From contig NZ_LFIO01001780.1 in assembly GCF_001187535.1 (NCBI RefSeq), positions 62,001 to 126,000 on the forward strand: 64,000 nucleotides of DNA, read 5' to 3'. The stretch is from Rhizobium ecuadorense. Lineage in GTDB: Bacteria > Pseudomonadota > Alphaproteobacteria > Rhizobiales > Rhizobiaceae. Positions 1-64,000 of the stretch are shown piece by piece. The notes under the pieces were generated by a model that did no database searches, was not told where the DNA came from, and worked only from the letters and a program-made list of their open reading frames with translations. The position numbers were made by a program, and so were the translations under genes. Each line of letters starts with the position of its first letter. Position 1 is the first letter of the stretch.

Positions 1-185
1 GCGCCGTCGTCACCGAGACGGTCTTCGGCCTTCCCGGTGTCGGCAATCTCGTCGTCTCGGCGGTGCTGCGCCGCGATTACCCCGTCATCCAGGGTGCGCT
101 GCTCGCCATCGCCGCCCTCTACGTGCTGATCAATTTTGCGATCGACATGCTCTATCTGCTGGTCGATCCGAGGGTGCGCTACTGA
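1..185 (+). CDS. Peptide-type ABC transporter permease (DppB-like), 3' end only
   Basis: Only the last 60 codons are present; the reading frame begins at base 3 and stops with TGA at 183-185. The visible residues (ETVFGLPGVGNL, then RRDYPVIQGALL and a final membrane segment ending LLVDPRVRY) are the typical C-terminus of the first permease of dipeptide/oligopeptide/nickel importers. The stop shares its last base with the ATG of the next permease, so the two are translationally coupled. The rest of the gene, and probably the substrate-binding protein gene, lie upstream of the window. Confidence 0.88.
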   Translation, partial: AVVTETVFGLPGVGNLVVSAVLRRDYPVIQGALLAIAALYVLINFAIDMLYLLVDPRVRY

Positions 186-1054
186 TGGCCGATATCGCAA
201 TCAAGTCAGCCGAAACCGAAAGCGGAAAGTTCATCCGCCGCCTGCTGAAACGCAAGACGGTGGCCTTCGGCCTGCTGATCCTGGCGATCTTCGTGCTGCT
301 GGCGGTCTTCGCGCCTGTCGTCGCGCCCTATTCGCCGTCCAAACTTTCGATCGTCAACCGGCTGAAGCCGCCGAGCGGCGCCTTCTTCTTCGGCACGGAT
401 GAGTTCGGCCGCGACGTCTTTTCGCGCACGATCTTTGCCGGCCGCCTGTCGCTGCTCGTCGGCGTTGCGGTCGTCAGCCTGTCGGCGGTGATCGGCGTGA
501 CGCTCGGCCTGCTTGCCGGCTTCTTCCAGAAGCTCGATACACCGATCGCCCGGCTGATCGATGCGATGATGGCCTTCCCGGATATTCTGCTGGCGATCGC
601 CCTCGTCGCGGCCCTCGGCCCGTCCTTGACCACTGTCATCATCGCGCTGTCGATCGTCTATTCCCCGCGCCTGGCCCGTATCGTCCGTGCCTCGACGCTG
701 GTCATTCGCGAACTGCCCTATGTCGAGGCGGCAAGGGCGCTCGGCATTTCGACCTTCCACATCATGACCCGGCACGTGCTGCGCAACCTGCTGTCGCCGA
801 TCCTGGTGCAGGCCACCTTCCTCTTTGCGAGCGCGATGCTCGCCGAAGCCGGCCTCTCTTTCCTCGGCCTCGGCGTCAGCCCCGAAATTCCGACCTGGGG
901 AACGATGATCGCCGCCGGCCGCCAATATATCGGCCAGGCCGACTGGATGACGCTGTTTCCGGGTGTCGCCATCATTCTCTCGGTGCTGTCGCTGCAGATG
1001 GTCGGCGACGGCCTCAGGGACATGCTCGACCCAAGACTTCGCAAGGACCTTTAA
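185..1054 (+). CDS. Peptide-type ABC transporter permease (DppC/OppC family)
   Basis: This 289-residue inner-membrane permease is the second transmembrane subunit of a dipeptide-type importer. It has the family layout: a cytoplasmic N-terminus, a first membrane helix at about residues 28-50, the FGTDEFGRDVFSR motif that marks DppC proteins, then five more helices. The EAA loop that contacts the ATPase is seen as YVEAARALGIS, and the conserved LSFLGLGV precedes the last helices. The ATG overlaps the stop of the preceding permease by one base. The ATP-binding subunit is encoded further down at 2905-4740, after two enzyme genes. Amino-acid derivatives, small peptides or ureides are all possible substrates. 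Confidence 0.92.
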   Translation: MADIAIKSAETESGKFIRRLLKRKTVAFGLLILAIFVLLAVFAPVVAPYSPSKLSIVNRLKPPSGAFFFGTDEFGRDVFSRTIFAGRLSLLVGVAVVSLSAVIGVTLGLLAGFFQKLDTPIARLIDAMMAFPDILLAIALVAALGPSLTTVIIALSIVYSPRLARIVRASTLVIRELPYVEAARALGISTFHIMTRHVLRNLLSPILVQATFLFASAMLAEAGLSFLGLGVSPEIPTWGTMIAAGRQYIGQADWMTLFPGVAIILSVLSLQMVGDGLRDMLDPRLRKDL

Positions 1055-1123
1055 TCCGCCGACCTAAATCGGCCAATCCAAATCCAAATTCGCCAATCCA
1101 AAATTCGCATGACAGGAGTTTGC

Positions 1124-1621
1124 GTGAATCAGTTTCCCAACGCCGCCGGCAAGGTCGAGAACTCGCCTTACCAACGGTTAGCCGCCCTCGGCATCAAGCT
1201 GCCGCCGCCGCCGCCGCCGATCGCCAATTTCGTGACGCATGTGGTGGAAGGCAATATGCTTTACCTCTCCGGCCAGGGGCCGCGCGAGGCCGACGGTTTC
1301 CTGCATGCAGGAAAGGTCGGCGCAAATGTCGGTGTCGAGGAGGCCTATCGGCATGCGCGGCTGACCGGCATCAATCTGCTCGCCGTCATGCATGATGCGC
1401 TCGGCGATCTCTCCCGTGTCAAGCGGGTGGTCAAGCTGCTCGGCATGGTCAATGCCGTGCCGGAGTTCGAGGATCATCCGAGCGTCATCAACGGCTGTTC
1501 GGATCTGCTGATTGCAGTTTTCGGCGCGGCCGGCGAACATGCCCGCTCGGCCGTCGGCTTCGGCTCGCTGCCCGGCAACATCACCGTCGAAATTGAGGCG
1601 ATCGTCGCCTTGAATGGCTGA
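1124..1621 (+). CDS. RidA/YjgF-family enamine/imine deaminase
   Basis: This 165-residue protein belongs to the RidA family, small cytosolic trimers that hydrolyse the reactive enamine/imine intermediates released by PLP enzymes. The substrate-binding arginine is present in HARSAVGF, and the C-terminal VEIEAIV motif with its conserved glutamate is intact, so it should be active. I chose the GTG at 1124 because AGGAG at 1114-1118 lies five bases upstream; an in-frame ATG at 1109 would include the ribosome-binding site itself. A run of six prolines (residues 24-29) comes from a CCG repeat in a region that is proline-rich in relatives. Its neighbour is a SelA-like PLP enzyme, a plausible source of the imine it removes. 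Confidence 0.88.
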   Translation: MNQFPNAAGKVENSPYQRLAALGIKLPPPPPPIANFVTHVVEGNMLYLSGQGPREADGFLHAGKVGANVGVEEAYRHARLTGINLLAVMHDALGDLSRVKRVVKLLGMVNAVPEFEDHPSVINGCSDLLIAVFGAAGEHARSAVGFGSLPGNITVEIEAIVALNG

Positions 1622-1690
1622 CGAGAGCTTTCATATTCGGAGCAGCGCCCACCATGGCCTGTTCCTCGACTGAGACTTCTGGAGACCTTC

Positions 1691-2887
1691 ATGCTGAATG
1701 ACATCAGACCTTCGCTCGGCCTTCGCCCCGTCATCAACGTATCCGGCACGATGACCAGCCTCGGCGCCTCGATCGTCGTGCCGGAGGCGATCGAGGCGAT
1801 GGCATCGATCCTGCCGCATTTCGTCGAGATCAACGACCTGCAGCGCAAGGCAAGCGCGGTCATCGCCCGGCTGACGGGCGGTGAGGCGGGCTTCGTCACC
1901 GCTTCCTGCTCGGCCGGCATTTCGCTGGCGGTCGCCGGCGCCATGTCAGGCGACAATCTGCTGGCAATCGAGAAGCTGCCGGATGTCGTGCCCGAGAAGA
2001 ACGAGGTGCTGGTGCAGATGGGGCATGTGGTGAGCTACGGCGCACCGGTCGATCAGGCGATCCGGCTTGCCGGCGGCAAGGTCGTGCTTGTGGGACAAGC
2101 GACCTCGACGCACCGCTTCCACATGGAAAAGGCGATCACCGAAAAGACCGCCGCCGCCGTCTATGTCGTCTCCCACCATGTCGTCGACTACGGCCTGCTG
2201 AACCTGAAGGAATTCGTCGAGATCGCTCATGCCAGGGGCGTGCCGGTGATCGTCGATGCCGCCTCGGAATATGATCTCAGGATTTTCCTGGAGCAGGGGG
2301 CCGATATCGCGCTTTATTCCGGCCACAAATTCCTCGGCGGCCCGACGTCCGGCATCGTCGCCGGCCGCAAGGAACTTGTGCGCCATGCCTTCCTGCAGAA
2401 TATGGGCATCGGCCGCGGCATGAAGGTCGGCAAGGAAAGCATCTTCGGTGTCATGGCAGCACTCGAAGCCTGGGAAAGGCGCGACCATGCCGGCATTCGC
2501 GAACGCGAAACCGGCTATCTCAACCTTTGGAAGAAGACACTCGACGGCCGTCCCGGCGTCACCGCGCTGGTCGAGCCCGACCCGACCAACAATCCGCTCA
2601 ACCGGCTGCGCCTGATCGTCGATGCCGAAGAGGCGCATATTACCGCCTGGGATCTGGCCGATGCACTGGCGAAGGGCAGCCCGCCGATCATCGTGCGCGA
2701 TCACGAGGTGGAGCACCGCTATTTCTATCTCGACCCGTGCAACCTGCATCCGGGCCAGGAGACGATCGTCGCAAACCGCCTGGCCGAGGAACTCGACAAG
2801 GCGCGCGCCTCCAACGAGATCATCGCGACGCCGATCGAAAACCGCAGCAAGCACCGCTTCGACGGCGTGCTGCGCTGGCCGGATTGA
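1691..2887 (+). CDS. SelA-like, fold-type I PLP-dependent enzyme
   Basis: This 398-residue protein resembles the SelA / D-glucosaminate-6-phosphate ammonia-lyase (DgaE) group of PLP enzymes. The likely PLP lysine lies in the motif [13 protein letters not shown], preceded by the conserved aspartate in [11 protein letters not shown] glycine-rich cofactor segment is seen at [16 protein letters not shown]. SelA itself makes selenocysteyl-tRNA, but this protein is shorter and sits in a transport/catabolic operon, so an ammonia-lyase or eliminase acting on an amino acid or amino sugar derivative is more likely. Such chemistry releases an enamine, which fits the adjacent RidA gene. The substrate cannot be read from sequence. 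Confidence 0.8.
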
Positions 2888-2904
2888 ACGTAGAAGGAAC
2901 CGAC

Positions 2905-4740
2905 ATGGGCAGCGTCCAAGCACAATCGATTGAGACAGCCACCACCGTTCTTTCCGTCGAGGGGCTGACGACGTCCTTTCTGGTCGACGGCGTGTGGAAA
3001 CCTGTTGTGCGTGACGTTTCCTTCACCGTCGCACCTGGCGAGACGGTGGCGATCGTCGGCGAATCCGGTTCGGGCAAGAGTGTCACCTCGCTGTCGATCA
3101 TGCGGCTGCTGCAGGCCGATAGCAGCTGCGTCGAGGGCCGGGTCATGCTCGGCGGCCGCGACCTGCTGACCTTGCCCGAACATGCCATGCGGCAGGTGCG
3201 CGGCAACGAGGTGGCGATGATCTTCCAGGAGCCGATGACCTCGCTCAATCCGCTGTTCACCATCGGCGATCAGATTTCCGAAGCGCTGCTCTGCCATTCC
3301 GAGATGAGCAAGGCCAATGCCAGGGCCGAGACGATCAGGCTGCTGGAAAAAGTCCGCATCCCCTCGGCCGCCTCGCGCTTCGACGAATATCCGCACCGCT
3401 TTTCCGGCGGCATGCGCCAGCGGGTGATGATCGCCATGGCGCTTGCCAGCCGGCCGAGGCTCCTGATCGCCGACGAGCCGACGACGGCGCTCGACGTGAC
3501 GATCCAGGGTCAGATCCTCGATCTCATCAAGATGCTGCAGGAAGAGGAGGGGACGTCTGTTCTCTTCATCACCCATGATATGGGCGTCGTCGCCGAGATC
3601 GCCGATCGGACGGTGGTCATGTATCGCGGCGAACAGGTCGAAAGCGGCGTCACCGCCGATATCTTCCACCGCGGCAGACATCCCTATACCAGAGCACTGC
3701 TGTCGGCCGTGCCGGTGCTCGGCTCGATGCAGGGCCGCCAGCGGCCGCTGCGCTTCCCGGTGGTCAACACGGCGACGGGTCAGTCGGATAGTCCGGCCGA
3801 GGCCGCCGATACCGTCGCAGCAACGCCGGTGCTTGAGGTGAGGAACCTCAGCAAGCGTTTCGACATTCATTCCGGTCTGTTCGGCCGGCTGACCAGCCGG
3901 GTGCATGCGGTCGAAAACGTCTCCTTCGATCTGCACGCCGGCGAGACGCTGTCGCTTGTCGGCGAATCCGGCTGCGGCAAATCGACGACGGGCCGCGCCA
4001 TCATGCGTCTCATCGAGCCGCAGGCCGGTTCCGTTCTCGTCGAGGGCAGGGAGGTGCTCGGCCTCGACAGGAAGGATCTGCGCGAGATGCGCAAATCCGT
4101 GCAGATGATCTTCCAGGATCCCTTTGCCAGCCTCAATCCGCGCATGACGGTGGGGGCCGCGATCGCCGAGCCCTATCTCGAACACAGAATGGGCAGTTCG
4201 AAACAGGCAAAAGAGGTCGTTGCCGATCTGCTGGTCAAGGTCGGCCTGTCCGCGGATATGGCGGCGCGCTATCCGCATGAATTTTCCGGCGGCCAGCGCC
4301 AGCGCATCTGCATTGCCCGGGCGCTTGCCCTGCAGCCGAAGGTCATCGTCGCCGATGAAAGCGTGTCGGCGCTCGACGTGTCGATCAAGGCGCAGGTCAT
4401 CAACCTGATGCTCGATCTGCAGCAGAGCCTCAACCTCGCCTTCCTGTTCATCTCGCACGATATGGCGGTGGTCGAGCGCGTCAGCCACCGCGTGGCGGTG
4501 ATGTATCTCGGCGAGATCGTCGAGATCGGCCCGCGCGCCGCCGTCTTCGAAAATCCGCAGCACCCCTACACAAAGAAGCTCATCGCCGCCGTGCCGGTGC
4601 CGGATCCCGACCGCCGCCACGAAAAACGCATGGTGGCGAATGACGAGATCAAGAGCCCGATGCGATCAGTCGACTACCAGCCTCCGGCCACCGTCTATCG
4701 TGAAGTCGGGCCGGGCCATCTGGTGATGGCCGATCGATAG
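2905..4740 (+). CDS. Peptide-type ABC transporter, fused double ATPase (DppD-DppF / GsiA-like)
   Basis: This 611-residue protein carries two complete nucleotide-binding domains in one chain, equal to fused DppD and DppF. The first has Walker A GESGSGKS, signature FSGGMRQR and Walker B LLIADEP; the second has [16 protein letters not shown] and VIVADES. The oligopeptide-transporter C-terminal motif HPYT(R/K) follows each domain ([12 protein letters not shown] and [12 protein letters not shown]). The start at 2905 follows AGAAGGAAC and lies 17 bases after the PLP enzyme; the open frame extends further upstream but overlaps that gene out of frame. It powers the permeases encoded at 1-1054. Confidence 0.93.
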
Positions 4741-4824
4741 GTTGGCTTGGCCCAATGGCAGTTGCCTAACGGGCAGACGGCGCATAAAGCAGATGCAGTG
4801 ACACCTGCCTGGAAAGCCGCATCT

Positions 4825-5646
4825 ATGGACAAGACAGAGTATTATTCGAAGCTCGGCGGTTTGCCGCCGCAGACCCAATTGCTTTCCGGCAGGGCCGTCT
4901 TCACCACGGCTTACGCGGTCATCCCCCGCGGCGTCATGAGCGATATCGTCACGAGCCTGCTTCCGCATTGGACGGGAACGCGCGCCTGGATTCTTTCCCG
5001 TCCGCTTTCCGGCTTCTCCGAAACCTTCTCGCAATATGTCATGGAGGTTCAGCCCGGCGGCGGGAGTGATCGGCCGGAGCCGGACAAGCGGGCCGAAGCA
5101 GTCCTCTTCGTCGTCGAAGGCGGCATGACGGTGGAGCTCGAAGGCGTCAGCCACGCGCTGCGCACCGGCTCCTTCGTCTACATTCCCGCCGGTTCGGCCT
5201 GGCGGCTGAAAAACGATGGTTCGGCCGCTGCCATCTTCCACTGGGTCAGAAAGGCCTTTCAGGAGGTCGAGGGGCTGGAGCCGCCGCCGGCGATCGTCAC
5301 CCATGAGGACGACCATCCGATCCGCGCCATGCCCGACACCGACGGACGCTGGGGCACGACCCGCTTCATCGATCCGGCCGATGTGCGCTACGACATGCAC
5401 GTTAACATCGTGACCTTGGAACCCGGCGCGGTAATCCCCTTCATGGAAACCCATGTCATGGAACACGGCCTCTATGTGCTGGAGGGCAAGGCCGTCTATC
5501 GCCTGAACCAGGATTGGGTCGAGGTCGAGGCCGGCGATTTCATGTGGCTGCGCGCCTTCTGCCCGCAGGCCTGCTACGCCGGCGGCCCCGGCCGCTTCCG
5601 CTACCTGCTCTACAAGGACGTCAACCGTCACATGAAGCTCTGGTAG
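4825..5646 (+). CDS. Bicupin resembling (S)-ureidoglycine aminohydrolase
   Basis: This 273-residue double cupin matches the AllE/YlbA family, which converts (S)-ureidoglycine to ureidoglycolate and ammonia during allantoin breakdown. The C-terminal cupin keeps the manganese-ligand pattern of plant and E. coli enzymes: ETHVMEHG supplies Glu, His and His, and CPQACYAG supplies the Gln. The ending YKDVNRHMKLW is also typical. I place the start at ATG 4825 (MDKTEYYS), behind GGAAAG; a TTG at 4747 would add 26 residues that do not look conserved. It closes the transporter operon, so the imported compound may be a ureide or another N-carbamoyl or gem-diamine-type molecule. Confidence 0.82.
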   Translation: MDKTEYYSKLGGLPPQTQLLSGRAVFTTAYAVIPRGVMSDIVTSLLPHWTGTRAWILSRPLSGFSETFSQYVMEVQPGGGSDRPEPDKRAEAVLFVVEGGMTVELEGVSHALRTGSFVYIPAGSAWRLKNDGSAAAIFHWVRKAFQEVEGLEPPPAIVTHEDDHPIRAMPDTDGRWGTTRFIDPADVRYDMHVNIVTLEPGAVIPFMETHVMEHGLYVLEGKAVYRLNQDWVEVEAGDFMWLRAFCPQACYAGGPGRFRYLLYKDVNRHMKLW

Positions 5647-5719
5647 GCCACGCGTCGGCAGGCCGCCGGCACCTGTCCGGCTGCTTGACAGCTCTTTCGA
5701 ATGCCCGCATCGTCCTTCG

Positions 5720-6439
5720 ATGCAGGATATGGATTCATGGCTGTCAGAGAAGAAAGAGATCGGCCGGAGAAACGCTGCCGAAGCGGTCTTCGAAGATATC
5801 CGCACCGCCATTGTTGGTCGGAAACTGGCGCTTGGCACCCGTCTTCCCGCGGAGGTGCAGCTCGCCGAACGTTACGGCATCAGCCGGGCGATCGTGCGTG
5901 AGGCGCTTCGCTCGCTGCAGACGCTGGGGTTCACGCAGACCCGAAGCGGCCGGGGCACCTATATCGTTTCGGAAAGCCCGGCGCGGCAGCTCGGCGGCGG
6001 CGCCTATTCCGCCCGCGATCTCATGGAGGCGCGCCCCTGCATCGAGATCCCGGCTGCGGGTTGGGCGGCATTGCGGCGCTCGAACGAGCAGCTGGCGTCG
6101 CTCTCATCCTTGTGCGACCGGATGGATGAGGAGGACGACGTCCAGACATGGGTGCGGATGGACGCCGAGTTCCATGGAGAGATCGCCGAAGCCTCGGGCA
6201 ATGCGATCTTCCGAAAAGTCGTCGCCGATGTCCGCGGCGCGCTTTCGACGCAATCGGAACTGGTGGAGCATGTTCGCGGCCGGCGCAAAGCCTCCAACGC
6301 CGAGCACCGCCGCATTCTCCGGGCCGTTGCCGCGGGCAGCGAGAGGGATGCGCAGGCCGCGATGGCCGAGCATCTGCTGGAGGTCAAGCGTTCCATCATC
6401 GGGATTGCCGATGAAAGAGGGACTGCGCCTAAGGTATGA
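5720..6439 (+). CDS. FadR-type GntR-family transcriptional regulator (paralogue 1)
   Basis: This 239-residue regulator has an N-terminal winged helix (LPAEVQLAERYGISRAIVREALRSLQTLGF, then the wing RSGRGTYIV) and a C-terminal all-helical FCD ligand domain. The FCD metal-ligand pattern is visible in DAEFHGEIAEASGN and a late EHRRIL histidine. It follows the peptide ABC/ureidoglycine operon by 73 bases and precedes a close paralogue by 51 bases, so it could serve either the upstream operon or the downstream asparagine genes. The start could also be the ATG at 5729 (MDSWLSE). Confidence 0.88.
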   Translation: MQDMDSWLSEKKEIGRRNAAEAVFEDIRTAIVGRKLALGTRLPAEVQLAERYGISRAIVREALRSLQTLGFTQTRSGRGTYIVSESPARQLGGGAYSARDLMEARPCIEIPAAGWAALRRSNEQLASLSSLCDRMDEEDDVQTWVRMDAEFHGEIAEASGNAIFRKVVADVRGALSTQSELVEHVRGRRKASNAEHRRILRAVAAGSERDAQAAMAEHLLEVKRSIIGIADERGTAPKV

Positions 6440-6490
6440 TTTTAAATTTGCACCCCATATCCGGCTGCGCTGCCGATCGAATGCAAGACG

Positions 6491-7195
6491 ATGAATGATC
6501 TGGAAAACTGGCTTTCCGACTCCGCGATCCTCAGTCGAAAAAGCGCCTCGGAACTGGTGTTCGAGGAATTGCGCAATCTCATTGTCTCCGGCCGGTTTGC
6601 CGAAGGTTCCAAGCTGCCGTCGGAAGCCAAGCTCGCGGCAAAATACGGCGTCAGCCGTCCGATCGTGCGGGAAGCGCTGCGCTCGCTGCAGATTTTGGGG
6701 CTGACGGAGACGCGAACGGGAAGCGGAACCTATGTGCTCGCGGCTGGCGGCGGCGGAGATATCCGTTACGGCGATTATTCGGCGCGTGATCTGGTGGAGG
6801 CGCGGCCCTTCGTCGAAGTATCCGCTGCCGGCTGGGCAGCGCTGCGCCGGAGCGACGATGAGCTGTCCCGGCTGCTTCGCCTTTGCGACCGGATGGAGCA
6901 GGAACAAGATACCGAGGCTTGGGTGCGGCTGGATTCGGATTTTCACGGGCTGATCGCCGAAGCTTCGAAGAACGCCGTCTTCCGCGATATCGTCGATGAC
7001 GTCCGCGAGGCGATGGCGCAGCAATCCGGGCTGCTGACCGCCTTGGGGCCACGCCGTCAGGAATCGAATGAAGAGCATCGCGCCATCGTCGAAGCCATTC
7101 GCATAGGGGCGGAGACCGAGGCTCAGGCAGCGATGGAAATCCATCTCAGGAAGGTCGCGGCGGCTGTCAGCCGCATCATCGGCATCGAGCTCTGA
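6491..7195 (+). CDS. ansR: FadR-type GntR-family regulator, probable asparagine operon repressor AnsR
   Basis: This 234-residue protein is a second FadR-type regulator with the same layout as its upstream neighbour: winged helix (LPSEAKLAAKYGVSRPIVREALRSLQILG) and an FCD domain with DSDFHGLIAEASKN and EEHRAIV. The two share long near-identical stretches such as YSARDLVEARPFVEVSAAGWAALRRS versus YSARDLMEARPCIEIPAAGWAALRRS, so they arose by tandem duplication. In R. etli the asparagine operon is preceded by the GntR-family repressor gene ansR. Its position just before ansP here supports that name, but which paralogue does the job is an inference. Confidence 0.72.
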   Translation: MNDLENWLSDSAILSRKSASELVFEELRNLIVSGRFAEGSKLPSEAKLAAKYGVSRPIVREALRSLQILGLTETRTGSGTYVLAAGGGGDIRYGDYSARDLVEARPFVEVSAAGWAALRRSDDELSRLLRLCDRMEQEQDTEAWVRLDSDFHGLIAEASKNAVFRDIVDDVREAMAQQSGLLTALGPRRQESNEEHRAIVEAIRIGAETEAQAAMEIHLRKVAAAVSRIIGIEL

Positions 7196-7306
7196 TATCT
7201 TTGGCGTTTTTGACGGAAGCCTAGGAAATCGATCCAATCCCGCCGCCAAAGACTGCCTTTCTCCAGGCCGCCGGTGACGCATCCACAAATAGCAGAGGGA
7301 AAATCC

Positions 7307-7336
7307 TTGACTGCAGGGTGGTTTTTCCTTTATTCG
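7307..7336 (+). promoter_or_regulatory. Candidate promoter upstream of ansP
   Basis: TTGACT at 7307-7312 is followed after 17-18 bases by TTATTC/TATTCG. It lies in the 237-base gap between ansR and ansP. GGAAAA and TTTTCC flank the -35 region as a loose inverted repeat that could be a repressor site. The -10 match is weak. A second possible -35, TTGACG at 7210, is further from the gene. Confidence 0.3.
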
Positions 7337-7432
7337 CCAAACCTGTCAGACCGCATAGCAGATTAACATCTTTATGACATCTGCGCGGAGGGGCGGCCGG
7401 GAGGTTGCCGAACCCAGGGATAGGGAGGAGAA

Positions 7433-8905
7433 ATGACAGTCATGCAATCCAATAGAAGCGAGGCCGAAGGCCAAGTCTTTGCCGAGGAAGATCTCGGCTA
7501 CCACAAGGCGCTGAAGCCGCGGCAGATCCAGATGATCGCCATCGGCGGCGCCATCGGCACGGGGCTGTTTCTCGGCGCCGGCGGCCGGCTTGCCGCTGCC
7601 GGTCCGGCACTTGTGCTGGTCTATGCCTTGTGCGGCTTTTTCGCCTTTCTCGTTCTGAGGGCTCTCGGCGAACTGATCGTCCATCGCCCGACCTCGGGCT
7701 CGTTCGTCTCCTATGCCCGGGAATTTTACGGCGAAAAGCTCGCCTTCGCGGTCGGCTGGATGTATTGGCTGACCTGGGCGATGACGGCGGTCGCCGACGT
7801 CACCGCGGTCGCCCTCTACATGAATTTCTTCAAGGCCTATGTCCCATGGATCGCCATGATCGATCAATGGGCCTTTGCGCTGGCGGCGCTGGTCCTCGTC
7901 CTCTCGATGAACCTTCTGTCGGTGAAGGTCTTCGGTGAACTGGAATTCTGGTTCAGCCTCGTCAAGGTTCTCGCCCTCGTCGTCTTCCTGATCGTCGGCG
8001 TCTACTTCGTCGTCACCGGCACGCCGATCGACGGCCATGTTCCAGGCCTCAGCACGATCACCGATTTCGGAGGCATGTTCCCGAACAGCATCCTGCCGGC
8101 CCTGGTGGTGATACAGGGCGTGGTTTTCGCCTATGCCTCGATCGAGCTGATCGGCACCGCCGCCGGTGAAACCGAAAATGCCCGCAAGGTCATGCCGCGG
8201 GCGATCCGGACAGTCGTGCTGCGCCTGGTGGTCTTCTATGTCGGCTCGGTCCTGCTGCTGTCACTGCTACTGCCCTATACCGCCTATAAGGGCGGCGAGA
8301 GCCCGTTCGTGACCTTCTTCGGCAAGATCGGCATCCAGGGCGCCGACGTCGTCATGAACCTGGTCGTGCTGACCGCCGTCCTGTCGTCGCTGAATGCCGG
8401 CCTCTATTCCACAGGCCGCATCCTGCATTCCATGGCGGTTTCCGGCTCGGCGCCGGCGGCGCTGGCGAAGATGAACCGATCCGGCGTGCCCTATGTCGGC
8501 ATTGCGGTGACGGCTGTCGTGACCGCCTTCGGCGTCGTGCTGAACGCCGTCGTTCCGGCGGAGGCCTTCGAAATCGGCCTGAATGTCGCCGCCCTCGGCA
8601 TCATCGCCGCATGGGGCGTGATCGTGCTCTGCCAGCTCAAGCTGTGGCAGCTGTCGCGGCAGGGCAAGCTGGCGCGGCCTGAATTCCGGATGTTCGGCGC
8701 GCCCTATACCGGCGTGCTGACGCTGGGTTTCCTTGCCGTCGTCGTGATCCTGATGGCTCTCGACTATCCGGTCGGAACCTACACGGTCGCTTCTCTGGCG
8801 CTGATCATTCCGGCGCTGGTGGTCGGCTGGCTGCTGATGCGTGAGCGCATCTACATGCTCGCCGCCGAACAGGGCGAGGATCGCGGCGGTTTCGATCTCG
8901 CCTGA
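7433..8905 (+). CDS. ansP: L-asparagine permease (amino acid/APC family)
   Basis: This 490-residue inner-membrane protein belongs to the amino acid transporter (AAT) family of APC carriers. It starts with the family motif [20 protein letters not shown] in the first helix, and about twelve hydrophobic segments can be counted. The stretch [29 protein letters not shown] is typical of the AnsP/GABA-permease group. AGGGAGGAG lies just before the ATG. The following genes encode asparaginase and aspartase, so it should import L-asparagine as a carbon and nitrogen source. The arrangement equals the R. etli ansRPAB locus. Confidence 0.88.
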
Positions 8906-8930
8906 CACCGATCGACAATCGAGGCTTGCT

Positions 8931-8953
8931 CCGGCGGCGCGTGTCGCCGCCGG
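8931..8953 (+). other. GC-rich hairpin between ansP and ansA
   Basis: CCGGCGGCG at 8931-8939 pairs perfectly with CGCCGCCGG at 8945-8953 around a five-base loop, within the 72-base ansP-ansA gap. There is no T run after it, so it is more likely an RNA-stabilising or processing element than a full terminator. Confidence 0.5.
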
Positions 8954-8977
8954 GGTGCGGCATGAATGGAGAAAGAC

Positions 8978-10036
8978 ATGACCCCGAGTGAGGATTTCGT
9001 CGTCACCGATCGTGGCGGCATCGTCGAGAACCGCCATCACGTCCACGCGGCTGTCGTCGATGCAAAGGGCAGGCTGCTTTACGCGCTGGGAAATCCCGAG
9101 CGTATGACGCTTGCCCGCTCCGCCGCCAAGCCGGCCCAGGCGCTTGCCATCCTGGAGGCGGAGGGCGTCGAGCGTTTCGGCTTCGATGATGCGGATGTTG
9201 CGCTGATGTGCGCGTCCCACAGCAGCGAAGAGCGGCATATCGCGCGCACGCGGGCCATGCTGTCGAAGATCAAGGCCGAGGAGGCTGACCTTCGCTGCGG
9301 CGGTCATCCTTCGCTGTCCGAAACGGTCAACCGCTCCTGGATCAGGCAGGACTTTGTCCCGACAGCCGTCTGCAGCAATTGCTCGGGCAAGCACGTCGGC
9401 ATGCTTGCCGGCGCCCGGGCGATCGGCGCAGACATGGAAGGCTACCACCTGGCGGATCATCCGATGCAGGGGAGGGTCAAGCGCACTGTCGCCGAACTCT
9501 GCGATCTGGATGTTCGGGATGTCGAATGGGGGATCGACGGATGCAATCTCCCGACCCCGGCCTTTCCGCTGGACCGCCTGGCCCGAATCTATGCCAAGCT
9601 TGCCGCGACAGCGGATGGCGACGGGGCGGGCGAGGGGTCGTCGAGGCGCGGTGCCGCACTGGCCCGCATCTTCCATGCAATGGCACACCACCCTGACATG
9701 GTTGCGGGCGAGGGGCGCTACTGCACGGCCCTGATGCGCGCATTCAACGGCGCCCTCATCGGCAAGCTCGGGGCCGATGCCAGCTACGCGATCGGCGTGC
9801 GGGCCTCGGACGAAACCCGGCGATTGGGGACGGACGGTGCGCTCGGCATCTCGGTCAAGATCGAGGACGGCAATCTCGAAATTCTTTACGCCGTCGTGAC
9901 TGAGCTTCTCGAGCGGCTCGGCATCGGTTCGCCTGAGATCCGCAGCCAGCTCGCGCCGTTCCACCATCCTCAGCGTGTCAATACGATGGGTGTTACGACG
10001 GGCGGCGTGTCTTTTCCGTTCAAACTGCGCGGATAG
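8978..10036 (+). CDS. ansA: L-asparaginase, class 3 (R. etli AnsA/ReAV type)
   Basis: This 352-residue cytosolic enzyme hydrolyses L-asparagine to aspartate and ammonia. It belongs to the rhizobial class 3 asparaginases, unrelated to the E. coli enzymes. With the start at ATG 8978 (behind GGAGAAAG) every residue described for the R. etli enzyme falls at the same number: Ser48-x-x-Lys51 (RSAAK), Ser80 (CASHS), the zinc-site residues Cys135, Lys138 (NCSGKH) and Cys189 (GIDGCNLP), and Lys263 (ALIGK). This exact agreement fixes both the start codon and the assignment. It lies between the permease and aspartase genes, completing asparagine to fumarate conversion. Confidence 0.95.
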   Translation: MTPSEDFVVTDRGGIVENRHHVHAAVVDAKGRLLYALGNPERMTLARSAAKPAQALAILEAEGVERFGFDDADVALMCASHSSEERHIARTRAMLSKIKAEEADLRCGGHPSLSETVNRSWIRQDFVPTAVCSNCSGKHVGMLAGARAIGADMEGYHLADHPMQGRVKRTVAELCDLDVRDVEWGIDGCNLPTPAFPLDRLARIYAKLAATADGDGAGEGSSRRGAALARIFHAMAHHPDMVAGEGRYCTALMRAFNGALIGKLGADASYAIGVRASDETRRLGTDGALGISVKIEDGNLEILYAVVTELLERLGIGSPEIRSQLAPFHHPQRVNTMGVTTGGVSFPFKLRG

Positions 10037-10181
10037 AAGGCGGACGGCGACGATCTTCGCCTTGCCGCCCTTGCCCGATGACGTCTGTCGACGCGGCTAT
10101 CGCGCCGCGTCACCAGCCATTCTCGTCTTCAGCCTGCTGCCGCAATGCGTGCCCGCAGCGCCCCACTCGAAGGTTCCTGCC

Positions 10182-11609
<1,428 letters not shown>

Positions 11610-11655
11610 GGCATGCGGCCCATTTTGCTTCCGGGCGACACTCATATGTGCGCGA

Positions 11656-12585
11656 TCACGCCGCCTTTGCTTGCGGCTTGGCAGCCTTGACATGGGTTAT
11701 GCTGCGGCGGCCGTCGATGCTAACGGGAACATCGCCGTCAACGGTGGCGCGGCGCACGACGCGGTGCTGGTCGCCGTAGTCGTTGACGGCATAATGCTGG
11801 GTGGCGCGATTGTCCCAGATCGCGACATCCCCGGCTTTCCACCGCCAGCGCACGGTATTTTCCGGGGCGGTGACGTAGGACTGGAACACCTCGTAGAGTT
11901 TCGCGGAGTCGCTCTTCGACACGCCGACCAGGCGCTGAACGAAATTCCCAAGGAGCAGCGATCTTTCGCCGGTTTCCGGATGGACACGCACGACCGGATG
12001 CTCGGTTTCGTAGATGGTCGAGGTGAAAACCTCCTCGAAATGCTTCTTCTCTTCGGCGGTGGCGCGAGGGCGCACGGCCGCATAGTCATAGGCATTGCTG
12101 TGAATGGCCCACAAATTCTCCGCCAGCAGTTTCAGCGGCGTCGGCAGGCTTTCGTATGCGGCATGGGTGTTGGACCAGATGGTGTCACCGCCCGCCGCCG
12201 GAATGACGACGCCGCGAAGCACGGAGAATTTGGGATAGGCGTCGACGAAGGTGACGTCGGTGTGCCACTGATCCGCCCTGCCGCCGCCGCGGCTGGAATC
12301 GAGATTGAGGATCGAGGCTGTGCCGGAGACCGGTCCCTGGGTCGGATGCGGCACGAGATCGCCGAGGCGGCGCGCGAAGGATTCCTGTTCGGAATCGTCG
12401 AGATGTCCCTGATCGCGGAAAAAGATCACCTTGTGCTTCAGCAGAAGCTGGTTGATGGCTGCCACCGTTGCATCCGAAAGCTCTCCGCCAAGGCGGATGC
12501 CTTTGATTTCGGCGCCGACACGGCCGGTCAGCTTGATGACATCGGTGTCGGGAATGATCTGATTGACGAGAACCGGATTGCTCAT
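11656..12585 (-). CDS. TauD/TfdA-family Fe(II)/2-oxoglutarate dioxygenase
   Basis: This 309-residue cytosolic enzyme belongs to the taurine/alkylsulfate dioxygenase group, which uses 2-oxoglutarate and O2 to hydroxylate a carbon next to a sulfonate, sulfate ester or ether and so release it. The iron triad is visible: HxD in DQWHTDVTF and the distal His in ATQHYAVNDY, followed by the 2-oxoglutarate arginine in HRVVRRATV. The segment VRVHPETGERSLLLGNFVQRLVG resembles alkylsulfatases of the AtsK type as well as TauD. No sulfonate transporter lies next to it, so the substrate is open. An exact palindrome lies about 115 bases upstream. Confidence 0.85.
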   Translation of the reverse strand: MSNPVLVNQIIPDTDVIKLTGRVGAEIKGIRLGGELSDATVAAINQLLLKHKVIFFRDQGHLDDSEQESFARRLGDLVPHPTQGPVSGTASILNLDSSRGGGRADQWHTDVTFVDAYPKFSVLRGVVIPAAGGDTIWSNTHAAYESLPTPLKLLAENLWAIHSNAYDYAAVRPRATAEEKKHFEEVFTSTIYETEHPVVRVHPETGERSLLLGNFVQRLVGVSKSDSAKLYEVFQSYVTAPENTVRWRWKAGDVAIWDNRATQHYAVNDYGDQHRVVRRATVDGDVPVSIDGRRSITHVKAAKPQAKAA

Positions 12586-12699
12586 GGAAATCTCCTGTTG
12601 ATAGGGGAAGAAGTCGGCAGGTCACATGCGCCCGAAGAAGCATTCAAAGGGCGTTCGAAATATCAGCGCTGAAGTCGACAGGGCTATGGAACCGTATAA

Positions 12700-12716
12700 T
12701 CTACAAAATTTGTAGA
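12700..12716. promoter_or_regulatory. Perfect 17-base palindrome upstream of the dioxygenase gene
   Basis: TCTACAAA at 12700-12707 and TTTGTAGA at 12709-12716 form a perfect inverted repeat around a single A. It lies in the 299-base AT-richer gap between the divergent dioxygenase and AhpD-like genes. Reading on the minus strand, it falls in the spacer after a TTGTCT that could be a -35 element. It looks like an operator for a dimeric repressor not encoded next door. Confidence 0.5.
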
Positions 12717-12884
12717 CAATAATTTCTAATTTTGCCTGTTTTCGTGAAACGCCGCTTCGATTTACGTCGCCGACGGGGAGGCTGGCGGCAGTTGCTGTTT
12801 CTTCGTATCTTTCGCAGGCGGCGTGGGATCGCCGAGCAACATCATGCTTGAGGCCTTAAATCGGCGCCCGGAGAGGAACTTTCG

Positions 12885-13292
12885 ATGGCAACAGTCAAAC
12901 TCCTGTCGGACCAAGAGGCCGCAGCCGTTCCGGCCGTTCAAGCCGTGTTCGACGACATCAGGGCGACACGCAAGACCGACTTCATCAACAATTTCTGGCG
13001 TGCTCTTGCAAACGATCCCGCAAACCTCAAACGCGTATGGGAAACGCTCAAATCGGTCATGACGGTCGAGGGCGCGATCGATCCGCTGACGCGCGAGATG
13101 ATCTACATCGCGGCGTCGACGGCCAATGCCTGCCAGTACTGCGTTCAATCCCATACCGCTGCCGCCCGTGCCCGGGGGATGACCGACGCCCAGCACGGCG
13201 AACTCCTGACGATCATCGGCCTTGCCGCGCAGACAAATCATCTTGCTCTCGCCATGCAGGTTCCGCCTGATCCGGAGTTTGAGGTGCGATAG
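12885..13292 (+). CDS. AhpD-like / carboxymuconolactone decarboxylase family protein
   Basis: This 135-residue protein has the alkylhydroperoxidase D core motif: ASTANACQYCVQSHTAAARARGM contains CxxC followed by the conserved His three residues later. Members with this motif use the cysteine pair for peroxide reduction or thiol-disulfide exchange. The start follows GGAGAGGAAC. It is a single gene, divergent from the TauD-type dioxygenase. An oxidative-stress role is likely but not shown by context. Confidence 0.85.
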   Translation: MATVKLLSDQEAAAVPAVQAVFDDIRATRKTDFINNFWRALANDPANLKRVWETLKSVMTVEGAIDPLTREMIYIAASTANACQYCVQSHTAAARARGMTDAQHGELLTIIGLAAQTNHLALAMQVPPDPEFEVR

Positions 13293-13596
13293 GGAACAAG
13301 GATGTGGCGCGCATCACATGCGCCGCCGCAATCAATCCGATCTGCAATCTCACCTCCATGAGCGGAGTAGAAATGCAATTTTAAGAGGATTTATTCAACT
13401 TTAAATTGCTGAAACGGCATAATCAACGTTATGGAACTTCCGGCGGCAGCAACTCCGGATCGCCAACGACCGCATTGCCCGGTCAAGAAGGAAGATCCAT
13501 TTCTTCACGATCCCGAGGACCTTGCGAGTCCTTTCAGCAAACTTTCGGAAGGCTGGCGCGTTAATCTCGCGCACTGGCGACGGAGAGGAAATGCTG
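13293..13596. other. Intergenic stretch, no confident gene
   Basis: These 304 bases separate the AhpD-like gene from the DUF1206 gene. The first half is AT-rich (around 13360-13425) and may hold the promoter. A frame at 13431-13619 would encode 62 residues but lacks a recognisable ribosome-binding site and overlaps the next gene's start, so I do not call it. Confidence 0.5.
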
Positions 13597-14418
13597 ATGA
13601 GCAAAGGCTTTCGATTTGATGTACTCGCCAAAGGCGGCTACACGGCGCGCGGTGTCGTTTTTCTCCTGATAGCGGGGCTCGCGCTCTTCTCCGGCGTCGC
13701 CGGCGGCCGGCCGGAAACGAAGTCGGCGCTCTCGACGCTGCTTGCGCAGCCGTTCGGGCGTGTCTGGGTCGGAATGATTGGTCTTGGTCTTCTCGGATTT
13801 GTCGCCTGGAGGCTGGCCCAGTCCCTGGCGGACAGTGACGGCCATGGGCGGGACGGAAAGGCATGGCTGATCCGGGCGGCGCTCCTCGGCAGCGCCGTCA
13901 CCTATCTCGGGCTTGCCGGATATGCTCTCAGTCGTGCCATCTTCCTCGGCGGCGGGAGTGAAGGTTCGGGTGAGAAGGGGCTGGCGGGATGGATCATGTC
14001 GCAGCCTTTCGGCTCCACCCTTGCGATCGCCGTTGGGGCCGGCTTTGTCATCGGCGGCATGGTGACGATCGTCAAGGGCATCACCCGGAAGTTTGAGCGC
14101 TACGTCAAAATACCGGACAGCAAGGGCATCGTGATATTGATATGCGTTTACGGTCTCGTCGCCCGCGGCGTGGTGTTCGCAATCACCCGGATACTTTTCG
14201 CCTATGCCGGCTTCCGGGTGGATCCGCAACAGGCCGGCAGCATGGGCGACGCGCTGGAATGGGTCCGCCAGCTTCCGTTCGGATCCTTCCTCTACATCGC
14301 CGTTGCCGCCGGATTGGCAGCCTTCGGAATATACAACCTTGTCGAGGCGCGGTACCGCGTCATTTCAGGCCTGTCATTGGCAGATGCCAAGCGTTCGATC
14401 CCGCTGCCAGGCGCTTGA
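13597..14418 (+). CDS. DUF1206 multi-pass membrane protein
   Basis: This 273-residue protein has six hydrophobic segments arranged as three two-helix repeats, each beginning with a Gly/Ala-Arg-Gly-x-(V/I) pattern (KGGYTARGVVFLLIAG, YLGLAGYALSRAIFLGG, YGLVARGVVFAITRILF). This is the layout of DUF1206 proteins, whose function is unknown. I prefer ATG 13597 (MSKGFRFD) because GGAGAGG ends eight bases upstream; ATG 13591 is too close to it. It stands alone between the AhpD-like and MHYT-GGDEF-EAL genes. Confidence 0.78.
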   Translation: MSKGFRFDVLAKGGYTARGVVFLLIAGLALFSGVAGGRPETKSALSTLLAQPFGRVWVGMIGLGLLGFVAWRLAQSLADSDGHGRDGKAWLIRAALLGSAVTYLGLAGYALSRAIFLGGGSEGSGEKGLAGWIMSQPFGSTLAIAVGAGFVIGGMVTIVKGITRKFERYVKIPDSKGIVILICVYGLVARGVVFAITRILFAYAGFRVDPQQAGSMGDALEWVRQLPFGSFLYIAVAAGLAAFGIYNLVEARYRVISGLSLADAKRSIPLPGA

Positions 14419-14617
14419 TACCTTTGCCAGAAGTCGATTTTCTCCCACCGAAGCCACGGAGCTGCTGTTGCGGCCGCCTTCCTCAGCGGTTTGTCGAGCG
14501 GCACTTTCTTCTCGTCTTTTCGTTGTGGTTTTTGCATGGATGACTGGCATTTTAACGAAGCCCGTATGATTTCGTTAGGCCCGCTTTGGCACCCTCCCCG
14601 CACCTTCGGGAGATGCC

Positions 14618-16942
14618 ATGTTCACTGTGCTTTCATGTATCGCCGACCAGCATGACTGGACGTTGCTTTTCGTCGCCCTGTCGATCTGCTGCTTCGGCAG
14701 CCTGACGGCCGTTTTCATGCTGACGCGTGCGCAGGAATGCGTGCGGCACCATCACCACTCCTGGCTCATCGCCGCTGCCGTCGTTCTCGGCGCCAGCACC
14801 TGGGCAACCCATTTTATCGCGATGCTGGCCTATGCCGGTCCGGTGCCGATCGGCTACGATGGCTCATTGATCATTCTGTCGATTATCGCCGCCATCGTAC
14901 TATTTGCGGTCGCGGTTGAAATCGCTTTCATGAATGGCGGCCAGCTTGTCCAGGCGTCCGGCGGGGTCCTGTTCGGCGTTGCCATTGCGGCAATGCATTT
15001 CGTGGGGTTGCTCGCCATCACGCCGTTCAGCATGGTTTCGCTCGTCCTGGACAAATCGATCGTCGCCTGTGCGTTGGCAATCGGCTTCGGCATCGTTGCG
15101 GTTGCGGCCCTGCGGCATAGCGCCAGCAGGCGTTTTCATATTTTCGCCGGCGCGGCGTGCATCGTCCTGGCGATCTGCAGCCTCCACACGGTGTCGATGA
15201 GCGGCGTCCAGATCACCCCTTCCGCCGAGCCCGTGCATGCCGATCTCTCCTCCGTCGATCGGATCGCCATCGCCATCGCCGTCTCGATCATCTCGACATT
15301 GATCCTGCTCGGAGCCGCCGCAGCGCTGTTCCTTGACCGTCATTTGACCGATTTGCGCGGGCTGGCGAATGCCTCGTTCGAGGGGCTGGTCATCGCCCAG
15401 GAGAATGTCGTCATCGATCTCAACGAGAAATTCGCTGCGATGGCCGGTAAGGCAACCGCATTTCTGAAAGGGCAACCGGTCGAGGCGGTGCTTGCAATCG
15501 ACAGCCGCCTCGGCATGGACACCTGCCAGGGAGCCGTATTGCGCGACGGCCAGGACATGATTCCGGTCGAGGTCCTGGCTCGGACGATCGAATATCGTGG
15601 GCGCGAGTGCCAGGTGATTGCCGTGCGCGATCTGACGGAGCGCCATGAGGCGAGCCGCAGGATCGAGCATATGGCGCGCCATGACCCGTTGACCGGCCTG
15701 GCGAACCGTCGTGAGTTCGACCGGCGTTTCGGGATGGCGATATCAGGCGCGGCAGAAACCCCGAGCGGGCTGGCGCTGCTTGCTCTCGATCTCGACCGTT
15801 TCAAGCTCGTCAACGACACGTTCGGCCATGCCGAGGGCGACGCGGTGCTTCAGCGGGTCGCGCAGGTTCTAGTTCGCGCTTTGCCGGCCGATGTGACGAT
15901 CGCCCGCATGGGCGGAGACGAATTCTGTATCATCCTCGAAAACGCGTCCCGCCAGCAGACGGAAGCGTTGGCGACAGATCTGCTGAAGGCTTTCGCCGAG
16001 GAGTTCGCAGACCTCGCGACCTCTTCGGGATTCGGCGCCAGCATCGGGATGGCCTTGTACCCCGAGCACGGCGTTACCGATCGGCGCCTCAGAAACAATG
16101 CCGACATGGCGCTTTACCGGGCCAAGAGCGGCGGCCGCGGCAGAGCCTGCACATTCGAGCCGGCGATGGACATCGAACTGCATGCCAAGCGGCAGCTCGA
16201 GCACGACCTGCGGCACGCACTCGCCAAAGGAGAGCTGTTCCTCGCCTATCAGAGGATCGTCGACACATCCTCGCAGCAGCCGTGCGGCTATGAGGCGCTG
16301 TTGCGCTGGCGCCATGCAAGCAGAGGCGTTCTTGCACCGGCGGACTTCATCGCTGCCGCCGAAGAAACCGGCTGCATCATCCCCATCGGCATCTGGGTTC
16401 TGGAACAAGCCTGCAGCGAAGCAGCCTCGTGGAAAACCCCGCTGACGATCGCCGTCAACATCTCGCCGGTTCAGTTCCTGATGCCGAACCTGGTGGAGCA
16501 GTTCGCGCAAATTCTTGCGAAAACCGGGCTGCCGCCTGACCGCCTGGAGCTTGAGATCACCGAGTCGGCGCTGTTCCACGATCGGGCTGCCGTGCTTTCC
16601 ACGCTCGGTCAACTGCGCGCGATGGGGATCCGGGTCGTACTGGACGATTTCGGGACCGGTTATTCCTCGCTCGGCAACCTGCGGGATTTTCCGTTCGACA
16701 AGCTGAAGATCGACAGACGTTTCCTTGCCGGCATCGGCGTCGATCCCACCATCAGGGCGCTGTTTGAGAATGTCATCGAGATGGCGTCGACGCTCAACCT
16801 GCCGGTGATTGCCGAAGGGGTCGAGACGCAGGAGCAGCTTGCGATCCTTCATGCAAGCCATCCGGCGCAGATGCAGGGTTTCCTGTTTGGCAAGCCTGAG
16901 CCGGCGCCGAGCAGCCGGGCGCCGTTGAAAGCCATCGCCTGA
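14618..16942 (+). CDS. MHYT-GGDEF-EAL cyclic-di-GMP turnover protein
   Basis: This 774-residue membrane protein has an N-terminal seven-helix MHYT sensor (residues about 10-240, with WATHFIAM, AAMHFVGL and SLHTVSM repeats thought to bind metal or gas), a short PAS-like linker, a GGDEF domain with intact GGDEF at about 432, and an EAL domain with EALLR at about 559. The EAL catalytic motifs (NISPVQF, ELEITESAL, DDFGTGYSSL, KIDRRFL, VIAEGVET, QGFLFGKP) are all present, so phosphodiesterase activity is expected. The diguanylate cyclase half also looks active. The inhibitory I-site RxxD before GGDEF is missing (RALPAD instead). It probably affects motility and biofilm. Confidence 0.93.
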   Translation: MFTVLSCIADQHDWTLLFVALSICCFGSLTAVFMLTRAQECVRHHHHSWLIAAAVVLGASTWATHFIAMLAYAGPVPIGYDGSLIILSIIAAIVLFAVAVEIAFMNGGQLVQASGGVLFGVAIAAMHFVGLLAITPFSMVSLVLDKSIVACALAIGFGIVAVAALRHSASRRFHIFAGAACIVLAICSLHTVSMSGVQITPSAEPVHADLSSVDRIAIAIAVSIISTLILLGAAAALFLDRHLTDLRGLANASFEGLVIAQENVVIDLNEKFAAMAGKATAFLKGQPVEAVLAIDSRLGMDTCQGAVLRDGQDMIPVEVLARTIEYRGRECQVIAVRDLTERHEASRRIEHMARHDPLTGLANRREFDRRFGMAISGAAETPSGLALLALDLDRFKLVNDTFGHAEGDAVLQRVAQVLVRALPADVTIARMGGDEFCIILENASRQQTEALATDLLKAFAEEFADLATSSGFGASIGMALYPEHGVTDRRLRNNADMALYRAKSGGRGRACTFEPAMDIELHAKRQLEHDLRHALAKGELFLAYQRIVDTSSQQPCGYEALLRWRHASRGVLAPADFIAAAEETGCIIPIGIWVLEQACSEAASWKTPLTIAVNISPVQFLMPNLVEQFAQILAKTGLPPDRLELEITESALFHDRAAVLSTLGQLRAMGIRVVLDDFGTGYSSLGNLRDFPFDKLKIDRRFLAGIGVDPTIRALFENVIEMASTLNLPVIAEGVETQEQLAILHASHPAQMQGFLFGKPEPAPSSRAPLKAIA

Positions 16943-16981
16943 CCCGCCTGGGCAGATGATAAGCCTTCCATCCGCTCCGGA

Positions 16982-17704
16982 CTACTTTCCGTCGAGCCAC
17001 TCCTGCAGCTCCGCTTCGGCCCGCTCCAGAGCGCTGTAGTTCAGCAGCTTGCGCAGGAAAGCCACCGTGACGGCGCGGGCGCGGAGATTGAAGCGGCCGT
17101 CCTCGTGGTCGTCGCCGGCGCTCTGGTAGACGTCGAGCTTGTCGTAGAGCTGCTGCAGGCGGTTCTGTACGCTGCGCAGCGACAGGCCCCGGCGTTTGGC
17201 GATCGCTCGGTCGGTGAGGCCGAGCGCGATATCGACGAGGATTTCGTATTCGGAATCGGTAAAGCCGTTGGTCTGGCCGAGGCTCTTCTGCTGCAGGCCG
17301 CGCACCTCGCGGTCGATGACGCATTGGCTCTCGATGAAGATCGAGCGCAGCGCCAGCTTCAGCCGCTCATCGGAGGCGGATTTCAGCACATAGCCGTAGG
17401 CCGCGCCATCCGGGACGATGCGCGAGACGCCACGCACATAGGCCTCATCAGAATAGTTCGACCAGAACAGGATGCGGGTCTCCGGCCGCTCCTTCCAGAT
17501 GGTGCGCGCCGCCTCGATGCCGTTGCGGTTCGCCATCTGCAGGTCCATGACGATATGCGCCGACTTGTGGTCGCGGGCGAGCTTCTCGCCGGCCGTGCCG
17601 TTCTCGGCCTCGATCACCGTATCGCATTCCGGCAGAGCGGCGTTGACCGCCTCGTGCAGATAGGAGCGGTGCAGCGGGTCGTCCTCGACAATCAGAACCT
17701 TCAT
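16982..17704 (-). CDS. NarL/LuxR-family response regulator
   Basis: This 240-residue protein has an N-terminal receiver domain with the acidic pocket VEDD near residues 7-9, the phospho-acceptor Asp54 (IVMDLQM) and the conserved Lys108 (YVLKSAS). A LuxR-type helix-turn-helix follows (LTDRAIAKRRGLSLRSVQNRLQQLYDKLD). A C-terminal tail of about 35 residues is longer than usual. Its ATG overlaps the stop of the histidine kinase by four bases, so they form a cognate pair. The pair is transcribed away from a CUT2 sugar transporter operon that it may control. Confidence 0.9.
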   Translation of the reverse strand: MKVLIVEDDPLHRSYLHEAVNAALPECDTVIEAENGTAGEKLARDHKSAHIVMDLQMANRNGIEAARTIWKERPETRILFWSNYSDEAYVRGVSRIVPDGAAYGYVLKSASDERLKLALRSIFIESQCVIDREVRGLQQKSLGQTNGFTDSEYEILVDIALGLTDRAIAKRRGLSLRSVQNRLQQLYDKLDVYQSAGDDHEDGRFNLRARAVTVAFLRKLLNYSALERAEAELQEWLDGK

Positions 17705-18954
17705 CGTGTCTCTCCTCGGTCCGGCCCGCTCGCCGGGTTGTGCGGGCCAAGCGGCAGGACGACGCGCACCACGGTGCCGCGATTGTTGTGGCCGGGCCCG
17801 GTGGTGAAGCGCGCCGAAATCAGCCGCGCACGGGTCTTCATATTATCGATGCCGCCGCCGATCCGGCCGCGTGCCTTGGCGAGCCCGCTCCCGTCGTCGA
17901 AGATTTCGATCGACAGCCGCTCCTCGTCGGCCTCGAGCCGCACCGTCACAGTGAGCGGTGCGGCATGGCGCACCGCATTGTTGATCGCCTCCTGGGCAAT
18001 GCGGAACAGCGCGACGCTGACGGTCGGTTCCAGCCGCTCCAATGCGCCATGCGTCTCGTCGACCAGACCCCATTCGATGGCCGATCCGGTGTCGCGGGTC
18101 GACCGGTCGAGATGATGCTCGATCGCCTGCGCGAGACCGAAGAGCTGAAGCACGGAAGGCTTGGCCTGTTCGATGATCTGCCGCAGATCCTGCATGCAAT
18201 GCTGTAGGGAACGGGAGACCGGCTCCAGCGCCTCGGGCGTCACCTCGCCGTTGCGCGACAGCCGATCGATCCGGCGGGCAAGCCGCGTCAGGTCGGCGAG
18301 CGTCTGGTCGTGCAGATCCATGCCGATCCGCTGTCGTTCCTGCTCCAGCGCCTCGGTCAGCTTCAGCGCGCCTTGCCGCAGCCCCTCCTCGCGGGCGCGG
18401 GCCTCCGCCTCGACAATGGCCGAGCGCTGCGCCTGCTCGGCAGCCCGCAGCGCGAAGAAATAGGGCGTCAGCAGGTCGGCGATGATGCGGGCGCGTTCGA
18501 TATCCTCCATCGTATAGACACCCGCCGTTCGCGACGAGCAGGAGAGCGCCGCGATGATCGTGCCCTGCACCTTCATCGGCACATGCAGGCGGCTCCGCAG
18601 CGACTCCTCGACGATCGGCCGCTTGAAGGCGCCCTCGAAGTGGAAACGCTGGTCCGTCATGGCGTCGTCCGCCAGCAGGAAATCCACCTCGCCCCAGAGC
18701 AGCGAGCGGATCGGGCTGTTGACCACGGGCGCGCCGGCAAGGTCGCCCCAGGCGGTCTCGATGCCCGTCTCATAGGCCGTGTGATAGTTGCCCCCCTCGA
18801 GCAGCACGCAGACATCGAGATGGTCGTGCGGGATGATATGGGCGACCTCGGCCGCAACCGAACGGATGGCCGAGCGGAAGTCGAGCTGGCCCGCGAGCAG
18901 CCGGGAAATCCCGAGATAGTGGTCGAACATGGCTGCGGGTGCGCGATGCAGCAT
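17701..18954 (-). CDS. GAF-domain sensor histidine kinase (HisKA_3 type)
   Basis: This 417-residue kinase has no clear membrane segment, so it probably senses a cytosolic signal. Residues about 20-165 look like a GAF domain, followed by a coiled coil (about 175-205), the phosphorylated His215 in QERQRIGMDLHDQTLADL, and a HATPase domain with the N-box QEAINNAVRHA and the DDGSGL and GGGIDNM glycine motifs. The start at 18954 (MLHRAPAAMF) is seven bases after GGAGGAAC; an upstream GTG/ATG would place the ribosome-binding site inside the gene. It is paired with the NarL-type regulator just downstream. Confidence 0.9.
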   Translation of the reverse strand: MLHRAPAAMFDHYLGISRLLAGQLDFRSAIRSVAAEVAHIIPHDHLDVCVLLEGGNYHTAYETGIETAWGDLAGAPVVNSPIRSLLWGEVDFLLADDAMTDQRFHFEGAFKRPIVEESLRSRLHVPMKVQGTIIAALSCSSRTAGVYTMEDIERARIIADLLTPYFFALRAAEQAQRSAIVEAEARAREEGLRQGALKLTEALEQERQRIGMDLHDQTLADLTRLARRIDRLSRNGEVTPEALEPVSRSLQHCMQDLRQIIEQAKPSVLQLFGLAQAIEHHLDRSTRDTGSAIEWGLVDETHGALERLEPTVSVALFRIAQEAINNAVRHAAPLTVTVRLEADEERLSIEIFDDGSGLAKARGRIGGGIDNMKTRARLISARFTTGPGHNNRGTVVRVVLPLGPHNPASGPDRGETR

Positions 18955-19037
18955 GGTGGTTCCTCCCCGAGACGGCAGCAGGCTCCTCAACCCGCAGCGC
19001 GCCCTTCGCAGTAAGCGCCCGCGGAAGCGCCGCCGTC

Positions 19038-19073
19038 TTGCGTAAACCCGCAGCTAATTGCGCAAAACCCGCA
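19038..19073. promoter_or_regulatory. Direct repeat in the kinase / sugar transporter divergent region
   Basis: TTGCGTAAACCCGCA (19038-19052) and TTGCGCAAAACCCGCA (19058-19073) are near-identical direct repeats starting 20 bases apart, about two helical turns, so both would face the same side of the DNA. They lie between the histidine kinase gene and the divergent binding-protein gene, a good place for binding by the NarL-type regulator. The assignment to that regulator is inference. Confidence 0.5.
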
Positions 19074-19233
19074 AACGACTTGCTGCCTTGCCCCTGTACA
19101 GGCCGGTCGATCTCCCGCATCCTGCCCTTACTGAGAGGAGGAAGCTCAGTGCAAGAACAATTTTCACTCGGGCCCATTTTGGGCACGCAGGAGTGAACGA
19201 TCCGCCGACCGGCGCGATCAGAGGGAGGAAGAC

Positions 19234-20250
19234 ATGACAATTCGTAAGATGCTTCTGGCATCGGCCGCTATTGCTTGCGCCGCGATGCCCGTTTCCGCCT
19301 TTGCCGACACGTCGGCCAAGAAAATCGCCCTTTCCAACAATTATGCCGGCAACTCCTGGCGCCAGGCCATGCTGACGAGCTGGGGCAAAGTCACAGGCGA
19401 GGCCGTCAAGGCCGGCGTCGTTGCCGCAGCCGACCCTTTTACCACCGCCGAGAACCAGGCGACGGAGCAGGCGGCGCAGATCCAGAACATGATCCTTCAG
19501 GGTTATGACGCCATCGTGCTGAACGCCGCCTCGCCGACGGCGCTGAATGGCGCGGTCAAGGAAGCCTGCGACGCCGGCATCACCGTCGTTTCCTTCGACG
19601 GCATCGTCACCGAACCCTGCGCCTGGCGCATCGCCGTCAATTTCAAGGAAATGGGGCGCAGCGAAGTCGAGTATTTGTCGAAGAAAATCCCCGAAGGTGG
19701 CAATCTTCTGGAGATCCGCGGGCTTGCCGGGGTCTTCGTCGACGATGAGATTTCGGCGGGTATCCACGACGGCGTCAAGCAGTTCCCGCAGTTCAAGGTT
19801 GTCGGCTCCGTCCACGGGGACTGGGCGCAGGACGTGGCGCAGAAGGCTGTTGCCGGTGTCCTGCCGAGCCTCCCCGACATCGTCGGCGTAGTGACGCAGG
19901 GCGGCGACGGTTATGGCGCCGCACAGGCGATTGCCGCCACCGACCGCAAGATGCCGATCATCATCATGGGCAATCGCGAAGACGAGTTGAAGTGGTGGAA
20001 GGAGCAGAAGGACGCCAAGAGCTACGAGACCATGTCCGTCTCCATCGCACCTGGAGTTTCGACGCTCGCTTTCTGGGTCGCCCAGCAGATCCTCGACGGC
20101 AAGCAAGTCAAGAAGGATCTCGTCGTGCCCTTCCTGCGCATCGACCAGGACAATCTCGAAACCAACCTCGCCAATACCCAGGCCGGCGGCGTCGCCAATG
20201 TGGAATACACGCAGGCTGACGCTATCAAGGTTATCGAGTCTGCAAAGTAA
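19234..20250 (+). CDS. CUT2-family sugar ABC transporter, periplasmic binding protein
   Basis: This 338-residue protein has a signal peptide (MTIRKMLLASAAIACAAMPVSAFA, cleavage near residue 25) followed by a type I periplasmic-binding fold (KKIALSNNYAGNSWRQAM ... GYDAIVLNAASPTALN ... VVSFDGIV). That is the ribose/xylose-binding family pattern. GGGAGGAAG precedes the ATG. The next three genes encode the ATPase and two permeases, and the last a lactonase, suggesting import of an aldose or a sugar lactone. The ligand cannot be read directly. Confidence 0.9.
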   Translation: MTIRKMLLASAAIACAAMPVSAFADTSAKKIALSNNYAGNSWRQAMLTSWGKVTGEAVKAGVVAAADPFTTAENQATEQAAQIQNMILQGYDAIVLNAASPTALNGAVKEACDAGITVVSFDGIVTEPCAWRIAVNFKEMGRSEVEYLSKKIPEGGNLLEIRGLAGVFVDDEISAGIHDGVKQFPQFKVVGSVHGDWAQDVAQKAVAGVLPSLPDIVGVVTQGGDGYGAAQAIAATDRKMPIIIMGNREDELKWWKEQKDAKSYETMSVSIAPGVSTLAFWVAQQILDGKQVKKDLVVPFLRIDQDNLETNLANTQAGGVANVEYTQADAIKVIESAK

Positions 20251-20262
20251 TCTCCCGGTGAC

Positions 20263-20298
20263 TGCCGCGCGGCCGCAAATGGCCGCGCGGCATTCTTT
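20263..20298 (+). terminator. Hairpin (attenuator) after the binding-protein gene
   Basis: TGCCGCGCGGCC (20263-20274) pairs perfectly with GGCCGCGCGGCA (20281-20292) around a six-base loop, followed by TTCTTT. It lies 13 bases after the binding-protein stop and before the ATPase gene. Such partial terminators let the binding protein be made in excess over the membrane subunits. Confidence 0.75.
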
Positions 20299-20321
20299 GT
20301 GAAGCAGATGTGGCGGGCAGG

Positions 20322-21773
20322 ATGAATGAGGTTTTGAACGCGGTGATCGCCGTCGAGGGCGCCAAGGTGAGCTTCGGCGCGGTCAGGGCGCTCGACGGCG
20401 TCACGCTCCGCGTCATGCCGGGCGAATGTGTCGGGCTGGTCGGCCACAATGGCGCCGGCAAATCCACGATCGTCAGCGTCATCAACGGCGGCCTCACTCC
20501 GCATGAAGGCAGTGTGGCAAGCGACGGCGAGCGGCTGGAGCGTTATGGCATCAACGCGGCGCGCGCCCGCGGCGTGCGCTGCGTCTTCCAGGAGCTTTCG
20601 CTCTGCCCCAATCTTTCCATCGTCGAGAACACACGCATCATGCACCGCCATCTCGGCGGCTTCGGCTGGCGCGGGCGCGCCGCTGGAATCATCGAAAAGA
20701 GCCTCGATGCCGTCTTTCCCGGTCATGGCATCGACAGCAGCCGGGCCGTCGGCGATCTTTCGATCGCCGAGCGGCAGATGGTCGAGATTGCAATGGCCTT
20801 TTCCGACGCCGGCGTTGCGCCGCGGCTTGTCATTCTCGACGAGCCGACCTCGTCGCTCGACGCAAGCCTTGCCCGCCAGATGCTCGATCATGTCCGCCGC
20901 TTCGTCGCCGCCGGCGGCTCCGTCATCTTCATCTCGCACATCCTGCACGAGATCCTCGAAACCTCCGACCGCATTGTCGTCATGAAGGACGGCCGCGTCG
21001 TCGCCGAACGTCCGGCTGATGGATTCGACCATCACGGCCTGGTGGAAGCGATGGGCACTGTCGCCAAGGAGGAGACCGGGCAGCGCGCGGCGCGCGAACA
21101 ATCCACCGCGCCGCTCATTCTGTCCCATCAGACGAAGGGCCTTCCCTTCACGGCCCGCAAGGGTGAGATCATCGCACTGGCGGGACTGGCCGGCCACGGA
21201 CAGACCGAACTGCTGCTCGCCCTGCATGCCGCCCAGTCCGGCAACTGGCTGCCTGAGCGCAATCCGCTCGTCACCTTCGTCGCCGGCGACCGCCGCCTCA
21301 ACGGCGTCTTCGAACTGTGGAGCATCCTGCGCAATTTCTCAATCGCCTCGCTCGGTGACCTCACCCGGCGAGGCCTTATCCTCGCCGGCGAAGAGCAGAC
21401 CAAGGGCGCCGACTGGAAGCGGCGGATCGAGATCCGCACGCCCGATATGGCCAACCGCATCCTGTCACTTTCCGGCGGCAACCAGCAGAAGGTGCTGTTC
21501 GCCCGGGCGCTTTCAACGCGCGCGCCCGTTGTCCTAATGGACGATCCGATGCGCGGCGTCGACGTCGGCACCAAGCAGGAGGTCTACACCATCATCCGCG
21601 AGGAAGCGGCGCGCGGCCGCACCTTCATCTGGTATTCCACCGAAATGGACGAGGTCCGCCTCTGCGACCGCGTCTACGTCTTCCGCGAAGGCCGCATCAC
21701 CGCCGAACTCGCCGGCGACGCCGTCAACGAGACGAATATCATCGCTGCCTCCTTCGAAGGGGTCGCCGCATGA
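20322..21773 (+). CDS. CUT2-family sugar ABC transporter, double ATPase (RbsA-like)
   Basis: This protein of 483 residues has two nucleotide-binding domains. The first is intact (Walker A GHNGAGKST; the LSIAERQMVEIA signature typical of this family; Walker B LVILDEPTSS). The second has a decayed Walker A (LAGHGQTE) but an intact LSGGNQQK signature, as is normal for CUT2 ATPases. The start is uncertain: ATG 20322 is used here, and a GTG at 20310 would add four residues. Its stop overlaps the first permease start by four bases. The second domain is slightly shorter than in RbsA around residues 270-340. Confidence 0.9.
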   Translation: MNEVLNAVIAVEGAKVSFGAVRALDGVTLRVMPGECVGLVGHNGAGKSTIVSVINGGLTPHEGSVASDGERLERYGINAARARGVRCVFQELSLCPNLSIVENTRIMHRHLGGFGWRGRAAGIIEKSLDAVFPGHGIDSSRAVGDLSIAERQMVEIAMAFSDAGVAPRLVILDEPTSSLDASLARQMLDHVRRFVAAGGSVIFISHILHEILETSDRIVVMKDGRVVAERPADGFDHHGLVEAMGTVAKEETGQRAAREQSTAPLILSHQTKGLPFTARKGEIIALAGLAGHGQTELLLALHAAQSGNWLPERNPLVTFVAGDRRLNGVFELWSILRNFSIASLGDLTRRGLILAGEEQTKGADWKRRIEIRTPDMANRILSLSGGNQQKVLFARALSTRAPVVLMDDPMRGVDVGTKQEVYTIIREEAARGRTFIWYSTEMDEVRLCDRVYVFREGRITAELAGDAVNETNIIAASFEGVAA

Positions 21774-22717
21774 CGTTCCGGCTGTCGTCCGACGCCTTGC
21801 GTCTTGCCATCCCCGCCTTGTCGCTGACATTGCTGCTTGCCGCCGTCTTCTGGCTGCAGCCGCGCGCCATGAGCTATGTCGGGCTCAACCTGCTGTTCAA
21901 TCTGGCGGTGCCGATCGCACTTGCGACGATCGCCCAGATGCTGGTGATGGCGGTCAATGATCTCGATCTGTCGATGGGCACCTTCGTCAGCTTCGTCGCC
22001 TGCGTCACCGCGACCTTTCTGCGCGATGCTCCCCTGATCGGCATGCTGATCCTTGCCGGTGCGATCGCCACCTATGCGGGCCTCGGCGTCGTCATCCATC
22101 TGCGCAACCTGCCGTCGATCGTCGTCACCCTCGGCATGAGCTTCGTCTGGGGCGGCCTTGCCGTGCTGCTGCTGCCGGCGCCGGGCGGCCAGGCGCCGGA
22201 TTGGGTGCGCTGGCTGATGACCGTCAAGCCGCCGCTGGCGCCGATGGCGATCGTTGCCAGCATCGCCATCGCCGCGATCGCCCATCTCCTCGTCATGCGC
22301 TCCTCGCTGGGGGTGCTGATCCGCGGCATCGGCGGCAACCAGCGCTCGGTCGAGCGCGCCGGCTGGTCGATCGTCGCGGCGCGCGCCTGCGCCTACGGTC
22401 TTGCCGGACTGTTCGCGGTGCTTGCCGGCATCGCCCTCGTCGGCCTGACGACCTCGGCCGATGCCAATATCGCGCTGCGCTATACGCTGCTGTCGATCGC
22501 CGGCGTCATCCTCGGCGGCGGCGAATTCATCGGCGGCCGCGTCTCCCCTGTCGGCGCCGTCATCGGCGCGCTGACGCTGACGCTCGCCGGTTCGTTCCTG
22601 TCCTTTCTGCGCATCTCGCCGGACTGGCAGATCGGCGCACAGGGCGCGATCCTGATCATCGTGCTCGCGCTCCGCTTGATGCTGAACCGCCTGGAGAAGC
22701 GGGAGAAACGCCGATGA
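21770..22717 (+). CDS. CUT2-family sugar ABC transporter permease 1
   Basis: This 315-residue inner-membrane protein has about eight to ten hydrophobic segments and the RbsC-family motif pattern NDLDLSMGTFVSFVA (equivalent to GGIDLSVG) and GGGEFIGGRVSPVGAVIGAL near the C-terminus. It overlaps both the ATPase stop and the next permease start by four bases (ATGA), so the three are translationally coupled. Two different permeases in one CUT2 operon suggest a heterodimeric channel. Confidence 0.9.
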   Translation: MTFRLSSDALRLAIPALSLTLLLAAVFWLQPRAMSYVGLNLLFNLAVPIALATIAQMLVMAVNDLDLSMGTFVSFVACVTATFLRDAPLIGMLILAGAIATYAGLGVVIHLRNLPSIVVTLGMSFVWGGLAVLLLPAPGGQAPDWVRWLMTVKPPLAPMAIVASIAIAAIAHLLVMRSSLGVLIRGIGGNQRSVERAGWSIVAARACAYGLAGLFAVLAGIALVGLTTSADANIALRYTLLSIAGVILGGGEFIGGRVSPVGAVIGALTLTLAGSFLSFLRISPDWQIGAQGAILIIVLALRLMLNRLEKREKRR

Positions 22718-23664
22718 CCCCGCTCCTCAGACTTTTCGGCAAACCCTGGATCTGGTCGTGGCTTGCCGCCTTCATCGTCTGGTTCCTGACGATCATGGTG
22801 ACGCTCGGGGCGAGCACACTCGGCCTGTCGCAGGCGGCGCTGACCTTCGCCGCCTTCTCGGTCATCGTCGGCATCGGCCAGATGTTCGTCATCACGCTGG
22901 GTCCCGGCAACATCGACCTCTCGGTTCCCGCCACCATGACGCTTGCCGGCACGGTGGCGCTGAAGCTGATGAATGTCGAAAACGGCATGATCCTGCCCGG
23001 CCTTCTCATTGCCGTCGTCCTCGGCCTGGTCGTCGGCCTCGGCAATTATGCGCTGATCAAGGCGCTGCGCATTCCGCCGATCATCGCCACGCTGTCGATG
23101 AGCTTCATCGTGCAGTCCGCGGCGATCTGGACGAACCGGGGATTGCGCATCAAGCCCCCGGCCATGCTTGCGGAGTTCACCACGTCGAACACGCTCGGCG
23201 TACCGAATGTGGCGATCGTCGCGCTCCTCATCTCGCTGCTTGCCTGGTTCCTGCTCGAGAAGACGATCTACGGGCGCTGGATCTCGGCGATCGGCCAAAG
23301 CATGCCGGCCGCGCGCATGGCCGGCATTCCGGTCGACGGCACGCGCTTCGTCACCTATCTATTTTGCGCCGTGCTCGCCTCGGTCGCAGGCTATCTGCTC
23401 GCCTGTTTCTCCGGCGGCGCGGCGCTCAACATGGGCTCGGAATATCTGCTGATGTCGATCGCCGTCGTCGTGATCGGCGGCACAGCCGTCGCCGGCGGCG
23501 ATTCCAACGTGCCGGGCATCTGGGGCGCGTCGCTCTTCATGTTCCTGGTCGTCTCCATGCTCAACACTTACGGGGTCGGCGCCGGCATCCGCCTTATCAT
23601 GACCGGCCTCATCATCATCAGCGTCATCATGCTTGCCGGCGGCCGCCGGGCCGGCATGCGATAA
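22714..23664 (+). CDS. CUT2-family sugar ABC transporter permease 2
   Basis: This 316-residue permease has the same fold as the preceding gene product, with LGPGNIDLSVPATMTLAGTVALK and the C-terminal GGTAVAGGDSNVPGIWGA. The ATG overlaps the previous stop by four bases. It should form the second half of the membrane channel. The two permeases are clearly divergent, so this is not a recent duplication. Confidence 0.9.
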   Translation: MTPLLRLFGKPWIWSWLAAFIVWFLTIMVTLGASTLGLSQAALTFAAFSVIVGIGQMFVITLGPGNIDLSVPATMTLAGTVALKLMNVENGMILPGLLIAVVLGLVVGLGNYALIKALRIPPIIATLSMSFIVQSAAIWTNRGLRIKPPAMLAEFTTSNTLGVPNVAIVALLISLLAWFLLEKTIYGRWISAIGQSMPAARMAGIPVDGTRFVTYLFCAVLASVAGYLLACFSGGAALNMGSEYLLMSIAVVVIGGTAVAGGDSNVPGIWGASLFMFLVVSMLNTYGVGAGIRLIMTGLIIISVIMLAGGRRAGMR

Positions 23665-23678
23665 ACGGAAAGACCGCC

Positions 23679-24593
23679 ATGGCCGAGGCCAGCATCTACG
23701 AAATTCACGACCCGCGCTTCCGGCAACTGATCGTGACGAGCGCCGGCCTCGACGAACTCCATTCCGGCTGCCGCTGGGCGGAGGGTCCCGTCTGGTTCAA
23801 CGATGCGAACCAGCTTCTGTGGAGCGACATTCCCAATCAGCGCATGCTGCGATGGACGCCGGAGAGCGGCGTCTCCGTCTATCGGCAACCCTCGAACTTC
23901 GCCAACGGCCACACGCGCGACCGGCAGGGACGGCTGATCTCCTGCGAACATGGCATGCGCCGCGTCACGCGTACCGAGGTCGACGGCTTAATCACCGTGC
24001 TCGCCGATCGTTTCGAAGGCGCCAGGCTCAATTCGCCGAACGACGTGGTGGTGAAATCCGACGGCACGATCTGGTTCACCGACCCCACCTACGGCATCAT
24101 GTCGGATTATGAAGGCTATCGCGCCGTGCCGGAACAGCCGACCCGCAACGTCTACCGGCTTGATCCGGCGACCGGGGGGCTGGCAGCTGTCGCCACCGAT
24201 TTCATCCAGCCGAACGGCCTTGCCTTCTCCCCCGACGAGACAATTCTTTACGTGGCGGATTCGGCTGCAAGCCATGATGAAAGCCTGCCACGCCATATAA
24301 GGGCTTTCGACGTGGCCGACGGCAACAGGCTTGCGAATGGCCGCGTCTTCTGCCTGATCGACAGCGGCATTCCGGACGGCATCCGCACCGACGTGAACGG
24401 AAACCTCTGGTCGAGTGCTGGTGATGGCGTGCATTGCTTCGATCCGGCCGGCAAACTGATCGGCAAGATCCGCGTGCCGCAAACCGTCGCCAACCTCACC
24501 TTCGGTGGTCCCAAGCGCAACCGGCTGTTCATTGCGGCGACGCGTTCGATCTATTCGGTCTATGTCGCCGTCAGCGGTGCTCAAATGCCGTGA
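23679..24593 (+). CDS. SMP-30/gluconolactonase-family lactonase
   Basis: This 304-residue protein is a six-bladed beta-propeller hydrolase of the SMP-30/gluconolactonase family, which opens sugar lactones to sugar acids with a divalent metal. The metal-ligand motifs are present: Glu in RWAEGPVWF, Asn in NSPNDVVVKSDGTIWFTDP, and Asp in DGIRTDVNGNLWSS. It starts 14 bases after the second permease and is the last gene of the operon. Together they suggest uptake of a sugar that is oxidised to a lactone, or of a lactone itself; the dehydrogenase is not in this operon. Confidence 0.88.
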   Translation: MAEASIYEIHDPRFRQLIVTSAGLDELHSGCRWAEGPVWFNDANQLLWSDIPNQRMLRWTPESGVSVYRQPSNFANGHTRDRQGRLISCEHGMRRVTRTEVDGLITVLADRFEGARLNSPNDVVVKSDGTIWFTDPTYGIMSDYEGYRAVPEQPTRNVYRLDPATGGLAAVATDFIQPNGLAFSPDETILYVADSAASHDESLPRHIRAFDVADGNRLANGRVFCLIDSGIPDGIRTDVNGNLWSSAGDGVHCFDPAGKLIGKIRVPQTVANLTFGGPKRNRLFIAATRSIYSVYVAVSGAQMP

Positions 24594-24845
24594 GAGCGTG
24601 ATTCTGCTCGGCGTCTCGCTATCGTCGCTGGAGCGGCGGGCGGCTGGAACGGAGCCGCAGTTGCGGTTGGCGCTTTAGACCGCCAGCATCGGCTAGGCAG
24701 AAGGGCCCGCATACGCCGGTCCCTAAGATCGCTTGCTCCGTCGCATCTCCTCAGAAAAAAGTTTTGATCTCCGCCCCTGTGAGTTAGACATCACAAATCC
24801 GAAAGCGCGCGTTCGGCTTCGAGCGTCAATTCCCGGAGTTGCATC

Positions 24846-26030
24846 ATGAAAATCGCGCCGCAGCAGCGGATCTATGTCTGCTTCTTTCTCTTCGCCGTGT
24901 CGCTGGGGGCGCTGTTGTCGAGGATGCCGGATTTGCAGGTTGCGCTTGGCGTCGACAAGTCGGAGCTTGGGTTGACGTTGATCGGGGCTGCGATCGGCGC
25001 CTTGATTTCGTTGACTTTGTCTTCGCCCGTGATCGCCCGGCTTGGCGCGCGGACGACGGCATTCATTACTGTTCTCGGCACGTCGGCACTGCTGTCGCTG
25101 GTGCCGTGGATTGGTGCGGCGCCGGTCGTGTTCTGTGTGCTTTTCGTCGAGGGGATGCTCGCCGGGGCGCTGGAGATCAATCTCAATGTCGAGATTGATC
25201 GCATCGAAGCACAGTTAGGACGCGGCGTGATGAACAGGGCGCATGGTTTCTGGAGCCTCGGCTTCTTCGTCACGGCGCTTGTCTCCTCAGTCGTTCGCCA
25301 AGCTGGTATTTCGATGCAACTCCATCTCGCCGTGACCTTTGCCGCGGTGCTTGTGCTCGGCGTCTGGGCGATTTCAGGCATGCGCAATGCGCCCGCGCGG
25401 TCCCCGTTGAATGAAGGCAAGGCGCCACTGGTGGCGCTTCCCACCCGGAGCCTCATGCCGCTCTGCGTGATCGGCATCGCGGCCTTTCTCGTCGAAGGTG
25501 CAGGGATCGACTGGTCGGCGATCTATATGCGCGACGTGTTTTCAGTCGAGCCCTTCATTGGCGGACTAGGATTGACGCTCTTTACTTTCTGCATGGCACT
25601 GGCGCGCCTGTTCGTCGATCCGCTGGTCGATCGGTTTGGCCCGCGGGCCGTCGCCACGATGTTGCTTGTCCTTTCGGCGATCGGCATTTGCGCCGTCTGG
25701 GGCGCTCCACATGCCTATGTGGCACTGGCGGGCTTTGCCTTGATGGGCGCCGGCTGCAGCGCGGTCTATCCTCTCGCCGTCTCGGCGGCGGCCCAGCGCA
25801 CAGATCGCGCGGCGCATCTCAACGTCGCCGCCCTTGGCCAGATGACCTTCGTCGTCTTCTTCCTGGCGCCGCCGCTGCTCGGTTTCATTGCCGAACACGC
25901 GGGCATCAGGACATCCTATCTCGTCTGCCTTCCGTTGATCATCTACGCGCTCTTTTCGGTCAAGGCGCTTGCTCAGCGCCGGGCGGCCTGCGACGGCAGC
26001 GTTGCGAGCGTTCGGAGCGTCAACGGGTGA
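24846..26030 (+). CDS. MFS transporter
   Basis: This 394-residue protein has about twelve hydrophobic segments and resembles the YbjJ-like branch of the major facilitator family. The N-terminal half contains LSRMPDLQVALGVDKSELGLTLIGAAIGAL and MNRAHGFWSLGFF, both typical of that group. The substrate is unknown. It stands alone, 252 bases after the lactonase gene, and is followed by two hairpins and another MFS gene. Confidence 0.85.
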   Translation: MKIAPQQRIYVCFFLFAVSLGALLSRMPDLQVALGVDKSELGLTLIGAAIGALISLTLSSPVIARLGARTTAFITVLGTSALLSLVPWIGAAPVVFCVLFVEGMLAGALEINLNVEIDRIEAQLGRGVMNRAHGFWSLGFFVTALVSSVVRQAGISMQLHLAVTFAAVLVLGVWAISGMRNAPARSPLNEGKAPLVALPTRSLMPLCVIGIAAFLVEGAGIDWSAIYMRDVFSVEPFIGGLGLTLFTFCMALARLFVDPLVDRFGPRAVATMLLVLSAIGICAVWGAPHAYVALAGFALMGAGCSAVYPLAVSAAAQRTDRAAHLNVAALGQMTFVVFFLAPPLLGFIAEHAGIRTSYLVCLPLIIYALFSVKALAQRRAACDGSVASVRSVNG

Positions 26031-26082
26031 TCGGTCGAGCTGGTTGTTTCGGCGGCTCGATCGGTTCAGCGAAAAGCATAGG

Positions 26083-26172
26083 CGAGCACGCCGTAGCGCG
26101 TGCTCGGCGCTCCCTTAACTTGTATAGGTTTTAGGCAGCCGGCGTCGCAGATCCGACAGTCCGCCGGCTGCC
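26083..26172 (+). terminator. Two strong hairpins between MFS genes
   Basis: CGAGCACG (26083-26090) pairs with CGTGCTCG (26099-26106), and GGCAGCCGGC (26134-26143) pairs perfectly with GCCGGCTGCC (26163-26172), with an inner GTCG/CGAC. Neither is followed by a clear T run. They probably help end transcription of the upstream MFS gene. Confidence 0.5.
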
Positions 26173-26236
26173 CATGCTAGATGATCATCGCGTCGAGCGG
26201 GAGCGCGAACATGGTTGCCAACAGAGGTCGATCATC

Positions 26237-27442
26237 ATGACTAGCATGCGTATCCAGGATAACGTCCTCGTAGCCGTCATGATCGCCTGCGTCGGCACGT
26301 GTTACGGATTCGGCCTCAGCCTTTTTCCTCAGATCATTCCCGACATGCGGAAAGATCTTGCCTTCGACTATGCCTTCGTCGGCACGGTCACCGGCCTGGT
26401 GCAGTTTTCCACAGTCGCATTCGCCGTGCTCGCCACCTGGCTCGTCCATCGCATCGGCGCCGCACGGACGGTGGTGGCGTCCGTGTCGCTCTGCGGGCTC
26501 TGCCTGTCGAGCATCCCCATCAGCGACAATCTCTATGTGGTTGCCGGCCTGCTGATGATCGCCGGCGCGACTGGCGCATCGACTTTCGTGCCGATGATTA
26601 ATCTTGCCTCGCGGGTGGTAAGAGCAGAACAGCGCGGCTTTGCCATGAGCCTGATCTCCAGCGCCCCGGCCTTTGGCGTCCTCATCAACAGCGCACTCGT
26701 GGCGGCATACGCCGGAAGTGGTCACTGGCAGATGGTCTGGTTCCTCACAGGCGCGGCCACGATCGCACTGGCCGTTGTCACCCACATTCTCTTCGGGCGG
26801 GCCGGCCTCTTCGACAGCGGGACAAGTCACGAAACGCTGGCGCCAACTGCCGGCGGTTCAGCAAGCCTGCGCTCCATCATGCCATGGGTGACGCTGATCT
26901 TCGTGCTCGGCTTCATCAACGGCCTGATGCCATATCCCTATCTCACCTATCTCTCGCCGTTCCTGCGCGAGGAACTCGGCTACTCCGTCGGCTTTGCCTC
27001 ATGGCTCTGGGCAACGATCGGGGCGGTGGGGATCAGCGCAGGCTTCGCCATTGGCACAATATCGTCCCGTCTCGGATCGCGCTATGCCATGCTGACCTGT
27101 TACTCAAGCTTCCTCGCCGCCGGCGCCCTCTTCGTCCTCGATCCCTCGATGGAACTCTCGATCCTGTCCGGCATCTTCTTTTCGCTGGGCTTCTATCCGA
27201 TCTATGGCTTGCTGCCGGCCTACGTTTCACATCGCGCCACGCCCCGCGTCGCGGTGACTGTCTTAGGCATCTGCACCGTGTTCCAAGGCATCGGCGGCAC
27301 GACAGGGAATTTCTTTGGCGGCGTGATCAAGACATCGACGGAGAGTTTCAGCGGCATCTATCTCGCCGTTGCAGTTACGGCCGCCGTCGCCGCGGCGATG
27401 ACGATCTCGCTGCCGAAGGACCAGAGTGTGCAGGCCGTGTAG
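26237..27442 (+). CDS. MFS transporter
   Basis: This 401-residue protein has twelve predicted hydrophobic segments with the MFS pattern, including MIACVGTCYGFGLSLFPQIIPDMRKDL in helix 1 and WLWATIGAVGISAGFAIGTISSRLGSRYAM in the second half. It resembles the YbfB-like branch. The start at 26237 is nine bases after GAGG; an upstream frame adds 21 unlikely residues. It has no operon partner and the substrate is unknown. Confidence 0.85.
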   Translation: MTSMRIQDNVLVAVMIACVGTCYGFGLSLFPQIIPDMRKDLAFDYAFVGTVTGLVQFSTVAFAVLATWLVHRIGAARTVVASVSLCGLCLSSIPISDNLYVVAGLLMIAGATGASTFVPMINLASRVVRAEQRGFAMSLISSAPAFGVLINSALVAAYAGSGHWQMVWFLTGAATIALAVVTHILFGRAGLFDSGTSHETLAPTAGGSASLRSIMPWVTLIFVLGFINGLMPYPYLTYLSPFLREELGYSVGFASWLWATIGAVGISAGFAIGTISSRLGSRYAMLTCYSSFLAAGALFVLDPSMELSILSGIFFSLGFYPIYGLLPAYVSHRATPRVAVTVLGICTVFQGIGGTTGNFFGGVIKTSTESFSGIYLAVAVTAAVAAAMTISLPKDQSVQAV

Positions 27443-27574
27443 CGTCTGCGGCGCCAGGCTATGGTTCTTGCCGAAATACTCGCCGGACCTAAATCCGATT
27501 GAGCAGAGTGGGAAAGGCGACATCGTGTTTGGAGAAGAGCCTGAAAACCAGTCCGGGAAGGACAGACAACGATC

Positions 27575-28630
27575 ATGACGCGCTCGCGCCGCCCCTCATT
27601 GCCATTCCTCAACGAGTCCAACGCGACGCTGCAGTCTCGTCCGATCCGCAAGCGCGATCCCGACCAGCCAAGCCTTCCCTTCGATCCGATGCCGGCACGG
27701 GTCGAGCCCTGCCTGGCGCTGTTGAAACCCAGCGTGCCGATCGGGCCGGATTGGCTCTACGAGGCGAAGTGGGATGGCTACCGGCTGGCGGTCCACATCG
27801 AGCCGAAGGGCGTTCGTGTCATCACCCGCGGCGGCCATGACTGGACGCACCGCTTTCCCACCATCGCCGCGGCCGCCAAGGAACTTGGCGTGACCACCGC
27901 CATACTGGACGGGGAAGCGGTGGTTCTCGACGAGCACGGCCGATCGGATTTCGGCGCGCTGCAACGTTCGCTCGGCGGTCGCGGTGGCAAGCGGGCTTCG
28001 AGCGAGTCCATTCTCTACGCCTTCGACCTTTTGTATCTTGACGGGCATGACCTCACCGGCACCGAGCTTGCCGTGCGCCGTCACCTTCTTGAAGACCTGA
28101 TACCGGAAGGCGGCAATCGGACGATCCGCTTTTCCGAAGAAATAGAACTGCCTCCGGAAGAGCTGCTAGAGCACGCCTGCCACCATCATATGGAAGGCAT
28201 CATCGCCAAGCATCGCGACCGGCCCTACGGCAGTGGCCGCACGGGCGACTGGCTGAAGATCAAGTGCGTTGAGAGCGAGAGCTTCATGATCGTCGGTTAC
28301 GAACAATCGGCAGCCGCCCGCGGCGGCATCGGCAGCCTGCTGCTCGCCGGCAAGAAGGGTTTCGACTGGATTTCCGTGGGCTCGGTCGGAACTGGTTTCA
28401 GCGCCAGCGAAGCCGAGCACCTGAAAAAGACGCTCGACCGGTTAAAGACGAACCGGTCGGCCGTTGCCCTGAAGGGCAAACGCTACGTCTTCGTCCAGCC
28501 GACCCTTATCGCCGAGATCGAGTTTCGCGGCTGGACCGATGACGGCAGCCTCCGTCACGCCTCGTATAAGGGGCTGCGCGAAGTTCAGGACAACGCGGCC
28601 GTGTTCGATATGAGCGGCTTCGGAAGCTGA
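27575..28630 (+). CDS. Stand-alone ATP-dependent DNA ligase (LigD ligase-domain type)
   Basis: This 351-residue protein matches only the ligase part of LigD, an adenylation domain followed by an OB fold. The nucleotide-accepting Lys65 lies in motif I (EAKWDGYR), motif III is FDLLYLDG and motif V is MEGIIAKHRDRPYGSGRTGDWLKIKC. There is no phosphoesterase or polymerase domain. Proteins of this kind act with Ku or other repair factors in bacterial end joining or as back-up nick-sealing ligases. No Ku gene is in the window, but a full LigD lies at 52224-54878. Confidence 0.9.
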   Translation: MTRSRRPSLPFLNESNATLQSRPIRKRDPDQPSLPFDPMPARVEPCLALLKPSVPIGPDWLYEAKWDGYRLAVHIEPKGVRVITRGGHDWTHRFPTIAAAAKELGVTTAILDGEAVVLDEHGRSDFGALQRSLGGRGGKRASSESILYAFDLLYLDGHDLTGTELAVRRHLLEDLIPEGGNRTIRFSEEIELPPEELLEHACHHHMEGIIAKHRDRPYGSGRTGDWLKIKCVESESFMIVGYEQSAAARGGIGSLLLAGKKGFDWISVGSVGTGFSASEAEHLKKTLDRLKTNRSAVALKGKRYVFVQPTLIAEIEFRGWTDDGSLRHASYKGLREVQDNAAVFDMSGFGS

Positions 28631-28686
28631 GGGATCACGATCGTCAGTTCAGGAATCCGTCTGCAAATCTACGTCCGGCGGGCTCG

Positions 28687-29583
28687 TTACAGTCTATAAA
28701 ATTTCTCCGCGTTGTCATGAAACAGCATTTCGCGCTCGCTTCGAGAGCAATCTTTTGTAATGGACTTGAACGCATCCATGATCTTGTCGTAGCTGCCGAA
28801 CAGCTTGTCGACCGGGAAATTGGAGGCGAACATGCAGCGATCAACGCCGAAAGCAGCTATTGCCTCCTCCACATAGGGCCGGATGCTCTGCGTCGTCCAA
28901 GTCCAATCGCCCATGCCGAGGCCGGAGATTTTGCACGCCACGTTGGGCGCCTGCGCGAGCCGCCGCATGCCCCTCCGCCATCCTTCGAAATGGCTGGCGC
29001 CGTCGACCTGCATCCCCGTATGGTTCAGGATGATCTGCACGTCGGCGAAGTCGCGCGCCAAATCAAGGAATTCCTCCATCTGCCAGTAATAGAGCTGGAG
29101 GTCGAAGCTGAGGCCCCCCCTGCGGGCAAGTTCCCTGAAGCCCCTGCGCCATTCCGGCGTCCGACTGACGTTCGGTTCGGTAAGATAAGTCTTTGCCGGG
29201 TCGGTATGGAAGTTCATCGACTGCCGAATGCCGCGGAAGTTCGCGTATGACATGTGCTCGTCGAGAAGATCGCCGACGTCCGGTTTTCGGAAATCGGCAT
29301 ACCCGACGATCCCGTGGGGGAAACCATGTTTGTCGGCCACGTCTTGCAACCAGCGCGTCTCGCCGGCCGGATCCTTTGGATCGTAACCGACGTCGAGATG
29401 GACGGCTTTCCGAAGGTTCTGGTTTTTTGCGTCAGCGAGAAAATCCTCGATCAGGTAGGTCTTGTTGATGTCGGTATAGTCGCCGAAGGCGGATGGTTTC
29501 ACGCCATCCGACAGCCACGGATAGTAGTTGTTGTCGAGGTCCCAAAGATGGAAATGCGGATCGATGATCGGTAGGTCGTCCAT
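28687..29583 (-). CDS. Amidohydrolase family (PF04909) protein, possible lactonase
   Basis: This 298-residue TIM-barrel hydrolase has the metal-binding HxH at its N-terminus (PIIDPHFHLWD), later histidines in HLDVGYDP and LNHTGMQVDG, and the catalytic aspartate region FASNFPVDK. Relatives include L-fuconolactonase, 4-sulfomuconolactone hydrolase and other lactone-opening enzymes. I use ATG 29583; the frame could begin at a GTG at 29607. It is the last gene of a ten-gene operon, 66 bases after the sugar-binding protein gene. A lactonase acting after the SDR dehydrogenase encoded by the first gene would make sense, but this is inference. Confidence 0.82.
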   Translation of the reverse strand: MDDLPIIDPHFHLWDLDNNYYPWLSDGVKPSAFGDYTDINKTYLIEDFLADAKNQNLRKAVHLDVGYDPKDPAGETRWLQDVADKHGFPHGIVGYADFRKPDVGDLLDEHMSYANFRGIRQSMNFHTDPAKTYLTEPNVSRTPEWRRGFRELARRGGLSFDLQLYYWQMEEFLDLARDFADVQIILNHTGMQVDGASHFEGWRRGMRRLAQAPNVACKISGLGMGDWTWTTQSIRPYVEEAIAAFGVDRCMFASNFPVDKLFGSYDKIMDAFKSITKDCSRSEREMLFHDNAEKFYRL

Positions 29584-29649
29584 GCCTGCTGCCCCTGATA
29601 AGATCACGGATGAAGGACGCCGGAGATTGCCGCCGGCGCCCGTGCCGAT

Positions 29650-30627
29650 TTAGTTGGCCGGCGGAAACACCCGCGCGATGACTGCCTTTGCATCCGCAGT
29701 ATCGACCTTGTCCGCCGTAACCAGGGGCATGACGAGAGCGAGATCCTTCTTGACCGGAGTGCCGGAGATCGCGTTGAAGACCTGTTGCGTGCCGTCGATC
29801 CCCTGCCCGACGGCCTCCTGGAAGAAGATGCCCTGAATGGCATTCGACTTCAAAAGCGCGATCGTCGTTGGGCTGCCATCCGCCACAGCGATGCCGACTT
29901 TGCCTGTCAGTCCACGGGTCTGGAGAACTTTGGCCGCACCGGTCCCCGCTTCGTCATACATCCCATAGATGGCCTTGATGTCCGGATGCGCGGTGAGCAT
30001 GTCGTTCGCCTGCGTGACAGCTTCGTTCACAGTCAGGCCGCGAGTCTCCAGCATCTGGGCGAGATCGCATCCGCTCGACTTGAAGGCCTCCTCGGCGCCC
30101 TTGAGGTATTTCTGCGCATTCTCGCGGTCCTGCGGAAGCGAGAGCATGCCGACCTGGTTGCCACCACGATCCTTGGCGAGCTTGCAGACGAATTCGCCCT
30201 GCGCCTTGCCGGTTTCGTAGTTGTTCGCCGTGACCGACGACGTGTAGTCGGTCTGGCCGGGCTGCGGACCGATTCCGGCAAATGCGATCGGGATGTTCTG
30301 TGATTTCAGATAGGCCAGAAGCGGCGGCGTGCTGGTCGAACTGACGGGTCCGATCACGATGGCGTCGACGCCCTTCGTCACAGCCGTGCGGGCATTGTCC
30401 ATCTGTTTTGCGGGCGAGTTTTCGGATGTGTACTCGACGTAATCCATGCCGAGTTCTTTTGCTTTCTCTTTCACCCCGTAGCCAACCCACTGCCAGTAGG
30501 AGATATCGAGCGACGGTGCGAGATATGCCACCGTCTTTTTCTCCTGCGCCTGCGCGGACACAGCCAGAGCCAGGGTGGCGATGGCGACGCCCGTCATCAG
30601 CCCGAGCCGCTGTTTCAAATTTCTCAT
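29650..30627 (-). CDS. CUT2-family sugar ABC transporter, periplasmic binding protein
   Basis: This 325-residue protein has a signal peptide (cleavage near [10 protein letters not shown], residue 26) and a type I periplasmic-binding fold like RbsB ([43 protein letters not shown]). ATG 30627 is preferred because GGAGGA sits about six bases upstream; ATG 30633 directly abuts it. It follows the permease gene and precedes the amidohydrolase in the same operon. Note that the same operon also carries a complete TRAP transporter with its own binding protein. Confidence 0.9.
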
Positions 30628-30670
30628 TTTCATTCCTCCTCCAATGGACCGGCGACATGCCGGGTTACGG

Positions 30671-31681
30671 TCAAACGGCCCCCCGCCGTGACTTGCTGAA
30701 GCGGTCGATCAGGACCGCGATGAGAATGGCAACGCCGGTCACTGATCCTTGCCAGAAACTGTTGATGCCGATGAGATTGACGCCGTTCTGAATGACCGTG
30801 ATCATCAGCGCGCCGAGCACGGCGCCGACCGCGGTCCCTGTGCCTCCAAGGAGACTTGCTCCGCCGATGACGACTGCCGCGATAGCCTGCAGCATCAGGC
30901 TGGAGCCGGCAGTCGACTCTGCGTTCAGGATGTAGGAGATCGTCAGAAGCCCTGAGGAGGACGCGAGCAGCGAAGAGGCGACATATGCCATGAACTTCGT
31001 ACGCTTGACTGGAATACCAAGGAGGTAGGCAGCCGTGGAACTGCTGCCGACCGCGTAGAACCATCGGCCGGCGACCATCTTCTTGAGGAAGAGCTCGATC
31101 GCGACCAGAAGGATCACACAGAACAGGATGTAGTTCGGCATGCCAGGAATCATGCTGCCGCTGTTCAGCAACCAGAAATCGGGGTCTTCGATCGGCATCG
31201 AGCGTCCGTTCGTGACGATGAAGGCGAGTGATCCGGCGACCGCGAACGTGATCAGCGTGACGACGAAAGGCGCCAGCCCAACGATCGTGACGAGGAGCCC
31301 GTTGATGGATCCGAATAGCAAGCCGACACACAGGCCGATGAGGCCCGCCGAGACGCCGCCGAACCCATGCGCCATTGCCTGCGCGGTCACCATGCCGGTC
31401 AGCGAGAAGACCGATCCGACCGAAAGGTCGATACCGCCAGTGACGACGACCAGAAGGACGCCCAGCGACATGATGATGAGCGGCGCGCCGGCCTGGGTGA
31501 TGTTGGCGAAGTTGCCCCAAGTCAGAGCCTGAGGAACCTGGGAGCCTACCGCAAGCGCCAGCAGAATGATCGCGACAGCAATGGCGATTTCCGTTCGATA
31601 TGCGCTGAAGGGGCTTTCCGTCCGCTTGATTTCCGGTGTCGACGCCTCCGTCGGAGCAATCTGTGTCTCAGTCCTGGTCAT
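30671..31681 (-). CDS. CUT2-family sugar ABC transporter permease
   Basis: This 336-residue RbsC-type permease shows [25 protein letters not shown] and the C-terminal [22 protein letters not shown]. About 40 hydrophilic residues precede the first helix. The ATG at 31681 overlaps the ATPase stop by four bases (ATGA), so the two are coupled. Only one permease gene is present in this CUT2 set, so it probably works as a homodimer, unlike the two-permease system at 21.8-23.7 kb. Confidence 0.9.
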
Positions 31682-33180
31682 GCTGCCATTCCCGTCAATG
31701 TAACGAGTTTCTCTTCGCTGAAGTCGTCCCGTTCCAGCACGCCCGCGCACCGCCCTTCGGTATCGAATGCGACCACCCGGTCGCACACTTCCAGCAGTTC
31801 GACGTTTTCCGTGGACCACCACACGATCACGGTGCCACTGGCGGCCATCTGCCTGATGAGTTGGTAGATTTCACGCTTTGTTCCGATATCCACCCCCCTT
31901 GTCGGCTCCTCTAGGACAAGCAGGCGCGAGGGAACGTTTAGCCAGCGTGCAAGCAGCAGCTTCTGCTGCGTCCCGCCACTCAGCGTGCTGGGCAGGTCCC
32001 AGACCGACGCCGCCTTGACCTTCAAGGCTTTCAGAAGATCCAGGCACTCGGCTCCTTCGGAGCCGCCGGCGATGGCGGTACCCCGGACGATGCGGCGGGA
32101 AGCCATAACGTTGTCGATGATGGGCAGGCTGTGAAGAATGCCCTTGTGAGACCGGTCGCCCGTGACGAATCCGGCGCCCAGACGCGCGGCGTTCCTTGGT
32201 GACCGAAGCCGATCCGGCCATCCGGCGTGCGCAACGGTCCACCTTTTCGTCCGGGCCGCGCCGGTCAGGCTTTGGATGAGTGCCGCCGGGCCGGCGGGGG
32301 CTCCGGCCACTCCGATAATGGTGCCCGGTAGCAGCTCCAGCTTGAAGCCCGCTTCCGCTATGCTGATACGGTCAGTTCCCAGCGTAGCGCTGAATTTCGC
32401 AGCCGATGGTGGCGCCCGCTCGGCCGCGTGAGAGGCCGCTACCTGCCCCATCTTTTCGATGATGCCGACGTCCGTGAGCTGATCCATCGGTTGCCGGTCG
32501 ACCACGGTCCGTCCGTCGCGGATGATCGTGCAGACATTCGCAATCTGCCTGATTTCCTTCATCCGGTGAGACACGAACACTACAGACAGACCGTTTTCGC
32601 GGGTGAGCCGGCGCAGGACCGCAAATAGTCTTTCGGTTTCCAGCGCGGTGAGGTTGGCCGTCGGCTCGTCGAGCAGGATCAGTTCCGCGCCCGACGAGAG
32701 CGCCCTGGCGATCTCGACCATCTGACCTTCGTGGAGGCTCAAGCTGCCGACCAGCCTGTGCAGCGACGTCGCGGCGAAGTCCTGATCGATCATGCGCAGA
32801 GCATCGAAGGCCTGTCGCGCGGCGACCGTGCGCCGGAACAGACGAGCTCCCTTCCTGTGGTGCGGCAGGGCGATGTTCTCCGCGACGGTCAGATGGGGCA
32901 GAAGCGCGAGCTCCTGGTGCACGACGGCAACCTTCGCTCTGCCCGCGCTTTCGCTCCGCTCCGTACCCGTGCTGTCGAAGAAGCGGATTTCGCCGTCGTT
33001 CTTCGACGCTGCGCCGGTGATGATCCTGATCATCGTGGACTTGCCGGCTCCGTTGCCGCCGAGCAGAGCATGGACTTCTCCACGCGCCACCGAAAAATCG
33101 ACGCCTTTGAGGACCGATGTCGCACCGTAGGATTTCGTAAGTCCCCGCACGGCGATGACATGTCTTGGAGTATCGCTCAT
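31678..33180 (-). CDS. CUT2-family sugar ABC transporter, double ATPase
   Basis: This 500-residue protein has two ATPase domains. The first is intact (LGGNGAGKST, LSLHEGQMVEIARAL, LILLDEPTANL). The second has lost its Walker A (VAGAPAGPAALIQ) but keeps LSGGTQQK and LVLEEPTRGVD, the usual asymmetry of this family. It begins 11 bases after the TRAP large permease gene, so the ABC and TRAP systems are encoded in one continuous unit. The second-domain Walker A is more degenerate than in typical RbsA. Confidence 0.9.
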   Translation of the reverse strand: MSDTPRHVIAVRGLTKSYGATSVLKGVDFSVARGEVHALLGGNGAGKSTMIRIITGAASKNDGEIRFFDSTGTERSESAGRAKVAVVHQELALLPHLTVAENIALPHHRKGARLFRRTVAARQAFDALRMIDQDFAATSLHRLVGSLSLHEGQMVEIARALSSGAELILLDEPTANLTALETERLFAVLRRLTRENGLSVVFVSHRMKEIRQIANVCTIIRDGRTVVDRQPMDQLTDVGIIEKMGQVAASHAAERAPPSAAKFSATLGTDRISIAEAGFKLELLPGTIIGVAGAPAGPAALIQSLTGAARTKRWTVAHAGWPDRLRSPRNAARLGAGFVTGDRSHKGILHSLPIIDNVMASRRIVRGTAIAGGSEGAECLDLLKALKVKAASVWDLPSTLSGGTQQKLLLARWLNVPSRLLVLEEPTRGVDIGTKREIYQLIRQMAASGTVIVWWSTENVELLEVCDRVVAFDTEGRCAGVLERDDFSEEKLVTLTGMAA

Positions 33181-33191
33181 CGATCGGCCCC

Positions 33192-34451
33192 TCAGTAGAT
33201 CGTCAGGGCGGGCACGAAGCTCACCGCCAGCAGAAGAAGCATCGCCATGCCGAAATATGGCCAAAGCTCGTTGGTCGTCTTTCCAAGAGGCGCCTTTGCA
33301 ATGGAAGACGAGATGAACAGCGTCGTACCGATGGGCGGCGTATAGAGTCCGATCCCCAGATTGATCACCATCATCAGGCCGAGTTGGACGCGGTCGAGAC
33401 CGATCGTGTCGGCGAGAGGCACGAAGATAGGGCCGAGCAGCAGGATCGCAGGCGGCATATCGAGCGGCATGCCGACGACCAGCATGATGACGTTCATCAT
33501 AAGAATGATGACGATCGGGCTGGAGATGTGGGCGGAAACCCACTCGGCCATGTGCTGCGGCGCCTGATCGAACGTCAGCACCCAACCAACTGCCGCGCTC
33601 CCCATGATCACAAGCATGACCACTCCAGTCGCGACGCCTGCCTCGACCATGTTCTCGCAGAAGCGCTTCCAGGTCAGGTCACGGTAGAAGAGGATGCTGA
33701 GCAGCAGCGAGTAGACCACCGACAGAACCGAGACCTCGGTCGGCGTCGCAAGGCCAAAGCGCAGAAAGACGATGATCAGGATCGGCAGCAGAATGGCGGG
33801 AAAGCTTTGCAGTGCCAGTCGGGCAAGCTCACGCTTACGCACCTTGACGGCCTGCACTTGGTAGCCTCGCCTCACGGAAATATACCAGCATACGAACATG
33901 AAGCTCGCCGCCATGATCAGGCCTGGGACGATGCCCGAGATGAAAAGGTCGCCGACGCTGACGCCGCTGATCAGGGCGTAGAGGATCATCGGGATCGACG
34001 GGGGTATCAGGACGTCGATCACCGCGGAGGTCGCGTTGTTGGCGGCGCAGAGAGCCGGAGGAAAACCGTGCTTCTTCTGCCACGGGATGAGGACGGATCC
34101 CAGCGCGCTCGCGTTCGCCACGGCGGAGCCGGAGACGCCGCCAAACACGACCGAAGATACGACCGTCGTCGAAAGCGGGCCGCCTCTCCAGCGCTGCATC
34201 GCACGAGAAGCCAGTTCCAGTAACTGACGCCCGAGTTCGCCGCCAAGCATCAGCGTGCCGGCAAGCATGAAGAATGGCAGCGCCAGCATCGGGAAGGACT
34301 GGGTCTGGTCGTAGACCTGTTGCGCCACCACGGACAGAGGGACGTAGCCGTTGAAGAGCACTCCGAGACCCGCCGCGATGATCAGCCCGTAGCCGACAGG
34401 GACCGCGAGGACCATGAGAATGCAGAAGGAAACAATCATGACGAGGGTCAT
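33192..34451 (-). CDS. dctM: TRAP transporter large permease (DctM)
   Basis: This 419-residue inner-membrane protein is the large subunit of a tripartite ATP-independent periplasmic transporter. It has about twelve hydrophobic segments and DctM hallmarks such as PMLALPFFMLAGTLM, GSAVANASALGSVLIP and NVIMLVVGMPLDMPPAILLLGPIFVPLA. Its ATG overlaps the small permease stop by four bases. TRAP systems use the sodium gradient to import organic or sugar acids captured by DctP. Confidence 0.93.
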   Translation of the reverse strand: MTLVMIVSFCILMVLAVPVGYGLIIAAGLGVLFNGYVPLSVVAQQVYDQTQSFPMLALPFFMLAGTLMLGGELGRQLLELASRAMQRWRGGPLSTTVVSSVVFGGVSGSAVANASALGSVLIPWQKKHGFPPALCAANNATSAVIDVLIPPSIPMILYALISGVSVGDLFISGIVPGLIMAASFMFVCWYISVRRGYQVQAVKVRKRELARLALQSFPAILLPILIIVFLRFGLATPTEVSVLSVVYSLLLSILFYRDLTWKRFCENMVEAGVATGVVMLVIMGSAAVGWVLTFDQAPQHMAEWVSAHISSPIVIILMMNVIMLVVGMPLDMPPAILLLGPIFVPLADTIGLDRVQLGLMMVINLGIGLYTPPIGTTLFISSSIAKAPLGKTTNELWPYFGMAMLLLLAVSFVPALTIY

Positions 34452-34978
34452 AGCGCGATCTCCTCCGGCTTTATCTCAAGCCGATATTCCCAGCCCAGTC
34501 GGAGAACGCGGGCGGTCGCAGCGATAGTGACGATGGAAACGAGCACCGCGCCGATCGACAGCGAGTAGTATCCGATGCTGTTCGGGAGTTGCAGAACGGC
34601 GCTGTGTTCCGCGCCGGCGATTTCGGCCACCACCGTCGCCTGGTAGGCGAGGACAAGGAATGCCGCGACGCTGATCGCGTTTGCGACGATCAAGGCCGTC
34701 GTCCGCGCACGACCATCGAGCTTGTCGTACAGCCATTCGACCGCCATATGGCCGCCGGCGTGAGCCGCTATCACGATCCCCGCAATGATGAACCAAGGGA
34801 ATATCAGCATGGGCAGCTCTTGTGCGAACGAGAGGCCGCCGCTCGCCGAGACGTAGCGAATGGCAACGTTGGCCGTGGTGACTATCGTCAGCGCGATACC
34901 GCTGACGATAATGACCAGACGCGAAAATACGACGATGATATCGGCAAACGCATCGACGCCTGAATATACCCTGTTCAT
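34448..34978 (-). CDS. dctQ: TRAP transporter small permease (DctQ)
   Basis: This 176-residue protein has four membrane helices, as usual for DctQ, with the conserved FAQELPMLIFPWFIIAGIVIAAHAGGHMAVEWL in the middle. The start at 34978 (MNRVYSGVDAFAD) lies 23 bases after the DctP gene; the longer open frame has no support. It joins DctM to make the membrane part of the TRAP system. Confidence 0.9.
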   Translation of the reverse strand: MNRVYSGVDAFADIIVVFSRLVIIVSGIALTIVTTANVAIRYVSASGGLSFAQELPMLIFPWFIIAGIVIAAHAGGHMAVEWLYDKLDGRARTTALIVANAISVAAFLVLAYQATVVAEIAGAEHSAVLQLPNSIGYYSLSIGAVLVSIVTIAATARVLRLGWEYRLEIKPEEIAL

Positions 34979-35001
34979 GAGGCCTCCGGCTCGTAAGAGG
35001 G

Positions 35002-36009
35002 TTAGCCCCTCGCTGCAGCTTCCACCTGGGCGACGAAATCGCCGAAAGGCTTCTTCTTCCAAGTGTCCGCCACCGATGCGGTTGCCTTCGCGAAAGCACC
35101 ATGATCGACTTCGACAACTTCGACCGCGGAGTTCTTCTTGAAGTTCGCGAGCACTTCGGCAGCCTTCTGGCTCGAGAGCTTCCGCTGCAGATCACCGGCC
35201 TCTTTCGCCGCCGCCTTGACGGCCTCGAGATCGCCGCCAAGTCGCGCCTGAGCGATCTTCGACATCAGGAACGGCGTCGATTCCCACTTATGGGCGGTCA
35301 GGCTGATATATTTGTTGACCTCATGAAGCTTGGAGCTCTCGATATTGGCGAGTGGATTTTCCTGGCCATCCACTACGCCCTGCTGGAGGGCGATGTAGAG
35401 CTCGCCGAATGCGATCTGCTCGGTGCCCGCTCCGAGCGCCTGGAAGATGTCGATCGTCATGGGATCAGCTGGCGTTCGGATCTTCATGCCCGCCAGGTCC
35501 GACGGTGCGGCAACCTTTCGCTTCGAATTGGTGAGATGACGGATCCCATTGTCCCACCAATCCAGCGGCACCACGCCGACAGCTTCAAAGCGCTTGTTCA
35601 GCTCTTCACCCACAGGTCCATTGAGCACGACCATCGCCCTGTCCGTGTTCTTGAACAGGAATGGCAAGCCGAGCGCGTTCAGTTCCGGAACGATGGCCGA
35701 GGTGGCGCCCTGGCTGTTGGCGGTAAAGTCGAGCGCACCTGTGCGAAGGCTGGTCAGCATCGCGGAGTCGCTGCCAAGTGTCTCCGCCCCCGCGACGTTG
35801 ATCTGGATACGGCCTTCGGTCTTCTCCTTGACAAGTTGGGCAAATTTATCGGCCGCGACAGTTCTCGGATTTCCCGGCGCTGCCCCATGGCCGAGCGTCA
35901 GCGTTGTCGCGGCCGCGCTTGCCGACCGGCTGGACAACACAAGCGCAGGAGCGGCCAAAGCAGCGGCGGCACTCGCCAGGAAAAATCGTCTGTTTATCTG
36001 CAAGCTCAT
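35002..36009 (-). CDS. dctP: TRAP transporter substrate-binding protein (DctP)
   Basis: This 335-residue periplasmic protein has an N-terminal signal with a twin-arginine-like start (NRRFFLASAAAALAAPALVLSSRSASA), possibly Tat-exported. The mature part shows the DctP fold: TLTLGHGAAPGNPRTVAADKFAQLVKEKT and the FGELYIALQQGVVDGQENPLANI motif that is the family hallmark. The conserved arginine that binds the ligand carboxylate is likely the one in GMKIRTPADP, suggesting an acid substrate. GGAGGATAAG precedes the ATG. It sits after the transketolase genes. Confidence 0.92.
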   Translation of the reverse strand: MSLQINRRFFLASAAAALAAPALVLSSRSASAAATTLTLGHGAAPGNPRTVAADKFAQLVKEKTEGRIQINVAGAETLGSDSAMLTSLRTGALDFTANSQGATSAIVPELNALGLPFLFKNTDRAMVVLNGPVGEELNKRFEAVGVVPLDWWDNGIRHLTNSKRKVAAPSDLAGMKIRTPADPMTIDIFQALGAGTEQIAFGELYIALQQGVVDGQENPLANIESSKLHEVNKYISLTAHKWESTPFLMSKIAQARLGGDLEAVKAAAKEAGDLQRKLSSQKAAEVLANFKKNSAVEVVEVDHGAFAKATASVADTWKKKPFGDFVAQVEAAARG

Positions 36010-36073
36010 CTTATCCTCCATCGTAAGCTTGGTTGAAAAATTGACCCGCTCTCCTCCACGGGTCGCCGGCGCT

Positions 36074-37111
36074 TTAGGTCGAAAGCCAGCCCTTGACCGC
36101 TTCCGCGACCTTTCCGGTCGAAAGGCCGTATTGGTCGTGAAGGGTGGGCAATGCGCCCGCATCCAGAAACTGGTCCGGCAGCCCGATCTGACGAAAGGCC
36201 GGCGGCGCGGCACCGGCGCGCAGCAGCGTGCCGGCGACAGCCTCGCCGAGGCCTCCGATCACGGTGTGGTTCTCCGCGACGACCACCAGGCGGCCGCCTT
36301 TGCGGGTTTCTCTGATGATTGCTTCCTCATCGAGAGGTTTGATCGTCGGCACGTGCAGTACGGCCGCGTCCACGCCGTCCCTCTGGAGTTGCTTGGCGGC
36401 TTCCAGTGCGCGCATCGTCATGAGGCCGGAGGAAATGATCAGTGTGTCACGACCGTCGCGGATCAGCTTTGCCTTCCCGATCTCGAATTTATAACCATAT
36501 TCCTCGAGGACGACCGGTACGTTGCCACGAAGCAGCCGCATGTAGACGGGACCCTTATGAGCTGCGATCGCGGGAACCGCCTGCTCGATCTCACTCGCAT
36601 CGCACGGATCGATGATCGTCAGGTTCGGCATCCCCCGGAACATCGCGAGATCTTCCGTTGCCTGGTGGCTCGGCCCGTAGCCGGTGGTTAACCCCGGAAG
36701 GGCGCAGACGATCTTCACGTCGAGCATTTCTTCGGCGATGGCGAGGCATATGAAATCATAAGCCCGCCGTGATGCAAAAACGGCGTATGTCGTAACCCAG
36801 GGCTGGAACCCTTCGCGCGCCATGCCGGCTGCCGACATCATGAGGAGCTGTTCAGCCATTCCCATCTGGTAGAAGCGGTCCGGGTGGGCGGCGCGAAAGA
36901 CGTGCAGGTCGGTATATTTCGCCAGGTCGGCAGACATGCCGACAACCCGATCGTCCTTCCGGGCGAGTGCGGCGAGCGCATTGCCGAACGGTGCTGCTCT
37001 GGTCGGCTGATCTAGTCCCGCGATCGATGCTATCATCGCCGAGGTCGTCAGACGAGGTTTGTCGCGGCCATTTTCCAAATGCGTCGGGCGGATGTATTTC
37101 GAACGTCTCAT
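36074..37111 (-). CDS. Transketolase-like protein, C-terminal subunit
   Basis: This 345-residue protein carries the pyrimidine-binding and C-terminal domains of transketolase (MSADLAKYTDL ... RFYQMGMAEQLLMMSAAGMAREG ... ALPGLTTGYGPSHQATEDLAMFRGMPNLTIIDP). The Glu of MAEQ is the cofactor-activating glutamate. Its ATG overlaps the stop of the N-terminal subunit gene by four bases, so the two halves form one enzyme. The first 30 residues are a hydrophilic extension. Split transketolases of this kind often act in dedicated sugar pathways rather than in the pentose phosphate cycle. Confidence 0.9.
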   Translation of the reverse strand: MRRSKYIRPTHLENGRDKPRLTTSAMIASIAGLDQPTRAAPFGNALAALARKDDRVVGMSADLAKYTDLHVFRAAHPDRFYQMGMAEQLLMMSAAGMAREGFQPWVTTYAVFASRRAYDFICLAIAEEMLDVKIVCALPGLTTGYGPSHQATEDLAMFRGMPNLTIIDPCDASEIEQAVPAIAAHKGPVYMRLLRGNVPVVLEEYGYKFEIGKAKLIRDGRDTLIISSGLMTMRALEAAKQLQRDGVDAAVLHVPTIKPLDEEAIIRETRKGGRLVVVAENHTVIGGLGEAVAGTLLRAGAAPPAFRQIGLPDQFLDAGALPTLHDQYGLSTGKVAEAVKGWLST

Positions 37112-37947
37112 GCTTCCACTCCCGCATCGATGATCCTGATGGCTTCCGCCCATTCGTGAGGCTCGACCCGCAGGAAGTGGTTTCGATCGCGTGCCTCGAG
37201 GAATGGCACACCCTTCGCCATCTTCGTGTCGCAGATGATGATGCGGGGCTTTGCTTCATTGTGGTTGCGAGCCGCGTCGAAAGCCTCCACCAATGCTTCG
37301 ATATTGTTGCCGTCGACGCGCTGGACGAACCAGCCGAAGGCCTCGAACTTCGCTCCCAATGGCTCAAAATTCAGCACGCCGATTGACGGCCCGTCGGCCT
37401 GCATCTGATTGACGTCCACGATACCGATCAGGTTGTCGAGCTTGTAGGATCCCGCCGACATCGCAGCTTCCCAGGTCGATCCCTCGTCGAGTTCTCCATC
37501 AGAGAAAAGGTTATAGACGAAGGATTTTGATTTTTTCCGCTTCAGGGCGAGCGCCATGCCGACGGCGATGCCGAGGCCATGTCCCAGCGAGCCGCCGGTG
37601 ATCTCCATCCCTGGCGTGTAGGCCGCCATCCCCGACATCGGCAGACGGCTGTCGTCCGTGCCGTAGGTTTCAAGCTCGTCTTCGGGAACGATCTTAGCCT
37701 CGATCAGCGCCGCGTAGAGGGCGATCGCGTAATGTCCGATCGAGAGAAGGAACCGGTCGCGGCCCTCCCATTCGGGATCCTCCGGACGATAGGTGGTCGC
37801 ATGGAAATAGGAAACCGCGAGCACGTCGGCGACGCCGAGCGCCTGCGCGATATAGCCTTGTCCCTGTACCTCGCCCATGCGAAGCGCATGACGCCTGATG
37901 CGTCTTGCACGCTCCGTCAAGCTGATGTTGTGCCCCATCGGGTTCAT
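37108..37947 (-). CDS. Transketolase-like protein, N-terminal (TPP-binding) subunit
   Basis: This 279-residue protein is the thiamine diphosphate-binding half of a split transketolase. The TPP motif is GDGELDEGSTWEAAMSAGSYKLDNLIGIVDVNQ, and the substrate and cofactor histidines are seen in LSIGHYAIALY and GSLGHGLGIAVGMA. Transketolase moves a two-carbon ketol unit between sugars. It is followed by the C-terminal half with a four-base overlap and preceded by an SDR gene 40 bases upstream. In other bacteria a split transketolase cleaves apulose phosphate; here no kinase gene is present. Confidence 0.92.
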   Translation of the reverse strand: MNPMGHNISLTERARRIRRHALRMGEVQGQGYIAQALGVADVLAVSYFHATTYRPEDPEWEGRDRFLLSIGHYAIALYAALIEAKIVPEDELETYGTDDSRLPMSGMAAYTPGMEITGGSLGHGLGIAVGMALALKRKKSKSFVYNLFSDGELDEGSTWEAAMSAGSYKLDNLIGIVDVNQMQADGPSIGVLNFEPLGAKFEAFGWFVQRVDGNNIEALVEAFDAARNHNEAKPRIIICDTKMAKGVPFLEARDRNHFLRVEPHEWAEAIRIIDAGVEA

Positions 37948-37987
37948 GGTCGGGTATTCTCCTCCTGGAATCGCTGTTCGGCAGGCC

Positions 37988-38749
37988 TCAATGGATCAGC
38001 ATGCCGCCATTGACGTCGATTACGGCGCCGGTGACGTAGGCCGAAAGGTCCGAGGCGAGGAACAGATAGATGTTTGCGACATCCGTCGCTTCGCCGAGCC
38101 TGCTCAAAGGAATGCCCTTGATAATGTCGGCACGCATCTGGTCGGTCAGCTTGCCACCGGTGATATCGGTCTGGATAAGACCCGGCGTGACCGAGTTGAC
38201 CCGAATGCCGGCCGGGCCGAATTCACGTGCCATCGCCTTTGCCAGACCGAGAACACCGGCCTTGGCGGCCGAATAGTGCGGACCACCGAATATGCCGCCG
38301 CCGCGCTGAGCGGACACCGACGACATGCAAGCAATCGACCCGCCGCCATTGTCGCGCATGTGAGGAATGAAAGCCTGGCTGAGGAAGAGAACGCCCGTCA
38401 TGTTTACGGCTACTATGCGCTCCCAGTCGGCCGCAGTGATATCGAGTGTCGTGACGGGCTGCGTGATGCCGGCATTGTTGATGAGGACATTTACCGAACC
38501 AAATGTCTCGATCACCTTCGCCGCCGCATCTCCGCAGGACGATCTGTCTGCGACATCGCAGCGAAGCCCTATGTGAGAGCCGGCTTCGACGCCCGGAAGT
38601 GCCGATGCAGCATCGGCCGCAGCATCCGCATCGATGTCGACAATTGCAATCCGAGCACCATGCTCGGCGAAGAGCTGGGCGGTGGCACGACCAATGCCGC
38701 GTCTGCTCGCCGCGCCCGATATGACCGCGGTCTTCCCATTCAATAGCAT
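37988..38749 (-). CDS. SDR-family oxidoreductase
   Basis: This 253-residue enzyme is a classical short-chain dehydrogenase. The Rossmann motif is SGAASRRGIG, the structural NNAG is present, and the catalytic Ser, Tyr and Lys are in SSVSAQRGGG and HYSAAK. An aspartate after the second strand (IVDIDADAA) suggests NAD rather than NADP. GAGGAGAT precedes ATG 38749. It is the first gene of the ten-gene operon, next to the divergent LysR gene. Likely substrates are a sugar, polyol or keto-sugar acid. Confidence 0.9.
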   Translation of the reverse strand: MLLNGKTAVISGAASRRGIGRATAQLFAEHGARIAIVDIDADAAADAASALPGVEAGSHIGLRCDVADRSSCGDAAAKVIETFGSVNVLINNAGITQPVTTLDITAADWERIVAVNMTGVLFLSQAFIPHMRDNGGGSIACMSSVSAQRGGGIFGGPHYSAAKAGVLGLAKAMAREFGPAGIRVNSVTPGLIQTDITGGKLTDQMRADIIKGIPLSRLGEATDVANIYLFLASDLSAYVTGAVIDVNGGMLIH

Positions 38750-38794
38750 GTAATCTCCTCCCGATGCATCCCGAGCATCTGGCAAATCAAAGGC

Positions 38795-38808
38795 AAGCCA
38801 ATTGGCTT
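38795..38808. promoter_or_regulatory. Palindrome between the divergent SDR operon and LysR gene
   Basis: AAGCCAATTGGCTT is a perfect 14-base palindrome in the 140-base gap between the SDR start (38749, minus) and the LysR start (38890, plus). It extends imperfectly to GCAA...TTTGC. It is a good candidate for the LysR operator, 46 bases upstream of the SDR ATG. Confidence 0.45.
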
Positions 38809-38889
38809 TGCGAGGTCAAACTGACGAAGTTGTTGGAGATCGACAAACGCGAAGTTTACACCGGTGGGTGAATATGCTTCACTAATCGA

Positions 38890-39765
38890 ATGTTACAAAT
38901 GGCATCACTCTCCGCTCTCCGTATCTTCGAGGCTGCCGCCAGGCTCGCCTCGTTCCGTGCTGCCGCCGAGGAACTTCATCTGTCGCCAAGCGCCGTGAGC
39001 CACGCGATTTCGAAGCTGGAGCGCGAATTGGGAACGTCGCTGTTCGAGCGGAGTACCCGCAAGGTCACATTGACATTGGCCGGACAGACCTTGCTGGGCC
39101 ATGCCTCGAACGCATTCGAGGAACTGCGACGCGGTGTTGAGATGATTTCATCGAACAAAGCGCATCTTCTTCGCGTCCACTGCGCTCCCAGTTACGCAGC
39201 CCAGGTCCTATCTCCCCGCTTGCCGGACTTTCTGCGGCAGAACCCAGGCGTCGAGGTGCGGGTGGCAGCCAGCACCACATACGCCCGCTTTGTTGACGGG
39301 TTGTTCGATGTCGATATCGTGTACGGAGAACCACAAAATCGTGAGGACTTGATCGTCATTCCGCTTTTGGAAGAGGTCGTCTCGCCGATTTGTTCGCCGA
39401 ACTTGGCCGGACAGTTGAAGTCGCCACGGGACCTTGCTCGCTTTCCGCTTATTCGAAGCGACCTCAAGCGGATCCAATGGATCGACTGGTTTGAGCTTAA
39501 CAATCTTGGGCCGCCGCCAGCGCCAGCAATGAGCTTCGACAGAAGCTTTCTGGCACTGGACGCTGCCGCCAATGATCTAGGCGTGGCTCTCGAGTCGAAC
39601 ATCCTGGCGCGCCGGGACCTAGAGAACGGACGCCTTGTTCGGCCGTTCGCGAACTGCCGCGATAACAGATATATCGGGCACTATCTCGCTTATCCGAAAA
39701 CCGGCGTTCAGCGCCGTCTGGCGAAGCATTTTGCCGACTGGCTTACAGAGATCTCCGTGAACTAA
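38890..39765 (+). CDS. LysR-family transcriptional regulator (GcvA-like)
   Basis: This 291-residue regulator has the LysR helix-turn-helix at residues about 6-62 (LSALRIFEAAARLASFRAAAEELHLSPSAVSHAISKLERELGTSLFERSTRKV) and the two-lobed effector-binding domain with a C-terminal FADWL-type end as in GcvA relatives. It is divergent from the SDR-transketolase-TRAP-ABC operon, so it probably controls that operon in response to its substrate. ATG 38890 and ATG 38899 are both possible starts. Third-position A/T use looks higher than in the flanking genes. Confidence 0.9.
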   Translation: MLQMASLSALRIFEAAARLASFRAAAEELHLSPSAVSHAISKLERELGTSLFERSTRKVTLTLAGQTLLGHASNAFEELRRGVEMISSNKAHLLRVHCAPSYAAQVLSPRLPDFLRQNPGVEVRVAASTTYARFVDGLFDVDIVYGEPQNREDLIVIPLLEEVVSPICSPNLAGQLKSPRDLARFPLIRSDLKRIQWIDWFELNNLGPPPAPAMSFDRSFLALDAAANDLGVALESNILARRDLENGRLVRPFANCRDNRYIGHYLAYPKTGVQRRLAKHFADWLTEISVN

Positions 39766-40264
39766 AGTCGCCTTGATAGGAAACGAACTGCAGGCCGAAA
39801 ATCGAATACCAAGGTTTGAAGTGCCTTTCAAAGGCTGAAACGGGAACGTCAAGAGCCGGTGCGTACCGAAAGATCTGAGCGGTTTTCGAAGAACGTTGCG
39901 CTCCAACTATTTTATTTTAGAGTTAAATAGATCAGTAGAATTGAATGCTCGAAATATCGAAATCGTTGGAAGGACTTGCCTGATTTCCGCATCGAGCATC
40001 TTTAAACCTCAAGGCGCAATCCTTACGTCCTGCATCGTCATGTCTATCAAGGTGACACCGATGTAAGATCACTCACGACCACGCCGCCCCTCATCGGGGA
40101 CTCGGGACGCGCGGTCGTTTTTTCCAGACAATGAGCAGCCCAAACGTTCGATACACAATTAGGTGCGTCGAACGAACAGGCGCGCCATCTCCCCGTCTTA
40201 TCAACCAGCACCAGCCGGGCGGCTATCGGGTGGAACGAACCCGTGCGCCCATACGAGAGAAAAG
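39766..40264. other. Long intergenic region with a probable sRNA gene
   Basis: These 499 bases lie between the LysR and flotillin-like genes. The first part (39766-39990) is AT-richer and shows no gene. The second part holds a transcription-terminator-like hairpin at 40075-40123 and the candidate sRNA described separately. Bases 40124-40264 should contain the promoter of the flotillin-like gene, but I see no convincing -35/-10 pair. Confidence 0.5.
40046..40123 (+). ncRNA. Candidate small RNA with intrinsic terminator (suhB/MmgR-like?)
   Basis: The 3' end is an intrinsic terminator: ACGACC (40075-40080) pairs with GGTCGT (40113-40118), extended by CGC/GCG and an inner CCCC-TCAT-CGGGG hairpin, then a run of six T. 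Upstream, CTTACG at 40022 and TATCAA at 40045 are a possible promoter that would give a transcript of about 70-80 bases; a more distant CTTGCC at 39975 would give about 115. The size, the AAGGTGACACCGATG stretch and the C-rich terminator recall the alphaproteobacterial suhB/MmgR (alpha-r8) family, but from memory only. No neighbouring gene needs this terminator: the LysR gene ends 300 bases earlier. Confidence 0.5.
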
Positions 40265-42310
40265 ATGGAAACCTTACAATATCTAAGCCCGATGGGATGG
40301 AAGGCGATTGAAATCGCCGTTACGCTCATCGTGCTGGCAGCCCTGTTCCGGTGGAGCGGCGTGATCCGCTATATCCCGAACGACAGGCTCGGCATTCTCG
40401 AAAAGCTGTGGAGCTTTCGCGGCTCCGTCGATAATGGCTTCATTGCGCTCTATGGCGAGGCCGGCTTCCAGCCGGAAGTCGTGCGCGGCGGCCTGCATTT
40501 CTTCATGCCGTTCCAGTATTCGATGCATCGCGCCAATCTCGTGACCATTCCGCAGGGCCAGATCGGCTATGTCTTCGCCCGCGATGGCGAGCCGTTGCCG
40601 CCGACCCAGACGCTTGCCTCGAATGTCGACGCCGATGATTTTCAGGACGTGCGCGGCTTTCTGACAAAGGGCGGCCAGAAGGGGCCGCAGCGCAAGATCC
40701 TGCGCGAAGGCACCTATGCCATCAATCTGGCGCAGTTCATCGTGCTGACCGCCCAATCGACCTACTCCGTCAACCTGAACACGGGGGAACAAAGACTGTT
40801 TGCCGACATGTCCACCTTGATCACCGAGCGGAACGGTTTCGAGCCCGTCGTCATTCATGACGCCCAGGACCTGATCGGTGTCGTCACCATCCATGACGGT
40901 CCGGCGCTGCCGGATGGCGAGATCATCGCGCCGACCGTTGCCAACAACCCAAAGGACCCGAACTTCCACAATAATTTCCAGGATCCGGAGAAATTTCTCA
41001 ATGCCGGCGGTTATCGCGGCCGGCAATTGCAGGTGCTTGCCGACGGCAGTTATTTCCTCAACCGCATCTTTGCGACCGTCGAACTTGTGGAGAAGACGAT
41101 CATCGAGGTCGGCACGGTGGGTGTCGTCGTCTCTTATACCGGCCGGCGAAGCGCGGATATTTCAGGCCAGTCCTATCGCCATGGCGAGCTGGTCGAGACG
41201 GGCGCACGCGGTGTCTGGTCGACGCCGCTTCTGCCGGGCAAATATGCGTTCAACACCTATGCCGGCAATATCATCATCGTGCCGACCACCAACTTCGTGC
41301 TCAAATGGACGAAGGAACAGTTCGGCGAGCACAGGCTGGACGAGAATCTTTCCGAAGTGTCGCTGATCACCAAGGATGCGTTCGAACCGGTGCTGCCGCT
41401 CTCGGTCGTCGTGCATATCGACTATATGAAGGCGCCTCTCGTCGTACAGCGTTTTGGGGATATCAAACGGCTGGTCGAACAGACGCTCGATCCGATGGTC
41501 TCGGCCTATTTCAAGAATATTGCCCAGACAAAGACTCTGATCGAACTGCTGCAGGAGCGCAGCGAAATCCAGCGCAAATCCGGCGACGAAATGCGCGAGA
41601 AGTTTAACTCTTACAGTCTCGAACTGCAGGAAGTGCTGATCGGCACGCCGCGGGCCAGCAACGGCCAGAACAGCATAGAGCAGATCCTGATCCAGCTGCG
41701 CGAGCGCCAGATCGCCGTTGAAAAGGTCGAGACCTATAAATTGCAGGAGGCGGCGGCGATCCAGGAGCGCACATTGCGCGAAAAGGAAGCGCTCGCCGAA
41801 CAGCAGGCCAAGATCACGACATCGGCGCTCACCATCGAGATCAGCGAGAACGAAGGCAAGGCGCAACTCGCCCGCACCCGCCAGCAGGCGGAAACCATTC
41901 AGGTGACCGCCAAGGCCGAAGCGGAAAAGGTGCGGCTCGCCGGCCTGGGTGAGGCCGACCGGATCAAGTCGATCGCACTTGCCGATGCCGAGCGCATCAA
42001 GGCGACCGGTTTGGCCGATGCCCAGAAGGTGCGCGCCGTCGGTCTGGCGGAAGCAGAGGCGACCGAAAAGAAGGTCGCGGCCTTCGGTGGGCCGGATTAT
42101 CAGCTCCACTCGCAGGTGCTGATGCGCTTCGCCGAGGCGATCGAAAATGGCAGGCTGCCGCTGGTGCCGCAGATCCAGGTCGGCGGCGCCGGCGGCGAAA
42201 AGGGCGCCGCCAATGGGCTTGTGGAAATGATGCTGTCGATGCTGGTCGCCGATCGGCTTGGACGGCCGGCTTCACCGGCTGCGGTGCCAGCGCCGCTCGA
42301 GCAGCAGTGA
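40265..42310 (+). CDS. Flotillin-like SPFH/Band 7 domain membrane protein
   Basis: This 681-residue protein has one N-terminal membrane helix (residues about 14-32), a Band 7/SPFH domain (from about 40 to 420, starting YIPNDRLGILEKLWSFRGS), and a long charged C-terminal helix rich in EA and KAEAE repeats (about 470-610), typical of flotillins that form membrane rafts or scaffolds. It ends with an SPFH-associated segment, FGGPDYQLHSQVLMRFAEAI. I choose ATG 40265 (METLQYLSP) after GAGAGAAAAG. No NfeD-type partner gene is adjacent. A strong terminator follows directly. Confidence 0.88.
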   Translation: METLQYLSPMGWKAIEIAVTLIVLAALFRWSGVIRYIPNDRLGILEKLWSFRGSVDNGFIALYGEAGFQPEVVRGGLHFFMPFQYSMHRANLVTIPQGQIGYVFARDGEPLPPTQTLASNVDADDFQDVRGFLTKGGQKGPQRKILREGTYAINLAQFIVLTAQSTYSVNLNTGEQRLFADMSTLITERNGFEPVVIHDAQDLIGVVTIHDGPALPDGEIIAPTVANNPKDPNFHNNFQDPEKFLNAGGYRGRQLQVLADGSYFLNRIFATVELVEKTIIEVGTVGVVVSYTGRRSADISGQSYRHGELVETGARGVWSTPLLPGKYAFNTYAGNIIIVPTTNFVLKWTKEQFGEHRLDENLSEVSLITKDAFEPVLPLSVVVHIDYMKAPLVVQRFGDIKRLVEQTLDPMVSAYFKNIAQTKTLIELLQERSEIQRKSGDEMREKFNSYSLELQEVLIGTPRASNGQNSIEQILIQLRERQIAVEKVETYKLQEAAAIQERTLREKEALAEQQAKITTSALTIEISENEGKAQLARTRQQAETIQVTAKAEAEKVRLAGLGEADRIKSIALADAERIKATGLADAQKVRAVGLAEAEATEKKVAAFGGPDYQLHSQVLMRFAEAIENGRLPLVPQIQVGGAGGEKGAANGLVEMMLSMLVADRLGRPASPAAVPAPLEQQ

Positions 42311-42317
42311 TTACGGA

Positions 42318-42343
42318 CGGGCCGGCTCTGCCGGCCCGATTTT
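42318..42343 (+). terminator. Intrinsic terminator after the flotillin-like gene
   Basis: CGGGCCGGC (42318-42326) and GCCGGCCCG (42330-42338) form a nine-base stem with a three-base loop, followed by ATTTT. It begins seven bases after the flotillin-like stop codon. Confidence 0.85.
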
Positions 42344-42353
42344 GCGCATGGCG

Positions 42354-42635
42354 CTAATGCTTCATTCCGCTTGGTTTTACCCTGCTGGAGAATTGGTGGA
42401 CGAGCATGATACCCTGCTCGAGAAGCAGCTCGGCCGCCCGCAGGTCGCGCGGCGCAAGCTCCCCCGATAATCCCCGGATCGTGTTGGCGATGCAGATGGA
42501 GTTGGCGACGAAGCGGGCGTCGCCCGCGTCTTCGGCCTCCTCGGCGGTTGCCTCCAGGGCGTCGGCGACGGTGTCGAGCAGGCTCGACCGCTCGATAAGT
42601 GTCATGTCGTTGAGGGTTTTCGATATGCCGTTCAT
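42354..42635 (-). CDS. Small hypothetical protein
   Basis: I do not recognise this 93-residue, mostly helical, acidic protein (MNGISKTLNDMTLIERSS ... EATAEEAEDAGDARF). No cysteine pair, signal or membrane segment is apparent. The start at 42635 follows GAGGAGACAATC, a good ribosome-binding site, which is the main reason to accept it over longer frames. It is convergent with the flotillin-like gene. Confidence 0.65.
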   Translation of the reverse strand: MNGISKTLNDMTLIERSSLLDTVADALEATAEEAEDAGDARFVANSICIANTIRGLSGELAPRDLRAAELLLEQGIMLVHQFSSRVKPSGMKH

Positions 42636-42807
42636 GATTGTCTCCTCGCGCGTGCCCAAGCCGGGTCGGAGCGCCGATTTTTTCGATTGAGTGAGGCGGC
42701 TGTGACTGTCAGATGGAGATGGATGTCTGCAGAAGCAACGCATGGCTGCCGCGCGCCTCACGCATGCATGCGGCGAGACGGGCGGCTCGATCATCATTTC
42801 GCGCCGG

Positions 42808-43272
42808 TCACTCCTGATGCTTCAGCAGGTCGGCAAGCATCGGTCGCTGTCCTTTCAACAGCTTCGTTCCCGCCTCGGCCAGGGAAAACCAACCCGCGCG
42901 GTCCACCTCCGGAAAGCTCTTTATCGCTCCCGATCTCGGCGGCCATTCCATCTGAAATTCAGAGCTTCGTATCGCGTTCACGTCCAATACCGGATCGGCT
43001 TCGACCGACCACACGACGACGATCTTGCCGCCCGGCTGCCGGTATTCGCCGAGCGGCGTGAACATGCCGTCGATGGCGACACCCAGCTCTTCGGCCGTCT
43101 CCCTCATTGCCGCCGCCAGTTCATCCTCTTCCGGCTCGATCAATCCCTTTGGGATCGACCAGGCAGCTTCGTCCTTCCCCGCCCAGAAGGGACCGCCGGG
43201 ATGGACGAGAAGCACTTCGATGTCGTTGGACATGCGCCGGTAGATGAGAAGTCCAGCGCTGCGGATTGCCAT
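42808..43272 (-). CDS. NUDIX hydrolase
   Basis: This 154-residue enzyme carries a full Nudix box, GLIEPEEDELAAAMRETAEELGV (G-x5-E-x7-RE-x-x-EE-x-G), which binds the divalent metal used to hydrolyse a nucleoside diphosphate linked to another group. The N-terminal SAGLLIYRR and VEVLLVHPGGPFWAGKD context is typical of the MutT/diadenosine-polyphosphate branch. It lies 24 bases after a 54-residue zinc-ribbon gene and is probably co-transcribed with it. Confidence 0.9.
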   Translation of the reverse strand: MAIRSAGLLIYRRMSNDIEVLLVHPGGPFWAGKDEAAWSIPKGLIEPEEDELAAAMRETAEELGVAIDGMFTPLGEYRQPGGKIVVVWSVEADPVLDVNAIRSSEFQMEWPPRSGAIKSFPEVDRAGWFSLAEAGTKLLKGQRPMLADLLKHQE

Positions 43273-43296
43273 CGCCTTGTGCCCTTTTCGCTGTGA

Positions 43297-43461
43297 TTAC
43301 GAGGCCAGGCATTCCTCGCAAATGCCGCAGCCGTCGTCGTCCATCCACCGGCGCCGGCGCTTGCAGCACAGGCAAATACGGCCGTCGGCCTGGTCTTTTG
43401 TGTCTTCCGGAGGAATGATCTCGATCGCCGTATCGAGTTGCGTGTCAGCCACAAGTTCCAT
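43297..43461 (-). CDS. 54-residue zinc-ribbon protein
   Basis: This short frame encodes 54 residues with six cysteines in a zinc-ribbon pattern: CLCC near residues 30-33, then CGICEEC at 45-51, separated by the very basic KRRRRW. The N-terminal half is acidic and probably disordered. A GGAG lies eight bases before ATG 43461. It is immediately upstream of the Nudix hydrolase gene on the same strand. The basic, zinc-binding core suggests nucleic-acid or protein binding; I know no specific function. Confidence 0.7.
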   Translation of the reverse strand: MELVADTQLDTAIEIIPPEDTKDQADGRICLCCKRRRRWMDDDGCGICEECLAS

Positions 43462-43599
43462 CTCGTCGCTCCATCAGTCTGTTCGACATGAGATAGGAGC
43501 GGCGAGCGATGTCGGCAAGTTCTCGACGCCGGCCGGCGGCTCGGTGAAAGTCGGGCGCTTCCTGCTGGAGGGCGTTTCTCCGTGTCGGGGGTGGTGATG

Positions 43600-43998
43600 T
43601 CAGCTGTCTGCCGGAATACGGGCGATGACTTTTATTTCGAAATCGAAACCGGCGAGCCAGTTGACGCCGAGCGCAGTCCAGTTCGGATAGGGCGGCTTGC
43701 TGAAAGTCTCCTGCTTGACGGCCATGATGGTTGCGAACTGGTTTTCAGGGTCGGTGTGGAAGGAGGTGACATCGACGATATCATCCAGCGTGCAGCCGGC
43801 GGCACTCAGCGTGGCCTTCAGATTTTCAAAGGCCAGCCTTACCTGGCGTTCGAAATCGGGTTCGGGTGTGCCATCCGAACGGCTGCCGACCTGTCCGGAC
43901 ACGAACAGCAGATCACCGGATCGGATCGCGGCGGAATAGCCGTGCTCTTCGTAAAGAGCATGTCTGCCGGCAGGAAAGATTGCTTCGCGTTGGGTCAT
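43600..43998 (-). CDS. RidA-family protein lacking the catalytic arginine
   Basis: This 132-residue protein has the RidA fold (DLLFVSGQVG; AFENLKATLSAAGCTLDDIVDVTSFHTD; FEIKVIARIP). The position of the substrate-binding arginine in active RidA (PARSAVGV) here reads PNWTALGV, with Trp in place of Arg, so imine deamination is unlikely. It may belong to a Rid subgroup with another role such as ligand sensing or hydrolysis. The ATG at 43998 follows AGAGAGACC. It is divergent from a TetR regulator, and three matching operator boxes fill the gap. Confidence 0.85.
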   Translation of the reverse strand: MTQREAIFPAGRHALYEEHGYSAAIRSGDLLFVSGQVGSRSDGTPEPDFERQVRLAFENLKATLSAAGCTLDDIVDVTSFHTDPENQFATIMAVKQETFSKPPYPNWTALGVNWLAGFDFEIKVIARIPADS

Positions 43999-44044
43999 TC
44001 TGGTCTCTCTTTTTGTTGGCAACGAGCAATGAGCGCACTGTTAT

Positions 44045-44108
44045 ATACGGTGCGTATGTGTAATATGGGACATACGCGACGTATGTCAATCTCATATACG
44101 CTGCGTAT
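44045..44108. promoter_or_regulatory. Three TetR operator boxes (ATACG-N3-CGTAT)
   Basis: Three copies of ATACG-N3-CGTAT lie in the RidA-like/TetR divergent gap: 44045-44057, 44072-44084 and 44096-44108, centred 27 and 24 bases apart. The middle one extends to a perfect 8+8 palindrome, GACATACG-CGA-CGTATGTC (44069-44087), and the third to ATATACG-CTG-CGTATGT. Repeated identical palindromes next to a TetR gene are a strong sign of its operator, controlling both genes. Confidence 0.8.
44061..44089 (-). promoter_or_regulatory. Promoter of the RidA-like gene, overlapped by operator box 2
   Basis: On the minus strand TTGACA (44089-44084) and ATATTA (44066-44061) are separated by exactly 17 bases. 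The middle operator box occupies the spacer and part of the -35 element, so bound repressor should block RNA polymerase. The predicted start, near 44054, lies inside operator box 1. Confidence 0.6.
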
Positions 44109-44128
44109 GTGAAATTTGAGAGGGTCGG

Positions 44129-44722
44129 ATGGCGAAACCACGCAGCGAAACCATGCGGGAAAACCGCGTCAAGTTGATCGCGGCGGCGCGAAAGGCCTTT
44201 GCGGAAAAGGGATACGCTGCAGCCTCGATGGACGAGTTGACGGCGGACGCCGGCCTGACACGCGGCGCGCTTTACCACAATTTCGGCGACAAGCGCGGAC
44301 TGCTGGCGGCAGTCGTCGAACAGATCGATACGGAGATGGCAGCGCGCGCCAAGGAGATCGGGGCTCGGGCGGGCAATGATTGGCAGGGCATGCTCGCCGA
44401 GGGTGCGGCCTATATCGAGATGGCGCTCAATCCGGAAGTCCAACGCATCGTTCTGCTCGACGGACCGGCGGTGCTAGGCGATCCCTCGCAATGGCCGAGC
44501 CAAAACACCTGTCTGCAGGTAACCAAGAGCGCCGTGGAGCGCCTGATCGCACAAGGCATACTCAAGCCGCTTGACGCCGAAGCGGCGGCCCGATTGCTAA
44601 GCGGCGCGGCGCTCAATGCGGCTCTCTGGATCGCCGCCAGCGAAAATCCGCAAAACGTGCTGCCGAAAGCGGTCGAGGCCTTTCATGCCTTGGCGGCAGG
44701 TCTACTTCTGCAGCATTTGTGA
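44129..44722 (+). CDS. TetR-family transcriptional regulator
   Basis: This 197-residue repressor has the TetR helix-turn-helix near residues 28-60 (GYAAASMDELTADAGLTRGALYHNFGDKRGLLAAVV) and a C-terminal ligand domain of the TetR_C type. It is divergent from the RidA-like gene across a gap with three matching operator boxes, so it most likely represses both that gene and itself. A possible plus-strand promoter, TTGGCA-N17-TGTTAT (44016-44044), leads into box 1. Confidence 0.92.
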   Translation: MAKPRSETMRENRVKLIAAARKAFAEKGYAAASMDELTADAGLTRGALYHNFGDKRGLLAAVVEQIDTEMAARAKEIGARAGNDWQGMLAEGAAYIEMALNPEVQRIVLLDGPAVLGDPSQWPSQNTCLQVTKSAVERLIAQGILKPLDAEAAARLLSGAALNAALWIAASENPQNVLPKAVEAFHALAAGLLLQHL

Positions 44723-44771
44723 TCTGCTGGAGCGCCGAAAGTGTGAGCGGGTTTCGGACGAGATCGCGCTC

Positions 44772-45452
44772 TCAGTGCCCAAGGCTGCCGGCGGCGGCGA
44801 TGATCTCCGCCGCGGTCGGGAAGACGGAGAGGCTGTTCGGTCCGTCGAGCGCCTCTATTCGTGCCCAGCCGATGATGCCCTCCGCATTGACCAGGAAGTG
44901 CCCGACGAGCTGGGTTCCGTGGTTCGCGAAGATCGCATGATCGGCTTCGGTAAGTTCGAAGCCGTCCTTGGCGTTGAGTATCGTGTTGGCTTCCATCGGG
45001 TGGAGCGGTTCCGGCAGTTCGCCGGTGGGGTTGATGCGTGCCGTCTGGAACTGCGCCATCGTTGTGCGATAGGGCCATTCGGGCTGCTCGTCGCTGCCAT
45101 CGGGCAGGAGCTCGGCATGCGGCACACCGTAGGCCCGATGCGTGCGGCAGTCGGGGTCGCAGAGAAGCGTTATCGGCGTCGGCCGGTGGCGGAAATACAG
45201 CCGGGCACGTTCCGCCGGCGTATTGATAACGGCCACCGTCTCCACGCCGGCGGCGCGCAGCGTCGGCTCGACGCCGGCAAGCTGTTCCAACTGACGCCGG
45301 CAGAATGGGCAGTGCAGCCCGCGAAAGAAGCCGATCAGGAACGGGCGGCCGCTCAAGTCGGCGAAAGAGACCGTTCCGTCGAAGTTGGCCGTCGCCAGTG
45401 CGAAGCCGGGCGCGGCTTCTCCAGGTTGCAGCGGGCGTTTCTGATCTCCCAT
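44772..45452 (-). CDS. Peroxiredoxin/thioredoxin-fold (AhpC-TSA-like) protein
   Basis: This 226-residue protein has the thioredoxin fold of the AhpC/TSA family with a CxxC at the start of the first helix (FRGLHCPFCRRQLEQL), fitting a peroxiredoxin-like or thiol-disulfide role. The C-terminal half is longer than in classic AhpC and carries a MEANTILNAKDGFELT segment. No signal peptide is visible. It is convergent with the TetR gene and 116 bases upstream of the CUT1 permease gene, without clear operon links. Confidence 0.82.
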   Translation of the reverse strand: MGDQKRPLQPGEAAPGFALATANFDGTVSFADLSGRPFLIGFFRGLHCPFCRRQLEQLAGVEPTLRAAGVETVAVINTPAERARLYFRHRPTPITLLCDPDCRTHRAYGVPHAELLPDGSDEQPEWPYRTTMAQFQTARINPTGELPEPLHPMEANTILNAKDGFELTEADHAIFANHGTQLVGHFLVNAEGIIGWARIEALDGPNSLSVFPTAAEIIAAAGSLGH

Positions 45453-45568
45453 GGAATAATTCCTTTATCGAATCGTCCGTGGACAACCGAAATTGAACTA
45501 TACCACGTGTCGCAAGAAGGCTCGACGTTGAGACCGCCGAATGTGGTTGGGCATGCCGTTTGCTGCTG

Positions 45569-46486
45569 TCACTCCTTCACCGCACCCGTCATCGAGGACA
45601 CGTAATAATCGACGAAGAACGAGTAGAGGATGACCACCGGCAGCGAGCCGAACAGAGCGCCCGCCATCAGCGCCCCCCATTCGAAGACATCGCCGCGCAC
45701 CAGTTCGGTCAGCACGCCGACGGGAATGGTTTTATTCTCCGATGACTGAATGAAAGTAAGGGCATAGATGAATTCGTTCCAGGACAGCGTGAAGGCGAAG
45801 ATGCCGGCCGAAATCAGCCCCGGCACGGCGAGCGGCAGGATGATCTTGGTGAGAATCTGCCACCGGTTGGCGCCGTCCACCAGCGCGCTTTCCTCCAGCT
45901 CGAACGGGATCGAGCGGAAATAACCCATCAGCAGCCAGGTGCAGAAGGGAATGAGGAAGGTCGGGTAGGTGAAGATCAGCGCCAGCCGGGAATCATAGAT
46001 GCCGAGCTTGAAGACGATGAAGGCAAGCGGGATGAAGAGGATCGACGGCGGCACGAGATAGGCGAGGAAGATCACCAGGCCGACCGAACGCGAGCCGGTG
46101 AAGCGGACGCGCTCGATGGCATAGGCGCCCAGGACCGACGCCACCAGCGAGAGGAAGGTGGAGCAGACCGCCACCAGCATCGTGTTCCACAGCCAGCCCG
46201 GATAGGATGTCTCGAGGAACAGGTATTTGATGTGCGCGATCGTCGGCCCCACCACCCAGAACGGGCTGTAATTGCTATAGTCGGTCAGCTGCTCGTTGGG
46301 TTTCACCGCGGTGATCGCCATCCAGTAAAACGGGAAGAGCAGCACGAAGACGAAGACGGCCATCGGCAGATAGAGCATCACGATCCGCCGCGGCAGACGG
46401 TTCAGATAGCTCATGCCTTCGGCATTGTCGGTCACGACCTGGTCGGCGGTGTTTGCCTGATGAGCGGTGTTCGAATGTGTCGACAT
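45569..46486 (-). CDS. CUT1-family carbohydrate ABC transporter permease (MalG-like)
   Basis: This 305-residue permease has a hydrophilic N-terminus, six membrane helices and the MalG-type EAA motif near the C-terminus (EESALVDGANRWQILTKIILPLAVPG). The conserved PFYWMAITAVKPNEQ region follows the first helix. ATG 46486 is seven bases after AGGAG; ATG 46492 is too close to it. It is the last gene of an operon with a FadR regulator, a DenD-like dehydrogenase, an ATPase, a binding protein and MalF. Confidence 0.92.
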   Translation of the reverse strand: MSTHSNTAHQANTADQVVTDNAEGMSYLNRLPRRIVMLYLPMAVFVFVLLFPFYWMAITAVKPNEQLTDYSNYSPFWVVGPTIAHIKYLFLETSYPGWLWNTMLVAVCSTFLSLVASVLGAYAIERVRFTGSRSVGLVIFLAYLVPPSILFIPLAFIVFKLGIYDSRLALIFTYPTFLIPFCTWLLMGYFRSIPFELEESALVDGANRWQILTKIILPLAVPGLISAGIFAFTLSWNEFIYALTFIQSSENKTIPVGVLTELVRGDVFEWGALMAGALFGSLPVVILYSFFVDYYVSSMTGAVKE

Positions 46487-46496
46487 CGTCATTCTC

Positions 46497-47429
46497 CTAA
46501 TCTTGGCCGCCCTGCTGCCATTTGCGCCGCTGCAGGCCGAAGAAGCTGAACATGATCGCGCCGAGCAGGAAGGGCACCATGGCAACGGCGATCGCCGCAC
46601 CCTCGCCCAGCTGGCCGCCGGGAATGCCGCGCTGGAACGAGAGCGTCGCCATCAGATGCGTCGCGTTGACGGGGCCGCCCTTGGTCAGCACGTAGATGAG
46701 TTGGAAATCGGTAAAGGTGAAAAGCACCGAGAAGGTCATCACGACGGCGATGATCGGCGTCAGCATCGGCAGCGTCACATAGCGGAAACGCTGCCAGCTG
46801 GTGGCACCGTCGAGTGAGGCTGCCTCCTGCAGCGACGCCGGGATGGTCTGCAGCCCCGCAAGCAGCGAGATCGCCACGAAGGGAATGCCGCGCCAGACAT
46901 TGGCGACGATGACGGATATGCGGGCATTGATCGGATCGCCGAGGAAGTTGATCGGTCCGCTGATCAGCCCCAGCTTCATCAGCGACCAGGAGATGATCGA
47001 GAACTGCGAATCGTAGATCCACCAGAAGGCCAGCGCCGAAAGCACCGTCGGCACCACCCAGGGCAGCAGGACGATCGCCCGGAAGAAGGATTTGTAGGGC
47101 AGGTGCTGGTTGAGCAGCATCGCCAGCCAGAGGCCGAGCGCGAATTTCAGCACAGAGGCGACGAAGGTATAGAGAATGGTGTTGAACACCGACAGCCAGA
47201 AGACCGAGTCATCCATCAGGAACTGATAGTTCTCCAGCCCGATGAAGATGCCGTCGCGGCCGATCCTGGTGTCGGTGAAGCCGAGCCAGACGCCGAGCCC
47301 CAGCGGGTAGGTGAGAAAGCAGACGAGGAACACCGCCGCCGGCAGCATGAACAGGAAGCCGAGCACATTGTTGTTCTGCAGGAGCGAAGAGACCGGCCCA
47401 CGTCCATTCCCCGAATTTGCCATCGACAT
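46497..47429 (-). CDS. CUT1-family carbohydrate ABC transporter permease (MalF-like)
   Basis: This 310-residue permease has six membrane helices and the EAA motif QEAASLDGATSWQRFRYVTLPMLTPI. The N-terminal helix context (LGFLFMLPAAVFLVCFLTYPLGLGVWLGFTD) is the MalF/UgpA pattern. GGAG precedes ATG 47429 by about eight bases. The next gene, the MalG partner, starts 10 bases after its stop. Confidence 0.92.
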   Translation of the reverse strand: MSMANSGNGRGPVSSLLQNNNVLGFLFMLPAAVFLVCFLTYPLGLGVWLGFTDTRIGRDGIFIGLENYQFLMDDSVFWLSVFNTILYTFVASVLKFALGLWLAMLLNQHLPYKSFFRAIVLLPWVVPTVLSALAFWWIYDSQFSIISWSLMKLGLISGPINFLGDPINARISVIVANVWRGIPFVAISLLAGLQTIPASLQEAASLDGATSWQRFRYVTLPMLTPIIAVVMTFSVLFTFTDFQLIYVLTKGGPVNATHLMATLSFQRGIPGGQLGEGAAIAVAMVPFLLGAIMFSFFGLQRRKWQQGGQD

Positions 47430-47469
47430 TGCTTATCTCCAGATCGCGTTTGGACTCCCGGAGGAGCTT

Positions 47470-47564
47470 GCGGCATGCCGAAAGGCCGGCATGCCGCGTA
47501 CTTGTCTGTTGTTTCCATGCATGTCGTTATCCCCGGAACCGCTACGCACTTCCGGGCGACATGC
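47470..47564. repeat. Palindromic intergenic element between binding-protein and permease genes
   Basis: Two perfect palindromes lie in this 147-base gap. The first is GCGGCATGCC (47470-47479) with GGCATGCCGC (47488-47497). The second is a long one: GCATGTCG (47519-47526) with CGACATGC (47557-47564), and inside it CCCGGAA with TTCCGGG (47532-47538, 47550-47556). The second resembles, from memory, a palindromic unit found many times between genes in Rhizobium genomes. As RNA it would fold on either strand and could stabilise the upstream binding-protein message. Confidence 0.6.
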
Positions 47565-47576
47565 ATTAAGCGGGGC

Positions 47577-48881
47577 TCAGACGCGATAGTAGCGGTTGGC
47601 CCGGCGCTCAGCTTCCTTCATCGCATCCTCCGGCGACATCTGGCCGGTGACGGCGGCGGCGTACATGTCGACCAGAACATAATCGGCCATGGTTGCCGCC
47701 GAGGCGTAGCCGAGCGGGCCGGCATAACCGTTCGGGCGCAGTTTTTCCGAGGCGCGTGCATAGGGCGCGTGGACCGGATCGGCGGTCCAGATCGGGTTCT
47801 TGGCGAAGGCCTTGAGCGGCTGGCAGCAATAGGCGCTGGAGCCCTGGATCCAGGCATTCATCTGGTCGGCTTCCATCATGAACTTGATGTAGGCCTTGGC
47901 CGCCTCAGGATATTTTGTGTGCTTGAAGAGCAGCAGCGAACTCGTCTGGCAAAGCTCGACGCTCTTGCCGACCGGGCCGATCGGGAAGTTCGTGGTGCGG
48001 ATATCCTTGGCGATCTCGGCGAGTTTCGGGTCGTTCTTGGCGGTGTAATAGACCGAGACGCCGTTGGCGATCAGCGAGACCTGGCCGGCGAGGAACGCGC
48101 GGTTGTTGTTGACGTCCTGCCAGCTTTCCGTGCCCGGAATGAAGGTCGCATAGAGCTCCTTGGCATAGTTGATCGAAGCCAGCGTTTCGGGGCTGTTGAT
48201 CGTCACCTTGCCGCCTTCGTCGACCATCTTGCCGTTATGGCTCCAGAGCAGCCAGTGGGCATAATTGTTGCCGTCGCCGACCGCCTTGCCGTGCGGGAAG
48301 CCGGCGGGCGTGCCCTTTGCCTTCATCGCCTTGCAAAGCTCGAGGAAGCCTGCGGTGTCGTTCGGGAATTCGTTGAAACCGGCGGCCTTGACGTGGCTGT
48401 CGCGATAGACGACGGCATTGCCGATCGCCGTCAGCGGCATGGCGATGAAGGTGTCGCCGCGTGTCGCGTACCCCTTCACGCCGTCGTACCAGCCCTCATA
48501 CTTGTTGCCGAGATAGTTGCCGAGTTCGGTGAGATCGACCAGCTTGTCCGGATATTGGTGGGCGTCGTCGAACCAGCACATGATGAGATCCGGGCCGGAG
48601 CCGACATTGGCGGCAACGGCAGCCTTCGGGCGGATGTCTTCCCAGCTTTCCTTGTCGATGCGCACTTCGACGCCGGTCGCTTCGGTGAACTTCTTGGTGT
48701 TGGCGATCCAGGCCTCCTCGTCGCCCTTGACGAAGGGCGTCCAGCGCAGCAGCCGCAGGCTGGCGCCGCTTTCCGGCGTGTAGGTCGGCTCGGCCTGCGC
48801 AAAAGATGGCTTGATGCCGAAGCCGGCAGCGCCGGCAACGGCTGCCGATGCAGCAAGAAATTCACGTCTCTTGATCGTCAT
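47577..48881 (-). CDS. CUT1-family ABC transporter, periplasmic binding protein
   Basis: This 434-residue protein has a twin-arginine-type signal (KRREFLAASAAVAGAAGFGIKPSFAQA, cleavage near residue 30) and a type II binding fold like UgpB/MalE (LRLLRWTPFVKGDEEAWIANTKKFTEATGVEVRI; GSGPDLIMCWFDDAHQYPDKLVDLTEL). The start at 48881 follows AGGAGGAATCTC. Ligands of relatives include polyols and oligosaccharides. The neighbouring dehydrogenase gene hints at a C4 or similar polyol or acid, but this is not proven. Confidence 0.9.
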   Translation of the reverse strand: MTIKRREFLAASAAVAGAAGFGIKPSFAQAEPTYTPESGASLRLLRWTPFVKGDEEAWIANTKKFTEATGVEVRIDKESWEDIRPKAAVAANVGSGPDLIMCWFDDAHQYPDKLVDLTELGNYLGNKYEGWYDGVKGYATRGDTFIAMPLTAIGNAVVYRDSHVKAAGFNEFPNDTAGFLELCKAMKAKGTPAGFPHGKAVGDGNNYAHWLLWSHNGKMVDEGGKVTINSPETLASINYAKELYATFIPGTESWQDVNNNRAFLAGQVSLIANGVSVYYTAKNDPKLAEIAKDIRTTNFPIGPVGKSVELCQTSSLLLFKHTKYPEAAKAYIKFMMEADQMNAWIQGSSAYCCQPLKAFAKNPIWTADPVHAPYARASEKLRPNGYAGPLGYASAATMADYVLVDMYAAAVTGQMSPEDAMKEAERRANRYYRV

Positions 48882-48921
48882 GAGATTCCTCCTCATTGAA
48901 ACAGCGGGAGCAATTCTCCGG

Positions 48922-48997
48922 CGTCCACCTCCCGCTTGGGTGGACGGCGGCCTGGCATCCCCGGAGCGGAAGCGCCCACGGAATGCCTGCGCTCCGG
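48922..48997 (-). other. Stem-loops between ATPase and binding-protein genes
   Basis: CGTCCACC (48922-48929) pairs with GGTGGACG (48939-48946), and CCGGAGCG (48961-48968) pairs with CGCTCCGG (48990-48997). They lie in the 157-base gap before the binding-protein gene in the direction of transcription. No T run follows, so processing or stabilisation of the binding-protein message is more likely than termination. Confidence 0.5.
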
Positions 48998-49038
48998 CGG
49001 CGGGGAAGGCTCCTCCCCTCCCGCGCCGCCGGATGGCA

Positions 49039-50106
49039 TCAGTCGGTCAATCTCTGTCCGCCTTCGGCATCGAAGAGATGGACGTGCGAAGCGTCGATCG
49101 CCACGCGGATCGCTTCGCCAGGGCGGGCATTGACGCGCTCCCGGAACACGCAGCTGACATCGCTGCCGCCGAGGCGAACGGTCAGATGGGTCTCATAGCC
49201 GGTGGGTTCGATCACCACGATCTCGGCCGGCACACCGTTCGGATCGAGCGAGATATATTCGGGGCGCAGCCCATAGACGAGTTCGCGGCCCACCGCACTT
49301 GCCGGCGGATCGGCGACGGGCAGCCGCGTGCCGTTGGCGGCGACGAACTGGCGGACGTCTTCCGGATCGAGCCTGCCCTTGATCATGTTCATCGCCGGCG
49401 AGCCGATGAAGCCGCCGACGAAGAGATTGGCCGGCTTGTCGTAGAGCTCCAGCGGCGATCCGATCTGTTCGACGATGCCGTCATGCATGACGACGATCTT
49501 GTCGGCCATGGTCATCGCCTCGATCTGGTCGTGGGTGACGTAAACGGTGGTGGTTTTCAGCCGCTGGTGTAGCTCCTTGATTTCGGCGCGCATGGCGACG
49601 CGCAGCTTGGCATCGAGGTTGGAGAGCGGCTCGTCGAACAGGAAAACTTCAGGATCGCGCACGATCGCCCGGCCCATGGCGACACGCTGGCGCTGGCCGC
49701 CGGAAAGCTGGCGCGGATAGCGGTCGAGCAATTTGTCGAGGCCGAGGATGCCGGCGGCATATTTCACCCGCTTTTCGGCCTCTGCCTTCGGCGCCTTGTT
49801 GAGCATCAGCGAGAAGCCCATGTTCTGCTCGACCGTCATATGCGGATAGAGCGCATAATTCTGGAACACCATGGCGATGTCGCGGTCCTTCGGCGGCAGC
49901 GTGTTGACCACGCGTCCGCCGATCTTGATCTCGCCGCCGGAAATGTTCTCGAGCCCCGCCAGCATCCTGAGAAGGGTCGACTTGCCGCAGCCCGAGGGGC
50001 CGACGAGGATGACGAATTCCCCATCGGCAACGTCGATGTCCACCCCCTTGATGACAGGATGCACACCGAAGGATTTCCGCACATCCGCGAATTGAACGCC
50101 TGCCAT
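49039..50106 (-). CDS. CUT1-family ABC transporter ATPase (UgpC/MalK-like)
   Basis: This 355-residue ATPase is a single-domain MalK-type subunit that would form a homodimer. It has Walker A GPSGCGKST, Q-loop VFQNYALYP, signature LSGGQRQRVAMGRA, Walker B VFLFDEP and the switch histidine in YVTHDQIEAM. The C-terminal TOBE-type regulatory domain (from about 235) is complete. ATG 50106 is seven bases after GGAGG. It is encoded upstream of its binding protein and permeases in the operon. Confidence 0.94.
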   Translation of the reverse strand: MAGVQFADVRKSFGVHPVIKGVDIDVADGEFVILVGPSGCGKSTLLRMLAGLENISGGEIKIGGRVVNTLPPKDRDIAMVFQNYALYPHMTVEQNMGFSLMLNKAPKAEAEKRVKYAAGILGLDKLLDRYPRQLSGGQRQRVAMGRAIVRDPEVFLFDEPLSNLDAKLRVAMRAEIKELHQRLKTTTVYVTHDQIEAMTMADKIVVMHDGIVEQIGSPLELYDKPANLFVGGFIGSPAMNMIKGRLDPEDVRQFVAANGTRLPVADPPASAVGRELVYGLRPEYISLDPNGVPAEIVVIEPTGYETHLTVRLGGSDVSCVFRERVNARPGEAIRVAIDASHVHLFDAEGGQRLTD

Positions 50107-50257
50107 ACTCACTCCTCCCAGAAATCGAGCGCTACATGCTTATGTCTTCGTATCTCACTCTGTCTTGCCGGCGGCTGTCATCTCTCCCAAGTCCTTCAGC
50201 CGCCGCAATCCCGCATCTGTGGGGGTGGGCCCCGGGCGGGCCCCCCTCCCCCTCTCC

Positions 50258-51250
50258 TCAATCGCCTCGCGGCGCAGCCGGAGCGTCCTCGGCGAGGTAG
50301 ACCTCGATCAGCTCGTCGACGCTGGTTTCGGCGGAAAAACCCAGTTGCGTCGCGCGTTCAGGCGCAAAGGATTTCGGCCATCCCGCGACGATCCCTTCGA
50401 TGACCTCGTCGCGGCGGCGGTCGATCAGGTCGACCGCCTCGGGGCCGGCAGCCCGGCGCAACGCGGCGATCTGATCGGCAACGGTGGCGGCGACCCCCGG
50501 CATGGTGAGCGTGCGCCGCGCACCCAGCGACGACGTGTCGAGCGTTGCGGCGTGGATCAGAAATTTGACGGCGGAACGCGGGCTTGCCAGCCAGTGTTTG
50601 ACCGTTTCCTCAACGGGAAGAACAGCCCGCTGGCCGGCCAGCGGCTCCCGCAGGATTCCGGAAAAGAAGCCCGATGCGGCGGCATTCGGGGCACCCGGCC
50701 GGATCACGATGGTCGGCAATCGAATTCCCACGCCGTCGATGAAGCCGCGGCGCGAATAGTCGGCCAGCAGGAGTTCGGATATCGCCTTCTGCACGCCGTA
50801 GCTGGTGAGCGGCGCCTGGACGTAATCGTCGGGGATCGGATCGGGAAACGGCGAACCGTAGACCGCGATCGACGAGGAGAAGACGAGCCGGGGAACATAG
50901 GCTTGCCGGCTTCCCTCATGACGGATCGCTTCCAACAGCAATCGCGTGCCATCGAGATTGACCCGGTAGCCGAGGTCGAAATTGCGCTCGGCCTCGCCGG
51001 AAACGATCGCGGCGAGATGGAAGATCACGTCGGCGCGGCGAGCCGCCAGGGCTGCCGCTGCATCGCCTTCGGAAATATCGGCCGCCAGCGCTTCGACCGA
51101 GGCAACCACGCCTGATGGCACCGGCGGTGGGGCGATATCCACAAGCGTCATGCGGGTGATCGTTCGAGCGCCGAGGGAACCGCTGCGCGCCAAGCTGGCG
51201 GCGAGCTTCCGGCCGATCATTCCGCCCGCCCCGATAATGAGAATATGCAT
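50258..51250 (-). CDS. NAD-dependent epimerase/dehydratase family, DenD-like (D-erythronate dehydrogenase)
   Basis: This 330-residue protein has an extended SDR fold: NAD-binding GAGGMIG at the N-terminus, LVDIAPP at the end of strand 2, HLAAIVSGEAERNFDLGYRVNLDGT, and the catalytic Tyr-Lys in YGVQK. The segment IRLPTIVIRPGAPNAAASGFFSGILREPLAGQ is characteristic of D-erythronate dehydrogenase (DenD), which oxidises the 2-hydroxyl of a four-carbon sugar acid. The kinase, decarboxylase and isomerase of that pathway are not nearby. It shares an operon with a FadR-type regulator and a CUT1 transporter, so a related sugar or acid is the likely inducer and substrate. Confidence 0.75.
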   Translation of the reverse strand: MHILIIGAGGMIGRKLAASLARSGSLGARTITRMTLVDIAPPPVPSGVVASVEALAADISEGDAAAALAARRADVIFHLAAIVSGEAERNFDLGYRVNLDGTRLLLEAIRHEGSRQAYVPRLVFSSSIAVYGSPFPDPIPDDYVQAPLTSYGVQKAISELLLADYSRRGFIDGVGIRLPTIVIRPGAPNAAASGFFSGILREPLAGQRAVLPVEETVKHWLASPRSAVKFLIHAATLDTSSLGARRTLTMPGVAATVADQIAALRRAAGPEAVDLIDRRRDEVIEGIVAGWPKSFAPERATQLGFSAETSVDELIEVYLAEDAPAAPRGD

Positions 51251-51301
51251 CCTATTCCCCCTGTCTTCGATGTCTCGTCTCTGCCGCTCTTTGCCTGCGA
51301 A

Positions 51302-52033
51302 CTAGGCCAGGAGCAGCTTGGTCGTGGTATAAATGCGGGTTTCATGGATCGCGAAGGCCGCGCATGCGGCGTCCGGATCCCGCGTCTCCAGGCCGGCGAG
51401 GATCAGCCGGTGATCGGCGATGCTCGTGGCGATCGTGCCGGGCTGCGATACGACGCGCCTGCGGTGGCTCAGAAGATAGGAGTAAAGATCGGCGGCCATA
51501 TCGGCGAGCACCGCGTTGCCGCTGGACCGGTAGATGGCGGTGTGAAATTCCCGGTCGCAGATCAAAAAACGGACGGGATCGTCACAGGCGGCTTCCTGGG
51601 CTGCGATCGACTTGCCGAGATAATCAAGCGTCGACGCTTCCATCTTGACCGCGGCGGCCCTGACGACCTGCGCTTCGATCAGCAGCCTCGCCTCATGAAC
51701 ATTGTCGAGACTATAGGCCGCGATGTCGCGATAGCGCGCCGCCTGTACAGCCAATTCGCCGACATCTTCCGATGCCACCACCGTGCGCGTTCCCTGCGCA
51801 ACCGAGAGAATTCCATGGGTGGAAAGGATAAGGATCGCGCCGCGGACGGTCTCGCGGCTGACCGAAAGCGCGCCAGCCAGCTCCCGTTCGCTGGGCAGCG
51901 GATCGCCTGTCTTGAGGATGCCGGTGGCGATGAAGGTCGCGATTTTCTGGACGACGAAGTCCTTCATCGACTTCTTCGGCGCTCCCTCAAGCGTCGCAAC
52001 CTCTTCGAGCATGGCTCGCACATCCATCGCCAT
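51302..52033 (-). CDS. FadR-type GntR-family transcriptional regulator
   Basis: This 243-residue regulator has a winged helix (LPSERELAGALSVSRETVRGAILILSTHGIL) and a C-terminal FCD domain (CDREFHTAIYRSSGNAVLADM, IADHRLIL) that usually binds a small carboxylate or sugar acid with a metal. It is the first gene of the DenD/CUT1 operon. Two starts are possible: 52033 and 52027; the second has better spacing from GGAGG. A 17-base inverted repeat covering the promoter lies directly upstream, pointing to autoregulation and control of the whole operon. Confidence 0.88.
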   Translation of the reverse strand: MAMDVRAMLEEVATLEGAPKKSMKDFVVQKIATFIATGILKTGDPLPSERELAGALSVSRETVRGAILILSTHGILSVAQGTRTVVASEDVGELAVQAARYRDIAAYSLDNVHEARLLIEAQVVRAAAVKMEASTLDYLGKSIAAQEAACDDPVRFLICDREFHTAIYRSSGNAVLADMAADLYSYLLSHRRRVVSQPGTIATSIADHRLILAGLETRDPDAACAAFAIHETRIYTTTKLLLA

Positions 52034-52039
52034 GCCCTC

Positions 52040-52100
52040 CCCCTGAGGTCTACTGGTCCGGTAAGTGGGCCAGTAGACCTCAGGGGCAATGGATTGTCAA
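52040..52100 (-). promoter_or_regulatory. Promoter and 17-base inverted repeat (operator) of the FadR-DenD-CUT1 operon
   Basis: On the minus strand TTGACA (52100-52095) and TCTACT (52077-52072) are separated by 17 bases, a good promoter. A perfect inverted repeat, CCCCTGAGGTCTACTGG (52040-52056) and CCAGTAGACCTCAGGGG (52070-52086), has one arm over the -10 element and the other just after the start site, reaching into the ribosome-binding site. The 13-base loop would hold the transcription start. This fits an operator for the adjacent FadR-type repressor; as RNA only part of it could fold. Confidence 0.75.
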
Positions 52101-52223
52101 ACGCTTGATGCCCGTAATCCACTCCGCCGTAATTTGGAGCGGTTTTATGAAGGGCAAGATCGGCACGCGGAGAAAATTCATCCCGACAAACACTGGCCAC
52201 GGGCGGACTGTTGTTATTCGCGC

Positions 52224-54878
52224 TCAAGCCGCGTTCGAGGCTTTGCCAAGGCGTTTGATCGCCTGCTCCAGCGGCCGCTGGCCGTCGCCATAATTCTCCC
52301 AGGCTGACGATTTCGACAGGAGCGCCGGCACGGTGCGGATGGTGAAGCGTTTTGGGTCGAGATCGGATTTGACTTGGGCCCAGGTCAGCGGCATCGACAC
52401 GGTGGCGCCCGGCCGCGCCCGGGGCGACAACGGCGCGACGGCCGTCGCCATCCGGTCGTTGCGGAGATAGTCGAGGAAGATGCGGCCGTTCCTCAGGCTC
52501 TTGGTCATCTTGATCAGATAGAGATCGGGATTGTCGCGCGCCATCTGCTGGCAGACGTCGTGCGCGAAGCTCTTCGCTTCAGCCCAGGAAAGCGGCTTGC
52601 GTTTGTTGATCGTAAGCGGCGTGACGACATGCAGGCCCTTGCCGCCTGTGGTCTTGCAGAAGCTGACGAGACCGAGCGCCTCGAGACGATCGTGCATCTC
52701 GCGGGCGGCGGCAACGACGGTGGAGAATGGCACGTCGGGGCCGGGGTCGAGGTCGAAGACGAGCCGGCCCGGCACCTCCGGCTTGTGCGGTTGACAATTC
52801 CAGGGATGCAGCTCGACGGCGCCGATCTGCGCGACGGCAGCCAGACCCTCGACCCGGTCGATCTGCAGATAGGGCTTTCTGTCGCCGAACACCTTGACCA
52901 GTTCGAGAAGGTTCGAGGTGCCGGGCATCGCATGGCGCTGAAAGAACTGCTCGCCGCCGAGCCCATCGGGCGCGCGGATGATCGAACAGGGGCGCCCCTC
53001 GATATGCGCGATCATCCAGCCGCCGACGGCTTCATAGTAGCGGGCGAGCTCTTCCTTGGTCACCGGCCGGCGGTCATTGGCATCCGGCCACAGCGGCTTG
53101 TCCGGATTGGAGATCATCACGCCCATCACCTCGGCCTTGGCGCCCTTTCGGCGGGCGGGCCTGGCCTTCTCCTCCGCCTCCGCGTCTGCCGCGGGCTCCG
53201 GCACGTCGGTCTCTGCTGGCTTGGCCGGCCGTTCGGCCTTGACCTCCTTGGCCGGCTTGTCCTCGCGCAGCCCCTTGAAGGCCGCCTGGCGGACGATGCC
53301 GTCGGCGGTCCAGCCCGCGAACTCGATTTCCGCCACCAGCTTGGGCTTCACCCAGGTGACCTCGGCCTCCTTCTTCGGCGCGCCGATGCCGGTGAAGGGT
53401 GATTTCGCCGCCTCGAGCGCCTGCAGTTTCGGCAGCAGCGTTTCCACTTTCTTCGCGCCATAGCCCGTGCCGACGCGGCCGACATAGACGAAGTGGTCGC
53501 CGCGGTAGACGCCGACCAGCAGCGATCGGAACCTGCCGTTGGTCTTGGCATAGGCGCCGATCACCACCTCGTGGCCGGCGCGGCATTTCGCCTTGGCCCA
53601 GCTGTCGGTGCGGCCGGATTGATAGGGTGCATCGCTCTGCTTGGAGACGATGCCCTCCAGCGACAGCTTGCAGGCGGAGCGAAGCACCGCATCGCCGCCG
53701 GTCTCGAAATGCTCGACGAAACGAAGCCGAGGGTCGTCGCCGGCATCCGACAGCAAGCGCTGAAGCCGCGCCTTGCGCTCGACGACCGGCAGGGATCGCA
53801 GGTCCTCGCCGCCGTCGTAGAGAAGATCGAAGGCGAAATAGACGAGATCGCCGGTCCTGCCTTCCGAAATGGCGGCCTGCAGGGCGGCGAAATCCGGCAC
53901 GCCATGATCGTCGAGAGCGCAGATCTCGCCGTCGATGATGGCGTCGGGCAGCGCCGATGCCGCCTCGGCGATCTCCGGATATTTGCCGGTCCAGTCGAGC
54001 CCCTTCCGGGTCTTCAGCGTCACCTCGCCCTCGAGCGTGCGCATCTGGATACGGTAGCCGTCGAACTTGATCTCGTGGATCCAGCCCTCGCCGGGCGGCG
54101 GCCGCTCCAGGGTCTGGCAAAGCTGCGGCGCGATGAAGTCCGGGAGGTCGATTGGCGCCGTTTTCGGCGTCTTGCCGGCTCGGCCCTCCTCCTTCCTTTC
54201 TTCGGCGGCGAGCCCCTGGTTGCTGTCCCAGACGGCATCCGCCTTGATATCGCCGCCCTTGAGCATGAACGGCTTCGGTTTGCGGCCTTTGCCGTCGGCG
54301 ATCGCGTCCATCGTCCGGCCGGAGGCGACGGAGGTGTCGTTCTCCTCCAGCACCGCTGCGCCATCCTCCTCGACCGAGAACGCGTCGTGGTGCTTGATCA
54401 GCAGCCAGTTGGTTCGTTTGCTGCCGTCGCGGTCATTGCGCATGCGCACCAGCACGAAGCTCCCGTGCAGCCTTTCGCCTTCCAGGGTGAACTTGAAGTC
54501 CCCCTTGGCGAGCGCCTGCTCAGGGCTCTTCTTTCCCTCGGGCTCCCAATAGCCGCGGTCCCACAGCATCACCGTGCCGCCGCCATACTGGCCTTTCGGG
54601 ATCGTGCCTTCGAAGTCGCCATAATCGAGCGGGTGATCTTCCACTTCGACGGCAAGCCGCTTGTCGTGCGGATCGAGCGATGGGCCTTTGGTCACAGCCC
54701 AGGATTTGAAGACGCCGTCGAGTTCGAGCCGCAGGTCGTAATGCAGCCGGGTGGCGTCATGTTTCTGGATGACGAAGCGGCGGCGGTTGCTGCGCGCGAT
54801 CTGCTTCTCGCCGCTCGGCTCCGCCGTCTTTCGAAAATCGCGCTTCGATCGATATGTCGAGAGGTTGTCACTGGCCAT
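52224..54878 (-). CDS. ligD: LigD: multifunctional NHEJ DNA ligase (phosphoesterase-ligase-polymerase)
   Basis: This 884-residue enzyme repairs double-strand breaks together with Ku. Its domains run phosphoesterase (N-terminus to about 190, with [13 protein letters not shown] carrying the catalytic His/His/Asp set), ATP-dependent ligase (about 235-550, Lys271 in IKFDGYR), a charged Ala/Glu/Lys linker, and a primase-type polymerase (about 590-870, catalytic DLD at 709-711, then [12 protein letters not shown]). This is the domain order of the Pseudomonas type, not the mycobacterial one. The start at 54878 (MASDNLSTY) is chosen because the 20 upstream residues are unlike the family. No Ku gene is adjacent. 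Confidence 0.95.
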
Positions 54879-55084
54879 GGTCGTTCCCGCAAGCCGCATC
54901 CAAAGCACGGAATGCCGGCCGGCGGCCGGAAGTTCCATGATGGCCTTCTCCAGCTCAAATATTGGCTACAACTGCGCCAAAGCCAAGCCTCGCCTTATCA
55001 AAGGCGAGGATCGATGAAAAATTCTCCGGCTCGCCGTATCGTTCTCACGTGTCAAACGTTAATTGCTACCACAGGGATGCAAAC

Positions 55085-56851
55085 ATGCGCGTTGATCAAT
55101 GGCTCTCTCTTCTCGTCATCGCGCTGATGATGGGCGCCTTCGTATGGGGGCGCTATCGATATGATATCGTCGCCGTCAGCTCCCTGCTCGTGGCAATCAT
55201 CGTCGGCATCGTGCCTGCCAAAACCGCCTTTTCCGGTTTTTCAGATGACATTGTCATCATTGTCGGCAGCGCGCTCATCGTCAGTGCGGCAATCTCCAGG
55301 TCGGGGATCATGGATCTCGCATTGCGCAGATTTTCTCCGGAAAGACGCGGGCCACGCATGCAGCTGATCATTCTGGTCGCCATCGTCGCGGCGCTCTCGG
55401 CTTTCGTCAAGAATATCGGCGCACTGGCGATCATGATCCCGGTTGCCGTGCAGATGGCCCGCAAATCACGCGTATCGCCGTCGATGTTCCTGATGCCGAT
55501 GTCTTTCGCCTCGCTGCTCGGCGGGCTGATGACGCAGATCGGCACATCGCCGAATATCATCGTGTCCCGGGTGCGCGAGGAGATCACCGGGCGGCCGTTC
55601 ACGATGTTCGACTATACGCCTGTCGGCCTGACGCTCGCGGTCACAGGCGTCGTCTTCCTGGGGCTGTTCTACAAGCTGCTTCCCGAAAGATCGCGGGTGG
55701 AAACGTCGATGGATGAGGCGGTGGCGATCAAGAATTACACGACTGAAGCCAAGGTCGTCACGCCGTCGGCGGCGATCGGCCGGTCCATCAGCTGGCTGCA
55801 GAAGCCGGCCGGCGGCGATGCGATGGTGACCGCGATCATCGGCGGCAGCGGCCAGAGACGAACGCCGCTTCCCGACACCGTGATTAGGGATGGCGACCTT
55901 CTGATTATCGAGGGGGAGCAGAGCGCCCTCGACAAGATCGTCAGCGAAGCCAGGCTTCAGCTGTCCGACCGTAAACACGAGCCCGAGATGCGCCGGGATA
56001 TCAGTTCCGTCGAAGCCATCGTCGGCGAACATTCCCGCCTGATCGGCGTCAGCGCCAAAGACGTCTCCCTGTTCCACAATACCGGCCTCAACCTTCTTGC
56101 CGTCAGCCGCCGCGACAGGCGCATCACCGAGCGTCTGGGCGAGATCAAGATCCGCAATGGCGATGTCGTGGTTCTGCAGGGGGACTTGCAGAAGCTGCCG
56201 GATCTCCTGCGCGAATGGGGATGTTTGCCGCTGGTCGAACGGGATTTGAAGCTCGGCAATGCCCGCAACGGCATGATCCCCGTCATCATCCTGCTGGCGA
56301 CGATGGGGGCGACGGCCTTCGGCGGCATCCCCGTCGCGACGGCATTTTTCGCCGCCGCCTTTCTGATGGTGGTGACCGGGTCCGTTCCTTTGCGCGAAGT
56401 CTATCATCATCTCGATGCGCCCATCCTGATCATGCTGGCCGCTCTCATTCCGATCAGCGATTCGCTCAGGACCACCGGAACCACCGACATTATCGCCGAC
56501 CTCCTGTCGCGCACCGCCGAAATGCTTCCGCCATTCGGCGCCCTGGCTCTCATCCTGGTTGCGGCCATGGCCGTGACGCCGTTTTTGAACAATGCAGCGA
56601 CCGTTCTCGTCATGGCGCCGATCGCCGCGACCTTTGCCGCCAAGCTGGGCTTTCGCCCCGACGCCTTTCTGATGGCGGTGGCCATCGGTGCCGGCTGTGA
56701 TTTCCTCACGCCGATCGGCCACCAGTGCAACACGCTGGTCATGGGGCCGGGCGGATATCGATTTGGCGATTATGCGCGATTGGGCCTGCCGCTCTCGCTC
56801 ATCGTCGTGCTGGTCAGCGTGCCGGCCCTGCTGGCCGTCTGGCCGATCTGA
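55085..56851 (+). CDS. SLC13-type (CitT/ArsB-fold) transporter with TrkA-C domains
   Basis: This 588-residue inner-membrane protein has the two-half ion transporter layout: helices 1-5 (to about residue 200), two soluble TrkA-C/RCK_C domains (about 215-300 and 310-400; DGDLLIIEGEQSALDKIV, NGDVVVLQGDLQKLPDLL), and a second membrane half. Family motifs GTSPNIIVSRVR and TPFLNNAATVLVMAPIAA are present. Relatives carry sulfate, dicarboxylates or other anions with sodium. The start at 55085 gives a clean first helix. It is a single gene divergent from ligD. Confidence 0.87.
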   Translation: MRVDQWLSLLVIALMMGAFVWGRYRYDIVAVSSLLVAIIVGIVPAKTAFSGFSDDIVIIVGSALIVSAAISRSGIMDLALRRFSPERRGPRMQLIILVAIVAALSAFVKNIGALAIMIPVAVQMARKSRVSPSMFLMPMSFASLLGGLMTQIGTSPNIIVSRVREEITGRPFTMFDYTPVGLTLAVTGVVFLGLFYKLLPERSRVETSMDEAVAIKNYTTEAKVVTPSAAIGRSISWLQKPAGGDAMVTAIIGGSGQRRTPLPDTVIRDGDLLIIEGEQSALDKIVSEARLQLSDRKHEPEMRRDISSVEAIVGEHSRLIGVSAKDVSLFHNTGLNLLAVSRRDRRITERLGEIKIRNGDVVVLQGDLQKLPDLLREWGCLPLVERDLKLGNARNGMIPVIILLATMGATAFGGIPVATAFFAAAFLMVVTGSVPLREVYHHLDAPILIMLAALIPISDSLRTTGTTDIIADLLSRTAEMLPPFGALALILVAAMAVTPFLNNAATVLVMAPIAATFAAKLGFRPDAFLMAVAIGAGCDFLTPIGHQCNTLVMGPGGYRFGDYARLGLPLSLIVVLVSVPALLAVWPI

Positions 56852-56915
56852 CCCGGGCGGGTACGGCCCATTCCGCGCGGCAATTCAGGCTGCGCCGGGG
56901 CGCAGCCTCGCAGTC

Positions 56916-57155
56916 TTACTTCCACTGTGTCGCGTCGGCGGCAGCGCAGCCCAAAGGTGGCAGGGAACCGGCAAAGGTGGTTTTCAGCCTGGCGCAGCCC
57001 CAGCTGTTGATCGGGCCGGGCATGGCATTGTTGAGGGTGATGCCGATTTCATCATAGGGGCTGTCGGTGTTGCTGACATAGCGATACCAGCGGAAACCGG
57101 TAAAGACGACGACGGCCAGAGCGACCACCAGCAGCAGGCGAAGCAATTTTCTCAT
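56916..57155 (-). CDS. Small membrane-anchored hypothetical protein
   Basis: This 79-residue protein has one N-terminal hydrophobic segment (KLLRLLLVVALAVVVFTGF) that could be a membrane anchor or uncleaved signal, then about 55 polar residues with two cysteines (SWGCARLK, PLGCAAAD) that could form a disulfide in the periplasm. The start is 57155, six bases after AAGGA. It is convergent with the SLC13 gene; a GC-rich hairpin at 56887-56908 lies between them. Function unknown. Confidence 0.7.
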   Translation of the reverse strand: MRKLLRLLLVVALAVVVFTGFRWYRYVSNTDSPYDEIGITLNNAMPGPINSWGCARLKTTFAGSLPPLGCAAADATQWK

Positions 57156-57334
57156 CATATTTCCTTTAAGTGCAAAGGCCGCCACTTAGCATTCCGATGC
57201 CGAAGCTGGAAGCTCCGGCCGCATGCAAGACGCGCCAATTCTGCCGCGTCTTTTGCGCCTCCTGAAAAGCTGCGCGTGCTGTGGTAGCAATCTGAAAAAT
57301 ACCGGGCGCAATCGATTCTTTGACGGGATCTGCA

Positions 57335-57820
57335 ATGACCATCGAAGCGGCACGCAATCCGCATCCCATCTATTTCATCGGCGCTTTTGCGACCGGTGGG
57401 CTCCTCACCTTCATGGTGCATCTCAATGGGGAGCTGGCACGATACGCCAATCCGCTGTTCTCATCCTGGACCGCTCACGGCACAGGCATGGTCGCCGCCG
57501 TCATTCTTCTTCTGGCGCTTTACCGCCGGCGCGCGCCGATGCCGGGAAAAGCCGCCAAGGCGCCCTTGTGGGCCTATCTCGGCGGGGTATCCGGCGCCGC
57601 AACGGTCATTTTGACCTCGACCGCGGTCAACTCGCCGCTCGGCCTCTCCGGCACCTTGGCTTTGGGTTTGGCAGGTCAGGTCGCCTTCAGCCTGGCGGCC
57701 GACAGCTGGGGACTGTTCGGCCTGCCGAAGCGGCGCCCGGATCTCCAAGACATCGCCGCGCTCGGCCTGGTCGTCACCGGCGGTGCGCTCATCATCCTGT
57801 TCGGCCGAGGCGGAGCATGA
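57335..57820 (+). CDS. DUF606 (YdcZ-type) membrane protein, first of a pair
   Basis: This 161-residue protein has about five membrane helices and the DUF606 pattern: GGLLTFMVHLNGELARYANPLFSSWTAHGTGM near the start and GLALGLAGQVAFSLAADSWGLFGLPKR near the end. DUF606 proteins resemble half-size drug/metabolite transporters, and tandem pairs probably form a heterodimer. Its stop overlaps the ATG of the second DUF606 gene by four bases. Confidence 0.82.
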   Translation: MTIEAARNPHPIYFIGAFATGGLLTFMVHLNGELARYANPLFSSWTAHGTGMVAAVILLLALYRRRAPMPGKAAKAPLWAYLGGVSGAATVILTSTAVNSPLGLSGTLALGLAGQVAFSLAADSWGLFGLPKRRPDLQDIAALGLVVTGGALIILFGRGGA

Positions 57821-58257
57821 TGATCTTCATTCTCCTGGCCTGCCTCGGCGGCGTGCTCGTCGGCCTCAGCCGTCAGCTCAATGGGCGGCTGAGCATCTCC
57901 ACCACGCCGCTGATCGCATCCTTCTGGAACCATGCCGTCGGCTTTGCCGTCCTCACCTGCCTTGGTCTTTTTGTCGGAGGCCTGCTTCCCGCCGGCGCCG
58001 CCCAGGCGCCCTGGTATATCTATCTGGGTGGTCCGATCGGCGTCGTCTTCGTGGCGGCGGGCAGCTGGGCGATTGCGCGAATCGGCGCGGTCAATGCGGC
58101 ACTGCTGATCATTGGCGGCCAGATGGTCACCGGAGTGGCGTTCGATTATCTCAGCGCCGTTCCAACCTCATTCTGGGCGAACGCGACCGGAATTGTTCTG
58201 ATCGTCGGCGGAATGATGGTCAGCCGCAGACGACGCAAAAGCGGCGGCGCGCAATAG
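57817..58257 (+). CDS. DUF606 (YdcZ-type) membrane protein, second of a pair
   Basis: This 146-residue protein has about five helices and the same fold as its neighbour, with LVGLSRQLNGRLSISTTPLIASFWNHAVGF and GGQMVTGVAFDYLSAVPTSFWANATGI. The four-base overlap with the first gene implies coupled translation and a two-subunit carrier. The substrate is unknown. Confidence 0.82.
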   Translation: MMIFILLACLGGVLVGLSRQLNGRLSISTTPLIASFWNHAVGFAVLTCLGLFVGGLLPAGAAQAPWYIYLGGPIGVVFVAAGSWAIARIGAVNAALLIIGGQMVTGVAFDYLSAVPTSFWANATGIVLIVGGMMVSRRRRKSGGAQ

Positions 58258-58304
58258 CCGACAGCAATTCTGCCTGAGTCAGAGGCCGCGGATATTCTCG
58301 GAAT

Positions 58305-58529
58305 TTACAGGCTGGTTCGTTCGTCCAAGGTGGAAAGAGCATCCTGCAGTCTGAGTGCCGCAAGTGCCTTCGTCGCCTCATCCGAAGACCATCCGGCTTC
58401 CAGCGCGGCGGCCAGCACCAGCGATTCCGTTTGCAGCTCAAGCTTCTCGTAAAGCGGCTCAAGGGCTTCGCGCGCCGTTACAAGATGCTGGTCCGGTGGA
58501 GTGATGGATGTCGCGGCAACCGTAGGCAT
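58305..58529 (-). CDS. Small hypothetical protein
   Basis: This 74-residue, mainly helical protein (REALEPLYEKLELQTESLVLAAALEAGWSSDEATKALAALRLQDAL) is not one I recognise. It has no cysteine, signal or membrane segment. A strong GGAGGAGC precedes the ATG, which supports it as real. The C-terminal half could be a small helical protein-interaction domain. Confidence 0.6.
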   Translation of the reverse strand: MPTVAATSITPPDQHLVTAREALEPLYEKLELQTESLVLAAALEAGWSSDEATKALAALRLQDALSTLDERTSL

Positions 58530-58889
58530 GAATGCTCCTCCTTTTGAACGCTAAGGTTCGAAACCCAATGACAGGCATCCTTGTTCCGTGCGCATCGCAT
58601 TATGGCCTAATATCGATGACAGAACGTATTCTGAAATCCCGACGGTCGGTACTTCGCCGTTTGAGGCCGTCTCCAACGTCGAGCGAAAATCTTCGCCCGA
58701 TTAAAAGCCAGCAGACAGGCTACCGCATAATTGATTAAATCGGAAGCGGCTTGAGGATTAAGCCGCGATTCAGGCCGTTACAGCGCTCTTTGCGCGTCAA
58801 TGCGATTGCCGACCGCGCTCTTCCATCGGCGGGCGGAAAACAGCCGGGCGGGAATACCCTCCCCGCCCGCCGATCATTCAAGCCACTCC
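58530..58889. other. Intergenic region with a 12-base-pair hairpin
   Basis: No convincing gene lies in these 360 bases; a 68-residue frame at 58532-58738 lacks support. Near the dienelactone hydrolase end, ATCGGCGGGCGG (58825-58836) pairs perfectly with CCGCCCGCCGAT (58863-58874), probably helping to end its message, although no T run follows. Bases 58560-58740 are AT-richer and may hold the promoter of the small gene at 58305-58529. Confidence 0.55.
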
Positions 58890-59777
58890 TCAGGCGAGAT
58901 ACTTCGTGAACCAATCCACAGTTCGCTGCCAGGCGAGCTTGGCGGCTGCTTCGTCGTAGCGCGGCGTGGAATCATTGTGGAAGCCGTGATTGACGTCGGG
59001 ATAGACGTAGCCCTCGTAGGTTTTTCCCGCTGATTTCAGCGCCGCTTCATAGGCCGGCCAGCCTTCGTTGATGCCCTTGTCGAGCCCGGCATAGTGGAGA
59101 AGCAGGGGGGCCTTGATCTTCGGCACGTCCTCGGCGCGCGGCTGCCTGCCGTAGAAGGGCACGGCGGCGGCAAGTTCCGGATAGGCGACCGCAGCGGCAT
59201 TGGCGACGCCGCCGCCGTAGCAGAAGCCGGTAATCCCCACCTTGCCGGTGGTGAGATCGCTCTTCATCAGAAATTCGACCGCCGCGAAGAAGTCGTTCAT
59301 CAGTTTTTCCGGATCGACCTTCTGCTGCAGCTCCTTGCCTTTTTCGTCGTTGCCGGGGTAGCCGCCGACCGAGGTCAGGCCGTCCGGCGCCAGCGCGATG
59401 AAGCCGGCCTTTGCCACGCGCCTCGCCACATCCTCGATATAGGGGTTCAGGCCTCTGTTTTCGTGCACGACCACGACGGCCGCGACCTTGCCGGTGGCGT
59501 TCTTCGGGCGGACGAGATAGGCGCGGACCTCGCCATTTCCTTTCGGCGAGGGGTAGGTAATGTATTCGGCCACGATGTCGGGATCGGTGAACTCGACCTG
59601 GGTCGCCAATGCATAATCGGGGCTCAGCGATGAAAGAATGGCGGCTGCCGTCAGCCCGCCGACGGCGAATTTGCCGGCCCGGTCGAGAAACTCGCGTTTG
59701 GTGATCTTCCCATGCGCGTAGTAATCATAGAGTTCCAGAAGTTCCTGCGGGAAATCCTTGGCTGTCATGCGGGTCAT
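58890..59777 (-). CDS. Dienelactone hydrolase family protein (YghX-like)
   Basis: This 295-residue alpha/beta hydrolase has the dienelactone hydrolase triad: the nucleophilic cysteine in GFCYGGG, Asp in YAGLDKG and His in [11 protein letters not shown] helical N-terminal stretch with a hydrophobic segment ([24 protein letters not shown], residues 27-50) looks like a Tat-type or membrane-targeting signal, as in YghX relatives. It stands alone on the minus strand. Natural substrates of this group are uncertain; lactones or esters are likely. Confidence 0.88.
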
Positions 59778-60107
59778 GATGGCTCCTCCTTGCCTCGGTT
59801 TCTCGCACCATCCTACACACGTAAACTCACGTGTCTTTTCAATATTTCGCGAGTCTCGCGTGTGCTTGCCGGGGCGATCGCCGCCGCGGCTGGAGAGGCT
59901 GAATTCACTGCGGCCGCTTCAAACGGTGCGCGCTCCTTCCTTCGGCAATCCGCGTCCTGCCTGCGGCAGCCGGCAATCGACAGCCGCCTACCGATCTATG
60001 AAAATAAATTTCATACTCCTGCTGTGAGGCCCGTTTTCTATTGACGCCTCTCGTTTTTTGTCCCAACTTAAAGAAAATAAATTACCTAAACTGGGAACTT
60101 GATCGGC
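59778..60107. other. Divergent intergenic region with possible operator and promoter
   Basis: These 330 bases separate the dienelactone hydrolase and Gfo/Idh/MocA genes. ACACGT (59817-59822) and ACGTGT (59829-59834) form a short inverted repeat 40 bases upstream of the hydrolase ATG. TTGACG at 60041-60046 may be the -35 of the sugar operon, but the -10 is poor. Bases 60060-60090 are AT-rich. No gene is seen. Confidence 0.4.
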
Positions 60108-61265
60108 ATGAAAGTGGGAATCATCGGGCTCGGATTCCGGCTCGGCTATCTCGGCTACGTCTTCAAAGCGATCGATAGCAGCTTCGACATTGTCGGCTAT
60201 GTGGATCCGGAACCCGCCGGACTTCCAGGATTGACGGAAAAGGGAATTTCGGTCGGCAAGGCCTATGGCTCGCCGCAGGAACTGCTCGCCTCCGAAAAGC
60301 TCGATCTGCTGATGATCGGCTCCCCCAATCACCTGCATCTCGATCATATCAGGCTCGGGCTGCAAGCCGGCCTCAAGGTCTTCTGCGAAAAGCCGATCGT
60401 CACGACGATCGCTGAAAGCATCGAGCTGGCGCATCTGATGGCGAAGTTCGGTCACGAGCGGCTGATGGTCGGCCTGGTGCTGCGCTACTCTCCTCTCTAC
60501 AAGGATCTGCGCGCCATCCAGGCCGAGGGCAAACTCGGCCAGATCGTCTCGATCGAGGCGTCCGAACACATCGAGCCCTATCACGGCGCCTTCTTCATGC
60601 GCGACTGGCGCCGCTACGAGCGTTATTCCGGCAGTTTCATGCTGGAGAAATGCTGCCACGATCTCGACCTTTATAATGGCGTCGTCGGCGCGCGACCGGA
60701 GCGGGTCGCCAGTTTCGGCGGCCGCAAGAGCTTCACTCCGGCCAACGACCCGGCGCGCGAAGGCATCAACGATCTCGAGCTTTTCCACCGCAAGCCGAGC
60801 GGCTGGATGGGATCGGACAAGGTCTTCGACAGCGATGCCGACATCATCGACTATCAGGTGGCGATCGTCGAATATGAAAACGGCGTCGGCATGAACTTTC
60901 ACACCAATCTGAACGTGCCCGATCAGTTCCGCCGCTTCGCCATCATGGGCTCGCGCGGTATGGCCGAAGGCGATTTCGTGCGCGGCTATCTCGACGTGCA
61001 CGAGCAACTGACCGGCAACAAGGTGGTGGAAAACAAATATGCCGCCACCGAGCTCTCCCAGCATTACGGCGCCGATGAACAGATGGCGAGCGACTTGCTG
61101 GAAAGCGTGCGCACCGGGCTCGAACTTCCCGTTTCCACGCTGAATGCGCTGGAAGCCGGCATTCTCGCCTTGGCGATGGATGAAGCGAGGATGAAGAAAA
61201 CCGTCGTCGACCTGCGTCCCGTCTGGGACCGCTTCGACGAGGCCCTTCACGCCAGAGCGGCTTGA
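60108..61265 (+). CDS. Gfo/Idh/MocA-family NAD(P)-dependent oxidoreductase
   Basis: This 385-residue enzyme has an N-terminal Rossmann fold (KVGIIGLGFRLGYLG) and the family signature EKPI at about residue 107 (VFCEKPIVTT) with the substrate-side Lys. A second conserved part, EKCCHDLDLYN, holds the catalytic His/Asp pair. The family oxidises or epimerises sugars and cyclitols such as myo-inositol. It heads an operon with a CUT1 sugar transporter that continues past the window, so it probably acts on the imported sugar. I use ATG 60108; a TTG at 60099 would add three residues. Confidence 0.9.
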   Translation: MKVGIIGLGFRLGYLGYVFKAIDSSFDIVGYVDPEPAGLPGLTEKGISVGKAYGSPQELLASEKLDLLMIGSPNHLHLDHIRLGLQAGLKVFCEKPIVTTIAESIELAHLMAKFGHERLMVGLVLRYSPLYKDLRAIQAEGKLGQIVSIEASEHIEPYHGAFFMRDWRRYERYSGSFMLEKCCHDLDLYNGVVGARPERVASFGGRKSFTPANDPAREGINDLELFHRKPSGWMGSDKVFDSDADIIDYQVAIVEYENGVGMNFHTNLNVPDQFRRFAIMGSRGMAEGDFVRGYLDVHEQLTGNKVVENKYAATELSQHYGADEQMASDLLESVRTGLELPVSTLNALEAGILALAMDEARMKKTVVDLRPVWDRFDEALHARAA

Positions 61266-61278
61266 GGACGGCGGCAAG

Positions 61279-62163
61279 ATGAGTGTTCAAAGAAGCGCCT
61301 TCATCTTCGCCTGGATCCTCCTCCTTCCGGCCGTTCTCTACGTTCTCGCCATCGTCGCCTATCCCCTCGTCGACACCTTCATCCTCTCCTTCACCGATGC
61401 GTCGCTGAAGAAGACCACCAACTGGGTCGGCTGGGTCAATTACGAGAAGATCTTCAACGCCACCTTTGCCGAAGTCATCTTCCGCACCTTCGTCTGGACC
61501 TTCTTCTCGGTCGCGCTGAAAATGGTGATCGGCACCTTCGGCGCGACGATGCTGAACGCCGCCGTGCCCGGCCGCTCGCTGTTCCGGCTGCTCACCATGC
61601 CGCCCTGGATCGTGCCGATGGCGATCGGCATCTTCATGTGGGGCTGGATGTATAACGGCCAGTTCGGGATGATTTCGGGCGTCTTGCAGCGCTTCGGTCT
61701 GGTCGACGGCCCGGTCGCCTTCCTCGCCTATGGCAGCACCGCCTTCTGGGCGACGATCGTCACCGACGTCTGGATCGGCGTACCGCTGGTGACGATCTAT
61801 TTCCTGGCGGCGATCCAGTCGATCCCGAAGGATCTCTACGAGGCCGCCTGGACCGACGGCGCCGGCCGCTGGTATCGCTTCCGCCGCATCACCCTGCCGC
61901 TGATGGTGCCCGCCATCATCACCATGTCGATGCTGTCGCTGATCGCCACCTTCAACTCGTTCGACATCATCTGGATCCTGACGCAGGGCGGACCGAGCGG
62001 CGAGACGACGACGATGATCATCGACACCTACCAGACCGCCATCGGATCGAAGAAATACGGCGAAGGGGCGGCGCGCGCCGTTTTGATCTGCATCTTCCTG
62101 TCGCTCTTCTGCTTTGCCTATTTCCGCGTCACCCGCCGCCTCAACCCGGAGAAGCGCGCATGA
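61279..62163 (+). CDS. CUT1-family carbohydrate ABC transporter permease (MalF-like)
   Basis: This 294-residue inner-membrane protein has six helices and the EAA loop YEAAWTDGAGRWYRFRRITLPLMVPA. The start (MSVQRSAFIFAWILLLPAVLYVLAIVAYPLVDTFILSF) is the typical MalF/UgpA N-terminus. It lies 13 bases after the oxidoreductase gene and its stop overlaps the next permease by four bases. Confidence 0.93.
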   Translation: MSVQRSAFIFAWILLLPAVLYVLAIVAYPLVDTFILSFTDASLKKTTNWVGWVNYEKIFNATFAEVIFRTFVWTFFSVALKMVIGTFGATMLNAAVPGRSLFRLLTMPPWIVPMAIGIFMWGWMYNGQFGMISGVLQRFGLVDGPVAFLAYGSTAFWATIVTDVWIGVPLVTIYFLAAIQSIPKDLYEAAWTDGAGRWYRFRRITLPLMVPAIITMSMLSLIATFNSFDIIWILTQGGPSGETTTMIIDTYQTAIGSKKYGEGAARAVLICIFLSLFCFAYFRVTRRLNPEKRA

Positions 62164-63017
62164 GCAGCCCGGCCATGATCGACCGTTATCGCTGGTGGGA
62201 GATCATCCTGATCTATTGCGGCATCGCGCTGTTTCTGTTCTTCGTGCTGGCGCCTTTCTTCGAAGGTTTCATGGTATCGCTGAAGCCGCTCAGCCAGCTG
62301 TTCTCCTCTCCCTACCGCTTCTGGCCGGAGAACGGTTCGTTCGAGGCCTACCGGACGATGTGGGTCAGCGTGCCGGGTTTCGGGCGCTATATCTTCAACT
62401 CCTTCTTCATCTCGATCATCGTCACGCTGATCGTGCTCTGCCTCGTCATTCCGGCGGCCTATGCCTTCGCCAAGTTCGAGTTCAAGGGCATGGGCATCCT
62501 GCTCGGCGCCTTCCTGACGGTGAACATGTTCTCCGGCGCCGTGCTGCTGATCCCGCTCTTCCGGCTGATGCGCAGCATGGGCGTGCTCAACACCTATCTC
62601 GCCATGATCGTGCCCGGTGTCGCCTTCCTGATCCCCTCGGCGATCTGGCTGCTGCGCACCTATATGATCCGTATCCCGCAGGAGCTCAACGAAGCGGCCT
62701 ATATGGATGGCGCCAGCCATTTCTACACGCTTCGCCGGGTCATCCTGCCGATTGCGATGCCGGGGATCATCGTCGTTGCCATCACCACCTTCATCGGCGC
62801 TTACGCCCAGCAATTCATCTTCGCGCTGACCTTCAACTCGAAGACCGAATACATGCCCCTTCCGGTGGGTCTCTTTGCTTACTTCGGCAAGCAGGAAGTC
62901 ATCTGGAACGAACTGATGGCGGCTTCCTTCGTCGGCATCGCGCCGGCGATGGTCGTCATCTTCTTCCTTCAGCGCTACCTTGTCGGCGGGCTGACCGCCG
63001 GTGCGGTGAAACAATAA
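62160..63017 (+). CDS. CUT1-family carbohydrate ABC transporter permease (MalG-like)
   Basis: This 285-residue permease has six helices and the EAA loop NEAAYMDGASHFYTLRRVILPIAMPG. It starts with an ATGA overlap of the MalF-like gene. The binding-protein gene begins 46 bases downstream, and no ATPase gene is visible before the window ends, so the ATPase is probably further on. Confidence 0.93.
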   Translation: MSSPAMIDRYRWWEIILIYCGIALFLFFVLAPFFEGFMVSLKPLSQLFSSPYRFWPENGSFEAYRTMWVSVPGFGRYIFNSFFISIIVTLIVLCLVIPAAYAFAKFEFKGMGILLGAFLTVNMFSGAVLLIPLFRLMRSMGVLNTYLAMIVPGVAFLIPSAIWLLRTYMIRIPQELNEAAYMDGASHFYTLRRVILPIAMPGIIVVAITTFIGAYAQQFIFALTFNSKTEYMPLPVGLFAYFGKQEVIWNELMAASFVGIAPAMVVIFFLQRYLVGGLTAGAVKQ

Positions 63018-63063
63018 GATCAAAAAACGAGTGAACAGCTAACACAAGAACGGGAGTCACGAC

Positions 63064-64000
63064 GTGAGCATTACAATCAAGACAGGCCTTATGGCCCTCG
63101 CTTTGCTTGGTTCGACGGCATTGACCGCGGTCACTGCCCATGCGGCCGACAAGGAAATCAGCTGGATCTATTGCGGCGACACGATCGACCCGGTCCACGT
63201 CAAATACATCAAGCAATGGGAAGAAAAGAACACTGGCTGGAAGATCACCCCTGAGGTTGTCGGCTGGGCGCAGTGCCAGGACAAGGCGACGACGCTGGCC
63301 GCCGCCGGCACGCCGGTTGCCATGGCCTATGTCGGCTCGCGCACGCTGAAGGAATTCGCGCAGAACGATCTGATCGTTCCGGTGCCGATGACCGACGACG
63401 AGAAGAAGACCTATTATCCCCACATCGTCGACACGGTGACCTTCGAGGGCAACCAGTGGGGCGTTCCGATCGCCTTCTCCACCAAGGCGCTTTACTGGAA
63501 CAAGGACCTGTTCAAGCAGGCCGGCCTTGACCCCGAGAAGCCGCCGAAGACCTGGGCCGAAGAAATCGAGATGGCAAAGACCATCAAGGAAAAGACCGGC
63601 ATTCCGGGTTACGGCCTTTCCGCCAAAACCTTCGACAACACCATGCACCAGTTCATGCATTGGGTTTACACCAATAACGGTGCGGTAACCGATGCCGACG
63701 GCAAGGTCACGCTCGACAGCCCGCAGATTCTCGCCGCCCTGAAGGCCTATAAGGACATCGTCCCCTACTCCGAAGAAGGCCCGACGGCCTATGAGCAGAA
63801 CGAAGTCCGCGCCATCTTCCTCGACGGCAAGGTGGCGATGATCCAGGCCGGCTCCGGTGCCGCCGACCGCTTGAAGAAGACGCAGATCAGCTGGGGCATC
63901 ACGACGCTGCCGCTCGGCCCCGACGCCAAGGGCCCGGGCACGCTCTTGATCACCGACAGCCTGGCGATCTTCAAGGGCTCCGGCGTCGAGGACAAGGCGA
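63064..64000 (+). CDS. CUT1-family ABC transporter, periplasmic binding protein (5' part)
   Basis: The gene runs off the window after 312 codons. It begins with GTG at 63064, about nine bases after GGGAG, and a signal peptide (IKTGLMALALLGSTALTAVTAHA, cleavage near residue 28). The mature part has the type II binding fold (ISWIYCGDTIDPVHVKYIKQWEEKN; WGVPIAFSTKALYWNKDLFKQAGLDPEKPPKTW). The GTG start is the only in-frame start before the signal peptide, so I am confident of it. It belongs with the two permeases just upstream. Confidence 0.92.
   Translation, partial: MSITIKTGLMALALLGSTALTAVTAHAADKEISWIYCGDTIDPVHVKYIKQWEEKNTGWKITPEVVGWAQCQDKATTLAAAGTPVAMAYVGSRTLKEFAQNDLIVPVPMTDDEKKTYYPHIVDTVTFEGNQWGVPIAFSTKALYWNKDLFKQAGLDPEKPPKTWAEEIEMAKTIKEKTGIPGYGLSAKTFDNTMHQFMHWVYTNNGAVTDADGKVTLDSPQILAALKAYKDIVPYSEEGPTAYEQNEVRAIFLDGKVAMIQAGSGAADRLKKTQISWGITTLPLGPDAKGPGTLLITDSLAIFKGSGVEDKA

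Follow-up and report, generated by a model that had tools for sequence, protein, structure and literature searches.

A perfect inverted repeat with two arms of 17 bases lies across the promoter of a denD-containing CUT1 transporter operon of Rhizobium ecuadorense, within the window, the stretch of 64,000 nucleotides analyzed here, to which all coordinates refer. We infer with high confidence that this repeat is the autoregulatory operator of the GntR/FCD-type regulator encoded directly downstream of it, at which the protein would bind and repress, in the favored form as at least two dimers, until a sugar acid released it. The repeat itself, a conserved motif within it, the position of this motif at the promoter, and steps of 8 bp between half-sites were found by computation. 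In the proposed mechanism, repressor dimers would, without inducer, occupy the core ACTGGCC-N9-GACCAGT (52052..52074, minus strand; family consensus ACTGGTC-N9-GACCAGT). Because this core overlaps both the -10 box and the predicted start, RNA polymerase would be blocked for the regulator, denD, and the transporter together. At least two adjacent dimers would bind in a NanR-like manner, each placing one domain on a strong half-site and its second domain on a weak slot beside it, and an inducer, probably a sugar acid (D-erythronate or a relative) bound at the FCD metal site, would release them.

Regulator gene, operon, and inverted repeat

The regulator gene (243 aa; 51302..52033, minus strand), whose product is the presumed repressor of the operon, is followed on the same strand by denD, encoding D-erythronate dehydrogenase (50258..51250; NCBIfam NF043036, 373 bits against a cut-off of 325), and by genes for a UgpC-type CUT1 ABC transporter ATPase (49039..50112), the solute-binding protein of the transporter (47577..48896), and its two permeases (46497..47429 and 45569..46600, the true start of the latter probably lying later than given). 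A preliminary description of this DNA had proposed a FadR-DenD-CUT1 operon, and the profile matches agree with it for the regulator, the dehydrogenase, the ATPase, the binding protein, and both permeases. The upstream neighbor of the regulator gene is ligD, which is on the same strand rather than divergent. Since no acid-sugar kinase was found among the eight window proteins scanned, a full D-erythronate pathway is not demonstrated at the locus.

The regulator carries Pfam GntR (56.6 bits, cut-off 27) and FCD (76.1 bits, cut-off 24.3) domains, which places it in the FCD (FadR) subfamily of the GntR family. Its best NCBIfam match is the NanR model, at 123 bits and below the cut-off of 260, so that it does not qualify as a NanR; the FadR model gives 25 bits (cut-off 189), and the nearest PDB sequence is that of NanR (phmmer, 5.9e-16). 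The AlphaFold model (mean pLDDT 84.6) retrieves McbR, NanR, DhdR, Atu1419, and FadR in Foldseek at E <1e-5, with a domain arrangement that differs from these matches, since whole-chain TM scores are only 0.40–0.55. A stretch of about 19–22 residues, modeled with low confidence, precedes the HTH. R50, R60, and R64, together with D160, H164, H208, and H230, are invariant in 20 of 20 regulator homologs, and the last four, which correspond to the pattern of Asp or Asn plus three His, form a putative FCD metal site by analogy with PMC7797058.

Among the matches listed for the regulator protein, the closest named record is from Rhizobium redzepovicii (98%), and another genome of the same genus reaches 99%. 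In R. johnstonii 3841, the same operon sits on plasmid pRL12; guessed old locus tags for that locus gave no literature match. Two neighboring genes, at about 5768–6373 and 6533–7162 of the window (contig 67768–68373 and 68533–69162), encode proteins distantly related to the regulator (32% and 27% identity). The Rhizobium loci L153, L137, L049, L142, L144, and L146–L149 have the same operon start and operator, and ligD was not found within 1.5–3 kb upstream in them, so the operon and its promoter occupy different genomic places. At L010, L051, and L124, where the regulator is 77% identical and the operator similar, denD was not found in the fetched flank; the regulators of L010 and L051 adjoin what appear, by eye, to be a sugar-type periplasmic binding protein and an ATPase.

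The arm that is distal to the promoter in gene orientation covers 52040..52056 (plus-strand letters CCCCTGAGGTCTACTGG) and the proximal arm 52070..52086 (plus-strand letters CCAGTAGACCTCAGGGG). The two are perfect 17+17 complements, extend inward to 20 bases at 95%, and enclose a spacer of 13 bases (52057..52069). Among 18 perfect inverted repeats of at least 10 bases with loops of at most 40 in the 64-kb window, this is the only one longer than 12 bases, the next-longest having 12, and the maximum in 20 first-order surrogates of the window is 14; the repeat described earlier across the operon promoter is thus confirmed and exceeds what chance provides. With up to three mismatches, the arm matches the host genome at eight places, of which two are the exact arms themselves and the other six carry two or three mismatches, so it is no dispersed repeat.

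The promoter elements were likewise found where the preliminary description had placed them. The -35 box TTGACA (52095..52100, minus strand) stands 17 bases from the -10 box TCTACT (52072..52077, minus strand), which lies within the proximal arm. In an alignment of 29 distinct operator rows from close relatives (88–100% identity), TGACA is invariant in all 29 and the -10 box reads either TCTACT (27) or TCTAGT (2). Judged from the -10 box, transcription is predicted to start at about 52064–52066, inside the spacer, and the distal arm follows this start and touches the ribosome-binding site GGGGGAGGG (52043–52035, minus strand) ahead of the ATG start codon of the regulator (52033–52031, minus strand). 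No promoter in the region passed the rules of a sigma-70 scan, because these demand an A at position 2 of the -10 box, TCTACT matching TATAAT in 4 of 6 positions; a terminator scan returned two terminator-like sites, neither of which is the 17+17 repeat. Relative to the predicted start, the operator core would extend from about -9 to +14 and the whole repeat from about -21 to +26.

Proposed operator motif in regulator homologs

Homologous loci were drawn from 26 of 199 genomes of the family (own genome included), from the best 80 loci of a further scan, from 57 of 148 genomes of the genus (own included; 30 became loci), and from two of four genomes in the genus of a relative. There were 136 loci oriented by tblastn, 63 of them at 40–60% identity, and 50 remained after similar upstream regions had been removed. 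These 50 nonredundant distant homologs, from which the window and its close relatives were excluded, served as the motif training set. The top exact word paired with its own reverse complement was ACTG-N15-CAGT, present in 26 of 50 upstream regions (maximum of 5 in 100 shuffles), and an unsupervised symmetric motif search yielded ACTGGTC-N9-GACCAGT ahead of 49 of the 50 regulator genes, with a log-likelihood ratio of 525 against 37–45 in four shuffled sets. The motif scores at least 11 in 48 of the 50; L030 reaches 6.3 (GTGGTC...GACCAC) and L088 has none.

Within the 64-kb window, the motif scores highest at the operator core, 52052–52074, with 16.2 nats, followed by a site of 9.2 nats, against a mean of -26.4 and a standard deviation of 8.4. 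A site above 11 nats lies upstream of the regulator in 101 of the 104 loci with more than 40% identity, and none occurs in 318,375 shuffled positions. Counted by distinct upstream sequence, some genomes being present twice, the motif is found in 90 of 92, and in 42 of 42 without a training locus. The loci lacking a good site are L030, its duplicate L079, and L088. The repeat also stays with the regulator where ligD was not found in the fetched upstream flank (for example, L153, L137, L049, and L142). This consistent association among relatives, together with its rank within the window, supports the role predicted for the repeat in the preliminary description, that of an operator for the FadR-type product at the operon promoter.

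In 44 of 48 distant relatives, the 45 nt preceding the operator contain a TTGACA-like -35 box (5 or 6 of 6 positions), against 7 of 48 in a downstream control of the same length, and the gap between the box and the operator is 19–30 bases in 37 of these 44. In the distant relatives, the operator usually spans the -10 region to about +20. Judged from sequence, a repressor excluding RNA polymerase would be placed in just this way.

The 104 loci hold 15 motif matches elsewhere, which we take to be second operators of the same regulons. Seven loci (L022/L062, L023, L024, L060, L063, and L086) have a second motif match 349–401 bases upstream of the regulator match; they form one denD subgroup, in which L022 and L062 look like one genome, and the second motif match perhaps serves a divergent operon. 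Further matches lie 2710–2841 bases upstream in L087–L089 and 1802–1847 bases downstream of the regulator start, the latter just after denD in two loci (probably one genome) in which denD was found. L162 and L168, which are one genome, have two exact-consensus operators that are nearly identical and separated by about 2 kb, one ahead of the regulator and one after denD. The four gaps scanned within the window operon contain no second operator (best 0.0 nats). The second-best match of the window, at 36169–36191 (ACTGGTCCGGCAGCCCGATCTGA, 9.2 nats), could be due to chance; it lies inside the 3' part of an apparent transketolase-subunit ORF and upstream of an apparent TRAP-type binding-protein gene (both named by eye).

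Genome-wide, the pattern is not enriched: ACTGG-N13-CCAGT occurs at 4 sites in the own genome, against 5 for a reversed-pattern control, and across 397 order-level genomes the exact consensus has 15 sites where the reversed pattern has 23. Only 3 of these 15 sites adjoin a homolog, and two of the three lie in one denD locus. GGTCTAC by itself matches 350 places and is far too common.

Half-site spacing and the long arms

The strong half-sites of the family are symmetric about one center and nearly equal (mean scores 9.34 and 9.75). In the window, they are the forward half-site F0 (ACTGGCC, 52068..52074, minus strand; score 8.03) and the reverse half-site R16 (ACTGGTC, 52052..52058, plus strand; score 11.98). 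Weaker slots accompany them, namely the middle slot F8 (ACTTACC, 52060..52066, minus strand; 1.76), the outer slot F-8 (TGAGGTC, 52076..52082, minus strand; -0.95), and its mirror R24 (52044..52050, plus strand; -0.95), where the 95th percentile of control slot scores is -3.0; that the outer slots score only -0.95 counts against a multi-dimer reading. Across the family, 15 of 48 sites have an extra half-site scoring above 4 at +8, and 18 of 48 have a reversed one at +23 (at most 7 in permutations); F8 and R24 exceed the control 95th percentile in 32 and 31 of 48, respectively. Exact CTGG/CCAG pairs have inverted spacings of 5, 13, and 21 in 15, 18, and 6 of 50 upstream regions, and TGGT is repeated directly at an offset of 8 in 8 of 50.

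Half-sites are therefore closely repeated at a defined spacing of 8-bp steps, as looked for in a NanR-like arrangement of several dimers, with some signal off the grid. Reverse half-sites at +11 (14 of 48) and a CTGG inverted spacing of 8 (9 of 50) mean that the grid is not the sole signal; forward +20 half-sites are found in 7 of 48, and the off-grid slots F20, R4, and R-4 also exceed the control (31, 22, and 23 of 48), an excess that overlap with the main half-sites explains at least in part. At least two dimers are favored because the strong half-sites stand 8 bp wider than in the FadR palindrome and weaker ones recur at the same step. The binding of two dimers raised in the preliminary description is possible on these grounds and by analogy with NanR, the number of dimers being one that we infer. 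As for its emphasis on long perfect arms, rarer than typical FadR sites, the arms are real, but the recognized unit is the widely conserved ACTGGTC-N9-GACCAGT and not the long arms. A broader proposal, in which our confidence falls a little short of even, is that the denD-linked FCD branch has an operator grammar of its own: FadR half-sites on an 8-bp grid, a strong pair that skips a slot (GT-N11-AC), two overlapping dimers as the smallest unit, and, in Rhizobium, an array extended by one slot on each side into a perfect repeat of 17–18 bp.

In the 29 close-relative rows, invariant columns make up 26 of the 33 in the range 21–53 and 9 of the 40 outside it. The 18-pair stem formed by the arms has standard pairs in 92.0% of cells; all 18 pairs are perfect, with a 7-base loop, in 8 of 29 rows, and the window has one A.C in this stem. 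Two-sided changes affect four pairs (a number reached in 34 of 500 shuffles) and 21 cells (0 of 500), and the covariation score lies above all 500 shuffles, a level that related sequences can reach without structure. Outer-arm bases vary within Rhizobium, often symmetrically; if the outermost bases belonged to a fixed protein site, their sequence, and not just their symmetry, would be expected to stay the same. Among the relatives at 77% identity, L010 keeps 13 perfect pairs and L051 and L124 have a broken version; at 68% (L052), the outer arm is lost. The longest unbroken stem in 48 distant sites is 3–7 pairs in 43, 9 in four, and 12 in one.

These patterns lend some weight to the idea that function resides in the 23-bp core alone and that the outer arms (to 17–18 bp) are a by-product kept symmetrical by template-switch (quasipalindrome) mutation; we regard this as a credible possibility, if a rather doubtful one. 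Template switching is described as a cause of concerted stem changes in PMC8794818, and the two-sided changes in the stem include one, A:T to T:A in L149, that falls on a single short end branch of the regulator-gene tree. The poor consensus match of the outer half-sites, the loss of the outer arm in L052, and the short stems of most distant sites point the same way. Against it, none of the 29 rows alters either side of the three TCT/AGA pairs beside the core, and the outer GGTC, which both arms retain in 26 of 29 rows (L150–L152 change it), lies at a distance of exactly 8 bp from its inner counterpart. The change in L149 moreover improves the half-site (TCTGGTCT, 9.2, against TCAGGTCT, 3.1): the outer half-sites become CTGGTC, and each arm then contains two exact copies of this hexamer 8 bp apart. 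Template switching would fit the outermost symmetry well, and extra dimers would fit the retained GGTC. The perfect long arms are a clade-specific elaboration, part of whose symmetry may have come from template-switch mutation. In R. johnstonii 3841 (L047), the regulator gene groups with L146 and L139, whereas the operator bases match the other subclade (L131 and L143), which suggests recombination between promoter and gene.

The core might instead be spanned symmetrically by a single FCD-GntR dimer with repositioned DNA-binding domains, which we consider unlikely. The symmetry and near-equality of the two strong half-sites would suit such a dimer, and the linking helices of NanR are described as changing direction on DNA (PMC8012715), but it is at odds with the GT-AC spacing of 2–3 nt described for the FadR subfamily (PMC4494728) and with the family half-sites that also occur at +8 and +24. 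An RNA hairpin, put forward in the preliminary description as an additional role, would form in the leader or in ligD read-through RNA and hide the ribosome-binding site. Were the whole region transcribed, the fold would reach -43.5 kcal/mol (z -6.15) and end at the ribosome-binding site; ligD does lie upstream on the same strand, and the stem pairs covary in close relatives. RNA from the predicted start, however, contains one arm alone (-5.1 kcal/mol, z +1.45). In mRNA sense, the stem (18 pairs, 29 rows, 522 cells) carries 28 A.C, 14 other mismatches, and 6 G.U, so that one-sided changes give A.C rather than the G.U looked for in a hairpin, though covariation is present; the A.C excess represents few events, because 16 of the 28 cells are at one pair. 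Moreover, the unbroken stem is down to 3–7 pairs in 43 of 48 distant sites though the motif stays, the repeat is kept where ligD was not found upstream, and the Rfam matches at a relaxed threshold, to one sRNA and three miRNA models, fall far short of the gathering scores. With the start predicted in the spacer, the hairpin role is not supported and appears very improbable.

Promoters generally can carry sites for several factors. It seems more improbable still that the repeat serves a different regulator or is a palindromic element of the dispersed kind: we found no point in favor of either, the motif goes with this regulator gene in 101 of 104 loci, and the genome has no copy with fewer than two mismatches apart from the two arms.

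Comparison with known FCD-type regulators

As an autoregulatory operator, the repeat would provide a testable site for a group of sugar-acid repressors of rhizobia and their relatives and make regulon prediction possible. In the openly licensed literature on GntR/FCD regulators and denD, as far as it was accessible, no report of an ACTGGTC-N9-GACCAGT operator was found, nor was a characterized member of this sugar-acid repressor group in rhizobia and relatives. Neither CTGG nor FadR occurs as a term in PMC11387232, and the FadR consensus was not found in the accessible part of PMC4537474.

E. coli FadR is likewise a GntR/FCD-type protein, with low similarity to the window regulator by the NCBIfam score given above, and its fadL and fadBA probes share the half-site CTGGT[C/A] (PMC4259882). 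The halves of those probes are separated by 1 bp (GT-N3-AC); here the separation is 9 bp (GT-N11-AC), 8 bp wider. For the FadR subfamily, PMC4494728 describes sites with a GT-AC spacing of 3 nt, or 2 nt in several groups, and, for the FadR, HutC, and YtrA subfamilies, weaker extra half-sites 7–12 nt from the center. The TKGT/ACMA boxes of FadR-subfamily operators are present in the family consensus as TGGT...ACCA (TGGC on one side in the window), but the family motif has GT-N11-AC in place of the 2–3 nt spacing; some members also have a GT-N3-AC pair, formed solely by the weaker F8-R16 arrangement. Seen from the center of that pair, the extra boxes here lie at about 11.5 nt, as in the described sites; the extra box described there is weaker than the palindrome, whereas here the outer F0 scores above 4 in 48 of 48 sites and the inner F8 in 15 of 48. 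The repressor family and its function are ordinary, and the spacing variant departs from the described FadR-subfamily rule.

Atu1419 of Agrobacterium (VanR group) is also an FCD/GntR repressor; its palindromes lie at promoter elements, and its metal site consists of one Asn and three His where the window regulator has D160, H164, H208, and H230 (PMC7797058). It differs in binding as a tetramer to separate 10-bp palindromes, for which looping is proposed, and a wide-spaced operator was not found in the accessible part of that report.

NanR, the closest PDB relative and best NCBIfam match of the regulator, is described as binding the repeat operator (GGTATA)3 as three dimers, a dimer sitting asymmetrically with one domain on the consensus and the other on neighboring non-consensus sequence, and with cooperativity that depends on a 32-residue N-terminal extension (PMC8012715). 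The two systems are alike in their closely repeated half-sites, a likeness drawn irrespective of step length. They differ in that the NanR half-sites are direct GGTATA repeats and the strong ones here inverted CTGGTC, and in that the extension of 32 residues compares with about 19–22 residues before the HTH here. If the grid reading is true, FadR-type proteins would move from one palindrome to a multi-dimer array while keeping the same half-site, which would link the binding modes of FadR and NanR.
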